Source: Oscillospiraceae bacterium
GTDB taxonomy: Bacteria; Bacillota; Clostridia; Oscillospirales; Oscillospiraceae
Length of the DNA stretch: 37,304 nt
Assembly (NCBI GenBank): GCA_017448455.1
Contig: JAFSLL010000160.1
Span: 1-37,304, forward strand
Reading direction: 5' to 3'
Below the pieces are notes generated by a model that was not told the origin of the DNA, made no database searches, and saw only the letters and a list, made by a program, of their open reading frames with translations. Shown one piece after another: positions 1 through 37,304 of this stretch (position 1 is the stretch's first letter; every line of letters begins with the position of its first letter). The position numbers and the translations under genes are program-made.

Positions 1-74
1 GCGTCTCTGTACAGCATTTCTTTCAGGTTCTGTCAAGGGGTGGCGGACCGCCCGTACAGACTTTGAATAACGTT

Positions 75-120
75 GTCCGCCTACTACTTTTTAGCGTCCA
101 ATCTTATAATTTTCGTGTCC
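75..120. repeat. Three GTCC motifs phased at 21 bases, possible mobile-element end
   Basis: GTCC occurs at 75, 96 and 117, exactly 21 bases (two helical turns) apart. Each copy is followed by an AT-rich stretch with a T run. Regularly spaced short repeats just inside the end are typical of transposase-binding sites of some insertion sequences, for example the IS21 family. No transposase gene is visible because the window starts here. The rest of 1-172 carries no convincing gene; a small GGCGG-A-CCGCC palindrome lies at about 43-53. Assignment to an element family is inference. Confidence 0.35.
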
Positions 121-128
121 AGTTTTTG

Positions 129-157
129 TTGACAAGTGCAAACACAATCTATAGAAA
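129..157 (+). promoter_or_regulatory. Candidate promoter of nrdR with a possible NrdR-box
   Basis: A perfect TTGACA lies at 129-134, followed after 17 bases by TAGAAA (152-157). The stretch 142-157 (ACACAATCTATAGAAA) matches most of the palindromic NrdR-box consensus, but its right half is poor. If real it would overlap the -10 region and fit the known autoregulation of nrdR. The predicted start site comes very close to the Shine-Dalgarno sequence at 162-166, so the exact -10 is uncertain. Confidence 0.45.
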
Positions 158-172
158 AGGACGGAGTAAAAC

Positions 173-652
173 ATGAAATGTCCCTTTTGCGGATATACCG
201 AAAGTAAAGTAATTGACTCACGCCCTGCCGAGGGTTACACAACGATCCGACGTCGCAGGGAGTGCCTTTCCTGCCAGAAACGCTTCACTACGTATGAAAC
301 GATAGAAAGAATGCCCCTTGTTGTTGTAAAGAGAGACGGATTCCGTCAGTCTTTTGACCGCGTGAAGCTGATCAACGGTATGGTTCGCGCATGTGAAAAG
401 CGCCCGGTTGCACTGCAGCAGCTGGAAGCGATTGCGGATGAAATCGAACAGGAACTGCAGGGAAAGCTCGAACGGGAAGTCAGCACGGTGGAGATTGGCG
501 AAATGGTGATGCGGCGCCTGAAGGAAGTGGATGAAGTCGCTTATGTTCGTTTCGCTTCCGTATACCGCAGTTTCAAAGATATCAATACCTTCATGGAAGA
601 ACTCAGCAAGCTCCTGACCGAGCAGAAGACGGAAGGTCCTGCCATCACATGA
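173..652 (+). CDS. nrdR: Transcriptional repressor NrdR
   Basis: NrdR represses ribonucleotide reductase genes when dATP or ATP is bound, by binding paired NrdR-boxes. The 159-residue protein has the usual length and both expected domains. The N-terminal zinc ribbon has Cys3, Cys6, Cys31 and Cys34 and a basic stretch (RRRREC). The ATP-cone domain follows at about 49-139 (VVKRDG, then the helical bundle with FASVYRSF). The start ATG has a CGGAG Shine-Dalgarno 6 bases upstream. It overlaps the next gene by ATGA. No ribonucleotide reductase gene is in the window, so its targets lie elsewhere. Confidence 0.97.
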
Positions 653-1347
653 AGACGCTTATCAAAGAAAGGGAAGAGCTGTATCAGCTGGCTGCCGATC
701 GTGTGGAAGAGCTCCTTGCTGGCAAACCGGATGCGGTGGTTACAATGGCGGCGGGAAGAACGATGCTTCCCTTGTGGAGGATCCTGACGGACCGGTATCA
801 AAAGGGAAGTGTCAGTTTCAGACATGTTCGCTTCTTTCAGACGGCAGAACTGGAGGGAGCAGAGGAGCAGTTCAGCTTTCGCGCTCAGGTTGAAAGGAAC
901 CTGATGGAAAAGACAGATCTTCGTCCGGAAAACTGTGTATGGCTTTCAGACCATTCTCCGGAAGAGGTTGATTCTCTGCTGGAAGAAGCAGGCGGGCTGG
1001 ATCTCGCGATTCTTGGTCTCGGGGTCAACGCGCATATCGGGCTGAATGAGCCGGCAACCCCTTTTTTCAGCAGAACCAGAAGGCAGAAACTGACAGAAAA
1101 AACACGCAGTCAGCTTCAATGGATGTTCGGGGAAGAATGCGCGGTTCCTGAGATTGCGCTGACGCTGGGAATCCGCACCCTGACCGATGCGAGGCAGATT
1201 CTGGTGCTTGCAGTTGGAGCGGAAAAGGCACAGGCAGTGTTTGACATGCTCTATGCCAGGGATGACAGCGTGATTCCCGCCGCCTTCCTGCAGATTCCTG
1301 CTGATGTCACGGTTTATGTCGATCCGGAAGCAGGTAATAAGCTGTAA
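649..1347 (+). CDS. Glucosamine-6-phosphate deaminase-like (NagB family) protein with altered active site
   Basis: This 232-residue protein belongs to the NagB/6-phosphogluconolactonase-type fold. It has a phosphate-loop region AAGRTM (34-39), the family signature [14 protein letters not shown] (122-135, with His129 and Glu134) and SRTR (141-144). True NagB deaminates glucosamine 6-phosphate to fructose 6-phosphate and uses a general-base Asp in a conserved DEY segment. Here the matching stretch reads QTAELEG (64-70) and the Asp is absent. It is also slightly shorter than usual NagB. It may act on another phosphosugar or be non-catalytic. It is coupled to nrdR by an ATGA overlap and is followed 63 bases later by a beta-helix protein of nucleotide-sugar type. 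Family is confident, reaction is not. Confidence 0.75.
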
Positions 1348-1410
1348 AATAATAAGTTATAAATAAGAGTATTTGGACACACTGTATACCAGAAGTGAAG
1401 GGAGTAAACA

Positions 1411-2070
1411 ATGATCAGTATTGACAGTCTGCTCGACCTGAGCAAAACAATCGCGGCACCGCTTTTTGACGGGAAAACCTGGCCATGGGAAGTGCTGGAC
1501 GATATTAAGTCATTCATTCTCAAACTCGGCCCGACTCTCCCGGCGGAGGAATATGATAATCCGGCGGAAGGAATCTGGATTGCGAAGGACGCGACGGTGT
1601 TTCCTTCCGCGTATATCGGAGCCCCGTGCATTATCGACCATGGCGCGGAAGTGAGGCACTGCGCGTTCATCCGCGGCAGCGCCATTGTCGGGAAAAACGC
1701 CGTTGTCGGCAACTCAGTGGAGCTGAAAAATGTGGTACTGTTTGATAATGTTCAGACGCCTCATTATAATTATGTAGGGGACTCTGTCCTGGGATACAAG
1801 GCACATATGGGAGCCGGTTCCATAACCAGCAATGTGAAGAGCGATAAAACACTGGTTGTGGTAAAGGATCCGGATGGATTTGTTCCTACAGGGAGGAAAA
1901 AGTTCGGAGCCATCCTGGGAGACTTTGTGGAAGTCGGCTGCAACAGTGTCCTGAACCCCGGTACCGTTGTTGGCAGAAACAGCAATATCTACCCGACATC
2001 CTGTGTGCGCGGTGTCATTCCGGCGAACAGCATCTATAAGGATAAGGTTGATATTGTATTAAAGGACTGA
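1411..2070 (+). CDS. Left-handed beta-helix (hexapeptide repeat) protein, GlmU C-terminal-like
   Basis: The 219-residue protein has a short helical N-terminus (1-50) and then hexapeptide repeats from about 53 to 195. These follow the [LIV]-G-x4 rhythm seen in acyltransferases and in the C-terminal domain of GlmU, e.g. AYIGAP, SAIVGKNAVVGNSV, LGYKAHMGAGS and GTVVGRNSNIYP. Proteins of this size are often annotated in clostridia as UDP-GlcNAc pyrophosphorylase-like, but there is no N-terminal nucleotidyltransferase domain with its GxGxRxxP loop. An acyl or sugar-nucleotide transfer role is therefore only inferred. A GGGAG Shine-Dalgarno (1400-1404) precedes the ATG. DUF4364 follows after 4 bases. 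Confidence 0.7.
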   Translation: MISIDSLLDLSKTIAAPLFDGKTWPWEVLDDIKSFILKLGPTLPAEEYDNPAEGIWIAKDATVFPSAYIGAPCIIDHGAEVRHCAFIRGSAIVGKNAVVGNSVELKNVVLFDNVQTPHYNYVGDSVLGYKAHMGAGSITSNVKSDKTLVVVKDPDGFVPTGRKKFGAILGDFVEVGCNSVLNPGTVVGRNSNIYPTSCVRGVIPANSIYKDKVDIVLKD

Positions 2071-2074
2071 TGAG

Positions 2075-2590
2075 ATGGATCAGACCGGGTTTGTATTGGA
2101 TGCGCTTGATCTCAAGCTGCTGATCCTGTTTATTCTCCGCCGGCTCCCCTCTGAAATTGAAACCGATCGGCTTTTCCATCTCATTCAGCAGGACGGTGTC
2201 GTCAATTATTTTGATTTTACGGTTGCTTTGGATGAACTGTGTGAGAGTGGCCAGGTTATTTCGGAAGACGGTTTTTGCTCGATTACGGATCGCGGCAGGA
2301 ACAATGCCGAAACCGTAGAATCCAGTCTTCCGTTCAGTGTACGGCAGCATGCCTCTGCGGCGGCATCGGCGGAAGCGGACGAAATGTCCAGACGTGGCTG
2401 CATTCAAGCCGCTCACACAGTATCAGACGGTGTGTGCACGGTTGAACTCTCTCTTTCGGACGGAATCAGCGAGCTGCTTTCTCTCCGCCTCCTTTGTGCC
2501 GATGAGAAGCAGGCAAAAAGCATGGAGAAGACATTCCGCCGTCACGCAGAGGAGACATACCAGAAAATTGTAACAATACTCAGTGAATAG
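2075..2590 (+). CDS. DUF4364 family protein
   Basis: A 171-residue protein resembling the DUF4364 family of clostridia. Its N-terminal half (about 8-75) reads like a winged helix: two helices, then a helix with an acidic-hydrophobic pattern and a short strand turn (VISEDGFCSITDRG). The second half is mixed beta with a long C-terminal helix. A transcriptional regulator or adaptor role is plausible from the fold, but the family has no established function. It starts 4 bases after the beta-helix gene and ends 10 bases before asnA, so it is almost certainly part of the same transcript. Confidence 0.7.
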   Translation: MDQTGFVLDALDLKLLILFILRRLPSEIETDRLFHLIQQDGVVNYFDFTVALDELCESGQVISEDGFCSITDRGRNNAETVESSLPFSVRQHASAAASAEADEMSRRGCIQAAHTVSDGVCTVELSLSDGISELLSLRLLCADEKQAKSMEKTFRRHAEETYQKIVTILSE

Positions 2591-2600
2591 AGGAAATTGC

Positions 2601-3614
2601 ATGGAAACCTTTATCCCGGATGGATACAGTAGCCTTTTGGGCATGTATGACACGCAGAAGGCGATCAGTCTTCTTCACAGACTGTTTGAGGACAGACTGG
2701 GAGCCCTTTTGAATCTGTACCGTGTCTCGGCACCGCTTTTTGTGGAGGAAAACTCCGGACTGAATGATAACCTGAATGGTTATGAACGGCCGGTAAGTTT
2801 TGATATTCTCCGTTCTGAACACCGCGCCCAGGTCGTTCAGTCTCTTGCCAAATGGAAGCGTCTTGCACTGAAGCGTTATGGCTTTTTCCCGGGAAAAGGC
2901 CTGTATACGGATATGAATGCCATTCGCCGCGACGAAGACGAACTGGATAATCTTCATTCCGTGTATGTGGACCAGTGGGACTGGGAGAAAGTAATTCTGC
3001 CGGAAAACCGTAATCTGGATTATCTGAAGCTTACGGTCATGGATATTGTCCGGGCAATCTGCGACACACAGGACACCATTCAGGCGATCTATCCACAGCT
3101 CCAGATTCTCGGGAAATTGGAGCGGGAGGTCAGCTTTATCACAACCCAGGAACTGGAAGACCGCTATCCGGAGCTGACACCCAAAGAACGTGAAAACGCA
3201 TATCTGAAAGAACACAGGACGGCGTTCCTGATTGGAATCGGGGAGCCGCTTCGATCCGGAAAACCGCATGATGGACGTGCGCCGGATTACGATGACTGGA
3301 AGCTGAACGGGGATATCCTGTTCTATGATGATGTTCTTGACTGCGCCATGGAAGTGTCATCCATGGGAATACGGGTCGATCCTGCTTCTATGGACCGTCA
3401 GCTTCATGAAGCCGGCTGTGATGACCGACGAAAACTTCCGTATCATCGAGCCCTCCTGGCAGGGGAGCTCCCTCTCACGATCGGTGGTGGTATCGGTCAG
3501 TCGCGCGTGTCCATGCTTCTTCTGGGAAAGGCGCACATCGGCGAGGTACAGGCTTCCATATGGGATGAAGAAACCATAAGGATCTGTGAAGAAAACGGAG
3601 TCGTCCTGTTGTGA
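2601..3614 (+). CDS. asnA: Aspartate-ammonia ligase (asparagine synthetase A)
   Basis: AsnA makes asparagine from aspartate, ammonia and ATP in the cytosol. It is related to class II tRNA synthetases. The 337-residue length is near the family norm (about 330). Diagnostic stretches include SGLNDNLNGYERPV near the N-terminus, the central VDQWDWEKVI segment, and the class II motif 3-like GGGIGQSR (295-302) followed by LLGKAHIGEVQASIW. The frame is open from 2583, but the ATG at 2601 has an AGAGGAA Shine-Dalgarno 6 bases upstream and begins METFIPDGY, as expected for the family. The end overlaps the next gene (GTGA). Confidence 0.96.
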   Translation: METFIPDGYSSLLGMYDTQKAISLLHRLFEDRLGALLNLYRVSAPLFVEENSGLNDNLNGYERPVSFDILRSEHRAQVVQSLAKWKRLALKRYGFFPGKGLYTDMNAIRRDEDELDNLHSVYVDQWDWEKVILPENRNLDYLKLTVMDIVRAICDTQDTIQAIYPQLQILGKLEREVSFITTQELEDRYPELTPKERENAYLKEHRTAFLIGIGEPLRSGKPHDGRAPDYDDWKLNGDILFYDDVLDCAMEVSSMGIRVDPASMDRQLHEAGCDDRRKLPYHRALLAGELPLTIGGGIGQSRVSMLLLGKAHIGEVQASIWDEETIRICEENGVVLL

Positions 3615-4393
3615 TTGCCATAAGCAGCCGTCAAAGTGCGGTCATACAGGCCTTTCGAAAACTGGAAAGAGACAGCGCGTACAGAAAGGCCTGTGGCCAG
3701 TTTTCGGCAGATGGCAGAAAACTGCTAAGGGAAGCGCTGCGTTCCGGTGCAGAGATTGAGACGGTTTTGTGGAAAGAGAAAAGAGACGAATCATTTCCCG
3801 TTTTCCCGAATGAGTATCTGCTTCCTCCAGACCTCTTTGACTATGTCTCTTCTCAGAAGAATTCTCCGGGACCGCTGTTCACGGTATCCTTTTCGGAGAG
3901 CAGCTTTCCTTCGAAGCCGAAACAGGTTCTGGTTCTGGAAGGAATACAGGACCCCGGAAATCTGGGCACCATACTGCGAACAGCAGAGGCCTTTGATATC
4001 GACGGAGTGATTCTGCTGGAAGACTGCGCGGACCCGTACTCGCCCAAAGCGGTGCGGGCAACCATGGGCGCGGTATTCCGTCCGCGCTTTAGACTGATGG
4101 ACAGAAGCACGGTTTCAGATTTCTGCAGAGAAAAAGGACTTCCGCTATGGGGAGCAGCGCTCCGTGATGATGCGGTGGATATTCTGAAAGTGAATCTCAA
4201 TCATGCCGCGGTGGCGATTGGAAGCGAGGGAAGAGGGCTGTCGAAAGAGCTGCTTGCCTGCTGTGACGGCAGCCTTATCATTCCGATGCGGGGCATTTCG
4301 GAATCGTTGAACGCGTCCGTCGCTGCGGCGGTTGTTCTGTGGGAGATGCAGTGCGGAGGTGCGCGGTGTACTGGATCTGGCTCTCACAACTGA
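3611..4393 (+). CDS. SpoU/TrmH family RNA 2'-O-methyltransferase
   Basis: A 260-residue SPOUT-class methylase that transfers a methyl group from SAM to a ribose 2'-OH of rRNA or tRNA. All three family motifs are visible. Motif 1 is EGIQDPGNLGTILRTAEAF (from Glu110, with the key Asn and Arg). Motif 2 is AIGSEGRGLS. Motif 3 is SESLNASVAAAVVLWE near the C-terminus; together they form the trefoil knot that binds SAM. The N-terminal 90 residues form the substrate-binding domain typical of the TsnR/RlmB-like branch. The start is GTG, overlapping the asnA stop. The target nucleotide cannot be read from sequence. Confidence 0.92.
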   Translation: MIAISSRQSAVIQAFRKLERDSAYRKACGQFSADGRKLLREALRSGAEIETVLWKEKRDESFPVFPNEYLLPPDLFDYVSSQKNSPGPLFTVSFSESSFPSKPKQVLVLEGIQDPGNLGTILRTAEAFDIDGVILLEDCADPYSPKAVRATMGAVFRPRFRLMDRSTVSDFCREKGLPLWGAALRDDAVDILKVNLNHAAVAIGSEGRGLSKELLACCDGSLIIPMRGISESLNASVAAAVVLWEMQCGGARCTGSGSHN

Positions 4394-5502
4394 ATCTGTC
4401 TCCCAAAGCACGTCACGCAGTAGTGAGTCAGTTTGGGACTGCGGAAGCTGCTTTCTTCAGCCCAAAAGGATCGTTTGAAACGGTCCCCGGGCTGACAGCC
4501 AGAGAAGCTGAGGAGCTTGAGGAACGTGATCTGTCCGGCGCTGATGCCGTCTGGAAAGCCTGCCAGAAACAGAAGCTGCGCATTCTGCCCGTGACAGATC
4601 CGGACTATCCGGAACAGCTTCACCAGATTGACTGTCCTCCCGCTGTTCTTTATGTAAGAGGGACATTGCCGGAGGAGAACCGTTATCCGATCATTTCTGT
4701 GATTGGAACAAGAAACGCCAGCCCTTATGGGGTCCGGATGGCACAGCAGCTTTCCTGGCAGCTTGCGCGCGGGGGAGCGGATGTGATTTGTCTCTGCAAC
4801 GCGCAGCTGGACGGGGCTGTAGCTCGCGGTGCGTCAGGAAGCGGACGAAGCTGTATCGGCATTCTGGGAACGCCTCATGAATGTTTTCGAGGATGTTTGC
4901 CGGATGAGACAGTTCTCGTCAGTGAATATCCGCCGGGTATGACGGCAAGGAGACATTTTTTCAGAGAGAGAAACCGGATCGCGGCGGGTCTCTCTTCCGG
5001 TGTTGTTGTGGTGGAAGCACCTGAAAACAGCGGCACGCGTCTGTTTGTGAGAGAGGCGGTTGAGCAGGGAAAGGATATTTTTGCTGTTCCGGGCAATGCG
5101 GATGCGGAAAACTCGGCAGGCACCCTGATACTGCTTAAAGAAGGCGCGAAACTGGTAACCTGCGGAGAAGATGTTCTGGAGGAATACCTGCTGCGCTTTC
5201 CGTCTCTGAGATCATATGAGCCTCCGAACCTGGAGCAGGAGCCGGAAGAAAAGGAAAAAACAGCACCGGATTCTCAAAACAGTGAGATCCCGGAATCCGT
5301 TGACAGACAGAAACTGCCGGCAGGCTTGACTGAGGATCAGCAGCGCATTCTGACAGTGATGGGAGATCAGCCTGTCTATGTCGATGATATTGCGGATCAA
5401 ACGGGCCTGAGCACCGCTCGGGTTCTTGCCCAGCTCACTGTGCTGGAAATCAAGGGCTGTGTACGCCGGGAAGCCGGCAGAAGATTTGCAAGAATAAAGT
5501 GA
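4366..5502 (+). CDS. dprA: DprA-like DNA-processing protein with divergent Rossmann motif
   Basis: DprA loads RecA onto incoming single-stranded DNA during transformation. The 378-residue protein has an N-terminal HhH/SAM-like region (1-70), the Rossmann-like core (about 85-290) and a C-terminal winged helix (about 318-375). Retained motifs are IGTRNASPYG (Gly114-Thr115-Arg116), SEYPPG, RERNRIAAGLS, VVVEAPENSG and DIFAVPG. The usual SG-x-A-x-GID...AAH segment is replaced by a degenerate stretch at 139-160 (CLCNAQLDGAVARG), and the following YPxEN stretch is deleted. The GTG start at 4366 has GGAGG 6 bases upstream. The gene overlaps the methylase end by 28 bases and precedes topA, as dprA does in many Firmicutes. 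Confidence 0.88.
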   Translation: MYWIWLSQLNLSPKARHAVVSQFGTAEAAFFSPKGSFETVPGLTAREAEELEERDLSGADAVWKACQKQKLRILPVTDPDYPEQLHQIDCPPAVLYVRGTLPEENRYPIISVIGTRNASPYGVRMAQQLSWQLARGGADVICLCNAQLDGAVARGASGSGRSCIGILGTPHECFRGCLPDETVLVSEYPPGMTARRHFFRERNRIAAGLSSGVVVVEAPENSGTRLFVREAVEQGKDIFAVPGNADAENSAGTLILLKEGAKLVTCGEDVLEEYLLRFPSLRSYEPPNLEQEPEEKEKTAPDSQNSEIPESVDRQKLPAGLTEDQQRILTVMGDQPVYVDDIADQTGLSTARVLAQLTVLEIKGCVRREAGRRFARIK

Positions 5503-5514
5503 GGAAGAATACTG

Positions 5515-7641
5515 ATGGCAAAAGCGAAGGAACTGGTGATTGTGGAATCACCGTCCAAGGCAAAGACCATTGAAAAATATCTGGGCGGAGCCTATCGGGT
5601 TACCGCCTCAATGGGGCATCTGCGTGATTTGCCGAAAAGCCGCCTCGGCGTGGATGTCGAGCATGGCTTTCAGCCGGACTACATTCCGGTCAAGGAGAAA
5701 AAAGACCTGATTGAAGAACTGCGGGCTGAAAGCAGGAAGGCTCCCGTTGTTTATCTGGCGACTGACCCGGACCGTGAAGGAGAGGCTATTTCCTGGCATT
5801 TGAAGGAATTGTTGAACTTGAGCGATGAGAAAGCCAGAAGAGTAACATTCAACGAGATCACCAAAAAGGTCGTTTTGGAGAGCATTCAGAATCCTCGGGA
5901 TATCGACCAGGATCTGGTGGATGCCCAGCAGGCCCGCAGAATACTGGATCGGCTCGTAGGCTATGAGATTTCTCCGCTGCTCTGGAAAAAAGTAAAGCGC
6001 GGTCTTTCAGCAGGGCGTGTTCAGTCTGTCGCGACACGGATGGTCGTTGACAGAGAAGACGAAATTCGTGCCTTCCAAAGTGAAGAATACTGGACACTGG
6101 ACGCCTTTCTGAAGCGGAACCCGGATGAACAGAGCTTTCGCGCGCGATACTACGGTACAGCTGGGAAAAAGGCGGAACTGAAGAGTGAAGAGGCGGTTAA
6201 GGCAGTATGCCATGATGTGGAAGGGCAGCCGTTCGTCGTCTCTGCGGTAAAGAAAAGCGAGAAGCAGCGTTCTCCCGCACCGCCCTTTATTACTTCCACG
6301 CTGCAGCAGGAGGCTTCCAGACGTCTGAATATGACCCCTCGCCGTACAATGTCCGTTGCGCAGCAGCTTTATGAAGGCGTCGAAATCAGCGGCAGAGGCA
6401 GTATCGGTCTGATCTCCTACATGCGTACGGATTCTCTTCGCCTGTCTGATGAGGCGATTTCCTCCGCACGGTCTTTTATCCGGGATACCTACGGGGCCGA
6501 ATACTGCCCGAGGCAGGCGCGGCATTATAAGACAAAGGCCGGGGCACAGGATGCGCATGAAGCCATCAGGCCCACCGATGTCACGCTGACGCCGGAACTG
6601 GTGCGAAAAGACCTGACTCAGGAGCAGTATCGTCTGTACCGTATCATCTGGGGCCGCTTTACGGCGTGTCAGATGGCAAATGCCGTCTATGACGCGGTTA
6701 CAGTGGACATTGAAAATGCAGGACACCTTTTCAGGGGCAGTCAGTCGGTTCTCCGTTTCCCGGGCTATACGGCAGTATATGAGGAGACTTCCGATGATGA
6801 GCAGAAACAGGCGGATGGAAAACTGCCTGATCTGGCGGAAAAGGATTCGCTCCTTCTGGAAAAGCTTGTACCGGAACAGCAGTTTACACAGCCGCCGGCC
6901 CGCTATACGGAAGCTACGCTGATCCGCGCGATGGAAGAAAAAGGAATCGGCCGGCCGTCGACTTATGCGCCGACCATTACGACCATCACAGCGCATGATT
7001 ATGTCCTGAAAGAGGGAAAATACCTGAAACCGACACCGCTGGGTGAAGTTGTCACCCAGCTGATGAAAGAACACTTCAGTGATATTGTTGATCTCAAGTT
7101 CACCAACCAGATGGAAGCCAATCTGGATGAGATTGAGACCGGACAAAAGGACTGGAAGGATGTTCTCCGGAATTTTTATAACGACTTTGAAGCAGAACTG
7201 AACGCCGCGGAAACCGCAATGGACGGTCAGCGGATTAAGATTCCGGATATTGTCAGCGATGAAGTCTGCGATGTCTGCGGGAAACCGCTGCTGGTTAAAA
7301 AAGGGAAATTCGGGCACTTCCTCGGGTGCAGCGGATTCCCGGAATGCACATTTACCAAGCCGATTGTGGTGGAAATGCCCGGAAAATGTCCCAAATGCGG
7401 CAGTAAGATTCTGAAACGCACATCCAAAAAAGGATATGTGTTCTACGCCTGTGAACGAGGGACGGACTGCGGCTTTATCACATGGGATGTTCCCACGAAG
7501 GATGTCTGCCCGACCTGTGGAAAGACGCTGTTCAAACACAGCGGCCGTGGACCGTTGAAATCGTTCTGCATCAATGAGGACTGCCCTGCCTTTGTTCCGG
7601 AGGATAAAAGACGGTACCCAAGCCGGAGGAAGGCGAAATGA
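5515..7641 (+). CDS. topA: DNA topoisomerase I
   Basis: Type IA topoisomerase that relaxes negative supercoils. The 708 residues show a Toprim domain with Glu11 (VIVESPSKAKT) and the DPDREGE motif (84-90). The catalytic Tyr302 is in ISYMRTDS. Typical core segments follow (SAGRVQSVA, EKGIGRPSTYAPTI). The C-terminus has three four-Cys zinc ribbons beginning at Cys585, Cys625 and Cys665, of the kind found in most Firmicutes enzymes. ATG follows dprA by 12 bases with GAGGAAGA as Shine-Dalgarno. The end overlaps trmFO by ATGA. No key residue is missing. Confidence 0.98.
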   Translation: MAKAKELVIVESPSKAKTIEKYLGGAYRVTASMGHLRDLPKSRLGVDVEHGFQPDYIPVKEKKDLIEELRAESRKAPVVYLATDPDREGEAISWHLKELLNLSDEKARRVTFNEITKKVVLESIQNPRDIDQDLVDAQQARRILDRLVGYEISPLLWKKVKRGLSAGRVQSVATRMVVDREDEIRAFQSEEYWTLDAFLKRNPDEQSFRARYYGTAGKKAELKSEEAVKAVCHDVEGQPFVVSAVKKSEKQRSPAPPFITSTLQQEASRRLNMTPRRTMSVAQQLYEGVEISGRGSIGLISYMRTDSLRLSDEAISSARSFIRDTYGAEYCPRQARHYKTKAGAQDAHEAIRPTDVTLTPELVRKDLTQEQYRLYRIIWGRFTACQMANAVYDAVTVDIENAGHLFRGSQSVLRFPGYTAVYEETSDDEQKQADGKLPDLAEKDSLLLEKLVPEQQFTQPPARYTEATLIRAMEEKGIGRPSTYAPTITTITAHDYVLKEGKYLKPTPLGEVVTQLMKEHFSDIVDLKFTNQMEANLDEIETGQKDWKDVLRNFYNDFEAELNAAETAMDGQRIKIPDIVSDEVCDVCGKPLLVKKGKFGHFLGCSGFPECTFTKPIVVEMPGKCPKCGSKILKRTSKKGYVFYACERGTDCGFITWDVPTKDVCPTCGKTLFKHSGRGPLKSFCINEDCPAFVPEDKRRYPSRRKAK

Positions 7642-8966
7642 TCGGTCCTGTAACGGTCATAGGAGCAGGCCTTGCGGGTAGTGAATGCGCCTGGCAGCTT
7701 GCCATCCGCGGTATTCCTGTCCTGCTGTATGAAATGCGGCCGGAGCGCAGTACGCCTGCACACCATACAGGCAATTTTGCGGAGCTCGTATGCTCCAATT
7801 CTCTCCGCAGCGATGAACTGACAAACGCGGTTGGGCTTTTGAAGGAGGAAATGCGTCAGCTCGACTCTCTTGTTCTTCAATGTGCCGACCGTCATAAGGT
7901 CGCTGCAGGAGGAGCGCTGGCGGTTGACCGGAACGGTTTTTCGGAGGAGATTACACAGAGACTGACCGAGCACCCGAATGTGACGGTTATCCGGCAGGAA
8001 GTTACAGAGATCCCGGACGGCGTTGTTGTGATTGCATCTGGACCGCTCAGCAGCGATTCCATTGCGGCTCGGATCAATTTGCTCTGCCCCCATTCCGATC
8101 TGCATTTCTATGATGCCGTTGCGCCTATTGTAACACTGGACAGTGTCGATCTGTCCCATGCCTGGTTCGCGTCGCGTTATGACAAAGGAACGGCAGATTA
8201 TGTAAACTGCTCTATGACGAAAGCGGAATATGAAGCATTCGTTACGGAGCTGATATCAGCGGAAGAAGCGCCGGTTCACGGCTTTGACGACACTGGCGTT
8301 TTTGAGGGATGCATGCCGGTTGAAGTGATGGCCCGCCGTGGAATGGATACCCTTCGTTACGGCCCGCTGAAGCCGGTTGGACTCCGAGACCCGCAGACCG
8401 GAAAGGAACCGTATGCGGTTGTCCAGCTTCGTCAGGACAACGCGGACGGGACACTGTTCAACCTGGTCGGCTTTCAGACGCATCTGAAATGGGGAGAGCA
8501 GAAACGGGTGTTTTCTATGATTCCCGCGCTGAAAAATGCCGAGTTCGTCCGCTACGGGGTAATGCATCGCAACACCTATCTGAACAGTCCGGAACTGCTG
8601 GACAGGTATTATCGTCTTCGCAGCGATTCCCGGATTCGTTTTGCCGGCCAGATGACAGGGGTAGAAGGATATGTGGAATCCGCGGCTTCCGGCCTGCTGG
8701 TCGGCGTGGAAACAGCGGCAGAGCTGCTCGGGTTTGAGCCGGTGAATTTTCCGCAGGAAACGGCGATTGGGGCGCTCGGCCTGTATATTTCACAGGGGAG
8801 TATCGGCGATTTCCAGCCGATGAACATTAATTTTGGAATCATACGGTCGCTGGATCAGCGGATCCGCGGAAAGCGGAATAAAAATGCTGAGATTTCCAGA
8901 CGGTCGCTCGCGATGATTGCGGATCTGCGAAGGAAGGAAGTTTTTCGTTATGAGGATCATTGTTGA
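7638..8966 (+). CDS. trmFO: Methylenetetrahydrofolate-tRNA (uracil-5-)-methyltransferase TrmFO
   Basis: TrmFO forms ribothymidine at position 54 of tRNA using methylenetetrahydrofolate and reduced FAD. The 442-residue length matches the family (about 435-445). The N-terminal FAD-binding GAGLAGSE (9-16) is clear. Other family stretches include LYEMRPERSTPAHHTGNFAELVCSNS (in parts), FEGCMPVE, QMTGVEGYVESAASGLL and, near the end, QPMNINFG. It is coupled to topA by ATGA, the topA-trmFO order known in Bacillus and relatives. The 3' end overlaps the upstream region of plsX by 17 bases. Confidence 0.97.
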   Translation: MIGPVTVIGAGLAGSECAWQLAIRGIPVLLYEMRPERSTPAHHTGNFAELVCSNSLRSDELTNAVGLLKEEMRQLDSLVLQCADRHKVAAGGALAVDRNGFSEEITQRLTEHPNVTVIRQEVTEIPDGVVVIASGPLSSDSIAARINLLCPHSDLHFYDAVAPIVTLDSVDLSHAWFASRYDKGTADYVNCSMTKAEYEAFVTELISAEEAPVHGFDDTGVFEGCMPVEVMARRGMDTLRYGPLKPVGLRDPQTGKEPYAVVQLRQDNADGTLFNLVGFQTHLKWGEQKRVFSMIPALKNAEFVRYGVMHRNTYLNSPELLDRYYRLRSDSRIRFAGQMTGVEGYVESAASGLLVGVETAAELLGFEPVNFPQETAIGALGLYISQGSIGDFQPMNINFGIIRSLDQRIRGKRNKNAEISRRSLAMIADLRRKEVFRYEDHC

Positions 8967-9960
8967 CGCTATGGGGGGCGACCACGCTCCGCAGGAGATT
9001 GTAAAAGGTGCTTTACGGGCAAAAAAGGAGCTCGGTGTAGAGATTACACTGGTTGGGAAAAAAGAGGATATTCTTTCCTGTCTTCAGGATCATGAGGCGG
9101 CGTCCGTCGAAATTGTGGACGCGAGAGAGGTCATTACCATGGAAGATGAGCCCAGTACGGCGACTCGCAGGAAAAAGGATTCTTCCATGGCGGTTGCTCT
9201 GCGTCTTCTGAAAGAAGAGAAAGGCGATGCCATGGTGTCTGCGGGCAGCACAGGTGCTCTTCTGACCGGCGCAACGCTTACGGTCAAACGGATTCACGGA
9301 ATCCGCAGAGCGGCGCTTGCGCCGGTTCTTCCGGCGGGAGAACACGGGGTTATGCTCATCGACTGCGGAGCCAATGTGGAATGCACTGCAGAGTATCTGC
9401 TTCAGTTTGCCTATATGGGGAGTTTTTACGCGCAGAAACTGATGGGCGTTGAAGTGCCGCGCGTCGGACTTCTGAACGTGGGGACCGAGGACACCAAGGG
9501 AGGAGAACTCCAGCATCGCGCTTTCGAGCTGCTCTCCCAGGCAAATGCCGAAGGCAGAATCTGCTTCGTGGGGAATGTGGAAGGCACAGGGGTCTTTTCC
9601 GGCGAAGCCGATGTCGTGGTTACAGACGGATTCACCGGCAATGTCCTTCTCAAAACCACGGAGGGTGTCATTAAATATATGATGAAAGCGCTGAAGAATG
9701 TGTTCTATGCGAGTACGATGAATAAGCTTGCAGCCGCAGTTCTGAAAAGCGATCTTGCGCAGATGAAAAAATCCATGGATGTCAATGAGGTTGGCGGGAC
9801 CGCACTGATCGGTATTTCAAAACCGGTTATCAAAGCGCACGGCTCTTCCAATGAAGCGAGCTTTTTCTCGGCAATCCGACAGGCCAAACAGTTTGCGGAA
9901 TCCGGCATCATCAGTGACATAGCTGCGCACATCGACGTAATGAGAATTCGTACAGAATGA
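8950..9960 (+). CDS. plsX: Phosphate acyltransferase PlsX
   Basis: PlsX makes acyl-phosphate from acyl-ACP, the first committed step to phosphatidic acid in Gram-positive bacteria, at the membrane surface. The 336-residue protein begins MRIIVDAMGGDHAP, the family hallmark. It contains SAGSTGALL, IDCGAN, LLNVGTEDTKG and VTDGFTGNVLLKT. The frame is open from 8917, but the ATG at 8950 gives the correct N-terminus and has AAGGAAGGAAG upstream. Its end overlaps rnc by ATGA. The acyl carrier gene acpP that usually sits between plsX and rnc is absent here. Confidence 0.97.
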   Translation: MRIIVDAMGGDHAPQEIVKGALRAKKELGVEITLVGKKEDILSCLQDHEAASVEIVDAREVITMEDEPSTATRRKKDSSMAVALRLLKEEKGDAMVSAGSTGALLTGATLTVKRIHGIRRAALAPVLPAGEHGVMLIDCGANVECTAEYLLQFAYMGSFYAQKLMGVEVPRVGLLNVGTEDTKGGELQHRAFELLSQANAEGRICFVGNVEGTGVFSGEADVVVTDGFTGNVLLKTTEGVIKYMMKALKNVFYASTMNKLAAAVLKSDLAQMKKSMDVNEVGGTALIGISKPVIKAHGSSNEASFFSAIRQAKQFAESGIISDIAAHIDVMRIRTE

Positions 9961-10628
9961 ATACCTTTGAACAGTCGATCGGCTATCAGTTTCATGATCG
10001 TGAATTGCTGCTGACAGCACTGACGCACAGCTCCTATGTAAATGAACATCCGAAAGAGCATCTGGAGAGTTATGAGCGCCTGGAGTTTCTTGGAGATTCC
10101 ATCCTGGGGCTTGTCACGGCAGAATATCTGTATCATCGCAATCCTCCGATCCCCGAGGGACGTATGACCCGGATTCGTGCGGAACTGGTCTGTGAAGAAA
10201 GCCTTTTTGCGGTCGCAGATACCCTGAACATCGGGCATTATATGCGGCTCGGACGCGGAGAAGAAAAATCGGAGGGCAGGAAACGGCCGAGTATTCTTGC
10301 GGATATGGTGGAGGCTGTGATCGCCGCGATCAGTATTGACGGCGGGATGGAGGCTGCCCGCCTCTTTATCCTGAAACATGTTTTGCGGAATGCGGAGGAT
10401 AAGATTCTGAGCCGAAGCCGCGATCACAAGACGGAGCTTCAGGAGCTGGTCCAGAAAACGCCGAACAGTAAAATACAGTATGAGCTGACAGGAGAAACAG
10501 GGCCCGATCATCTGAAGACATTCACCTATACCGTTTTCGTCAACGGTTCTCCCGTGGGGACTGGGTCCGGACACAGCAAAAAAGAAGCGGAACAGGCGGC
10601 TGCCGGCGACGCGCTTAGTAAGTTATGA
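9957..10628 (+). CDS. rnc: Ribonuclease III
   Basis: RNase III cleaves double-stranded RNA in rRNA precursors, structured mRNAs and antisense duplexes. The 223-residue protein has the endonuclease domain signature ERLEFLGDSILGLV (40-53, with Glu43 and Asp47 as metal ligands). The second acidic cluster is ADMVEAVIAAI. The C-terminus (about 155-223) is a double-stranded RNA-binding domain ending in GSGHSKKEAEQAAAGDAL. The gene is coupled to plsX at its start and to the radical SAM gene at its end by 4-base overlaps. Confidence 0.97.
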   Translation: MNTFEQSIGYQFHDRELLLTALTHSSYVNEHPKEHLESYERLEFLGDSILGLVTAEYLYHRNPPIPEGRMTRIRAELVCEESLFAVADTLNIGHYMRLGRGEEKSEGRKRPSILADMVEAVIAAISIDGGMEAARLFILKHVLRNAEDKILSRSRDHKTELQELVQKTPNSKIQYELTGETGPDHLKTFTYTVFVNGSPVGTGSGHSKKEAEQAAAGDALSKL

Positions 10629-11629
10629 GTGCACGAAAGACGATTTATCCTGTTTTTGTTCCGCATTTAGGCTGCCCTTATGCCTGTGTTTTCTGCAATC
10701 AGCGGGAAATCACAGGCAGAGAAGCCTCTGAAGCTATGGAAGAGTTGAATGAACTCTTCCGGCGTGGATCAGGAGATGCGGAACTTGCTTTCTACGGCGG
10801 AAGCTTTACAGCCATTCCGCCTCGGGAGCAGGAGTGTTACCTCGAAAAAGCTGCCCGGCTCATGGAGTCGGGCGTTATCACATCCATACGGCTCTCAACC
10901 AGACCGGACGCGGTCGATGGGGAAACAATTTCACGCCTGAAGGAATATGGAGTACAGACCGTCGAACTGGGCGCCCAATCGATGTGCGACAGGGTGCTGC
11001 TGACCTCCGGACGCGGTCACTGCGCGCAGGATGTCAGGGATGCATCGGTGCTGATCAAACGGGCAGGACTCAAACTCGTCCTGCAGATGATGACCGGATT
11101 GCCGGGAGACGATGAAGCGGGGGCGGAGTATACCGCAAGGGAACTCTGCCGCCTGGGCCCGGATGCAGTTCGTATTTACCCGACGGTTGTTGTTCGCGGC
11201 ACACAGCTGGAGAAGCTCTGGAGAGATGGACTGTACAGAGAGCATACCGTTGAAGAGGCAGTGACGACCTGCGCAAAGATTTTACCCATCTTTGAGGCGG
11301 AAGGAATTCCCGTTATTCGGCTCGGACTGAATCCGACAAAGGAACTGAGCGAAGGGGCAGCATTGGCAGGAGCCTATCATCCGGCTCTGGGGGAATTGGT
11401 CAGAAGCAGGATGCTGCGGAATCAGGCGGAAAAGCTGCTCATTGATTCCGGCTGCGAGGGAAAGACAGTGCGGATTATGACTCCGCCGCAAATCTTCTCA
11501 CAGATGATCGGACAGAAAAAGTGTAATCTTTCATGGCTGACGGAGCGCTTTTCGCTGCATGACATCTCGGTTCGCAGCGTTCAGGGCTTACAGGATATCG
11601 AAATCAAAATCTTGCAAACAGAACCGTGA
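10625..11629 (+). CDS. Radical SAM protein, Elp3-like without acetyltransferase domain
   Basis: A 334-residue radical SAM enzyme with the 4Fe-4S motif GCPYACVFCNQ (Cys17, Cys21, Cys24), the glycine-rich FYGGSF strand and a TRPD turn, as in the Elp3/HemN-like branch. The C-terminal GNAT domain of true Elp3 is missing. Proteins of this type commonly lie between rnc and smc in clostridia. Their substrate is not established; an RNA-modification role is sometimes suggested. The smc promoter overlaps the last codons. The function call is limited to radical SAM chemistry. Confidence 0.85.
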   Translation: MSARKTIYPVFVPHLGCPYACVFCNQREITGREASEAMEELNELFRRGSGDAELAFYGGSFTAIPPREQECYLEKAARLMESGVITSIRLSTRPDAVDGETISRLKEYGVQTVELGAQSMCDRVLLTSGRGHCAQDVRDASVLIKRAGLKLVLQMMTGLPGDDEAGAEYTARELCRLGPDAVRIYPTVVVRGTQLEKLWRDGLYREHTVEEAVTTCAKILPIFEAEGIPVIRLGLNPTKELSEGAALAGAYHPALGELVRSRMLRNQAEKLLIDSGCEGKTVRIMTPPQIFSQMIGQKKCNLSWLTERFSLHDISVRSVQGLQDIEIKILQTEP

Positions 11630-11640
11630 TATGCTACAAT
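11612..11640 (+). promoter_or_regulatory. Extended -10 promoter of smc
   Basis: TTGCAA (11612-11617), a 17-base spacer and TACAAT (11635-11640), with an extended -10 TG at 11632-11633. It sits across the stop codon of the radical SAM gene and about 37 bases before the smc start. It can give the smc-ftsY-yhbY-nadD-rsfS block separate transcription. Confidence 0.7.
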
Positions 11641-11676
11641 ATTTCGTCTGATTCCCATTTTGCGGAGGAGTAATCT

Positions 11677-14600
11677 GTGTACCTGAAAGCACTGGAAATA
11701 CAGGGGTTTAAGTCTTTTGCGGACAAAACCCGCCTGACTTTTGAAAAAGACATAACGGCAATCGTCGGCCCGAACGGATCCGGAAAATCCAATCTGTCTG
11801 ATGCGATTCTGTGGGTAATGGGCGAACAGCGCAGCAAGACACTCCGCGGAAACAAGATGGAGGACGTGATTTTTGGAGGAACGGAGATTCGTTCCCCGAT
11901 GGGCTTTGCGCAGGTTTCACTGATTCTGGATAACTCTGCGCAGCTTTTCCGCAGTGAGGGAAGTGAGCTGATGCTGACAAGACGCTTCTATCGCAGCGGA
12001 GAGAGTGAATATTATATCAACAAAGAACAGGTTCGTTTGAAGGATATCAACAGCCTCCTGATGGATACCGGACTTGGACGTGACGGATATTCTATCATCG
12101 GGCAGGGTAAAATTGCGGATATCATATCTACCCGCAGTACAGACCGGCGGGAAGTGTTCGAAGAGGCAGCCGGAATCTCCCGCTTTCGCTATCGGAAAGA
12201 AGAGGCAGAGCGAAAACTCCAGAAAACAGAAGAAAACCTTCTGCGTATAAAAGACAAGATTGAGGAACTGGAACTCCAGGTCGGCCCGCTGAAGGAACAG
12301 TCGGAGACTGCAAAACGCTATCTCCGGCTTCGGGATGAACTGCGTACGGTGGAGATTTCCGTATGGCTTGCTACACTGGATCGTCTGCGGGCACAGGCGG
12401 ACAGCGTACGCAGAGAGTATGAAGAGCTGTCGGAACACCTGGAGCAGGATAAAAAACAACTGGAAGCGGTATATGTTTCAGGGGACAGTCTTTCCGAACG
12501 GATGCATCGGAAGGATATAGAATTGGATGAGGCCCGCAGCCGCCTGTCTTCCGCAGAAGCGGAGCTGTCCGGCTGTGAGTCGGAAGCTGCCGTCCTTCAG
12601 GCGAACATAGCCGGAAGCGAAGAAAACATCCGCCGCATCCTGCAGGATCTGGAACAGCAGCGTGGTCGAATTGAGGAAATCCGTGCCGAGATTGAACGGG
12701 GACAGGACCGTCTGAAAGAGATCGAACGGGAGCTCAAAGAACTGGATCAGAAGCAGACGGGAAAAAAGAATATGCTGGCGGGCTGTGCTCTTAAGCTGCA
12801 GGGAAGGGAAGCCATTATCCGGCAGCAGGAAGATGCGTTCCGCTCCGTAACGGATGAACGGAACCGGGTGGAAGCGCGAATGCGGGTCCTCAGCGATATG
12901 CAGCGTGATTATGAGGGCTATTCCAAGGCAGTAAAGACGATCATGCGTGAGGCCGAGCGCGGAACGCTTCAAAATGTGCACGGACCGGTTTACAGCATGC
13001 TGAAGGCGGATCAGGAAGTCGCGCTGGCTATCGAAACCGCGCTTGGTGCGGCAGGCCAGAATATTATCGTTGACAGACAGGATGACGGCCGCAGGGCGAT
13101 CGAACTGCTGCAGCGGCAGGATGCCGGCAGAGCGACTTTCTTTCCAATGGATACGATTCGCGGAAGCAGGCTCAGTGATGTGCCGGAGAATGATCCCGGT
13201 TTTATCGGGATTGCCTCGGATCTTGTGGATTATGACAGTCAATATGAGCAGATTGTTCTGAATCTGCTTGGAAGAACGCTTGTTGCGGACCGTCTGACTG
13301 ACGCGGTTCGCATAGCCAGGAATAATGGCAACCGATTTCGGATTGTCACGCTCGACGGTCAGATGATTCATGCCGGCGGCTCAATGACAGGCGGCAGCAG
13401 TGTTCGGGGCAGTGGGATTCTGTCAAGGTCGAGCGAACTGGAATCACTGAAAAAGACCCAGGCGCAGCTGCGAAAAAAATGTGATCAGGCACAGGCAGCG
13501 CTGAATGAAACGCAGAAGGCATCAGAGAAAATCCGCTATGAAGAGCAGGTCATTCGCGAGGAGCTGGCCGCTTTGCAGAGCGAACAGGCGGCAAAAACGG
13601 CAGAGCAGCGCTCAACGGAAGCCTCAACCCGACAGTTTGCTGTCCTGCTGGCAGCATTGGACGGAGACAGCGAGGCACAGCGCAGCACTGTGGCGGATGC
13701 GGAACGTCAAAAGGACAATCTGACGAAACAACTGAGTGAAAAGCTTGCGCAACGAGAGAGCTTTGTGCGCAAGGTTGCGGATCAGAAACAGGAGATCCGA
13801 CGGATCAGCGATGAACGTCTGGAACTGGAAGGGAAGCGAACACGCGCTGACAAACAGGCGCAGCAGCTGAATGCGGAAATCAATGATCTGGAGCGCCGTG
13901 TTTCACGGGTAGAACAGAAAAAACTTGCTGCAGACCTCGAAGAGAAGCAGATTATCGATAAACTCTGGGACAGTTACGAACTGAGCCACAGTGCCGCGGA
14001 GCTGATTCGGCAGCCGATTGAAAACCTTCAGAAAGCGAACCGGGAAGTTGCTGAGCTCCGGAGACAGATGAGCGGTCTGGGGACCCCAAATATAGGCGCA
14101 ATTGAGGAATATGAGCGCGTACGGACACGTTATGAGTTTTTAAGCGACCAGCGGAGTGATATAGAGAAAGCCAAACAGGAGCTGCTTGAGATCATTCATG
14201 ATATTACCCATGATATGGAAAAGGTGTTCCGAGAGCGCTTTCTGGAGATTGACAGTTGCTTTCGAACAACATTCCGGGAACTGTTTGGGGGCGGAAAAGC
14301 GTCTCTGGTTCTGGAAGATGAGAACAACATTCTGGAATGTGGGATTGATATTCGTGTTCAGCCTCCCGGCAAGGCACTCTCCACAATCAGTCTCCTGTCG
14401 GGCGGAGAAATGGCATTTGTGGCGATCGCGTTGTATTTTGCTATTTTGAGAGTGAGACCGACTCCGTTTTGCGTGATGGATGAGATCGAAGCGGCACTTG
14501 ACGAAGAGAATGTCAACCGTTATGCGGCTTATCTGCGCAAATACTCAGATAAAACACAGTTCCTGATCATTACACACAGACGCGGAACCATGGAAGCCGC

Positions 14601-14694
14601 GGATCTGCTTTACGGGGTTACCATGCAGGAGAAAGGTGTTTCCACAGTCCTGAGCCTGGATTTGGAGGAAGCAAGAAAGACAGTAGAGGAATAA
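11677..14694 (+). CDS. smc: Chromosome segregation protein SMC, short-armed
   Basis: SMC forms the ATP-driven condensin ring with ScpA and ScpB (not in this window). Visible parts in order are: head with Walker A GPNGSGKSN (31-39); coiled coil to about 430; hinge about 430-575 (from HGPVYSMLKADQEVALAIE to GGSMTGGS); returning coil to about 805; and the C-terminal head with signature LLSGGEMAF (906-914), Walker B FCVMDE (931-936) and the D-loop. The total of 1005 residues is well below the roughly 1170-1190 of Bacillus-type SMC. Both arms are shorter by about the same amount, and the head and hinge are intact. The GTG start has GGAGGAG upstream. Confidence 0.97.
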   Translation: MYLKALEIQGFKSFADKTRLTFEKDITAIVGPNGSGKSNLSDAILWVMGEQRSKTLRGNKMEDVIFGGTEIRSPMGFAQVSLILDNSAQLFRSEGSELMLTRRFYRSGESEYYINKEQVRLKDINSLLMDTGLGRDGYSIIGQGKIADIISTRSTDRREVFEEAAGISRFRYRKEEAERKLQKTEENLLRIKDKIEELELQVGPLKEQSETAKRYLRLRDELRTVEISVWLATLDRLRAQADSVRREYEELSEHLEQDKKQLEAVYVSGDSLSERMHRKDIELDEARSRLSSAEAELSGCESEAAVLQANIAGSEENIRRILQDLEQQRGRIEEIRAEIERGQDRLKEIERELKELDQKQTGKKNMLAGCALKLQGREAIIRQQEDAFRSVTDERNRVEARMRVLSDMQRDYEGYSKAVKTIMREAERGTLQNVHGPVYSMLKADQEVALAIETALGAAGQNIIVDRQDDGRRAIELLQRQDAGRATFFPMDTIRGSRLSDVPENDPGFIGIASDLVDYDSQYEQIVLNLLGRTLVADRLTDAVRIARNNGNRFRIVTLDGQMIHAGGSMTGGSSVRGSGILSRSSELESLKKTQAQLRKKCDQAQAALNETQKASEKIRYEEQVIREELAALQSEQAAKTAEQRSTEASTRQFAVLLAALDGDSEAQRSTVADAERQKDNLTKQLSEKLAQRESFVRKVADQKQEIRRISDERLELEGKRTRADKQAQQLNAEINDLERRVSRVEQKKLAADLEEKQIIDKLWDSYELSHSAAELIRQPIENLQKANREVAELRRQMSGLGTPNIGAIEEYERVRTRYEFLSDQRSDIEKAKQELLEIIHDITHDMEKVFRERFLEIDSCFRTTFRELFGGGKASLVLEDENNILECGIDIRVQPPGKALSTISLLSGGEMAFVAIALYFAILRVRPTPFCVMDEIEAALDEENVNRYAAYLRKYSDKTQFLIITHRRGTMEAADLLYGVTMQEKGVSTVLSLDLEEARKTVEE

Positions 14695-14695
14695 G

Positions 14696-15601
14696 ATGGG
14701 CTTTTTTGATAAACTGTTTGGCGGCCTTGGAAAGACACGCCAGAATATTGATCTTGAAGAACTGTTTCAGGACTATGCGCCTGACAGTGAAGATTTTTAT
14801 GAGAATCTGGAGGAAATGCTGGTCCTTGCAGACGCGGGAATCCCGACGGCAGAGCGTGTGGACTATCTCATGCGCCGAAAGACGTGGGAAGACCGCTATC
14901 GGAAGGGCGAAGAGGCGAGAGAGGGCCTGATCCGGATTCTCACCGGACTTCTGAATGTCGGTGATACAGCGCTGAAACTGGAGACAAGGCCATCCGTAAT
15001 TCTGATGGTCGGGGTTAACGGCGTAGGCAAGACAACCACGATCGGAAAACTCGCACACCAGCTGACGGAGCAGGGGAAAAAGGTGCTGCTCTGCGCAGGC
15101 GATACATTTCGCGCGGCAGCGGCCGAGCAGCTCGGCATCTGGGCAGAGAGGGCAGGCGCGGAATTTGTCCGGCACGAAGAAGGCAGCGATCCGGCCGCGG
15201 TGGTATATGACAGTATCTGTGCCGCGAAAGCACGCGGGGCCGATGTGATCCTGATCGATACGGCGGGCAGACTGCATAACAAGCAGAACCTGATGAATGA
15301 GCTGGCTAAAATCCGGCGAATCATAGACCGTGAACTCCCGGATGCGGACGTCGAAACCCTGATGGTTCTGGATGCAACTACCGGCCAGAACGGTCTGATT
15401 CAGGCGAAGCAGTTTCTGGAAACGGCTGGCCTGAGCGGTATTGTCCTGACAAAGCTGGATGGAACGGCAAAGGGAGGCATTGTGTTCGCGATTGCCAATG
15501 AATGTAATTTGCCGGTAAAGTATGTTGGCGTCGGAGAAGGCATCGATGATCTCATTCCGTTTGACGGGAAGAGTTTTGTTGAGGCGCTGTTTAAAAGCTG
15601 A
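14696..15601 (+). CDS. ftsY: Signal recognition particle receptor FtsY
   Basis: FtsY is the membrane-side GTPase that receives SRP-ribosome complexes. The 301 residues cover the N domain (about 10-95) and G domain with G1 GVNGVGKTTT, DTFRAAAAEQL, DTAGRL, TKLDGTAKGG and the C-terminal GVGEGIDDL. There is almost no acidic A domain; the N-terminus MGFFDKLFGGLGK could form a short membrane-binding amphipathic helix. The ATG lies one base after the smc stop, with a GAGGAA site inside the smc end. The smc-ftsY order is standard in Firmicutes. Confidence 0.97.
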   Translation: MGFFDKLFGGLGKTRQNIDLEELFQDYAPDSEDFYENLEEMLVLADAGIPTAERVDYLMRRKTWEDRYRKGEEAREGLIRILTGLLNVGDTALKLETRPSVILMVGVNGVGKTTTIGKLAHQLTEQGKKVLLCAGDTFRAAAAEQLGIWAERAGAEFVRHEEGSDPAAVVYDSICAAKARGADVILIDTAGRLHNKQNLMNELAKIRRIIDRELPDADVETLMVLDATTGQNGLIQAKQFLETAGLSGIVLTKLDGTAKGGIVFAIANECNLPVKYVGVGEGIDDLIPFDGKSFVEALFKS

Positions 15602-15615
15602 CTGAGGAGAAGAGA

Positions 15616-15882
15616 ATGACCAGTAAAGAACGCGCGAGGCTGAGAAGTCTTGCCTCGACAGAAGATACCATTATCCAGGTGGGAAAAGGCGGTATCACGG
15701 AAGCCGTGGTCGCCTCCGTTGATACAGCGCTGAAAGCCAGGGAACTGATCAAGGGAAAAGTATTGGAAAGCAGCATGCTGACGGCAAGAGAGGCATGTGA
15801 ACTCCTCGCCGAAGCCTGCGGTGCGGAACCAATCCAGGCGATAGGGACAAAATTTGTCCTTTACCGGAAGAAACCGGATTGA
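15616..15882 (+). CDS. yhbY: YhbY-type CRM-domain RNA-binding protein
   Basis: This 88-residue protein is a single CRM (chloroplast RNA splicing and ribosome maturation) domain, the bacterial YhbY type associated with pre-50S particles. It shows the opening RARLRSLAS, the GKGGIT loop (the GxxG of the fold), the KGKVLESS strand and the IGTKFVLYRK ending. Shine-Dalgarno GAGGAGAAGAG precedes the ATG. It sits between ftsY and nadD and is cotranscribed with genes for ribosome biogenesis such as rsfS, which fits its role. Confidence 0.9.
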   Translation: MTSKERARLRSLASTEDTIIQVGKGGITEAVVASVDTALKARELIKGKVLESSMLTAREACELLAEACGAEPIQAIGTKFVLYRKKPD

Positions 15883-15901
15883 AAAAGGGTGCTGTCAGAG
15901 A

Positions 15902-17080
15902 ATGAGAATTGCGCTATACGGCGGCAGCTTTAATCCTCCCCATCTGGGACACCTTGAAGCAGTCCGGACAGTTCTCCGGATGCTGAGCCCGGACCGTCTG
16001 CTGGTGATACCGGATCGGGAACCTCCTCATAAGGAATTGGAAGACGGAAGCCCGACCGCGGAAGAGCGGTTTGAACTTTGCCGACTGTGTTTTGGGGATC
16101 TCCCGGGTGTTGAGGTGTCTGATCTCGAATTACGCAGACAGGGAAAAAGCTATACCTATGAAACAATCCGGGAAATGGAAAGCCTGTTTCCGGATGACGA
16201 GCTGATTCTGGTTGTCGGCACGGACATGTTCCTGAGTTTTGAAGAATGGTATCATTTTGAGTATCTCTTTTCTCATTGCAGGATAGCGGTGCTTTCCCGA
16301 GAGATGGATGATCAGGAGCAACTGTTTCAGGCAGCGGATCGGTATCGGGAAAAATACGCTGCAAACCTGACTGTTTTATCACAGGATCCGCTGCCCATGA
16401 GCTCAACGGAAATCAGGACGCTGCTTCGCCGCAGAGCAGGATCTGACTGCCTGCCGAAAGCTGTTTACGCACAGATTATAAAACTGCGGCTTTACGGCGC
16501 GCAGCCTGAGCTCTCCTGGCTGAGAGAACAGGTATATCCCATGCTGGATGAGTGGCGCATTGCGCATGTGGCAGGCTGTGAGGGGGAAGCGATTCAGCTT
16601 GCCAGATACTGGGGCGAAGATCCGGAGCTGGCTGCAGAGGCTGGAATTCTGCACGATATGACCAAGCGTCTTTCTTTGAAAGAACAGTTGATCTTATGTG
16701 AAAAATATGATATTATCTGCGACGACGCGGAGCGGAATACGCCAAAGCTTCTTCATGCGAAAACCGGCGCGGTACTTGCTTCCGTACTTTTCGGATCACC
16801 GGAAGAAGTGTGTGAGGCGATTCGCTGGCACACGACCGGGAAAGCGGATATGACTCTTTTTGAAAAACTGCTGTATCTTGCCGATTACATTGAACCGACA
16901 AGAGATTTCCCGGGGATCGACGACTTGAGAACGCTTGCCTACCGCAATCTGGATGAAGCGATGGTTCTTGGCCTGCGCATGACCATTCAGGAAATACGTT
17001 CAGGCGGGAAGGAACCTTATATTGACACACTGACAGCCTGTGAATGGTACGAGAACAGGCTTGGTGAGAGGAGAATCTGA
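15902..17080 (+). CDS. nadD: NadD-YqeK fusion: nicotinate-nucleotide adenylyltransferase plus HD-domain phosphohydrolase
   Basis: The 392-residue protein joins two activities that are separate neighbouring genes in Bacillus. The N-terminal part (1 to about 195) is NadD, making nicotinate adenine dinucleotide. It has YGGSFNPPHLGH (6-17) and the MSSTEIR motif (166-172). The C-terminal part (about 205-392) is a YqeK-type HD domain with His222, the His251-Asp252 pair in ILHDMTK and a later ADYIEP; this family hydrolyses diadenosine tetraphosphate. The frame is open from 15854, but the ATG at 15902 gives the conserved NadD start. rsfS follows at once, as in other Firmicutes. Confidence 0.93.
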   Translation: MRIALYGGSFNPPHLGHLEAVRTVLRMLSPDRLLVIPDREPPHKELEDGSPTAEERFELCRLCFGDLPGVEVSDLELRRQGKSYTYETIREMESLFPDDELILVVGTDMFLSFEEWYHFEYLFSHCRIAVLSREMDDQEQLFQAADRYREKYAANLTVLSQDPLPMSSTEIRTLLRRRAGSDCLPKAVYAQIIKLRLYGAQPELSWLREQVYPMLDEWRIAHVAGCEGEAIQLARYWGEDPELAAEAGILHDMTKRLSLKEQLILCEKYDIICDDAERNTPKLLHAKTGAVLASVLFGSPEEVCEAIRWHTTGKADMTLFEKLLYLADYIEPTRDFPGIDDLRTLAYRNLDEAMVLGLRMTIQEIRSGGKEPYIDTLTACEWYENRLGERRI

Positions 17081-17081
17081 T

Positions 17082-17441
17082 ATGCTGAGCCCGGAACAAA
17101 TTACAGCGATCGCTTACAGGGCGCTGGACGACAAGAACGCGAAGGATGTCAAGATCCTGAAAACTGCTGAACATACTGTGCTTGCGGATTATTTTGTGAT
17201 CTGCAACGGAACTTCTTCCACGCATATCAAAGCGCTGGTTGACGAAGTGGACAAGCAGCTCTCCGAAGCAGGGGAGCCACCGATCCGTCGTGAAGGACTG
17301 CGTTCGGATATCTGGGTCCTGATGGATTTTGGCAGTGTTATTGTTCATATTTTTACAGATGAAGCGCGGAAGTTTTATGATTTGGAACGATTGTGGAGTG
17401 ACGCAGAGGCGGTGACGCCCTCATCCCTTCCGAGCCCCTGA
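17082..17441 (+). CDS. rsfS: Ribosomal silencing factor RsfS
   Basis: RsfS binds uL14 on the 50S subunit and blocks subunit joining during starvation. The 119-residue protein has the DUF143 core: DVKILK, ADYFVICNGTSSTHIKAL, a basic GLRSDIWVLMDFGSVIVHIF strand pair and the FYDLERLW motif. The ATG at 17082 is preferred over the longer frame from 17040 because of GAGAGGAGA just upstream and the family N-terminus. The stop codon lies in the loop of a perfect 7-bp hairpin (17433-17450). Confidence 0.95.
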   Translation: MLSPEQITAIAYRALDDKNAKDVKILKTAEHTVLADYFVICNGTSSTHIKALVDEVDKQLSEAGEPPIRREGLRSDIWVLMDFGSVIVHIFTDEARKFYDLERLWSDAEAVTPSSLPSP

Positions 17442-17450
17442 TAAGGGGCT
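17433..17450 (+). other. Hairpin enclosing the rsfS stop codon
   Basis: AGCCCCT (17433-17439) and AGGGGCT (17444-17450) pair perfectly around a GATA loop; the rsfS stop TGA starts on the last stem base. There is no T run after it, so it is not a standard terminator. It could protect the 3' end of the upstream mRNA or lower read-through into leuS. The remaining bases up to the leuS start hold another small inverted repeat (GGCT-TTGA-AGCC, 17459-17470) and no T-box. Confidence 0.4.
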
Positions 17451-17515
17451 TCGAGAATGGCTTTGAAGCCGAATTGCGTTAATCGACTAATTGTTCAGAA
17501 GGAGTGCTTTCATAT

Positions 17516-20020
17516 ATGAAATATGATTTTGCTGCTGTTGAAAAGAAATGGCAGGATATTTGGGAAGAGAAAAAGCCTTATGCGGCGATTACCGGGGATC
17601 CCCGTCCGAAATTCTATGGTCTGATAGAGTTTCCGTATCCGAGCGCTGCCGGACTTCACGTCGGTCATCCCCGTCCGTTTACCGCGATGGATATCGTAAC
17701 CCGAAAGAAACGCATGGATGGCTACAACGTCATTTTCCCCATCGGGTATGACGCTTTTGGCCTGCCAACGGAAAACTTTGCGATAAAAAACCATATTCAT
17801 CCCTCGATTGTTACCCGTGACAATATCGCCAACTTCACGCGTCAGCTGAAGATGCTGGGCTATGGTTTCGATTGGGACCGCTGCGTCAATACTTCGGATC
17901 CGAATTATTATAAATGGACACAGTGGATTTTCCTCCAGATGTATAAACACGGTCTTGCCTATAAGACCACCATGCCGATCAACTGGTGTACCAGCTGCAA
18001 GTGCGGTCTCGCGAACGAGGAAGTTGTCGAGGGCGTATGCGAACGCTGCGGCAGTGAGGTCATCCGCAAGGAAAAAAGCCAGTGGATGCTCCGTATTACC
18101 AAATATGCGGACCGACTGATCGACGACCTGGATGATCTGGATTATATTGAACGTGTGAAGATCCAGCAGAAGAACTGGATCGGACGTTCCACCGGTGTGG
18201 AAGTCGATTTTAAGGTTTCAACGGGCGATACCATTACGGTATACACCACGCGTGCGGATACACTTTACGGTGTTACGTACATGGTCCTGTCACCGGAGCA
18301 CCCGATTCTGGATACCTGGAAAGACCGGATTGGAAACTGGGATGAAGTGCTGGCTTACAAGGCCGAAGCTGCCAGAAAGAGCGACTTTGAGCGCGGCGAA
18401 TTGAACAAGGATAAAACCGGCGTATGCCTGCAGGGCATTCGTGTCATCAACCCCGCTAACAGAGCGAGCGTTCCGGTGTTTATCTCGGACTATGTCCTGA
18501 TGGGCTATGGAACCGGTGCGGTCATGGGCGTCCCCGGCCACGACCAGCGTGACTGGGAATTTGCCATGAAGTTTGGCCTCCCGATCATTGAAGTCGTGGA
18601 AGGCGGCGATATGACAAAGGAAGCCTATGTTACAAAAGAAAACGGCATTATGGTGAATTCCGGCTGGATGGATGGCATGACCGTGAAAGAAGCCATCCCT
18701 GCCATGAAGAAATACGCCGTGGAACAGGGCTTCGGCAAGGAGAAGGTCAACTACAAACTTCGTGACTGGGTCTTCTCCCGCCAGCGCTACTGGGGTGAGC
18801 CGATTCCTCTGGTTTACTGTGAGAAATGCGGATGGGTCCCCATCGATGAGAGCGAACTGCCTCTGGTGCTGCCGAATGTTGAAAGCTATGAGCCGACAGA
18901 TGACGGAGAGAGCCCGCTTGCGAAGATGACCGATTGGGTGAACACGACCTGCCCGAAGTGTGGCGCCCCCGCCAAACGCGAAACAGACACCATGCCAAAC
19001 TGGGCAGGCTCCTGCTGGTATTACCTCCGCTATATGGACGCCCATAACGATGAGGAGATTTTCTCAAAGGATGCTGAGGAATACTGGGGCCCTGTTGACT
19101 GGTACAACGGCGGTATGGAGCATACGACGCTCCACCTGCTCTACAGCCGTTTCTGGCATAAATTCCTCTATGACATCGGTGTTGTCCACACAAAGGAACC
19201 GTATGCCAAGCGTACTTCTCACGGTATGATTCTCGGTCGGAATCCTCATTATGTGGGATATGCCGAGACCGAGGAAGAAAAGCAGGCGCTGATTGAGCGC
19301 TATGGCAACGAGGCGTTCCGTACTTCTGTCAAGATGTCAAAGTCTCTTGGGAATGTGGTTAACCCGGATGACGTGATCAAAGCCTATGGCTCCGACACCA
19401 TGCGCGTTTATATCATGTTCATCGGTGACTTTGAAAAGACGGCAACCTGGTCTGATGAAGCGGTAAAAGGTTCCAAGCGTTTCCTTGACCGCTGCTGGAA
19501 TCTTCTGGATATCGCGGCGGATGATCAGAAGATCACCGCAAAAAATGAATCGCTCATCCATAAGACGATCAAAAAAGTCGGCGAAGACATTGAAGAGCTG
19601 AAAATGAACACAGCGATCGCAGCTCTGATGACCCTGGTCAACGCATACTATGCCAACGGCTGCACAAAAGGCGATCTCAAGCCGCTGATTCTGATGCTCA
19701 GTCCGTTTGCCCCGCATCTTGCGGAGGAAATGTGGGAGCAGACAGGCTTTGCTTCTGCGGAAGGAAAGATGGCAATGCAGATGGCGTGGCCGACATACGA
19801 TGAGAAGAAAACCGTCGATGCCGAGCATGAGATGGCTGTTCAGGTCAACGGGAAGCTGCGCAGCACCATTGTAGTTGCAAATGACGCGGATGAGGAAACG
19901 ATTGTGCAGACTGCGCTTGCGGATGAAAAAATCCAGAGACAGATGCAGGGAATGGAACTTGTCAAAACCATTGTTGTCAAGAACCGCATCGTAAACCTGA
20001 TTCTTAAGAAATCAAACTGA
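17516..20020 (+). CDS. leuS: Leucyl-tRNA synthetase
   Basis: Class I synthetase that charges tRNA-Leu. The 834 residues show HVGH (48-51, the HIGH motif) and YDAFGLPTENFAIK. A zinc-type Cys cluster (CTSCKCG...CERCG) and the CP1 editing domain with VYTTRADTLYG follow. RYWGEPIP and KMSKS (606-610) lead into the anticodon-binding and C-terminal domains. The PIGYDAFGLPTENFAIKNHIHP variant is a recognisable clostridial form. The ATG at 17516 follows AGAAGGAG (17497-17504) by 11 bases; an in-frame GTG at 17504 lies inside that site and is less likely. The 74-base upstream gap is too short for a T-box riboswitch. Confidence 0.97.
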   Translation: MKYDFAAVEKKWQDIWEEKKPYAAITGDPRPKFYGLIEFPYPSAAGLHVGHPRPFTAMDIVTRKKRMDGYNVIFPIGYDAFGLPTENFAIKNHIHPSIVTRDNIANFTRQLKMLGYGFDWDRCVNTSDPNYYKWTQWIFLQMYKHGLAYKTTMPINWCTSCKCGLANEEVVEGVCERCGSEVIRKEKSQWMLRITKYADRLIDDLDDLDYIERVKIQQKNWIGRSTGVEVDFKVSTGDTITVYTTRADTLYGVTYMVLSPEHPILDTWKDRIGNWDEVLAYKAEAARKSDFERGELNKDKTGVCLQGIRVINPANRASVPVFISDYVLMGYGTGAVMGVPGHDQRDWEFAMKFGLPIIEVVEGGDMTKEAYVTKENGIMVNSGWMDGMTVKEAIPAMKKYAVEQGFGKEKVNYKLRDWVFSRQRYWGEPIPLVYCEKCGWVPIDESELPLVLPNVESYEPTDDGESPLAKMTDWVNTTCPKCGAPAKRETDTMPNWAGSCWYYLRYMDAHNDEEIFSKDAEEYWGPVDWYNGGMEHTTLHLLYSRFWHKFLYDIGVVHTKEPYAKRTSHGMILGRNPHYVGYAETEEEKQALIERYGNEAFRTSVKMSKSLGNVVNPDDVIKAYGSDTMRVYIMFIGDFEKTATWSDEAVKGSKRFLDRCWNLLDIAADDQKITAKNESLIHKTIKKVGEDIEELKMNTAIAALMTLVNAYYANGCTKGDLKPLILMLSPFAPHLAEEMWEQTGFASAEGKMAMQMAWPTYDEKKTVDAEHEMAVQVNGKLRSTIVVANDADEETIVQTALADEKIQRQMQGMELVKTIVVKNRIVNLILKKSN

Positions 20021-20023
20021 TTG

Positions 20024-20052
20024 TTGACAAAGGGCTGTTTCTCCGCTATAAT
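20024..20052 (+). promoter_or_regulatory. Consensus sigma-A promoter of rpsU
   Basis: TTGACA (20024-20029), exactly 17 bases, then TATAAT (20047-20052): both boxes match consensus perfectly. It begins 4 bases after the leuS stop, so rpsU has its own strong promoter. The leader then carries a hairpin at 20087-20103 (CGTTGCG/CGCGACG with one G-U pair) just before the Shine-Dalgarno, which might tune translation. Confidence 0.9.
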
Positions 20053-20123
20053 TAATCTGTTAAAGCCAATTGTTTGGCCCTTGAATCGTTGCGTTTCGCG
20101 ACGTGCCGGAGGGAGGGAAATAA

Positions 20124-20309
20124 GTGTCTGAAATCTATGTGAAAGAGAATGAGTCTCTGGATAATGCGTTGAAGCGTTTTAAGCGCAGCTGCGCGAAGTC
20201 CGGTGTTCTTGCCGATCTGCGCAAGAAGGAGTATTACCAGAGCCCCAGCGTAAAACGCCGCAAGAAATCAGAAGCCGCGCGTAAGAATAAGAATAAGCGC
20301 TACTATTAA
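20124..20309 (+). CDS. rpsU: 30S ribosomal protein S21
   Basis: A 61-residue, very basic protein with the S21 pattern: [18 protein letters not shown] near the start, the [17 protein letters not shown] helix and a Lys/Arg/Asn tail ending in RYY. S21 sits near the anti-Shine-Dalgarno end of 16S rRNA and supports initiation. Start is GTG with an extended GGAGGGAGG site (20108-20116). It is a single-gene unit with a consensus promoter and a strong terminator. Confidence 0.97.
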
Positions 20310-20322
20310 TTCTGAAACATAT

Positions 20323-20370
20323 ACAGTCCCCCGAAGCTGCTGAAGCCGCTATCGGGGGACTGTGTTTTTC
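20323..20370 (+). terminator. Rho-independent terminator of rpsU
   Basis: A 12-bp perfect stem (ACAGTCCCCCGA at 20323-20334, TCGGGGGACTGT at 20352-20363) with a 17-base loop, followed by GTTTTTC. It begins 13 bases after the rpsU stop. Confidence 0.93.
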
Positions 20371-20399
20371 TTGCTTTTCATTGGTCAGTGTGCTATTCT
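20371..20399 (+). promoter_or_regulatory. Promoter of the nfeD-SPFH-hexokinase operon
   Basis: TTGCTT (20371-20376), 17 bases, TATTCT (20394-20399). It lies directly after the rpsU terminator and about 28 bases before the nfeD Shine-Dalgarno, so position and spacing agree with a sigma-A promoter, though the match is not perfect. Confidence 0.6.
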
Positions 20400-20433
20400 G
20401 TATACAGAAACTCGGATGGAAGGAGGAACGAAT

Positions 20434-20889
20434 ATGCTTGCAGGCGGTTTTCTGCAGTATCCGATGCTCTGGCTCGCGGCGACGGTAGTTTTGCTGGTGA
20501 TTGAGGCGCTGGTGCCCGGGCTGGTTTCAATCTGGTTTGCCATCGGTGCCCTGGCCGCTCTCATTTCTGCGCTTTTTCACGCGCCGTTTTGGCTCCAGCT
20601 GGTCTGGTTTTTGCTGGTTTCGGTTTTGTCACTGGCTTTAACCCGTCCTCTGGTCAAAAAGTATGTCAACTCCCGAACAACCCCCACCAATGCTGACAGA
20701 AATATTGGCAAGGATGCGATCGTGACAGAACAGATCGACAATCTTCGCGCCAAAGGCGCTGTGCTGCTTGACGGGAAGACCTGGAGCGCCAGAATGGCGG
20801 ATGAAACAGCCACCGCGGAAGTGGGTGATACCGTTCATGTCCTTCGGATTGAAGGAGTAAAGCTCGTTGTAGAGCAATCTGATAAATAA
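20434..20889 (+). CDS. NfeD-like membrane protein
   Basis: A 151-residue short NfeD-family protein. The N-terminal 75 residues hold hydrophobic membrane segments (LWLAATVVLLVIEALVPG, then IWFAIGALAALISALF and a third LVWFLLVSVLSLALTRP). The C-terminal part (about 85-151) is an OB-fold-like beta barrel (GKDAIVTEQIDN...GAVLLDGKTWSAR...GDTVHVLRIEGVKLVV). NfeD proteins are nearly always paired with SPFH/stomatin proteins, as here (next gene after 17 bases), probably in membrane microdomain or protein quality control. The ATG at 20434 has AGGAGG 7 bases upstream; the longer open frame crosses the promoter. Confidence 0.9.
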   Translation: MLAGGFLQYPMLWLAATVVLLVIEALVPGLVSIWFAIGALAALISALFHAPFWLQLVWFLLVSVLSLALTRPLVKKYVNSRTTPTNADRNIGKDAIVTEQIDNLRAKGAVLLDGKTWSARMADETATAEVGDTVHVLRIEGVKLVVEQSDK

Positions 20890-20906
20890 GATTCAGGAGG
20901 TATAAA

Positions 20907-21806
20907 ATGGGTTATTTTGTCGTTGTTCTGATTGTCCTGCTGATTTTGGTTCTTGTCCGCAACATTCGAATTGTTCAGCAGGCGAAAGCCTATGTGGTGG
21001 AACGCCTCGGTGCCTACAAGACGACCTGGAATGTCGGCATTCACTTTAAGATTCCTTTTATCGAGCGGGTCGCAAAAATCGTTTCCCTGAAGGAACAGGT
21101 TGCGGATTTTCCGCCGCAGCCGGTTATCACCAAGGATAACGTGACCATGCAGATTGATACGGTCGTCTACTTCCAGATTACGGATCCGAAGCTTTACACT
21201 TATGGGATTGAGCAGCCCATGGTTGCAATCGAGAATCTCGCCGCTACAACACTTCGTAATATTATCGGTGATCTGGAACTCGACCAGTGCCTGACCAGCC
21301 GTGACATCATCAATACGCAGATGCGCGCGATCCTGGATGAGGCAACCGATCCCTGGGGAATCAAGGTCAATCGTGTGGAGCTGAAGAATATTCTGCCTCC
21401 GAAGGAAATCCAGAATGCAATGGAGAAGCAGATGAAGGCGGAACGTGAACGTCGTGAGGCTATTCTGAAGGCGGAAGGCGAAAAACGGGCTGCGATTCTG
21501 GAAGCGGAAGGTGAAAAGGAATCTGCCATTCTGCGTGCCGACGCGAAAAAGCAGCAGCAGATTCTGGAAGCAGAAGGCGAAGCGGAAGCGATCCTGAAGG
21601 TCCAAAGCGCGACTGCGGAAGGTATCCGTTTGATCAATGCGGCCAGCCCGTCCGAAGCCGTGCTGCGGATTAAGGCGCTGGACGCCTTTGCTGCCGCAGC
21701 CAACGGAAAAGCAACGAAGATTATTATCCCGAGCGAGATCCAGGGGCTTGCCGGTTTGGCAGGCGGAATACTTGAGAGTGTAAAGGAAGATAACAGTACG
21801 ACATGA
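20907..21806 (+). CDS. SPFH/Band 7 (stomatin/QmcA-like) membrane protein
   Basis: A 299-residue member of the stomatin/prohibitin superfamily. It has one N-terminal membrane helix (about 3-20), then the SPFH domain (from VQQAKAYVVERLGAYKTTWNVGIHFKIPF, in pieces, to about 190). A heptad-rich coil at about 165-235 has repeated EAEGEKxxAIL units, which drives oligomerisation. These proteins form large membrane rings or scaffolds and associate with NfeD or FtsH-type proteases. A CAGGAGG site precedes the ATG. The stop overlaps the hexokinase start by ATGA. Confidence 0.93.
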   Translation: MGYFVVVLIVLLILVLVRNIRIVQQAKAYVVERLGAYKTTWNVGIHFKIPFIERVAKIVSLKEQVADFPPQPVITKDNVTMQIDTVVYFQITDPKLYTYGIEQPMVAIENLAATTLRNIIGDLELDQCLTSRDIINTQMRAILDEATDPWGIKVNRVELKNILPPKEIQNAMEKQMKAERERREAILKAEGEKRAAILEAEGEKESAILRADAKKQQQILEAEGEAEAILKVQSATAEGIRLINAASPSEAVLRIKALDAFAAAANGKATKIIIPSEIQGLAGLAGGILESVKEDNSTT

Positions 21807-23071
21807 CAGAGAAGGTTTTTCAGTTTCTCGTAAAGTACGGCATGCTTGTTCCGAACTTCGACGTTCTGCATTATGCGGACGCGATGCGTCGCGAAATGGA
21901 GCGCGGCCTGATTACGGAATACAGCTCCTACCCGATGATTCCGACTTATCTTCGGACAGGCATGGATATCCCGCAGGGGAAACCGGTTGCGGTGATCGAT
22001 GCCGGCGGAACGAATTTCAGGAGAGCGATTGCGCGTTTTGAAGACGGCCAGTGTGTGATTGAAAACATGGAGAAGGCTGGGATGCCCGGAATCAGCAGTC
22101 CGGCAACCTGGAACGAGTTTATCTCTTTTGTTGCGGATGCGGTGGAAGAATTAATGCCGCTGACGGATACAATCGGATTCTGTTTCTCCTATTCGGCCAA
22201 TATTACACCGGAGATCGACGGGCGCGTTAACTGCATTGATAAAGAAGTTGTCATTAACGGCTGCGAGGGGATGCTGGTTGGCGCTTCTCTGTCCCAGGAA
22301 CTTTCCAGGAGGGGATTCCCCGGAAGAAAGGTAGCCGTGATCAACGATACAGCCGCTGTACAGCTTGGGGGAATGGCGAAGCACCTTCAGCAAGGTTATA
22401 CAACCTGCTTCGGCCAGGTCAGTGGAACAGGGACCAATACCTGCATGCCGGTTCGCGGAGAACAGATCGGGAAACTGGGAAGCAAAGCTTTTGACATGAT
22501 TGTCAATATGGAGTCCGGTATGTATGACGGACTTCCTCTGGGCCTGTTTGACCGGGAGCTGGATAAGGCCAGCCATAATCCCGGACAGAAGCGCCTGGAG
22601 AAGATGACGGCAGGTGTGTATCTGGGAGAGCTTTGCCGCAGAGCTTTGAGACAGGCGGCAAGCGACCGCATTTTGAGCCTTTCCTGCGCGGAAAAGGTAT
22701 ATGCTCTGGAACATGTTCCTTCCTTCCTGGCAGATGCCTGGGCGGCAGGAGAAGCTCTGGAGCTGATTGCTGCGGACGAGGACGATAAGGCCTTTGTTTC
22801 TGCGCTTTCCGTTTTCCTGTTTGAACGTTCCGCTTCTGTTATGTGTGCCAACCTGACAGCAATGGCGGAATTGGCGGATGCGGGAAGGAACGGAAAAGCA
22901 GCCGTTTTCGCGGAAGGTTCTCTCGTGCAGAAGAACCGAATTTACCAGCCCAAATTGAAAGAGCTCCTGGATCGGAATCTTCGCACAGGACTTGGCCGCG
23001 ATGTTGAGCTTGTAGTGGAAGAAGACACCACGCTTCCCGGCGCTGCAGCGGCAGCACTGATGAATAAATAA
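21803..23071 (+). CDS. Eukaryotic-type hexokinase family sugar kinase
   Basis: A 422-residue protein of the classical hexokinase family rather than the ROK or GlcK families common in bacteria. It phosphorylates a hexose with ATP. Visible motifs are the phosphate-1 loop AVIDAGGTNFRRA (64-75), FCFSYSANITP (127-136) equivalent to the SFP segment, and AVINDTAAV (178-186, catalytic Asp182). The adenosine/glucose region SGTGTN (207-212) and NMESG (235-239) follow. FDRELDKASHNPGQKRLEKM (249-268) and YLGELCRRAL (273-282) match the yeast and animal pattern. The C-terminus has FAEGSLV and a final GAAAAAL. The exact sugar is not predictable. It is coupled to the SPFH gene by ATGA and followed by a terminator. 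Confidence 0.88.
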   Translation: MTEKVFQFLVKYGMLVPNFDVLHYADAMRREMERGLITEYSSYPMIPTYLRTGMDIPQGKPVAVIDAGGTNFRRAIARFEDGQCVIENMEKAGMPGISSPATWNEFISFVADAVEELMPLTDTIGFCFSYSANITPEIDGRVNCIDKEVVINGCEGMLVGASLSQELSRRGFPGRKVAVINDTAAVQLGGMAKHLQQGYTTCFGQVSGTGTNTCMPVRGEQIGKLGSKAFDMIVNMESGMYDGLPLGLFDRELDKASHNPGQKRLEKMTAGVYLGELCRRALRQAASDRILSLSCAEKVYALEHVPSFLADAWAAGEALELIAADEDDKAFVSALSVFLFERSASVMCANLTAMAELADAGRNGKAAVFAEGSLVQKNRIYQPKLKELLDRNLRTGLGRDVELVVEEDTTLPGAAAAALMNK

Positions 23072-23073
23072 AA

Positions 23074-23117
23074 AAGAGACGAACGGGCGGTCAAGTCTCC
23101 CGTTCGTCTCTTTTTTT
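23074..23117. terminator. Bidirectional terminator between hexokinase gene and gtrA
   Basis: A 13-bp stem (AGAGACGAACGGG at 23075-23087 with CCCGTTCGTCTCT at 23099-23111), 11-base loop, T run at 23111-23117 on the + side and an A run on the left that gives T on the - side. It can stop both converging transcripts. The gtrA stop codon (23091-23093, - strand) is inside the loop. Confidence 0.93.
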
Positions 23118-23534
23118 GGCCAAAGCGTTGGTATCAATACTGTCACGAAACACTACAAATCTGTCATACAGGTATTCCAGAACAAAATTCAGAATCATAT
23201 TGATCGCAGTCACCAGATATTCATTCCAGAGCAGCCCTTCTGCAAGCCAGTTGCCAAAGACAGTGCTCAGAGGCGTGAAAACCGTATAAAACAGAGCAAC
23301 CTTCATCATCGCAACCGGTACGTTGTTGGCAGATCGGAATGTATAACGACGGTTTAAAGTGAAATTCCACAGTACGGACAGAACCAGCGCAATCAGATAG
23401 CAGGGCCAGTATGGCCAGCCAAGTGTTTCATTGAGCAGCGCAAAGGAAACAATTTCGATGATTCCGGCGGAAACAGAGAACAAAAGAAATTTCAGAGAAC
23501 GAAGCATTTCCGTTCTGGTGTTGGATGAATTCAC
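23091..23534 (-). CDS. GtrA-like membrane protein
   Basis: A 147-residue protein with four hydrophobic helices in the GtrA pattern (LKFLLFSVSAGIIEIVSFALL; WPCYLIALVLSVLWNFTLNRRYTF; VALFYTVFTPLST; LVTAINMILNFVLEYLYDRFVVF). The NFxLNRxYTF and FxxxRFVVF stretches are family marks. GtrA proteins are thought to help move lipid-linked sugars across the membrane for cell-wall or surface polymer decoration. Start is GTG (- strand) with a weak AAAGAG upstream; an in-frame ATG nine codons on is a possible alternative. Its last eight codons are encoded by the shared terminator hairpin. Confidence 0.88.
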   Translation of the reverse strand: MNSSNTRTEMLRSLKFLLFSVSAGIIEIVSFALLNETLGWPYWPCYLIALVLSVLWNFTLNRRYTFRSANNVPVAMMKVALFYTVFTPLSTVFGNWLAEGLLWNEYLVTAINMILNFVLEYLYDRFVVFRDSIDTNALAKKRDERET

Positions 23535-23575
23535 GGGATTTCACTCTTTTCATCATTAAAGAAATATTTTTTAAA

Positions 23576-23604
23576 ATTATCTGATTGCTGTCGGGATTTG
23601 TCAA
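23576..23604 (-). promoter_or_regulatory. Promoter of gtrA
   Basis: On the - strand, TTGACA (23604-23599), 17 bases, GATAAT (23581-23576). It lies about 42 bases upstream of the GTG start and points away from the non-coding RNA promoter at 23710. Confidence 0.8.
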
Positions 23605-23659
23605 CTTCCGAAACTGAACAAAATGACTGTTTTGTTGCAATCATATGAAAGATTCATCA

Positions 23660-23731
23660 CATTATGAAATAATGACATGTAAAAAAATCATGAACCTTGT
23701 GCAAAGTGCTTGACAAGGTTCACATAATGTG
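23660..23731. promoter_or_regulatory. Cluster of perfect inverted repeats around the non-coding RNA promoter (candidate operators)
   Basis: Three symmetrical sites lie within 72 bases. CATTAT-GAA-ATAATG is at 23660-23674. TGAACCTTGT (23691-23700) and ACAAGGTTCA (23713-23722) form a perfect 10-bp inverted repeat with a 12-base spacer, overlapping the -35 box at 23710-23715. CACAT-A-ATGTG at 23721-23731 fills the spacer between -35 and -10. The cores CATTATG and CATAATG recur. The placement suggests binding by one or more dimeric regulators; the regulator is unknown. Confidence 0.55.
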
Positions 23732-23738
23732 GTATTTT
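23710..23738 (+). promoter_or_regulatory. Promoter of the non-coding RNA candidate
   Basis: TTGACA (23710-23715, perfect), 17 bases, TATTTT (23733-23738). The predicted start site is about 23744. There is no protein gene downstream on this strand before the terminator at 23975-24004, so the transcript must be a stand-alone RNA. Confidence 0.75.
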
Positions 23739-23743
23739 ATGAC

Positions 23744-24004
23744 TTGCGATGAGGGGCGTCACCCCTTGATGTGTCGGCATCATAACCCGTTAGCGCATGG
23801 AAGATTTACTTGCGGGCCGCCGGGGCCAAATTCCGGCAAGCTGTGACGGGCAGCGATAGTCCTCAGCAATACCCACTTTTGTTGACGGGACTGAACACCG
23901 ACGCGGCTTGGATTACGATGATCGCGACATCGTTGTCCGCGCCAATGTACAATGTTATATTGTGCAAATGATAAACCCGCTTCTGAAAAGAAGCGGGTGT
24001 TTTC
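23744..24004 (+). ncRNA. Stand-alone structured non-coding RNA candidate, about 260 nt, class not recognised
   Basis: The stretch has a sigma-A promoter, many compact helices and a strong terminator, but no good reading frame. Helices seen by eye: AGGGG/CCCCT (23752-23766); GATGT/GCATC (23768-23781), whose GTCG loop can pair with CGAC at 23899-23902 as a pseudoknot; CCCGTTA (23786-23792) with TGACGGG (23844-23850, a second copy at 23883-23889); CTTGC/GCAAG (23809-23840); AGTCC-CAGCAA with TTGTTG-GGACT (about 23858-23892); CGCGG/CCGCG enclosing ACGATG/CATCGT (23902-23941); GTACAAT/ATTGTGC (23947-23965). I see no tmRNA, RNase P, SRP, T-box or common riboswitch consensus. 6S or raiA-type RNA are alternatives that I cannot confirm or exclude. 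Confidence 0.6.
23975..24004 (+). terminator. Terminator of the non-coding RNA
   Basis: A perfect 10-bp stem (ACCCGCTTCT at 23975-23984, AGAAGCGGGT at 23989-23998) with a GAAA tetraloop, followed by GTGTTTTCTT. The reverse side has only a short T run (GGGTTTATC), so it would be a weaker stop for the converging rodA-type gene. Confidence 0.9.
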
Positions 24005-24020
24005 TTATACACGGGAGCTG

Positions 24021-25211
24021 TCAGTAAATGGAGAACAGCTGGGGTTTCAGCTTGAATTTGACACCGGAAACCAGTCCCATTGCGGCAAACATGGTAACCA
24101 TGGAAGAGCCTCCGTAGCTGAAGAAGGGAAGGGTGATTCCGATTACGGGCGTAATGCCGATGCACATACCGATGTTGATAAATGTCTGAAATGCTACTGC
24201 GGAAGCAACGCCGATACAGATCAGCATATCATAGGTGCGGCCGGCTTTTAACCCGACACGTGTAATGTGAATCATCACAATCAGCAGCAGAATAATAACG
24301 ACAATACAGCCAACCATCCCAAGCTCTTCCCCGACACAGGAGAAGATGAAGTCCGTATGTTTCCCGGTGAAAACAGTGGCACGATGTTCGGCATCGACAC
24401 CGGTTAACCTTCCCGAGGCAAGGGTAAGCTTGCTTTGGGTTGTCTGCCAGGTGATGCCCCAGCCATCCGGGTCAATGGAAGGATCATAAGGGGCAATCAG
24501 ACGTTTTTTCTGGTAGTCTTTGAGAAAATACGTCCAAAGCAGAGGAATGGCTGCCGCAACAGCGGCTCCGCCCAGCGCGAACCAGTAGAGACGGACACCG
24601 AGAGCGAAAAACATGGAAAGAAAGATCAGCAGAATGATGGCGGCGCTGCCGAGGTCGGAAGAAACGACAACGATCAGTCCGAATACAATAACGAAGTGCC
24701 CTGCCATCTGCACGACAGAGGGAAGAGAATTGATATCACGGTATTCTTTCAGCCAGGTCATCTGTTTGGCGGAGATAACGATATAAATGACTTTTATGAT
24801 TTCAGAGGGCTGAACACCGATTCCGGCGAAGCGAATCCAGCTTTTGTTGCCGGTTCCGCTGTCCTGACCGAAAATGACCAGCGCAACCAGAAGAAGAATG
24901 TTGATTACACAAAGCGCTCTCCACTGTTCCCCGAGAAGATCCGCATCAAGGAAAGTGAGCACAACGAAAGCGATTAAGCCAAGAAACAGAGAGAACACCT
25001 GGACAATAACACACTTTACGGAGCTGTCGACCCAACCGGAAGCTTCCATCGCGATGGTGGCAATTCGGACCATATAAATCCCGAAGAGGGAACAGAGCAG
25101 ACACATTACGAGAAGGAAAATATCCGCCCTTTCAAAAAACATCCTGGCATAAACCTTGATTTTTTTTATGATGTGCCGCCTCCTTTCGGACTGGATAGAC
25201 CGCAAAATCAT
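24021..25211 (-). CDS. rodA: FtsW/RodA/SpoVE family cell-wall glycosyltransferase (SEDS protein)
   Basis: SEDS proteins polymerise lipid II glycan strands with a partner transpeptidase, for elongation (RodA), division (FtsW) or sporulation (SpoVE). About ten membrane helices are visible. The family signature is near the C-terminus: GITLPFFSYGGSSM, preceded by HTDFIFSCVGEELGM and the GRLTG loop. No penicillin-binding partner lies nearby, so the RodA name is a best guess. The start is uncertain. The first ATG (25211) coincides with the predicted transcription start of the -10 at 25220-25215. A strong AAAGGAGG (25186-25179) is followed at 6 and 9 bases by in-frame ATC and ATA, and the next ATG is at 25142. 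Confidence 0.9.
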   Translation of the reverse strand: MILRSIQSERRRHIIKKIKVYARMFFERADIFLLVMCLLCSLFGIYMVRIATIAMEASGWVDSSVKCVIVQVFSLFLGLIAFVVLTFLDADLLGEQWRALCVINILLLVALVIFGQDSGTGNKSWIRFAGIGVQPSEIIKVIYIVISAKQMTWLKEYRDINSLPSVVQMAGHFVIVFGLIVVVSSDLGSAAIILLIFLSMFFALGVRLYWFALGGAAVAAAIPLLWTYFLKDYQKKRLIAPYDPSIDPDGWGITWQTTQSKLTLASGRLTGVDAEHRATVFTGKHTDFIFSCVGEELGMVGCIVVIILLLIVMIHITRVGLKAGRTYDMLICIGVASAVAFQTFINIGMCIGITPVIGITLPFFSYGGSSMVTMFAAMGLVSGVKFKLKPQLFSIY

Positions 25212-25214
25212 GTC

Positions 25215-25243
25215 ATTCTATCACAGACGGCTTCCTTTGACAA
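25215..25243 (-). promoter_or_regulatory. Candidate promoter of the rodA-type gene
   Basis: On the - strand, TTGTCA (25243-25238), 17 bases, TAGAAT (25220-25215). The predicted start site near 25208 falls on or just after the first ATG of the frame, which bears on the choice of start codon. Confidence 0.6.
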
Positions 25244-25280
25244 GTATCCATAAAACTTGTTTACAATTTAAGCCAATAAT

Positions 25281-25309
25281 TTGACAGAATCCGGGAAAGA
25301 TGATACACT
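25281..25309 (+). promoter_or_regulatory. Promoter of the tsaE-tsaB operon
   Basis: TTGACA (25281-25286), 17 bases, TACACT (25304-25309). The predicted start near 25316 lies after an ATG at 25313, so translation of tsaE should begin at the later ATG (25346). Confidence 0.7.
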
Positions 25310-25345
25310 GATATGAATTTGAGGAGTAGGAGCAGCAAAGCCCAT

Positions 25346-25786
25346 ATGCAGGAGTGGATAACACATAACGAACAGGAAACCGAGCAGCTAGGCGCGAAGA
25401 TCGTGAGATCAGTCAGCACGCCGGCGGTCTTTTGCCTGTATGGCGAGTTGGGTGCCGGGAAAACAGCGCTGGTGCGCGGGATGGCGCGCGGACTTGGTTT
25501 GTCATGCACGGTTTCAAGCCCGACCTTTACCATCGTGAACGAGTATCTTGGCGATAGGGAACTGATTCATTTTGATATGTACCGTCTCAGCAGTGCGGAT
25601 GAATTATTTGAAATCGGCTGGGAGGACTATCTCCGGAGAGATGCCGTCTTGGCTGTGGAGTGGAGCGAAAACGTGGAAGAAGCATTTGACGGGTCCGAAT
25701 ACCGGATTCATCTGGATAAGCTTTCCGAAACCGACAGACGGATTACGATGGAAGGAGCGCAGATAAATGCTGACACTTGCGTTTGA
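25346..25786 (+). CDS. tsaE: tRNA threonylcarbamoyladenosine biosynthesis ATPase TsaE
   Basis: TsaE is the ATPase of the TsaB-TsaD-TsaE complex that forms t6A37 in ANN-decoding tRNAs. The 146-residue protein has Walker A YGELGAGKTALVRG, the SPTFTIVNEY segment, HFDMYRL and AVEWSENV, all standard. An upstream in-frame ATG at 25313 would add 11 residues, but it precedes the predicted transcription start. The ATG at 25346 has AGGAG about 13 bases upstream, a long spacing, so the start keeps some doubt. It overlaps tsaB by 20 bases. Confidence 0.93.
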   Translation: MQEWITHNEQETEQLGAKIVRSVSTPAVFCLYGELGAGKTALVRGMARGLGLSCTVSSPTFTIVNEYLGDRELIHFDMYRLSSADELFEIGWEDYLRRDAVLAVEWSENVEEAFDGSEYRIHLDKLSETDRRITMEGAQINADTCV

Positions 25787-26468
25787 ATCCTCCGCGAAAG
25801 CCGCGTCTGTTGCCCTCTGCGAAGATGGCAGAATGATCAGTATGGTGACACAGTGCAGCGGGCTGACCCACAGCAGAACGCTTCTTCCCATGGCGGAAGA
25901 CCTGCTGAAAAACGCCGACGTTGCGATTTCTTCAGTAGACCGGTTTGCTGTCGCCCATGGCCCGGGATCGTTTACCGGGATCCGGATCGGTGTTTCCACG
26001 GTAAAGGGACTTTCCTGGGCGGCGGAAAAGCCCTGCCTTGGGGTGTCCACACTGGCTGCAATGGCATGGAACGGCATTGCTGCCGACAGAATGATCTGTG
26101 CAGTGATGGACGCGCGCAGAAACGAAGTCTACAATGCGCTGTTTCGCGTGGAGAACAACAGGCCGATACGGGTCTGTAAGGATCGGGCGGTCTCTTTGGA
26201 ACTCCTGGCCGGAGAACTGCGTGAATTGGGAGAGAAAGTCTTCCTGGTTGGCGACGGCGCCCAACTGACAGCAGAGTACCTGCGTGAAAGAAAGCTGCCG
26301 TATCGTCTGGCACCGGAAAACCTGAGATGGCAGAACGCCTGGGGTGTTGCGATGGAAGCGGCGGGCAGAGAATTCGGTACCTCACAGGATCTGCTTCCGG
26401 TCTATCTTCGCCTCTCACAGGCGGAGAGGGAACGACAGGCCAGAATGTCGGCAACGGTTTCCGCCTGA
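25767..26468 (+). CDS. tsaB: tRNA threonylcarbamoyladenosine biosynthesis protein TsaB
   Basis: TsaB is the non-catalytic, sugar-kinase-fold partner of TsaD in t6A synthesis. The 233 residues begin MLTLAFESSAKAASVAL and include SGLTHSRTLLPM, the hallmark HGPGSFTGIRIGVSTVKGLS and VMDARRNEVYNALF. The C-terminal domain is of usual length. GGAAGGAGC, inside the tsaE end, serves as Shine-Dalgarno. The rimI and tsaD genes that often follow are not here; upp comes next. Confidence 0.95.
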   Translation: MLTLAFESSAKAASVALCEDGRMISMVTQCSGLTHSRTLLPMAEDLLKNADVAISSVDRFAVAHGPGSFTGIRIGVSTVKGLSWAAEKPCLGVSTLAAMAWNGIAADRMICAVMDARRNEVYNALFRVENNRPIRVCKDRAVSLELLAGELRELGEKVFLVGDGAQLTAEYLRERKLPYRLAPENLRWQNAWGVAMEAAGREFGTSQDLLPVYLRLSQAERERQARMSATVSA

Positions 26469-26532
26469 CGAATCATTCTTGTATATCACCTGATCGCGGA
26501 TCGCGGCAGGTTTAGAAAAAAGGAGAAGTCTC

Positions 26533-27162
26533 ATGAGTAAAGTATGCGTTTTTGATCATCCTCTGATCCAGCACAAGCTTTCCATTTTGCGTGATAAGTC
26601 CACAAGCGTGAAAGAATTCCGCGAGATCATCTCTGAAATCTCCATGCTGATGTGCTATGAGGCAACGCGTGATCTTCCCCTGGAAGAAGTGACCGTTGAG
26701 ACACCGGTTGCGACGGCTGTCTGTCAGCGGATTGCCGGCAAAAAGCTTGCGGTTGTCCCGATTCTCCGCGCCGGTTTGGGTATGGTGGACGGCATGGTCA
26801 GCATGATGCCGAATGTAAAGGTTGGACATATCGGCCTGTTCCGTGACCCGGAAACCTTGGAGCCTGTCAAGTATTACTTCAAGATGCCGCCCGATATTGA
26901 AGAACGTGACGCGATTGTGGTAGACCCGATGCTCGCTACCGGCGGAAGTGCGTCTGCCGCGATCACATTCCTGAAGGAAGCCGGCGTGAAGCATATTAAG
27001 CTGATGAGCATTATCGGTGCTCCGGAAGGGGTTCAGAAAATGCAGGAAGACCACCCCGATGTTGATATTTACGTTGCCGCACTCGACGATCATCTGAACG
27101 ACCACGGATACATCGTTCCCGGTCTCGGTGATGCCGGAGACCGTATATTCGGTACAAAGTAA
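26533..27162 (+). CDS. upp: Uracil phosphoribosyltransferase
   Basis: Upp salvages uracil to UMP using PRPP. The 209-residue length is the family norm. It shows [14 protein letters not shown] at the N-terminus, [12 protein letters not shown], the PRPP-binding [14 protein letters not shown] and the uracil-binding [17 protein letters not shown] ending. AAAAGGAG precedes the ATG. A 64-base gap to tsaB contains no obvious terminator or promoter, so it may be cotranscribed. Confidence 0.98.
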
Positions 27163-27210
27163 ACAGACAGTATCAAGTCTGAATGTTGAACATGAAGGAA
27201 GGGAAAAGGT

Positions 27211-28032
27211 ATGGACAGGTCAAAAAAGCTGATATGTACAGTTCTTGCGGTTTTGCTGGCTGGCGTTCTGCTTGGTGTTGTCGTTTTCGCGATTCATCAG
27301 ATGACAGCCCGTCCGTCCACGCCGATTCCGGCTGAGACGCCGGCAGAAACCGTTCAGCCGACCCCGACTCCGTCACCGACTCCGGAACCCACACCGGAAC
27401 CGACCCCGACGCCTTATGTTTCACCGATTGATTTTGAGGCGCTCTGGGAGGTCAATCCGCATGTCATTGCATGGATTGAGATTCCCGGTACGGTGATCAG
27501 CTATCCGATTCTGCAGCACCCGTTGGAGGACAACTATTACCTCAATGTTACAATGGAAGGCGCCTACGGATACCCGGGCTCCATCTACACGAACGCGATG
27601 GAAGGCAAGTACTTTGCCGGTTTCAATACGGTTATATACGGTCATAACATGTCAGACGGCTCGATGTTTGCCGACCTTTCCAAATTCCAGAATCTGGAGT
27701 TTATGAAGGAAAATCGCGAGATCCGACTGTATACGCCGACAGCGGAGTACACCTACCTGATCTGTGCCCATGTCATTTATGATGACCGACTGATCACCTA
27801 CGAATATGATGACACGCTGGAATCGGACAACCAGAGCTTTCTCGCTTCTCTCCATAACGGATCTGCCGGTACTGTTTGGCTGGATGAGCCGGAGATCACA
27901 ACGAAAGACCGTATTTTGACGCTTTCAACCTGCATAGGCGGAATGCCGGATAATCGCAGATTGGTCATTGCGGTTCAGCAGCAGCCGGATAACCCGGACT
28001 TTGTAATCATCCTGCCGGATGCCGATGATTAA
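27211..28032 (+). CDS. Class B sortase
   Basis: A membrane-anchored cysteine transpeptidase that joins surface proteins to peptidoglycan or to other proteins. The 273 residues have a signal-anchor helix (about 7-30), a Pro/Thr/Glu-rich extracellular stalk (about 34-69, PTPTPSPTPEPTPEPTPTP) and the sortase barrel. The catalytic triad is His145 (VIYGHNM), Cys241 (TLSTC) and Arg249 or Arg250. The N-terminal helical region and the GSIY, MSDGSMFADL and TLSTC motifs mark class B. No protein with a sorting signal is encoded in the window. GAAGGAAGGGAAAAGG lies upstream of the ATG, and the end overlaps the DUF1015 gene. Confidence 0.92.
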   Translation: MDRSKKLICTVLAVLLAGVLLGVVVFAIHQMTARPSTPIPAETPAETVQPTPTPSPTPEPTPEPTPTPYVSPIDFEALWEVNPHVIAWIEIPGTVISYPILQHPLEDNYYLNVTMEGAYGYPGSIYTNAMEGKYFAGFNTVIYGHNMSDGSMFADLSKFQNLEFMKENREIRLYTPTAEYTYLICAHVIYDDRLITYEYDDTLESDNQSFLASLHNGSAGTVWLDEPEITTKDRILTLSTCIGGMPDNRRLVIAVQQQPDNPDFVIILPDADD

Positions 28033-29260
28033 TTCTGTTTTCTCTTCTGCGGACATTCTTCTTCCGGAGGAATATCTGCTCCCGTACTGGTCTGTCGTTG
28101 CCTGTGACCAGTTTACTTCACAGCCGGAGTACTGGCAGAGAGTGAAAGACCTGACAGCGGAGAAACCCAGCAGTTATTCCCTGATTCTGCCTGAGGCGGA
28201 GATCGATACCGTTTCACAGGAACGGATCGGGGAGATTCACCGCACGATGGATCAGTACCTCAAAAGAGATTTCCTGCGAAGCTGCCCGGATTGCTTTGTA
28301 TACACCGAGCGGCAGATGCAGAACGGTTTGACCCGGAGAGGACTGATCGGCAAAGTGGATTTGACACAGTACGATTACTCCGGATCAACAAACTTACCGG
28401 TTCGCGCTACGGAAGAGACGGTTCATGAACGGATTCCCCCTAGAATGGGGATTCGCCGTGGCGCGTCGCTCGAGCTGCCGCATGTTCTTTTGCTGTGTGA
28501 AGATGATCAGAATCAGATCCTCGAGCCTTTGAGCCGAAACAAGGCTCATTTGAAAAAGCTTTATGACTTCGATCTGATGCTTCAGGGCGGTCATGTATCG
28601 GGCTGGCTTGTCGATGGCAAAGAGAAGGACGATCTTCAGATGAGAGTGCGGCTCTATGAAGAAAACCAGAAGAAAAAATATTCAGGGGAACGGCTTTTCT
28701 ATGCGGTGGGAGACGGGAACCATTCCCTCGCGACGGCGAAAGCCTGCTATGAGGAACTGCGAACATCTCATCCCGGCATGGACTGGAGCTCCCATCCGTC
28801 CCGCTGGGCTCTCTGTGAGCTGAACAACATTTATGATGAGGCCCAGTGCTTTGAGCCGATCCATCGTTTGGTCAAGCACTGCGATTCGGAGAGACTGATT
28901 GCCGATCTTCAGAAGGCGTTCCATGCGTCAGAAGGAGTGGTCATTTCTTATTTGTCCTCTGATCAACGCGGTCAGCTCCGGGTGGATTGCAGTACGGGGT
29001 GTCTTCCACTTGCAGTACTGCAGGGATTTCTCGACAGCTGGCTAAAGGACAATCCCGGTACCATGGATTATATTCATGGAGAAGACGCCTTAACACAGTT
29101 AAGCAATGTACCGGGTTCGGTTGGGTTCCTTCTCCCGACTGTGGAGAAGAACACGCTGTTTCCCGGAATTCTGTCACACGGTGTGCTCCCGAGAAAGACT
29201 TTCTCCATGGGAGCGGCCACAGAGAAACGCTATTATCTCGAATTACGAAAAATCTGTTAA
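28019..29260 (+). CDS. DUF1015 family protein
   Basis: A 413-residue protein of the DUF1015 family, recognised by VACDQFTSQPEYW near the start, the Arg/Gly-rich RRGLIGKVDL region and the conserved GDGNHSLATAK motif followed by NNIYDEAQCFEPIHR. The function is not established; the family often travels with amino-acid metabolism genes. The first ATG (28019) overlaps the sortase end, and a second in-frame ATG at 28025 is equally possible; neither has a clear Shine-Dalgarno, so coupling is likely. hisD follows 13 bases later, which makes it part of the his transcript. Confidence 0.85.
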   Translation: MPMINSVFSSADILLPEEYLLPYWSVVACDQFTSQPEYWQRVKDLTAEKPSSYSLILPEAEIDTVSQERIGEIHRTMDQYLKRDFLRSCPDCFVYTERQMQNGLTRRGLIGKVDLTQYDYSGSTNLPVRATEETVHERIPPRMGIRRGASLELPHVLLLCEDDQNQILEPLSRNKAHLKKLYDFDLMLQGGHVSGWLVDGKEKDDLQMRVRLYEENQKKKYSGERLFYAVGDGNHSLATAKACYEELRTSHPGMDWSSHPSRWALCELNNIYDEAQCFEPIHRLVKHCDSERLIADLQKAFHASEGVVISYLSSDQRGQLRVDCSTGCLPLAVLQGFLDSWLKDNPGTMDYIHGEDALTQLSNVPGSVGFLLPTVEKNTLFPGILSHGVLPRKTFSMGAATEKRYYLELRKIC

Positions 29261-29273
29261 AAAGGAGAATCCG

Positions 29274-30566
29274 ATGGATACGGTCATCCGCATTCTGAAT
29301 GCCGCTGAAACAGAGCCTGCTGAACTGACAAAACCGCGGGGCAGCCATAAAGATGTTTCGAAGGTCGTTCGGGAGATTCTTGAGACAGTTCGGACCGAAG
29401 GGGATTCCGCTCTCATTCGCCTGACAGAGCGTTATGACGGTGTTCGGCTGGATGATCTTTCTGTCACACAGGAGGAGATGGAGAAAGGCCTCGCCGGGGT
29501 TGACGCGGACTTTCTCAAGGTCCTGGAGACTGCCGCCGGGAACATCAGCCGTTACCATGAGCAGCAGCGCAGGCAGAACTATACACTAACCGGTGAAAAC
29601 GGCGTTGTGCTCGGGAAAGTATATCGGCCGGTTGAAAGAGTCGGCATGTATGTTCCGAATGGAACGGCGGCCTATCCGTCCACGGTTCTGATGGACCTGA
29701 TTCCGGCAAGAATAGCGGGCTGTGAGGAAATCATCATGGTTACGCCTCCGGGAAGAGACGGCACGGTGAATCCGACGATTCTTGCTGCCGCGCATGTTGC
29801 CGGTATAACGAGGATCTTCAAGGTCGGCGGCGCGCAGGCAATTGCTGCGCTCGCCTATGGAACCGAGAGCATTCCGCGCGTTTACAAAATCATCGGGCCC
29901 GGAAATGCCTATGTAGCGGAAGCGAAAAAGCAGGTCCACGGAATTGTCTCAACCGATACGGTCGCTGGTCCCAGTGAAATCCTCATTATCGCGGATGACA
30001 ACAATGATCCGCGCGTGCTGGCGGCGGATATGCTCGCCCAGGCGGAACACGATCCGGATGCGTCAGCCATGCTGATTACCGGATCGGAACAGCTGGCTCA
30101 TCAGGTTTCGTCAGAACTAACCAAACAGCTGGCTGTTCTGCCGCGAAGAGAAATCGCGGCGGCATCGCTTCGAAACAATGGCATGATCCTGCTGACGGAC
30201 GGCAGTATGGACACCGCTCTGGACCTGGCCAATCTGATTGCGCCGGAGCATCTGGAGCTCTGTGTGGATGACCCGCTGCAGTATTTGGGGCGTGTTCGGA
30301 ACGCCGGTTCTATCTTCCTTGGACGTTTCAGTCCCGAACCGTTGGGAGACTATATGGCGGGACCGAACCATACGCTTCCGACGGGGGGCTCTGCCAGATT
30401 CAGTTCTCCGCTGTCGGTGGATGATTTTCTGACGGCTTCCCAGTTTACGTATTATACGGAAGAGGCGCTCCGGGCTATCGCGCCGTCCATCGTCCGCTTC
30501 GCGGAAGAGGAGGGACTTCAGGGGCATGCGCGCAGCATCCTTTCTCGTTTTGGAGGCATGAAATGA
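29274..30566 (+). CDS. hisD: Histidinol dehydrogenase
   Basis: HisD oxidises histidinol to histidine in two NAD-dependent steps with zinc. The 430 residues match the family length. It shows RPVERVGMYVPNGTAAYPST, VGGAQAIAALAYGTESIPRV (in parts), GPGNAYVAEAKKQV, VAGPSEI, the zinc-site QAEHDP and the terminal GLQGHARSI. The open frame begins at 29106, but the ATG at 29274 has AAAAAGGAGA 6-7 bases upstream and the correct N-terminus. It is the first his gene here; hisG and hisZ do not precede it. Confidence 0.97.
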   Translation: MDTVIRILNAAETEPAELTKPRGSHKDVSKVVREILETVRTEGDSALIRLTERYDGVRLDDLSVTQEEMEKGLAGVDADFLKVLETAAGNISRYHEQQRRQNYTLTGENGVVLGKVYRPVERVGMYVPNGTAAYPSTVLMDLIPARIAGCEEIIMVTPPGRDGTVNPTILAAAHVAGITRIFKVGGAQAIAALAYGTESIPRVYKIIGPGNAYVAEAKKQVHGIVSTDTVAGPSEILIIADDNNDPRVLAADMLAQAEHDPDASAMLITGSEQLAHQVSSELTKQLAVLPRREIAAASLRNNGMILLTDGSMDTALDLANLIAPEHLELCVDDPLQYLGRVRNAGSIFLGRFSPEPLGDYMAGPNHTLPTGGSARFSSPLSVDDFLTASQFTYYTEEALRAIAPSIVRFAEEEGLQGHARSILSRFGGMK

Positions 30567-31627
30567 GCAGGTTTTTTTCATCGCGCTTTGATGCGCTGAC
30601 ACCGTATACACCGGGTGAGCAGCCGCAGGACAGACGCTATGTCAAGCTGAATACCAACGAGTCTCCCTACCCGCCGTCTCCCGGTGTATCGCTGGCCGTT
30701 GCGGAAGAGAGCGAAAGGCTCCAGCTTTATTCTGACCCGGAGAGCAGGCTTCTTACGAACGCACTGGCGGAACATCTCGGGCTGGACCCATCCCAGGTTC
30801 TTGTCGGAAACGGATCGGATGAGATTCTGAATTTCGCGTTTATGGCCTTTTGCGACGAAGACCACCCGGCCGTTTTCCCGGATATCTCCTACGGCTTTTA
30901 TCCGGTGTTCGCGACGCTGAACCGGATCCCCTATCGGGAGATTCCGCTCCGGGAGGACCTGAGCATTTCTGTTGAGGATTATATCACCGGCGAGGGAACC
31001 GTTGTCATTGCCAATCCGAACGCGCCGACCGGTCTGTCCTTGCCGCAGAAAGAGATTGAACGTCTTCTTGCTGACAATCCGAATCGGATTGTCATTGTGG
31101 ATGAGGCATATGTCGCTTTCGGCGGAGAGAGCTGTCTTCCTCTGATTGACCGCTATGACAATCTTCTGGTCGTCCGCACATTCTCAAAGTCACACTCGCT
31201 TGCCGGCGCCAGGCTTGGTTTTGCCGCCGGAAACAGCGCCTTGATTCAGGACTTGAATACACTGAAGTATTCGACCAACCCCTATAATGTTAACCGCATG
31301 ACCTCCGCGGCGGGGATCGCTGCCTTGCGGGAGAACGAATACTATGTCCGCAACTGTTCCGCCATTGCGAAAACCCGTGATCAGACCGCCGTTCAGCTGC
31401 GGGCGATGGGGTTTGAGGTAACGGATTCGGTATCGAACTTCCTGTTTGCGCGTCACCCGTCTGTTGGCGGCGGGGAGTTGTATCGAAAGCTGAAGGAACG
31501 CGGCGTTCTGGTGCGCCACCTGTCAAAAGACCGGATAGTTTCCTATGTTCGCATCACGGTTGGAACACCGGAACAGATGGATACGCTGCTGAGAGAGACG
31601 AAGGCTATACTGGAGGAATACCAATGA
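30563..31627 (+). CDS. hisC: Histidinol-phosphate aminotransferase
   Basis: PLP enzyme converting imidazole-acetol phosphate to histidinol phosphate. The 354 residues belong to aminotransferase class I/II. Seen are KLNTNESPYPPSP near the start, GNGSDEILNFAF, ANPNAPTG, VDEAYVAFGG and the PLP-lysine segment FSKSHSLAGARLGFA, then RITVGTPEQMD near the end. It overlaps hisD and hisB by ATGA. Confidence 0.96.
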   Translation: MSRFFSSRFDALTPYTPGEQPQDRRYVKLNTNESPYPPSPGVSLAVAEESERLQLYSDPESRLLTNALAEHLGLDPSQVLVGNGSDEILNFAFMAFCDEDHPAVFPDISYGFYPVFATLNRIPYREIPLREDLSISVEDYITGEGTVVIANPNAPTGLSLPQKEIERLLADNPNRIVIVDEAYVAFGGESCLPLIDRYDNLLVVRTFSKSHSLAGARLGFAAGNSALIQDLNTLKYSTNPYNVNRMTSAAGIAALRENEYYVRNCSAIAKTRDQTAVQLRAMGFEVTDSVSNFLFARHPSVGGGELYRKLKERGVLVRHLSKDRIVSYVRITVGTPEQMDTLLRETKAILEEYQ

Positions 31628-32214
31628 GAACCGCCGAGATAAAAAGGGAAACCGCAGAAACCAGAATACGGCTCAGCCTGAACCTGGACGGAAGCGGGAA
31701 ACAGGAACTGGAGACAGGAATTGGCTTTCTGAACCACATGCTGACCCTGCTGGCCCGTCACAGCGGCTTCGATATCACCCTTCTCTGCGAAGGAGATACG
31801 GAAGTAGATGACCATCACTCCACGGAGGATATCGCAATCTGCCTCGGCCGTGCGGTACGCGAAGCGCTGGCGGATCACCGCGGAATACGCCGTTACGGAC
31901 AGTCACTGCTTCCAATGGATGAAACGTTGGTTCTCTGTGCTTTGGATATTTCCGGCAGAGGCGGTTTTTACTCAGATCTTCATATACCGGCTGAAAAAGT
32001 CGGAAGCTTTGATACCGAACTCGGTGAAGAGTTCTTTACGGCTTTTGCCAGAGAGGCAGGAATCACGCTGCATCTCCGTCAGCTGGCGGGCAGCAATTCC
32101 CATCATATTCTCGAGGCCTGCTTCAAAGCGCTTGCGCGGGCCCTGCGGGACGCGGTTTCCATCGATCCGGATCATGCGGACACGGTTCCCAGCAGCAAAG
32201 GAGTTCTCGGATGA
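31624..32214 (+). CDS. hisB: Imidazoleglycerol-phosphate dehydratase
   Basis: Monofunctional HisB (196 residues) that dehydrates imidazole glycerol phosphate using two manganese ions. Metal-binding motifs are FLNHMLTLLARHSGFD, DDHHSTEDIAICLG and the second-half SNSHHILEACFKALARAL. There is no fused phosphatase; that step is carried by the PHP gene at the end of the operon. It overlaps hisC and hisH by 4 bases. Confidence 0.97.
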   Translation: MRTAEIKRETAETRIRLSLNLDGSGKQELETGIGFLNHMLTLLARHSGFDITLLCEGDTEVDDHHSTEDIAICLGRAVREALADHRGIRRYGQSLLPMDETLVLCALDISGRGGFYSDLHIPAEKVGSFDTELGEEFFTAFAREAGITLHLRQLAGSNSHHILEACFKALARALRDAVSIDPDHADTVPSSKGVLG

Positions 32215-32825
32215 TCGCAATCGTGGATTACGGAGTCGGAAATCTGTTTTCGCTTCGATCTTCTCTTGCTTCTCTTGGAGAAGAGGCAGTTGTAACTGGC
32301 AATTCCGAACAGCTGCGTTCAGCGGATCGTATCATTCTACCGGGGGTTGGCGCTTTCGGAGATGCGGCGGATAAGCTGCGCTCAACAGGTCTCGACAGGA
32401 CGGTTGTTGAACTGGTTGAAGAAGGAAAACCGCTTCTCGGAATATGCCTTGGTATGCAGCTCCTCTTTGATCGCGGCTATGAATTCGGTGAACATGCCGG
32501 GCTTGGTCTTCTTCGCGGTGAGATAGTTCCGATGCAGGGGAGTATTCCGGAACAGCTGAAAATTCCCCAGATCGGCTGGAATGCCCTGATTCGCAAACGC
32601 GATCATTTTCTCCTGAAAGATGTTCATGAGGGTGACTGCGTTTATTTTGTGCATTCCTTTTACGCGGCCAACTGTGAGGAGAGCCTTGTAGCAACTACGG
32701 AATATGGCATAGAGATGACAGCGGTGGTCGCAAAGGACAATGTCATGGGCTGCCAGTTTCATCCGGAGAAGAGTGGCAAGGTGGGCCTTTCCATTCTGTC
32801 GGCGTTTGCGAGGGGTGCCGTATGA
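32211..32825 (+). CDS. hisH: Imidazole glycerol phosphate synthase, glutaminase subunit
   Basis: Class I glutamine amidotransferase subunit that supplies ammonia to HisF. The 204 residues begin MIAIVDYGVGNLFSL and contain the nucleophile in GICLGMQLLF. The His-Glu pair is in GCQFHPEKSG, and FVHSFY is the usual central motif. It overlaps hisB and hisA by 4 bases. The partner hisF is two genes downstream. Confidence 0.97.
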   Translation: MIAIVDYGVGNLFSLRSSLASLGEEAVVTGNSEQLRSADRIILPGVGAFGDAADKLRSTGLDRTVVELVEEGKPLLGICLGMQLLFDRGYEFGEHAGLGLLRGEIVPMQGSIPEQLKIPQIGWNALIRKRDHFLLKDVHEGDCVYFVHSFYAANCEESLVATTEYGIEMTAVVAKDNVMGCQFHPEKSGKVGLSILSAFARGAV

Positions 32826-33544
32826 TACTGTATCCGGCGATTGACCTGTATGAAGGCAAAGCGGTCCGTCTGACCAAAGGGGATTACTCCAAAATGACAG
32901 TCTATGACGCGGATCCTCTGTCCAGGGCACTGCGTATACGGGATGATGGAGCCACCCATCTTCACATTGTCGATCTGGAAGGAGCACGCAGCGGGAGTAC
33001 GGCAAACCTCTCCCTGATTGAGAAAATTGCTGCCCGGTCGGGGCTCTTTATCGAGCTGGGCGGAGGAATCCGCAGCATCGATACGGTCAGACACTATCTG
33101 GACTGTGGAATATCTCGGGTGATTCTCGGAACGGCTGCTGCTGAAAACGATGAGCTTCTTTGCGAGGCGATCGAAGCATTTGACGAGAGAATTGCGGTTG
33201 GCGTTGACTTGAAAGACGGTTTTGTCGCGGTTCGCGGATGGGAGCAGAAGAGCAGTTGGACGGCAGAGTCTTATTTCCTTCATCTGAAGGAACGGTCAGT
33301 CAGAACGGTCATCTGCACGGATATATCCCGGGACGGCATTCTCTCCGGGAGCAATCATGATCTTTACCGCTCCCTTCTGGCATATCCCATTGACCTGATC
33401 GCCTCAGGCGGCGTATCTTCGCTGGAGGATATCAGAGGATTGCGGCAGCTGGGCCTCGCCGGGGCAATTCTTGGACGAGCATATTATACGGGTGTCGTTT
33501 CCATCCCCGATGCGCTCGCTGCGGCGAAGGGAGAGCTTATATGA
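32822..33544 (+). CDS. hisA: Phosphoribosylformimino-AICAR phosphate isomerase (ProFAR isomerase)
   Basis: A TIM-barrel Amadori isomerase, 240 residues. The catalytic aspartates are in [17 protein letters not shown] (N-terminal) and [15 protein letters not shown] (central). Phosphate loops GGGIRS and [11 protein letters not shown] are present, and the two halves show the known internal duplication. It overlaps hisH and hisF by 4 bases. Confidence 0.97.
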
Positions 33545-34302
33545 TTACCAAACGGATTATACCATGTTTAGATGTCCGAAACGGCCGCGTGGTAAAGGGC
33601 GTCAGGTTTGAAAGCCTGAATGACGTATCGGATCCCGTTTCTCTCGCGAAAAGGTATTCGGATGAAGGCGCCGATGAACTGGTTTTTTATGACATTACGG
33701 CATCCTACGAGGACAGAAAGCTCTTTACCGATGTGCTGCGCTCTGTGGCGGAGACGATCTTTATTCCCCTGACAGTAGGGGGAGGCATCAATTCGCTGGA
33801 TGATTTTGACCGTGTCCTGAAATGCGGCGCAGATAAAGTGAGCGTCAATTCCGGTGCCATTCGAAATCCGGATCTGATAGCGAAGGCAGCGAAACGTTAT
33901 GGCAGTCAGTGTGTCGTACTCTCCGCGGACGTAAAAAGGGTGAACGGAGCTTTTCACGTTTTTGCGAAAGGCGGACGGGAAGACACCGGCATGGATGCGT
34001 TAAAGTGGATCAGGAGCGGTGTTGAGAATGGCGCCGGCGAGATCGTCCTCAACTCCATTGACACAGACGGTGTCAAAAAAGGCTTTGATTTGGAAATGCT
34101 CAATGCGGTTACAGCCATTGTTGACGTTCCTGTCATTGCTTCCGGCGGAGCCGGCTGCGCGGAAGATTTTGTCACACTTTTCCGGGAAGCGCCCGGTGTT
34201 GATGCCGGGCTGGCCGCTTCCATCTTACATTTCGGTGAAGTTCAAATCCCGGAACTGAAACAGATTCTTGCGGATAACAATATCAATGTGAGGCAGATAT
34301 GA
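33541..34302 (+). CDS. hisF: Imidazole glycerol phosphate synthase, cyclase subunit
   Basis: TIM-barrel cyclase (253 residues) making imidazole glycerol phosphate and AICAR with ammonia from HisH. It has the start [19 protein letters not shown], the phosphate loop [20 protein letters not shown], the second catalytic Asp in [24 protein letters not shown] and ASGGAG. It is coupled to hisA and hisIE by 4-base overlaps. Confidence 0.98.
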
Positions 34303-34946
34303 GCAGCTTTGATAATCTGAAATTTGATCAAAACGGTCTGATTCCTGCAATTGTGCAGGACGCGGAAACGGGACGAGTTCTGACGCTGGCCTATATGAAC
34401 AGGGAGAGTCTTCAACGGTCTGTGGAAAATGGCCTGACCTGCTTCTGGAGCAGATCCCGGCAGGAACTCTGGCTGAAGGGGGAGACGAGCGGCAACTATC
34501 AGCATATTGTCTCTATAGAACCGGACTGCGATGGAGATGCGCTTCTCGTGAAAGTCCAAAAGGACGGACCTGCCTGCCATACTGGCTCGGACTCCTGTTT
34601 CGATCGGGCACCGTTATATGGAAAGACGGAAGAGGCTTTTTCCGTGGATTCCCTCTATGCGCTTCTTCAGGATCGTAAACAGCAAATGCCTGAAGATTCC
34701 TATACGACGTATCTGTTTCAAAAGGGAATCGATAAAATCCTCAAGAAAGTCGGCGAGGAGAGCACCGAGGTGATCATCGCGGGCAAAGGCGGCGATAAGG
34801 CAGAGAGTATATATGAAATCGCCGACCTGGCTTATCATGTGCTTGTTATGATGACGGAAATGGGCATCACACCGGCGGAAATCCGTACGGAACTGGCCTC
34901 GCGTCATGTAATTGATCACAAAGTGAAACAGGAGAAGATGGTATGA
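34299..34946 (+). CDS. hisI: Bifunctional phosphoribosyl-AMP cyclohydrolase / phosphoribosyl-ATP pyrophosphatase
   Basis: HisIE fusion, 215 residues, carrying steps two and three of histidine synthesis. The N-terminal cyclohydrolase (about 1-105) has [30 protein letters not shown] and [11 protein letters not shown] with Cys residues for zinc. The C-terminal pyrophosphatase (about 115-215) has [20 protein letters not shown] and [21 protein letters not shown]. The step-one enzyme that feeds it, HisG, is not encoded in the window. Confidence 0.96.
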
Positions 34947-35734
34947 ATCGTTATTCCAACTACCACACCCATACTCATTTCTGCGATGGTGCGGACAGTC
35001 CGGAAGCGATTGTAAGAGAGGCGCTGCGCCTCGGCTGCCCGGAGATCGGATTCTCCGGGCATTCCTATCTCCCAGAGGACACGGGAAGCATGAGTCCGGA
35101 AAATACAGCTGCCTATCGCAGAGAAATTCTTCACCTGAGAGAAAAATATGCCGGACAGATCAAGGTTCTTCTCGGCATCGAACAGGATTATTATTCTGAA
35201 CTGACTCAGGATCCCTGGGATTATCGTATCGGGTCAGTGCACTATGTGCAGCGTGACGGGAAAAAATATGCTGTCGATGAGAGCCGGGATTCTTTTATTC
35301 ATACGGTGCAGACTGTCTACGACGGAGATTATTATTCCTTTGCGGAGGATTATTATACGCTGGTGGCGGATGTCTTCCTACATACCGGATGCCTGATCAT
35401 CGGGCACTTTGATCTGATTACAAAATACAATGAGGACGATGCGCTGTTTGATTCCTCACATCCACGCTATCGGAGAGCGGCCGGAGATGCGCTTGACGAG
35501 CTGGCAAAGTACGATACCGTGTTAGAGATTAACACAGGCGCGATCGCAAGAGGCTACCGGAAAAAACCGTATCCGGAGCTGTGGCTTCTGAACCGATGGC
35601 TGGAGAAGGGGAAACCGGTGGTGCTCTCTTCCGACTGTCATGACAAGCGCTGTTTGCTCCATGGCTTTGAGGAGGCAGAAAGTTTTGTATCGAGGCCAGA
35701 ACTCCTGCTTTTCCGTCTTCCGAATTTGAAATGA
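34943..35734 (+). CDS. hisK: PHP-family histidinol-phosphatase
   Basis: A 263-residue PHP-domain metallophosphatase, the Gram-positive type that removes phosphate from histidinol phosphate. Metal ligands are in [14 protein letters not shown] at the start, IGFSGHS, the Glu of [23 protein letters not shown] and the terminal VLSSDCHDK. Position at the end of the his cluster supports the assignment. The name hisJ or hisK differs between organisms. It overlaps hisIE by 4 bases. Confidence 0.92.
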
Positions 35735-35749
35735 AACCGGAGATTGCCA

Positions 35750-37105
35750 ATGTCACTTTCTAAAAATATGAATACGACAGCCCGTATGGAGGCTTGTACA
35801 CCGGAGGGCTATGGAATCTGCAGGATTGACGGCAGAGCGGTTTTTGTCCCAGGAGCGCTGGAGAACGAAACTTGGGACATCCATGTCCTGAAAGTGACAG
35901 AAACGGCGGTCTACGCCAAGGGGACACAGCTGCTCAGCCCTTCTCCCCGTCGTATCCCGCAGGACTGCCCAAACCCCTGCGGTGGATGTACAATGCGCCA
36001 TGCAGATTATGAGGAAGAACTTCGCCTGAAGCGTAACCATGTCAACGATTGTTTCCGACGGATCGGCGGGCTTGATTATCAGGTTGACATGATTCATCCC
36101 AGCCCTGCTGTTGACCGATACCGCAACAAGGCTGTTTTCTCCGTGTCGCAGGTTGAAGGAAAAGCAGAATTTGGATTTTACCGACCGCGAAGCCATACGC
36201 TTGTTCCGGTGCAGGACTGCCTTCTGCAGGATAGAAATGCCTTGTTGGCAGCACAGTCAGTGATTGACTTCATGAATCAGCATGGCATCCCTGCTTATGA
36301 TGAACAGAACAGAAAGGGGACCGTACGCCATCTGTTCTATCGTTTTTCCCGCTGCTTCCCGGATGCGGTACTGACAATTGTTTCAGCGCGTGGCTTCGGC
36401 GCAAAAACGGAGACGCTGATCCACAGCCTTCTTGAACGCTGCCCATTTTTAAGTGGAATTGTATTGAATGTCAACAAATCGCAAGGGAATACAATCCTGT
36501 CCGGAGATTTCCATCTGCTTTGGGGTGAGGCAGACATTCGCGAAACCCTTTGCGGCGTGACATACTCCGTATCTCCCCAGGCTTTCTTCCAGATAAATCC
36601 GGCTCAGGCGGAAGCAATCTATCAGAAGGCGATCAGTTATGCAGCATGCCCTCCAAATAAAATTGCTCTGGATCTGTACTGTGGTGCTGGCACCATTACA
36701 CTTTGCCTGGCAACAACCGGCGTCAAGGTGATTGGCGTGGAAATCGTACCGGAAGCAATAGAGAATGCACGTGCAAATGCAGTGCGCAACAGCGTTCAAA
36801 ACGCTTCTTTTTTCTGTGGGGATACATCGGATATTGCAGCTAGACTCAAAGAGGAAGGAACAACTCCAGGGGTTGTTATCCTTGACCCACCACGAAAGGG
36901 GTTGGAGGAAAACGTAATCCGAAGCGTATGTGCAATGGACCCGGAGCGAATAGTGTACGTTTCCTGCAACCCTGCTACGCTTGCCAGGGATCTTGCACGC
37001 TTTTCCGAGCAGGGATATTCTGTTAAAGCAGCAGAGGTATATGATATGTTCCCGCGCACAGCGCACGTCGAGACGGTAGTATTGATGTCACGCATTCAGG
37101 ACTGA
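35750..37105 (+). CDS. rlmD: RlmD/TrmA-type RNA (uracil-5-)-methyltransferase
   Basis: SAM-dependent enzyme methylating a uridine in 23S rRNA (U1939 or U747 type in relatives). The 451 residues show a TRAM-like N-terminal barrel (about 10-65). The 4Fe-4S cysteines are in DCPNPCGGCTMRH, with a fourth in PVQDCLLQ. The SAM motif DLYCGAGTITLCLA, the ILDPPRKG motif and the catalytic Cys in YVSCNPATLARDL follow, and MFPRTAHVETV ends the enzyme. The ATG at 35750 has GGAG 7 bases upstream; an in-frame TTG at 35744 is less likely. It is 15 bases after the his cluster. Which uridine is modified cannot be told here. Confidence 0.93.
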   Translation: MSLSKNMNTTARMEACTPEGYGICRIDGRAVFVPGALENETWDIHVLKVTETAVYAKGTQLLSPSPRRIPQDCPNPCGGCTMRHADYEEELRLKRNHVNDCFRRIGGLDYQVDMIHPSPAVDRYRNKAVFSVSQVEGKAEFGFYRPRSHTLVPVQDCLLQDRNALLAAQSVIDFMNQHGIPAYDEQNRKGTVRHLFYRFSRCFPDAVLTIVSARGFGAKTETLIHSLLERCPFLSGIVLNVNKSQGNTILSGDFHLLWGEADIRETLCGVTYSVSPQAFFQINPAQAEAIYQKAISYAACPPNKIALDLYCGAGTITLCLATTGVKVIGVEIVPEAIENARANAVRNSVQNASFFCGDTSDIAARLKEEGTTPGVVILDPPRKGLEENVIRSVCAMDPERIVYVSCNPATLARDLARFSEQGYSVKAAEVYDMFPRTAHVETVVLMSRIQD

Positions 37106-37173
37106 TCGCGGAAAAAGCGCGGAAATACGGGCTTTCCGGGCACTTTGGCATCAGCAGCGGAGGGCAAATTTGA
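37102..37173 (+). pseudogene. Protein-like tail out of frame after rlmD
   Basis: In the frame starting CTG at 37102 the sequence reads a plausible C-terminus (LIAEKARKYGLSGHFGIS, then SGGQI and stop at 37171-37173). It has no start of its own and lies directly after the rlmD stop in another frame. It may be the end of a gene or extension broken by an indel or recombination. The evidence is only amino-acid composition and continuity. Confidence 0.25.
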
Positions 37174-37218
37174 CCGTGAAAAACGCTCCGACTAAACTGA
37201 TCTACGACTCGTGCCGAA

Positions 37219-37304
37219 GGGTTGAGTAGGCCATTTGGATGTCATCGGGTTGAGTTAGTGGTTTGGATGTTTTTGCCGTAGGGTTGAGTTAGTGATTTGG
37301 ATAA
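37219..37304. repeat. Three copies of a 23-24 base repeat at the window end, possible insertion-sequence end
   Basis: Copies start at 37219, 37247 and 37281 and share GGGTTGAG, then TTAGTG(R) or a variant, then TTTGGAT. The first copy is more diverged; the second and third are nearly identical. A short GCCG(A/T)A precedes copies one and three. Spacing is unequal (28 and 34), unlike CRISPR. Repeated short motifs at an element end fit transposase-binding sites. No reading frame is seen in 37174-37304. Confidence 0.45.

Follow-up and report, generated by a model that had tools for sequence, protein, structure and literature searches.

A stretch of DNA of 37,304 nucleotides from an Oscillospiraceae bacterium (contig JAFSLL010000160.1 of assembly GCA_017448455.1; hereafter the window) contains a solitary structured RNA gene, whose relatives elsewhere lie directly in front of genes for PBECR4, a predicted nuclease. 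We assign about even odds (roughly 0.5) to the reading that the window RNA is an independent small RNA gene, a solitary, single-module relative of a PBECR4-linked RNA antitoxin, and that it is kept as an antidote or decoy. The first observation, that of a structured RNA, is confirmed as real, while the interpretation attached to the original prediction is, as a whole, partly supported.

A structured RNA gene in the window

The predicted sigma-A type promoter was borne out, as was the intrinsic terminator, which corresponds to a terminator-like stem with 10 pairs (Table 1). The minimum free energy (MFE) of 23744-24004 is -104.1 kcal/mol (z -4.36), and none of 200 dinucleotide shuffles folded as well, in agreement with the prediction of a structured RNA. 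A loop pseudoknot proposed from the tetramers GTCG and CGAC is right and longer than claimed (PK1), and it is present even in the plain MFE fold, where it forms a nested helix and displaces hairpin H2. A duplicated TGACGGG had been thought able to pair alternatively with CCCGTTA. CCCG does pair with the second copy in the MFE fold, but the alternative pairing is unsupported by conservation, because the second copy (23883-23889) sits in a stretch that varies among orthologues; the first copy (23844-23850) holds the conserved H5 loop and pairs with the CCCG at 23786-23789 in relatives. The window clade preserves the CACATAATGTG palindrome of the promoter spacer exactly in 6 of its 8 sequences; one end is altered in L009, and the palindrome is missing from L008. 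It is possibly an operator site.

Table 1. Features of the RNA locus and its surroundings, in window coordinates
Feature	Position	Strand	Remarks
Solitary structured RNA gene (predicted transcript)	23744-24004	+	own promoter, fold, relatives
Sigma-A type promoter TTGACA-17-TATTTT	23710-23738	+	-35, 23710-23715; 17-nt spacer; -10, 23733-23738
CACATAATGTG palindrome, possible operator	23721-23731	+	in the spacer separating -35 and -10
H1 hairpin GAGGGG/CCCCUU	23751-23767	+	100% of cells paired; one pair with two-sided change
H2 hairpin GAUG/CAUC	23768-23781	+	100% of cells paired; 2/4 pairs with two-sided change
PK1 5' strand UGUCGG (H2 loop)	23772-23777	+	pairs with 23898-23903
PK2 5' strand CCCG	23786-23789	+	partner 23847-23850; 99.5% of cells; CCUG/CAGG in two relatives
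H3 hairpin GCAUG/CUUGC	23795-23813	+	91.9% of cells; one U.U mismatch in window copy
PK3, H-type pseudoknot	23815-23836	+	helices 89.9% and 92.5% of cells
PK3 helix a, GGCC with GGCC	23815-23818, 23824-23827		
PK3 helix b, CCGG with CCGG	23820-23823, 23833-23836		
H5 hairpin GCUG/CAGC	23840-23854	+	100% of cells; 2/4 pairs with two-sided change
PK2 3' strand CGGG (H5 loop)	23847-23850	+	
H6 AGUC/GACU, enclosing variable insert	23858-23892	+	paired in nine sequences; variable in wider set
PK1 3' strand CCGACG	23898-23903	+	partner H2 loop, 23772-23777
Variable 3' hairpin	23903-23943	+	apical ACGAUG-AUCGCGA-CAUCGU, 23915-23933; replaced or missing in many other copies
Intrinsic terminator-like stem-loop	23975-23998	+	10 bp, T-rich tail
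GtrA-like membrane gene, upstream of RNA	23091-23534	-	PF04138, E 1e-14; context
FTSW/RODA/SPOVE family gene, convergent	24021-25211	-	PF01098, E 8e-70; context, not partner

The expectation that no forward-strand gene lies close downstream also held: the first annotatable one is a TsaE-like gene at 25313, and the forward-strand open reading frames at 23952-24251 and 24435-24977 are antisense to the convergent FTSW/RODA/SPOVE gene. The RNA had been placed in the only long non-coding stretch of the window, which was not correct, as its stretch (23535-24020, 486 nt) is merely the longest and 20021-20361 (341 nt) is also non-coding. The latter gap precedes an NfeD-like gene.

The RNA family is absent from Rfam 15. 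The suggested covariance-model search of the whole window at gathering scores gave no match, and at E values up to 10 the region 23540-24100 returned only sub-threshold matches far below their cut-offs, all implausible (SSRC10, Thr_leader, Trp_leader and two snoRNAs). The proposal of a divergent 6S or raiA RNA was not supported, since neither appeared in this region at E up to 10. raiA (RF03072, cut-off 101.3 bits) was not matched in the genome of the window, although the same search was also silent in all 14 control genomes, which leaves the absence of raiA unproven. Among 12 solitary-RNA loci (E up to 5) the sole match touching the RNA was anti-hemB on L089, at 30.6 bits against a cut-off of 49.5, and 12 PBECR4-linked loci (E up to 1) gave none on the RNA. 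For want of any Rfam match on the RNA, 6S, raiA and tmRNA were rejected; a riboswitch leader was rejected in the same way, together with the absence of a co-directional gene close behind the window copy.

A dispersed family of solitary RNAs in the genus

The search for homologues started from the neighbouring FTSW/RODA/SPOVE protein as query, yielding 30 loci. The seven closest relatives (L004-L010, 86-93% protein identity) carry the RNA at the syntenic place; at the 22 more distant loci, it was not found there by blastn or nhmmer. A covariance model built from the window copy and six closest-relative copies (R1) was run on 102 genus genomes, many of them incomplete. It detected 63 copies of the RNA, patchily distributed over 49 genomes at one to three per genome, a few of the copies being weak or partial (L092, L095). 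The window and genus copies consist of one module each. Their alignment has a common core of about 112 nt, with the order H1, H2, UUAACCCG, H3, the H-type pseudoknot and H5, followed by a variable part and AAAACCGRUU.

A promoter with at least 9 of 12 consensus positions is found upstream of 61 of the 63 copies, compared to 8 of 63 after one mononucleotide shuffle each. A lenient terminator scan was set aside as evidence, as it scored 55/63 copies and also 27/63 shuffled ones. The neighbouring genes fall into 26 groups, and there is no orientation bias of upstream/downstream genes (-/+ 19, +/+ 18, -/- 13, +/- 11, undetermined 2). Pfam assignment of 10 of the 26 distinct co-directional downstream genes gave seven ordinary families (molybdopterin-binding, DJ-1 twice, carbonic anhydrase, AI-2E transporter, YhhN and radical SAM) and three without a match. 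The conserved promoter and the varied neighbours, orientations and downstream genes therefore indicate a dispersed stand-alone gene rather than a leader, as originally predicted for an RNA of no recognized class. A fixed partner gene was considered, and none was seen among the neighbour groups, the orientations or the 10 genes assigned by Pfam.

To evaluate covariation, 52 distinct cores were aligned with MAFFT, leaving out identical cores and the atypical L057, L089, L090 and L092-L095. A seven-helix structure that includes PK2 and PK3 is paired in 96.3% of cells, and 12 of its 32 pairs show two-sided changes. Four of five measures were reached by none of 500 shuffles and the fifth, the number of further pair types, by 2; slid versions of the structure were at most 56% paired. 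For PK3, 5 of 9 pairs show a two-sided change in some sequence, although in the window clade (eight sequences) one PK3 helix is one column out of register, so that counts there are not meaningful. PK1 could be scored in 60 of the 63 copies, three being unparsable: 352 of 360 pairs form (307 Watson-Crick and 45 G-U), at least five of the six pairs are present in 59 of the 60 copies, and the Watson-Crick count was reached by 0/5000 shuffles. The comparison with homologues called for at the outset thus provides covariation support for the seven predicted core helices, two pseudoknots among them, and for PK1 closing the core.

Two-module relatives in front of PBECR4 genes

A covariance model of the core built only from solitary RNAs (R2) matched 4 of 300 genomes of the family (three from the genus itself and G328) and 3 of 291 genomes of the class (its own, G411 and G445), a low sensitivity owing to the just 12-13 candidates scored per genome. 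The matches outside the genus (L099, L101 and L102; E 8e-6 to 9e-6, and about 1e-7 in another search) are RNAs of two modules that have H1, H2 and PK1 in common with the solitary RNA, with compensatory changes in PK1 (e.g., GACUGG/CCAGUC), and that are followed by a gene. The gene products of L099 and L101 match PF18813, PBECR4 (E 2e-30 and 2e-27), L102 being 95% identical to L101, and neither the L099 nor the L101 protein matched the ToxN, CptN or TenpN families. In Pfam, PBECR4 is named "phage-Barnase-EndoU-ColicinE5/D-RelE like nuclease4", and the predicted RNase activity is based on this name.

Within the genus, the Pfam model and our own profile agree on three PBECR4 genes in 2 of 102 genomes, which speaks against hidden PBECR4 beyond these two, and none was found in the genome of the window. 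Two of the three are preceded by a two-module RNA (L103, L104) and one by a different stretch (L105). A tblastn search retrieved a single phage record, that of Erysipelothrix phage phi1605 (L109); there, too, the RNA precedes PBECR4, and all three long-range helices are formed by different yet complementary letters. Loci were also fetched by protein only, through a scan with a PBECR4 alignment, giving 25 in genome contigs and 2 in viral contigs; the RNA stands before the gene at 24 of the 25 genome loci (the exception, L133, begins inside the gene) and in both viral contigs.

A model built only from 20 two-module RNAs (R3) matched all 31 fetched loci of one PBECR4 subfamily with upstream DNA, 11 of them outside the model. 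These 31 represent 27 distinct loci, four having been fetched twice, and 25 distinct RNA sequences; L103/L118 and L104/L130 are identical with 300 nt flanks included, the L118 and L130 records being from roe deer abomasum and sheep rumen. The RNA ends 55-105 nt before the PBECR4 gene, several gaps being measured to where the protein match begins. Upstream of 30 of the 31 RNAs there is a promoter of at least 9/12, compared to 9 after shuffling, and a strict terminator scan found 19/31 against 3/31 shuffled. Folding 12 of the gaps, among them 9 of the 12 missed by the scan, gave one long hairpin in each; 9 of these beat at least 99 of 100 shuffles, and the others beat 95 (L136), 93 (L123) and 87 (L109). 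RNA and protein distances are correlated (Spearman 0.61, 17 pairs, 0/5000 permutations as high), which implies that the RNA and PBECR4 travel together.

The original notion of a lineage-specific regulatory RNA is accordingly too narrow, as two-module relatives occur in other genera of the class, in contigs assigned to other phyla and in one phage, many of them preceding PBECR4 genes. The Bacteroidales and Bacteroidota matches (L116, L117) are on contigs of metagenome-assembled genomes (MAGs) that may be misbinned; two Synergistales records (L119, L131) carry no MAG label in their titles. DNA searches found the RNA neither in phages and viral contigs (one exact pattern, and blastn with one orphan RNA and the window core) nor in plasmids (the same orphan RNA), and a single-protein search for PBECR4 confirmed none in viral contigs, none in plasmids and one phage. 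In a literature search with preprints outside its scope, the term "PBECR4" occurred in no paper, and none of the papers retrieved describes the RNA-PBECR4 pair, as judged from titles and the starts of abstracts.

R3 matched none of eight remote PBECR4 loci (L105-L108, L155, L159, L161, L162). By eye, each of these genes also lies behind a promoter-like site, a stretch resembling an RNA and a terminator-like hairpin, with a different sequence, and L155 and L161 have upstream motifs in common. PBECR4 may be a general RNA-paired nuclease.

Several arrangements were also seen around these units. L114 carries two RNA and PBECR4-like units in tandem (2292-4131, with R3 matches at 2292 and 3340), the second gene of which looks interrupted. 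The units of L108, L132 and L134 come after the apparent end of a glutamate dehydrogenase gene, by eye, and one also ends some 0.9 kb upstream in L114; this gene end is possibly a preferred insertion site of PBECR4 units. In the viral contig L135, sub-threshold group I intron matches (1256-1509 and 1670-1918; 38.1 and 35.7 bits against 50) lie upstream of the RNA and PBECR4 unit.

Interlocked modules and the PBECR4 protein

Since the alignment misregisters part of module 2, cross-pairs of the linked RNAs were tabulated element by element in 19 RNAs, with 4-letter elements chosen by eye, a choice that could favour a few rows. Twelve of the 31 loci were left out: eleven repeat the elements of another row, and the twelfth, L134, differs from L124 by one PK1 letter that gives a G-U pair. 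Each tabulated RNA has two modules, roughly 50-70 nt in length. Watson-Crick pairs link the module 1 strand to the module 2 loop at 76/76 positions, in five sequence types, and the module 2 strand to the module 1 loop at 73/76, in nine sequence types; pairing within modules instead would give only 43/76 and 41/76. PK1 forms 112 of 114 pairs (109 Watson-Crick and 3 G-U), 14 of the 19 rows are perfect in their long-range pairing, and none of the three long-range counts was reached in 20000 shuffles. RNAalifold picked PK1 unaided as the closing helix. The H-type pseudoknot of the solitary core was not seen in the two-module RNAs.

On the protein side, H54, T56, K106 and D166 are invariant in 19 PBECR4 sequences. 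The predicted fold has a pLDDT of 91.9; a fold search with it returned two viral models at E about 1e-11 and no significant solved structure, and for this reason we can only infer that linked PBECR4 is an RNase. Defence, NCBIfam and PHROG libraries gave weak or no matches to the linked proteins.

Orphan two-module RNAs and kinship with the solitary RNAs

With a limit of E 1e-3, R3 had matches in 15 of the 291 class genomes. Thirteen RNAs, in 11 genomes, matched strongly (E 1.2e-7 or better); the four weakest matches (L148-L151, E about 5e-4 to 9e-4) probably arose by chance or represent fragments. Four of the 13 are followed by a PBECR4 gene without stops (L137, L139, L141, L142), and eight have no PBECR4 behind them (L140, L143-L147, L152, L153). 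The genomes G462, G538, G629 and G667 lack any PBECR4 match, and G562 and G643 have PBECR4 elsewhere, with no R3 match in front. In the remaining one of the 13 (L138/L160), the PBECR4 frame behind the two-module RNA is shortened and interrupted by a stop, which gives the impression of a nuclease half in decay. Two orphan RNAs (L146, L152) lie in one genome with starts 478 nt apart, and L153 lies elsewhere in the same genome.

When R3 was applied to 30 solitary loci (E up to 5), it gave ten matches, nine on the RNA and one off it. The best were L089 (2e-6), L035 and L037 (2e-4 each) and L033 (5e-4), followed by L057 (0.01), L045 (0.02), L085 (0.4), L051 (0.5) and L050 (0.8); the other 21 RNAs, the window copy included, were missed. 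The reciprocal matches of R2 and R3 and the common order H1-H2-CCG-H5-AAAACCG argue for common ancestry. That solitary and PBECR4-linked RNAs are homologous is thus well supported by sequence comparison, by which the window copy is classed as a divergent member of the RNA family.

Possible roles of the solitary RNA

Our analysis points to linked RNAs as antitoxins and solitary RNAs as antidote or decoy as the most likely assignment. The promoter-driven window RNA would fold into a compact core with PK1 as its long-range closure and two further pseudoknots inside. The linked two-module RNA would be an antitoxin that binds and masks the PBECR4 RNase, and the window RNA, expressed without a toxin of its own, could act against PBECR4-type nucleases that arrive on phages and other mobile elements. 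Given that its relatives stand directly before a predicted RNA-cutting toxin gene, the window copy may be a stand-alone antidote-like RNA. Several findings count against the antidote reading: R3 finds only 9 of 30 solitary RNAs and misses the window copy; remote PBECR4 genes lack such an RNA (0/8); and the solitary RNAs are single-module, while 0.8 of an antiQ repeat is insufficient according to passages of PMC5086642. Additionally, with PBECR4 in just 2 of 102 genus genomes, constant selection by PBECR4 can only be supposed.

A serious rival, if a somewhat unlikely one in our estimation, is that the solitary RNA shares ancestry with the PBECR4-linked RNA and was co-opted as a regulator, now acting like raiA/ModT through some host protein. 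The kept promoters, the conserved stretches and a single module whose H-type pseudoknot was not seen in the two-module RNAs speak for a co-opted role, as does the presence of copies in roughly half of the genomes of the genus, of which nearly all lack PBECR4. This is offset by the patchy presence (49/102), with one to three copies per genome at scattered loci, and by the lack of a shared partner gene beside the solitary copies. We consider it improbable that the linked RNA is instead a substrate, guide or activator of the PBECR4 enzyme, with solitary RNAs as extra substrates or guides in trans: linkage and co-inheritance show a partnership and not its sign, but the order of RNA, terminator-like hairpin and nuclease fits type III antitoxin loci as described in passages of PMC5086642, and a solitary guide would be idle in a genome without the enzyme. 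That the solitary RNAs are functionless remnants of decayed RNA-nuclease modules, as the shortened frame of L138 and the interrupted second gene of L114 might suggest, is very doubtful, since most of the 63 copies retain the pairing, the promoter and the core sequence, and the core also persists in the window copy's seven syntenic orthologues.

Extending the antidote or decoy reading, we tentatively propose, with rather less than even confidence, that PBECR4 and its upstream pseudoknot RNAs form a separate toxin-antitoxin superfamily, and that in several bacterial lineages the RNA half became independent "RNA immunity" genes, sometimes in multiple copies, which disarm incoming nuclease modules of phages and mobile elements. 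If PBECR4 kills and the RNA rescues, RNA-antidote systems would reach beyond the ToxN kind, and a group of predicted phage nucleases would gain a biological role and an RNA partner; solitary RNA antitoxins would represent a new layer of the conflict between bacteria and phages. The interlocked pseudoknots, held by compensatory change, are an attractive structural target.

Comparison with known systems

According to passages of PMC5512222, PBECR domains are predicted to be RNases, have a conserved histidine and an alcoholic residue, and occur either within polyvalent proteins or as solo domains of phages. Through Pfam PBECR4, the linked protein falls into the same phage-BECR group; it differs in having an upstream RNA, an RNA partner being unmentioned in those passages. 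The window RNA resembles raiA/ModT, as portrayed in parts of PMC11751092 and PMC11706538, in its size (about 210-260 nt), SigA promoter, terminator, two pseudoknots and variable neighbours. In contrast with the P1 helix and the pk-loop between P5 and P6 described there for raiA/ModT, the core of the window RNA would be closed by a pseudoknot from loop to 3' end, and there is no covariance-model match in the window or its genome.

The linked loci are most readily compared with type III systems (ToxIN, CptIN and TenpIN), as characterized in sections of PMC5086642, with which they have in common a promoter, repeated pseudoknot modules, a terminator-like hairpin and a predicted RNase gene, as well as an occurrence on chromosomal contigs and in phage. 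With respect to RNA and toxin gene under one promoter, the RNA is upstream at 31/31 linked loci (27 distinct) with a promoter-like site at 30/31, whereas the gene next to the window copy is the convergent FTSW/RODA/SPOVE gene. A terminator between RNA and toxin gene is likewise found in the linked relatives only. Tandem repeats are absent from the window and genus copies, which have one module, and in place of a ToxN/CptN/TenpN-type endoRNase the linked proteins, as in L099 and L101, are PBECR4 by Pfam. The three ToxIN systems covered in those sections of PMC5086642 have repeats of 34-36 nt; the linked RNA has two longer modules, cross-paired and closed by PK1, and the window copy a single module and no toxin gene. 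The same source reports an insufficient 0.8 repeat of antiQ, and it also describes phage escape through a "pseudo-ToxI", a precedent for RNA mimicry in trans.
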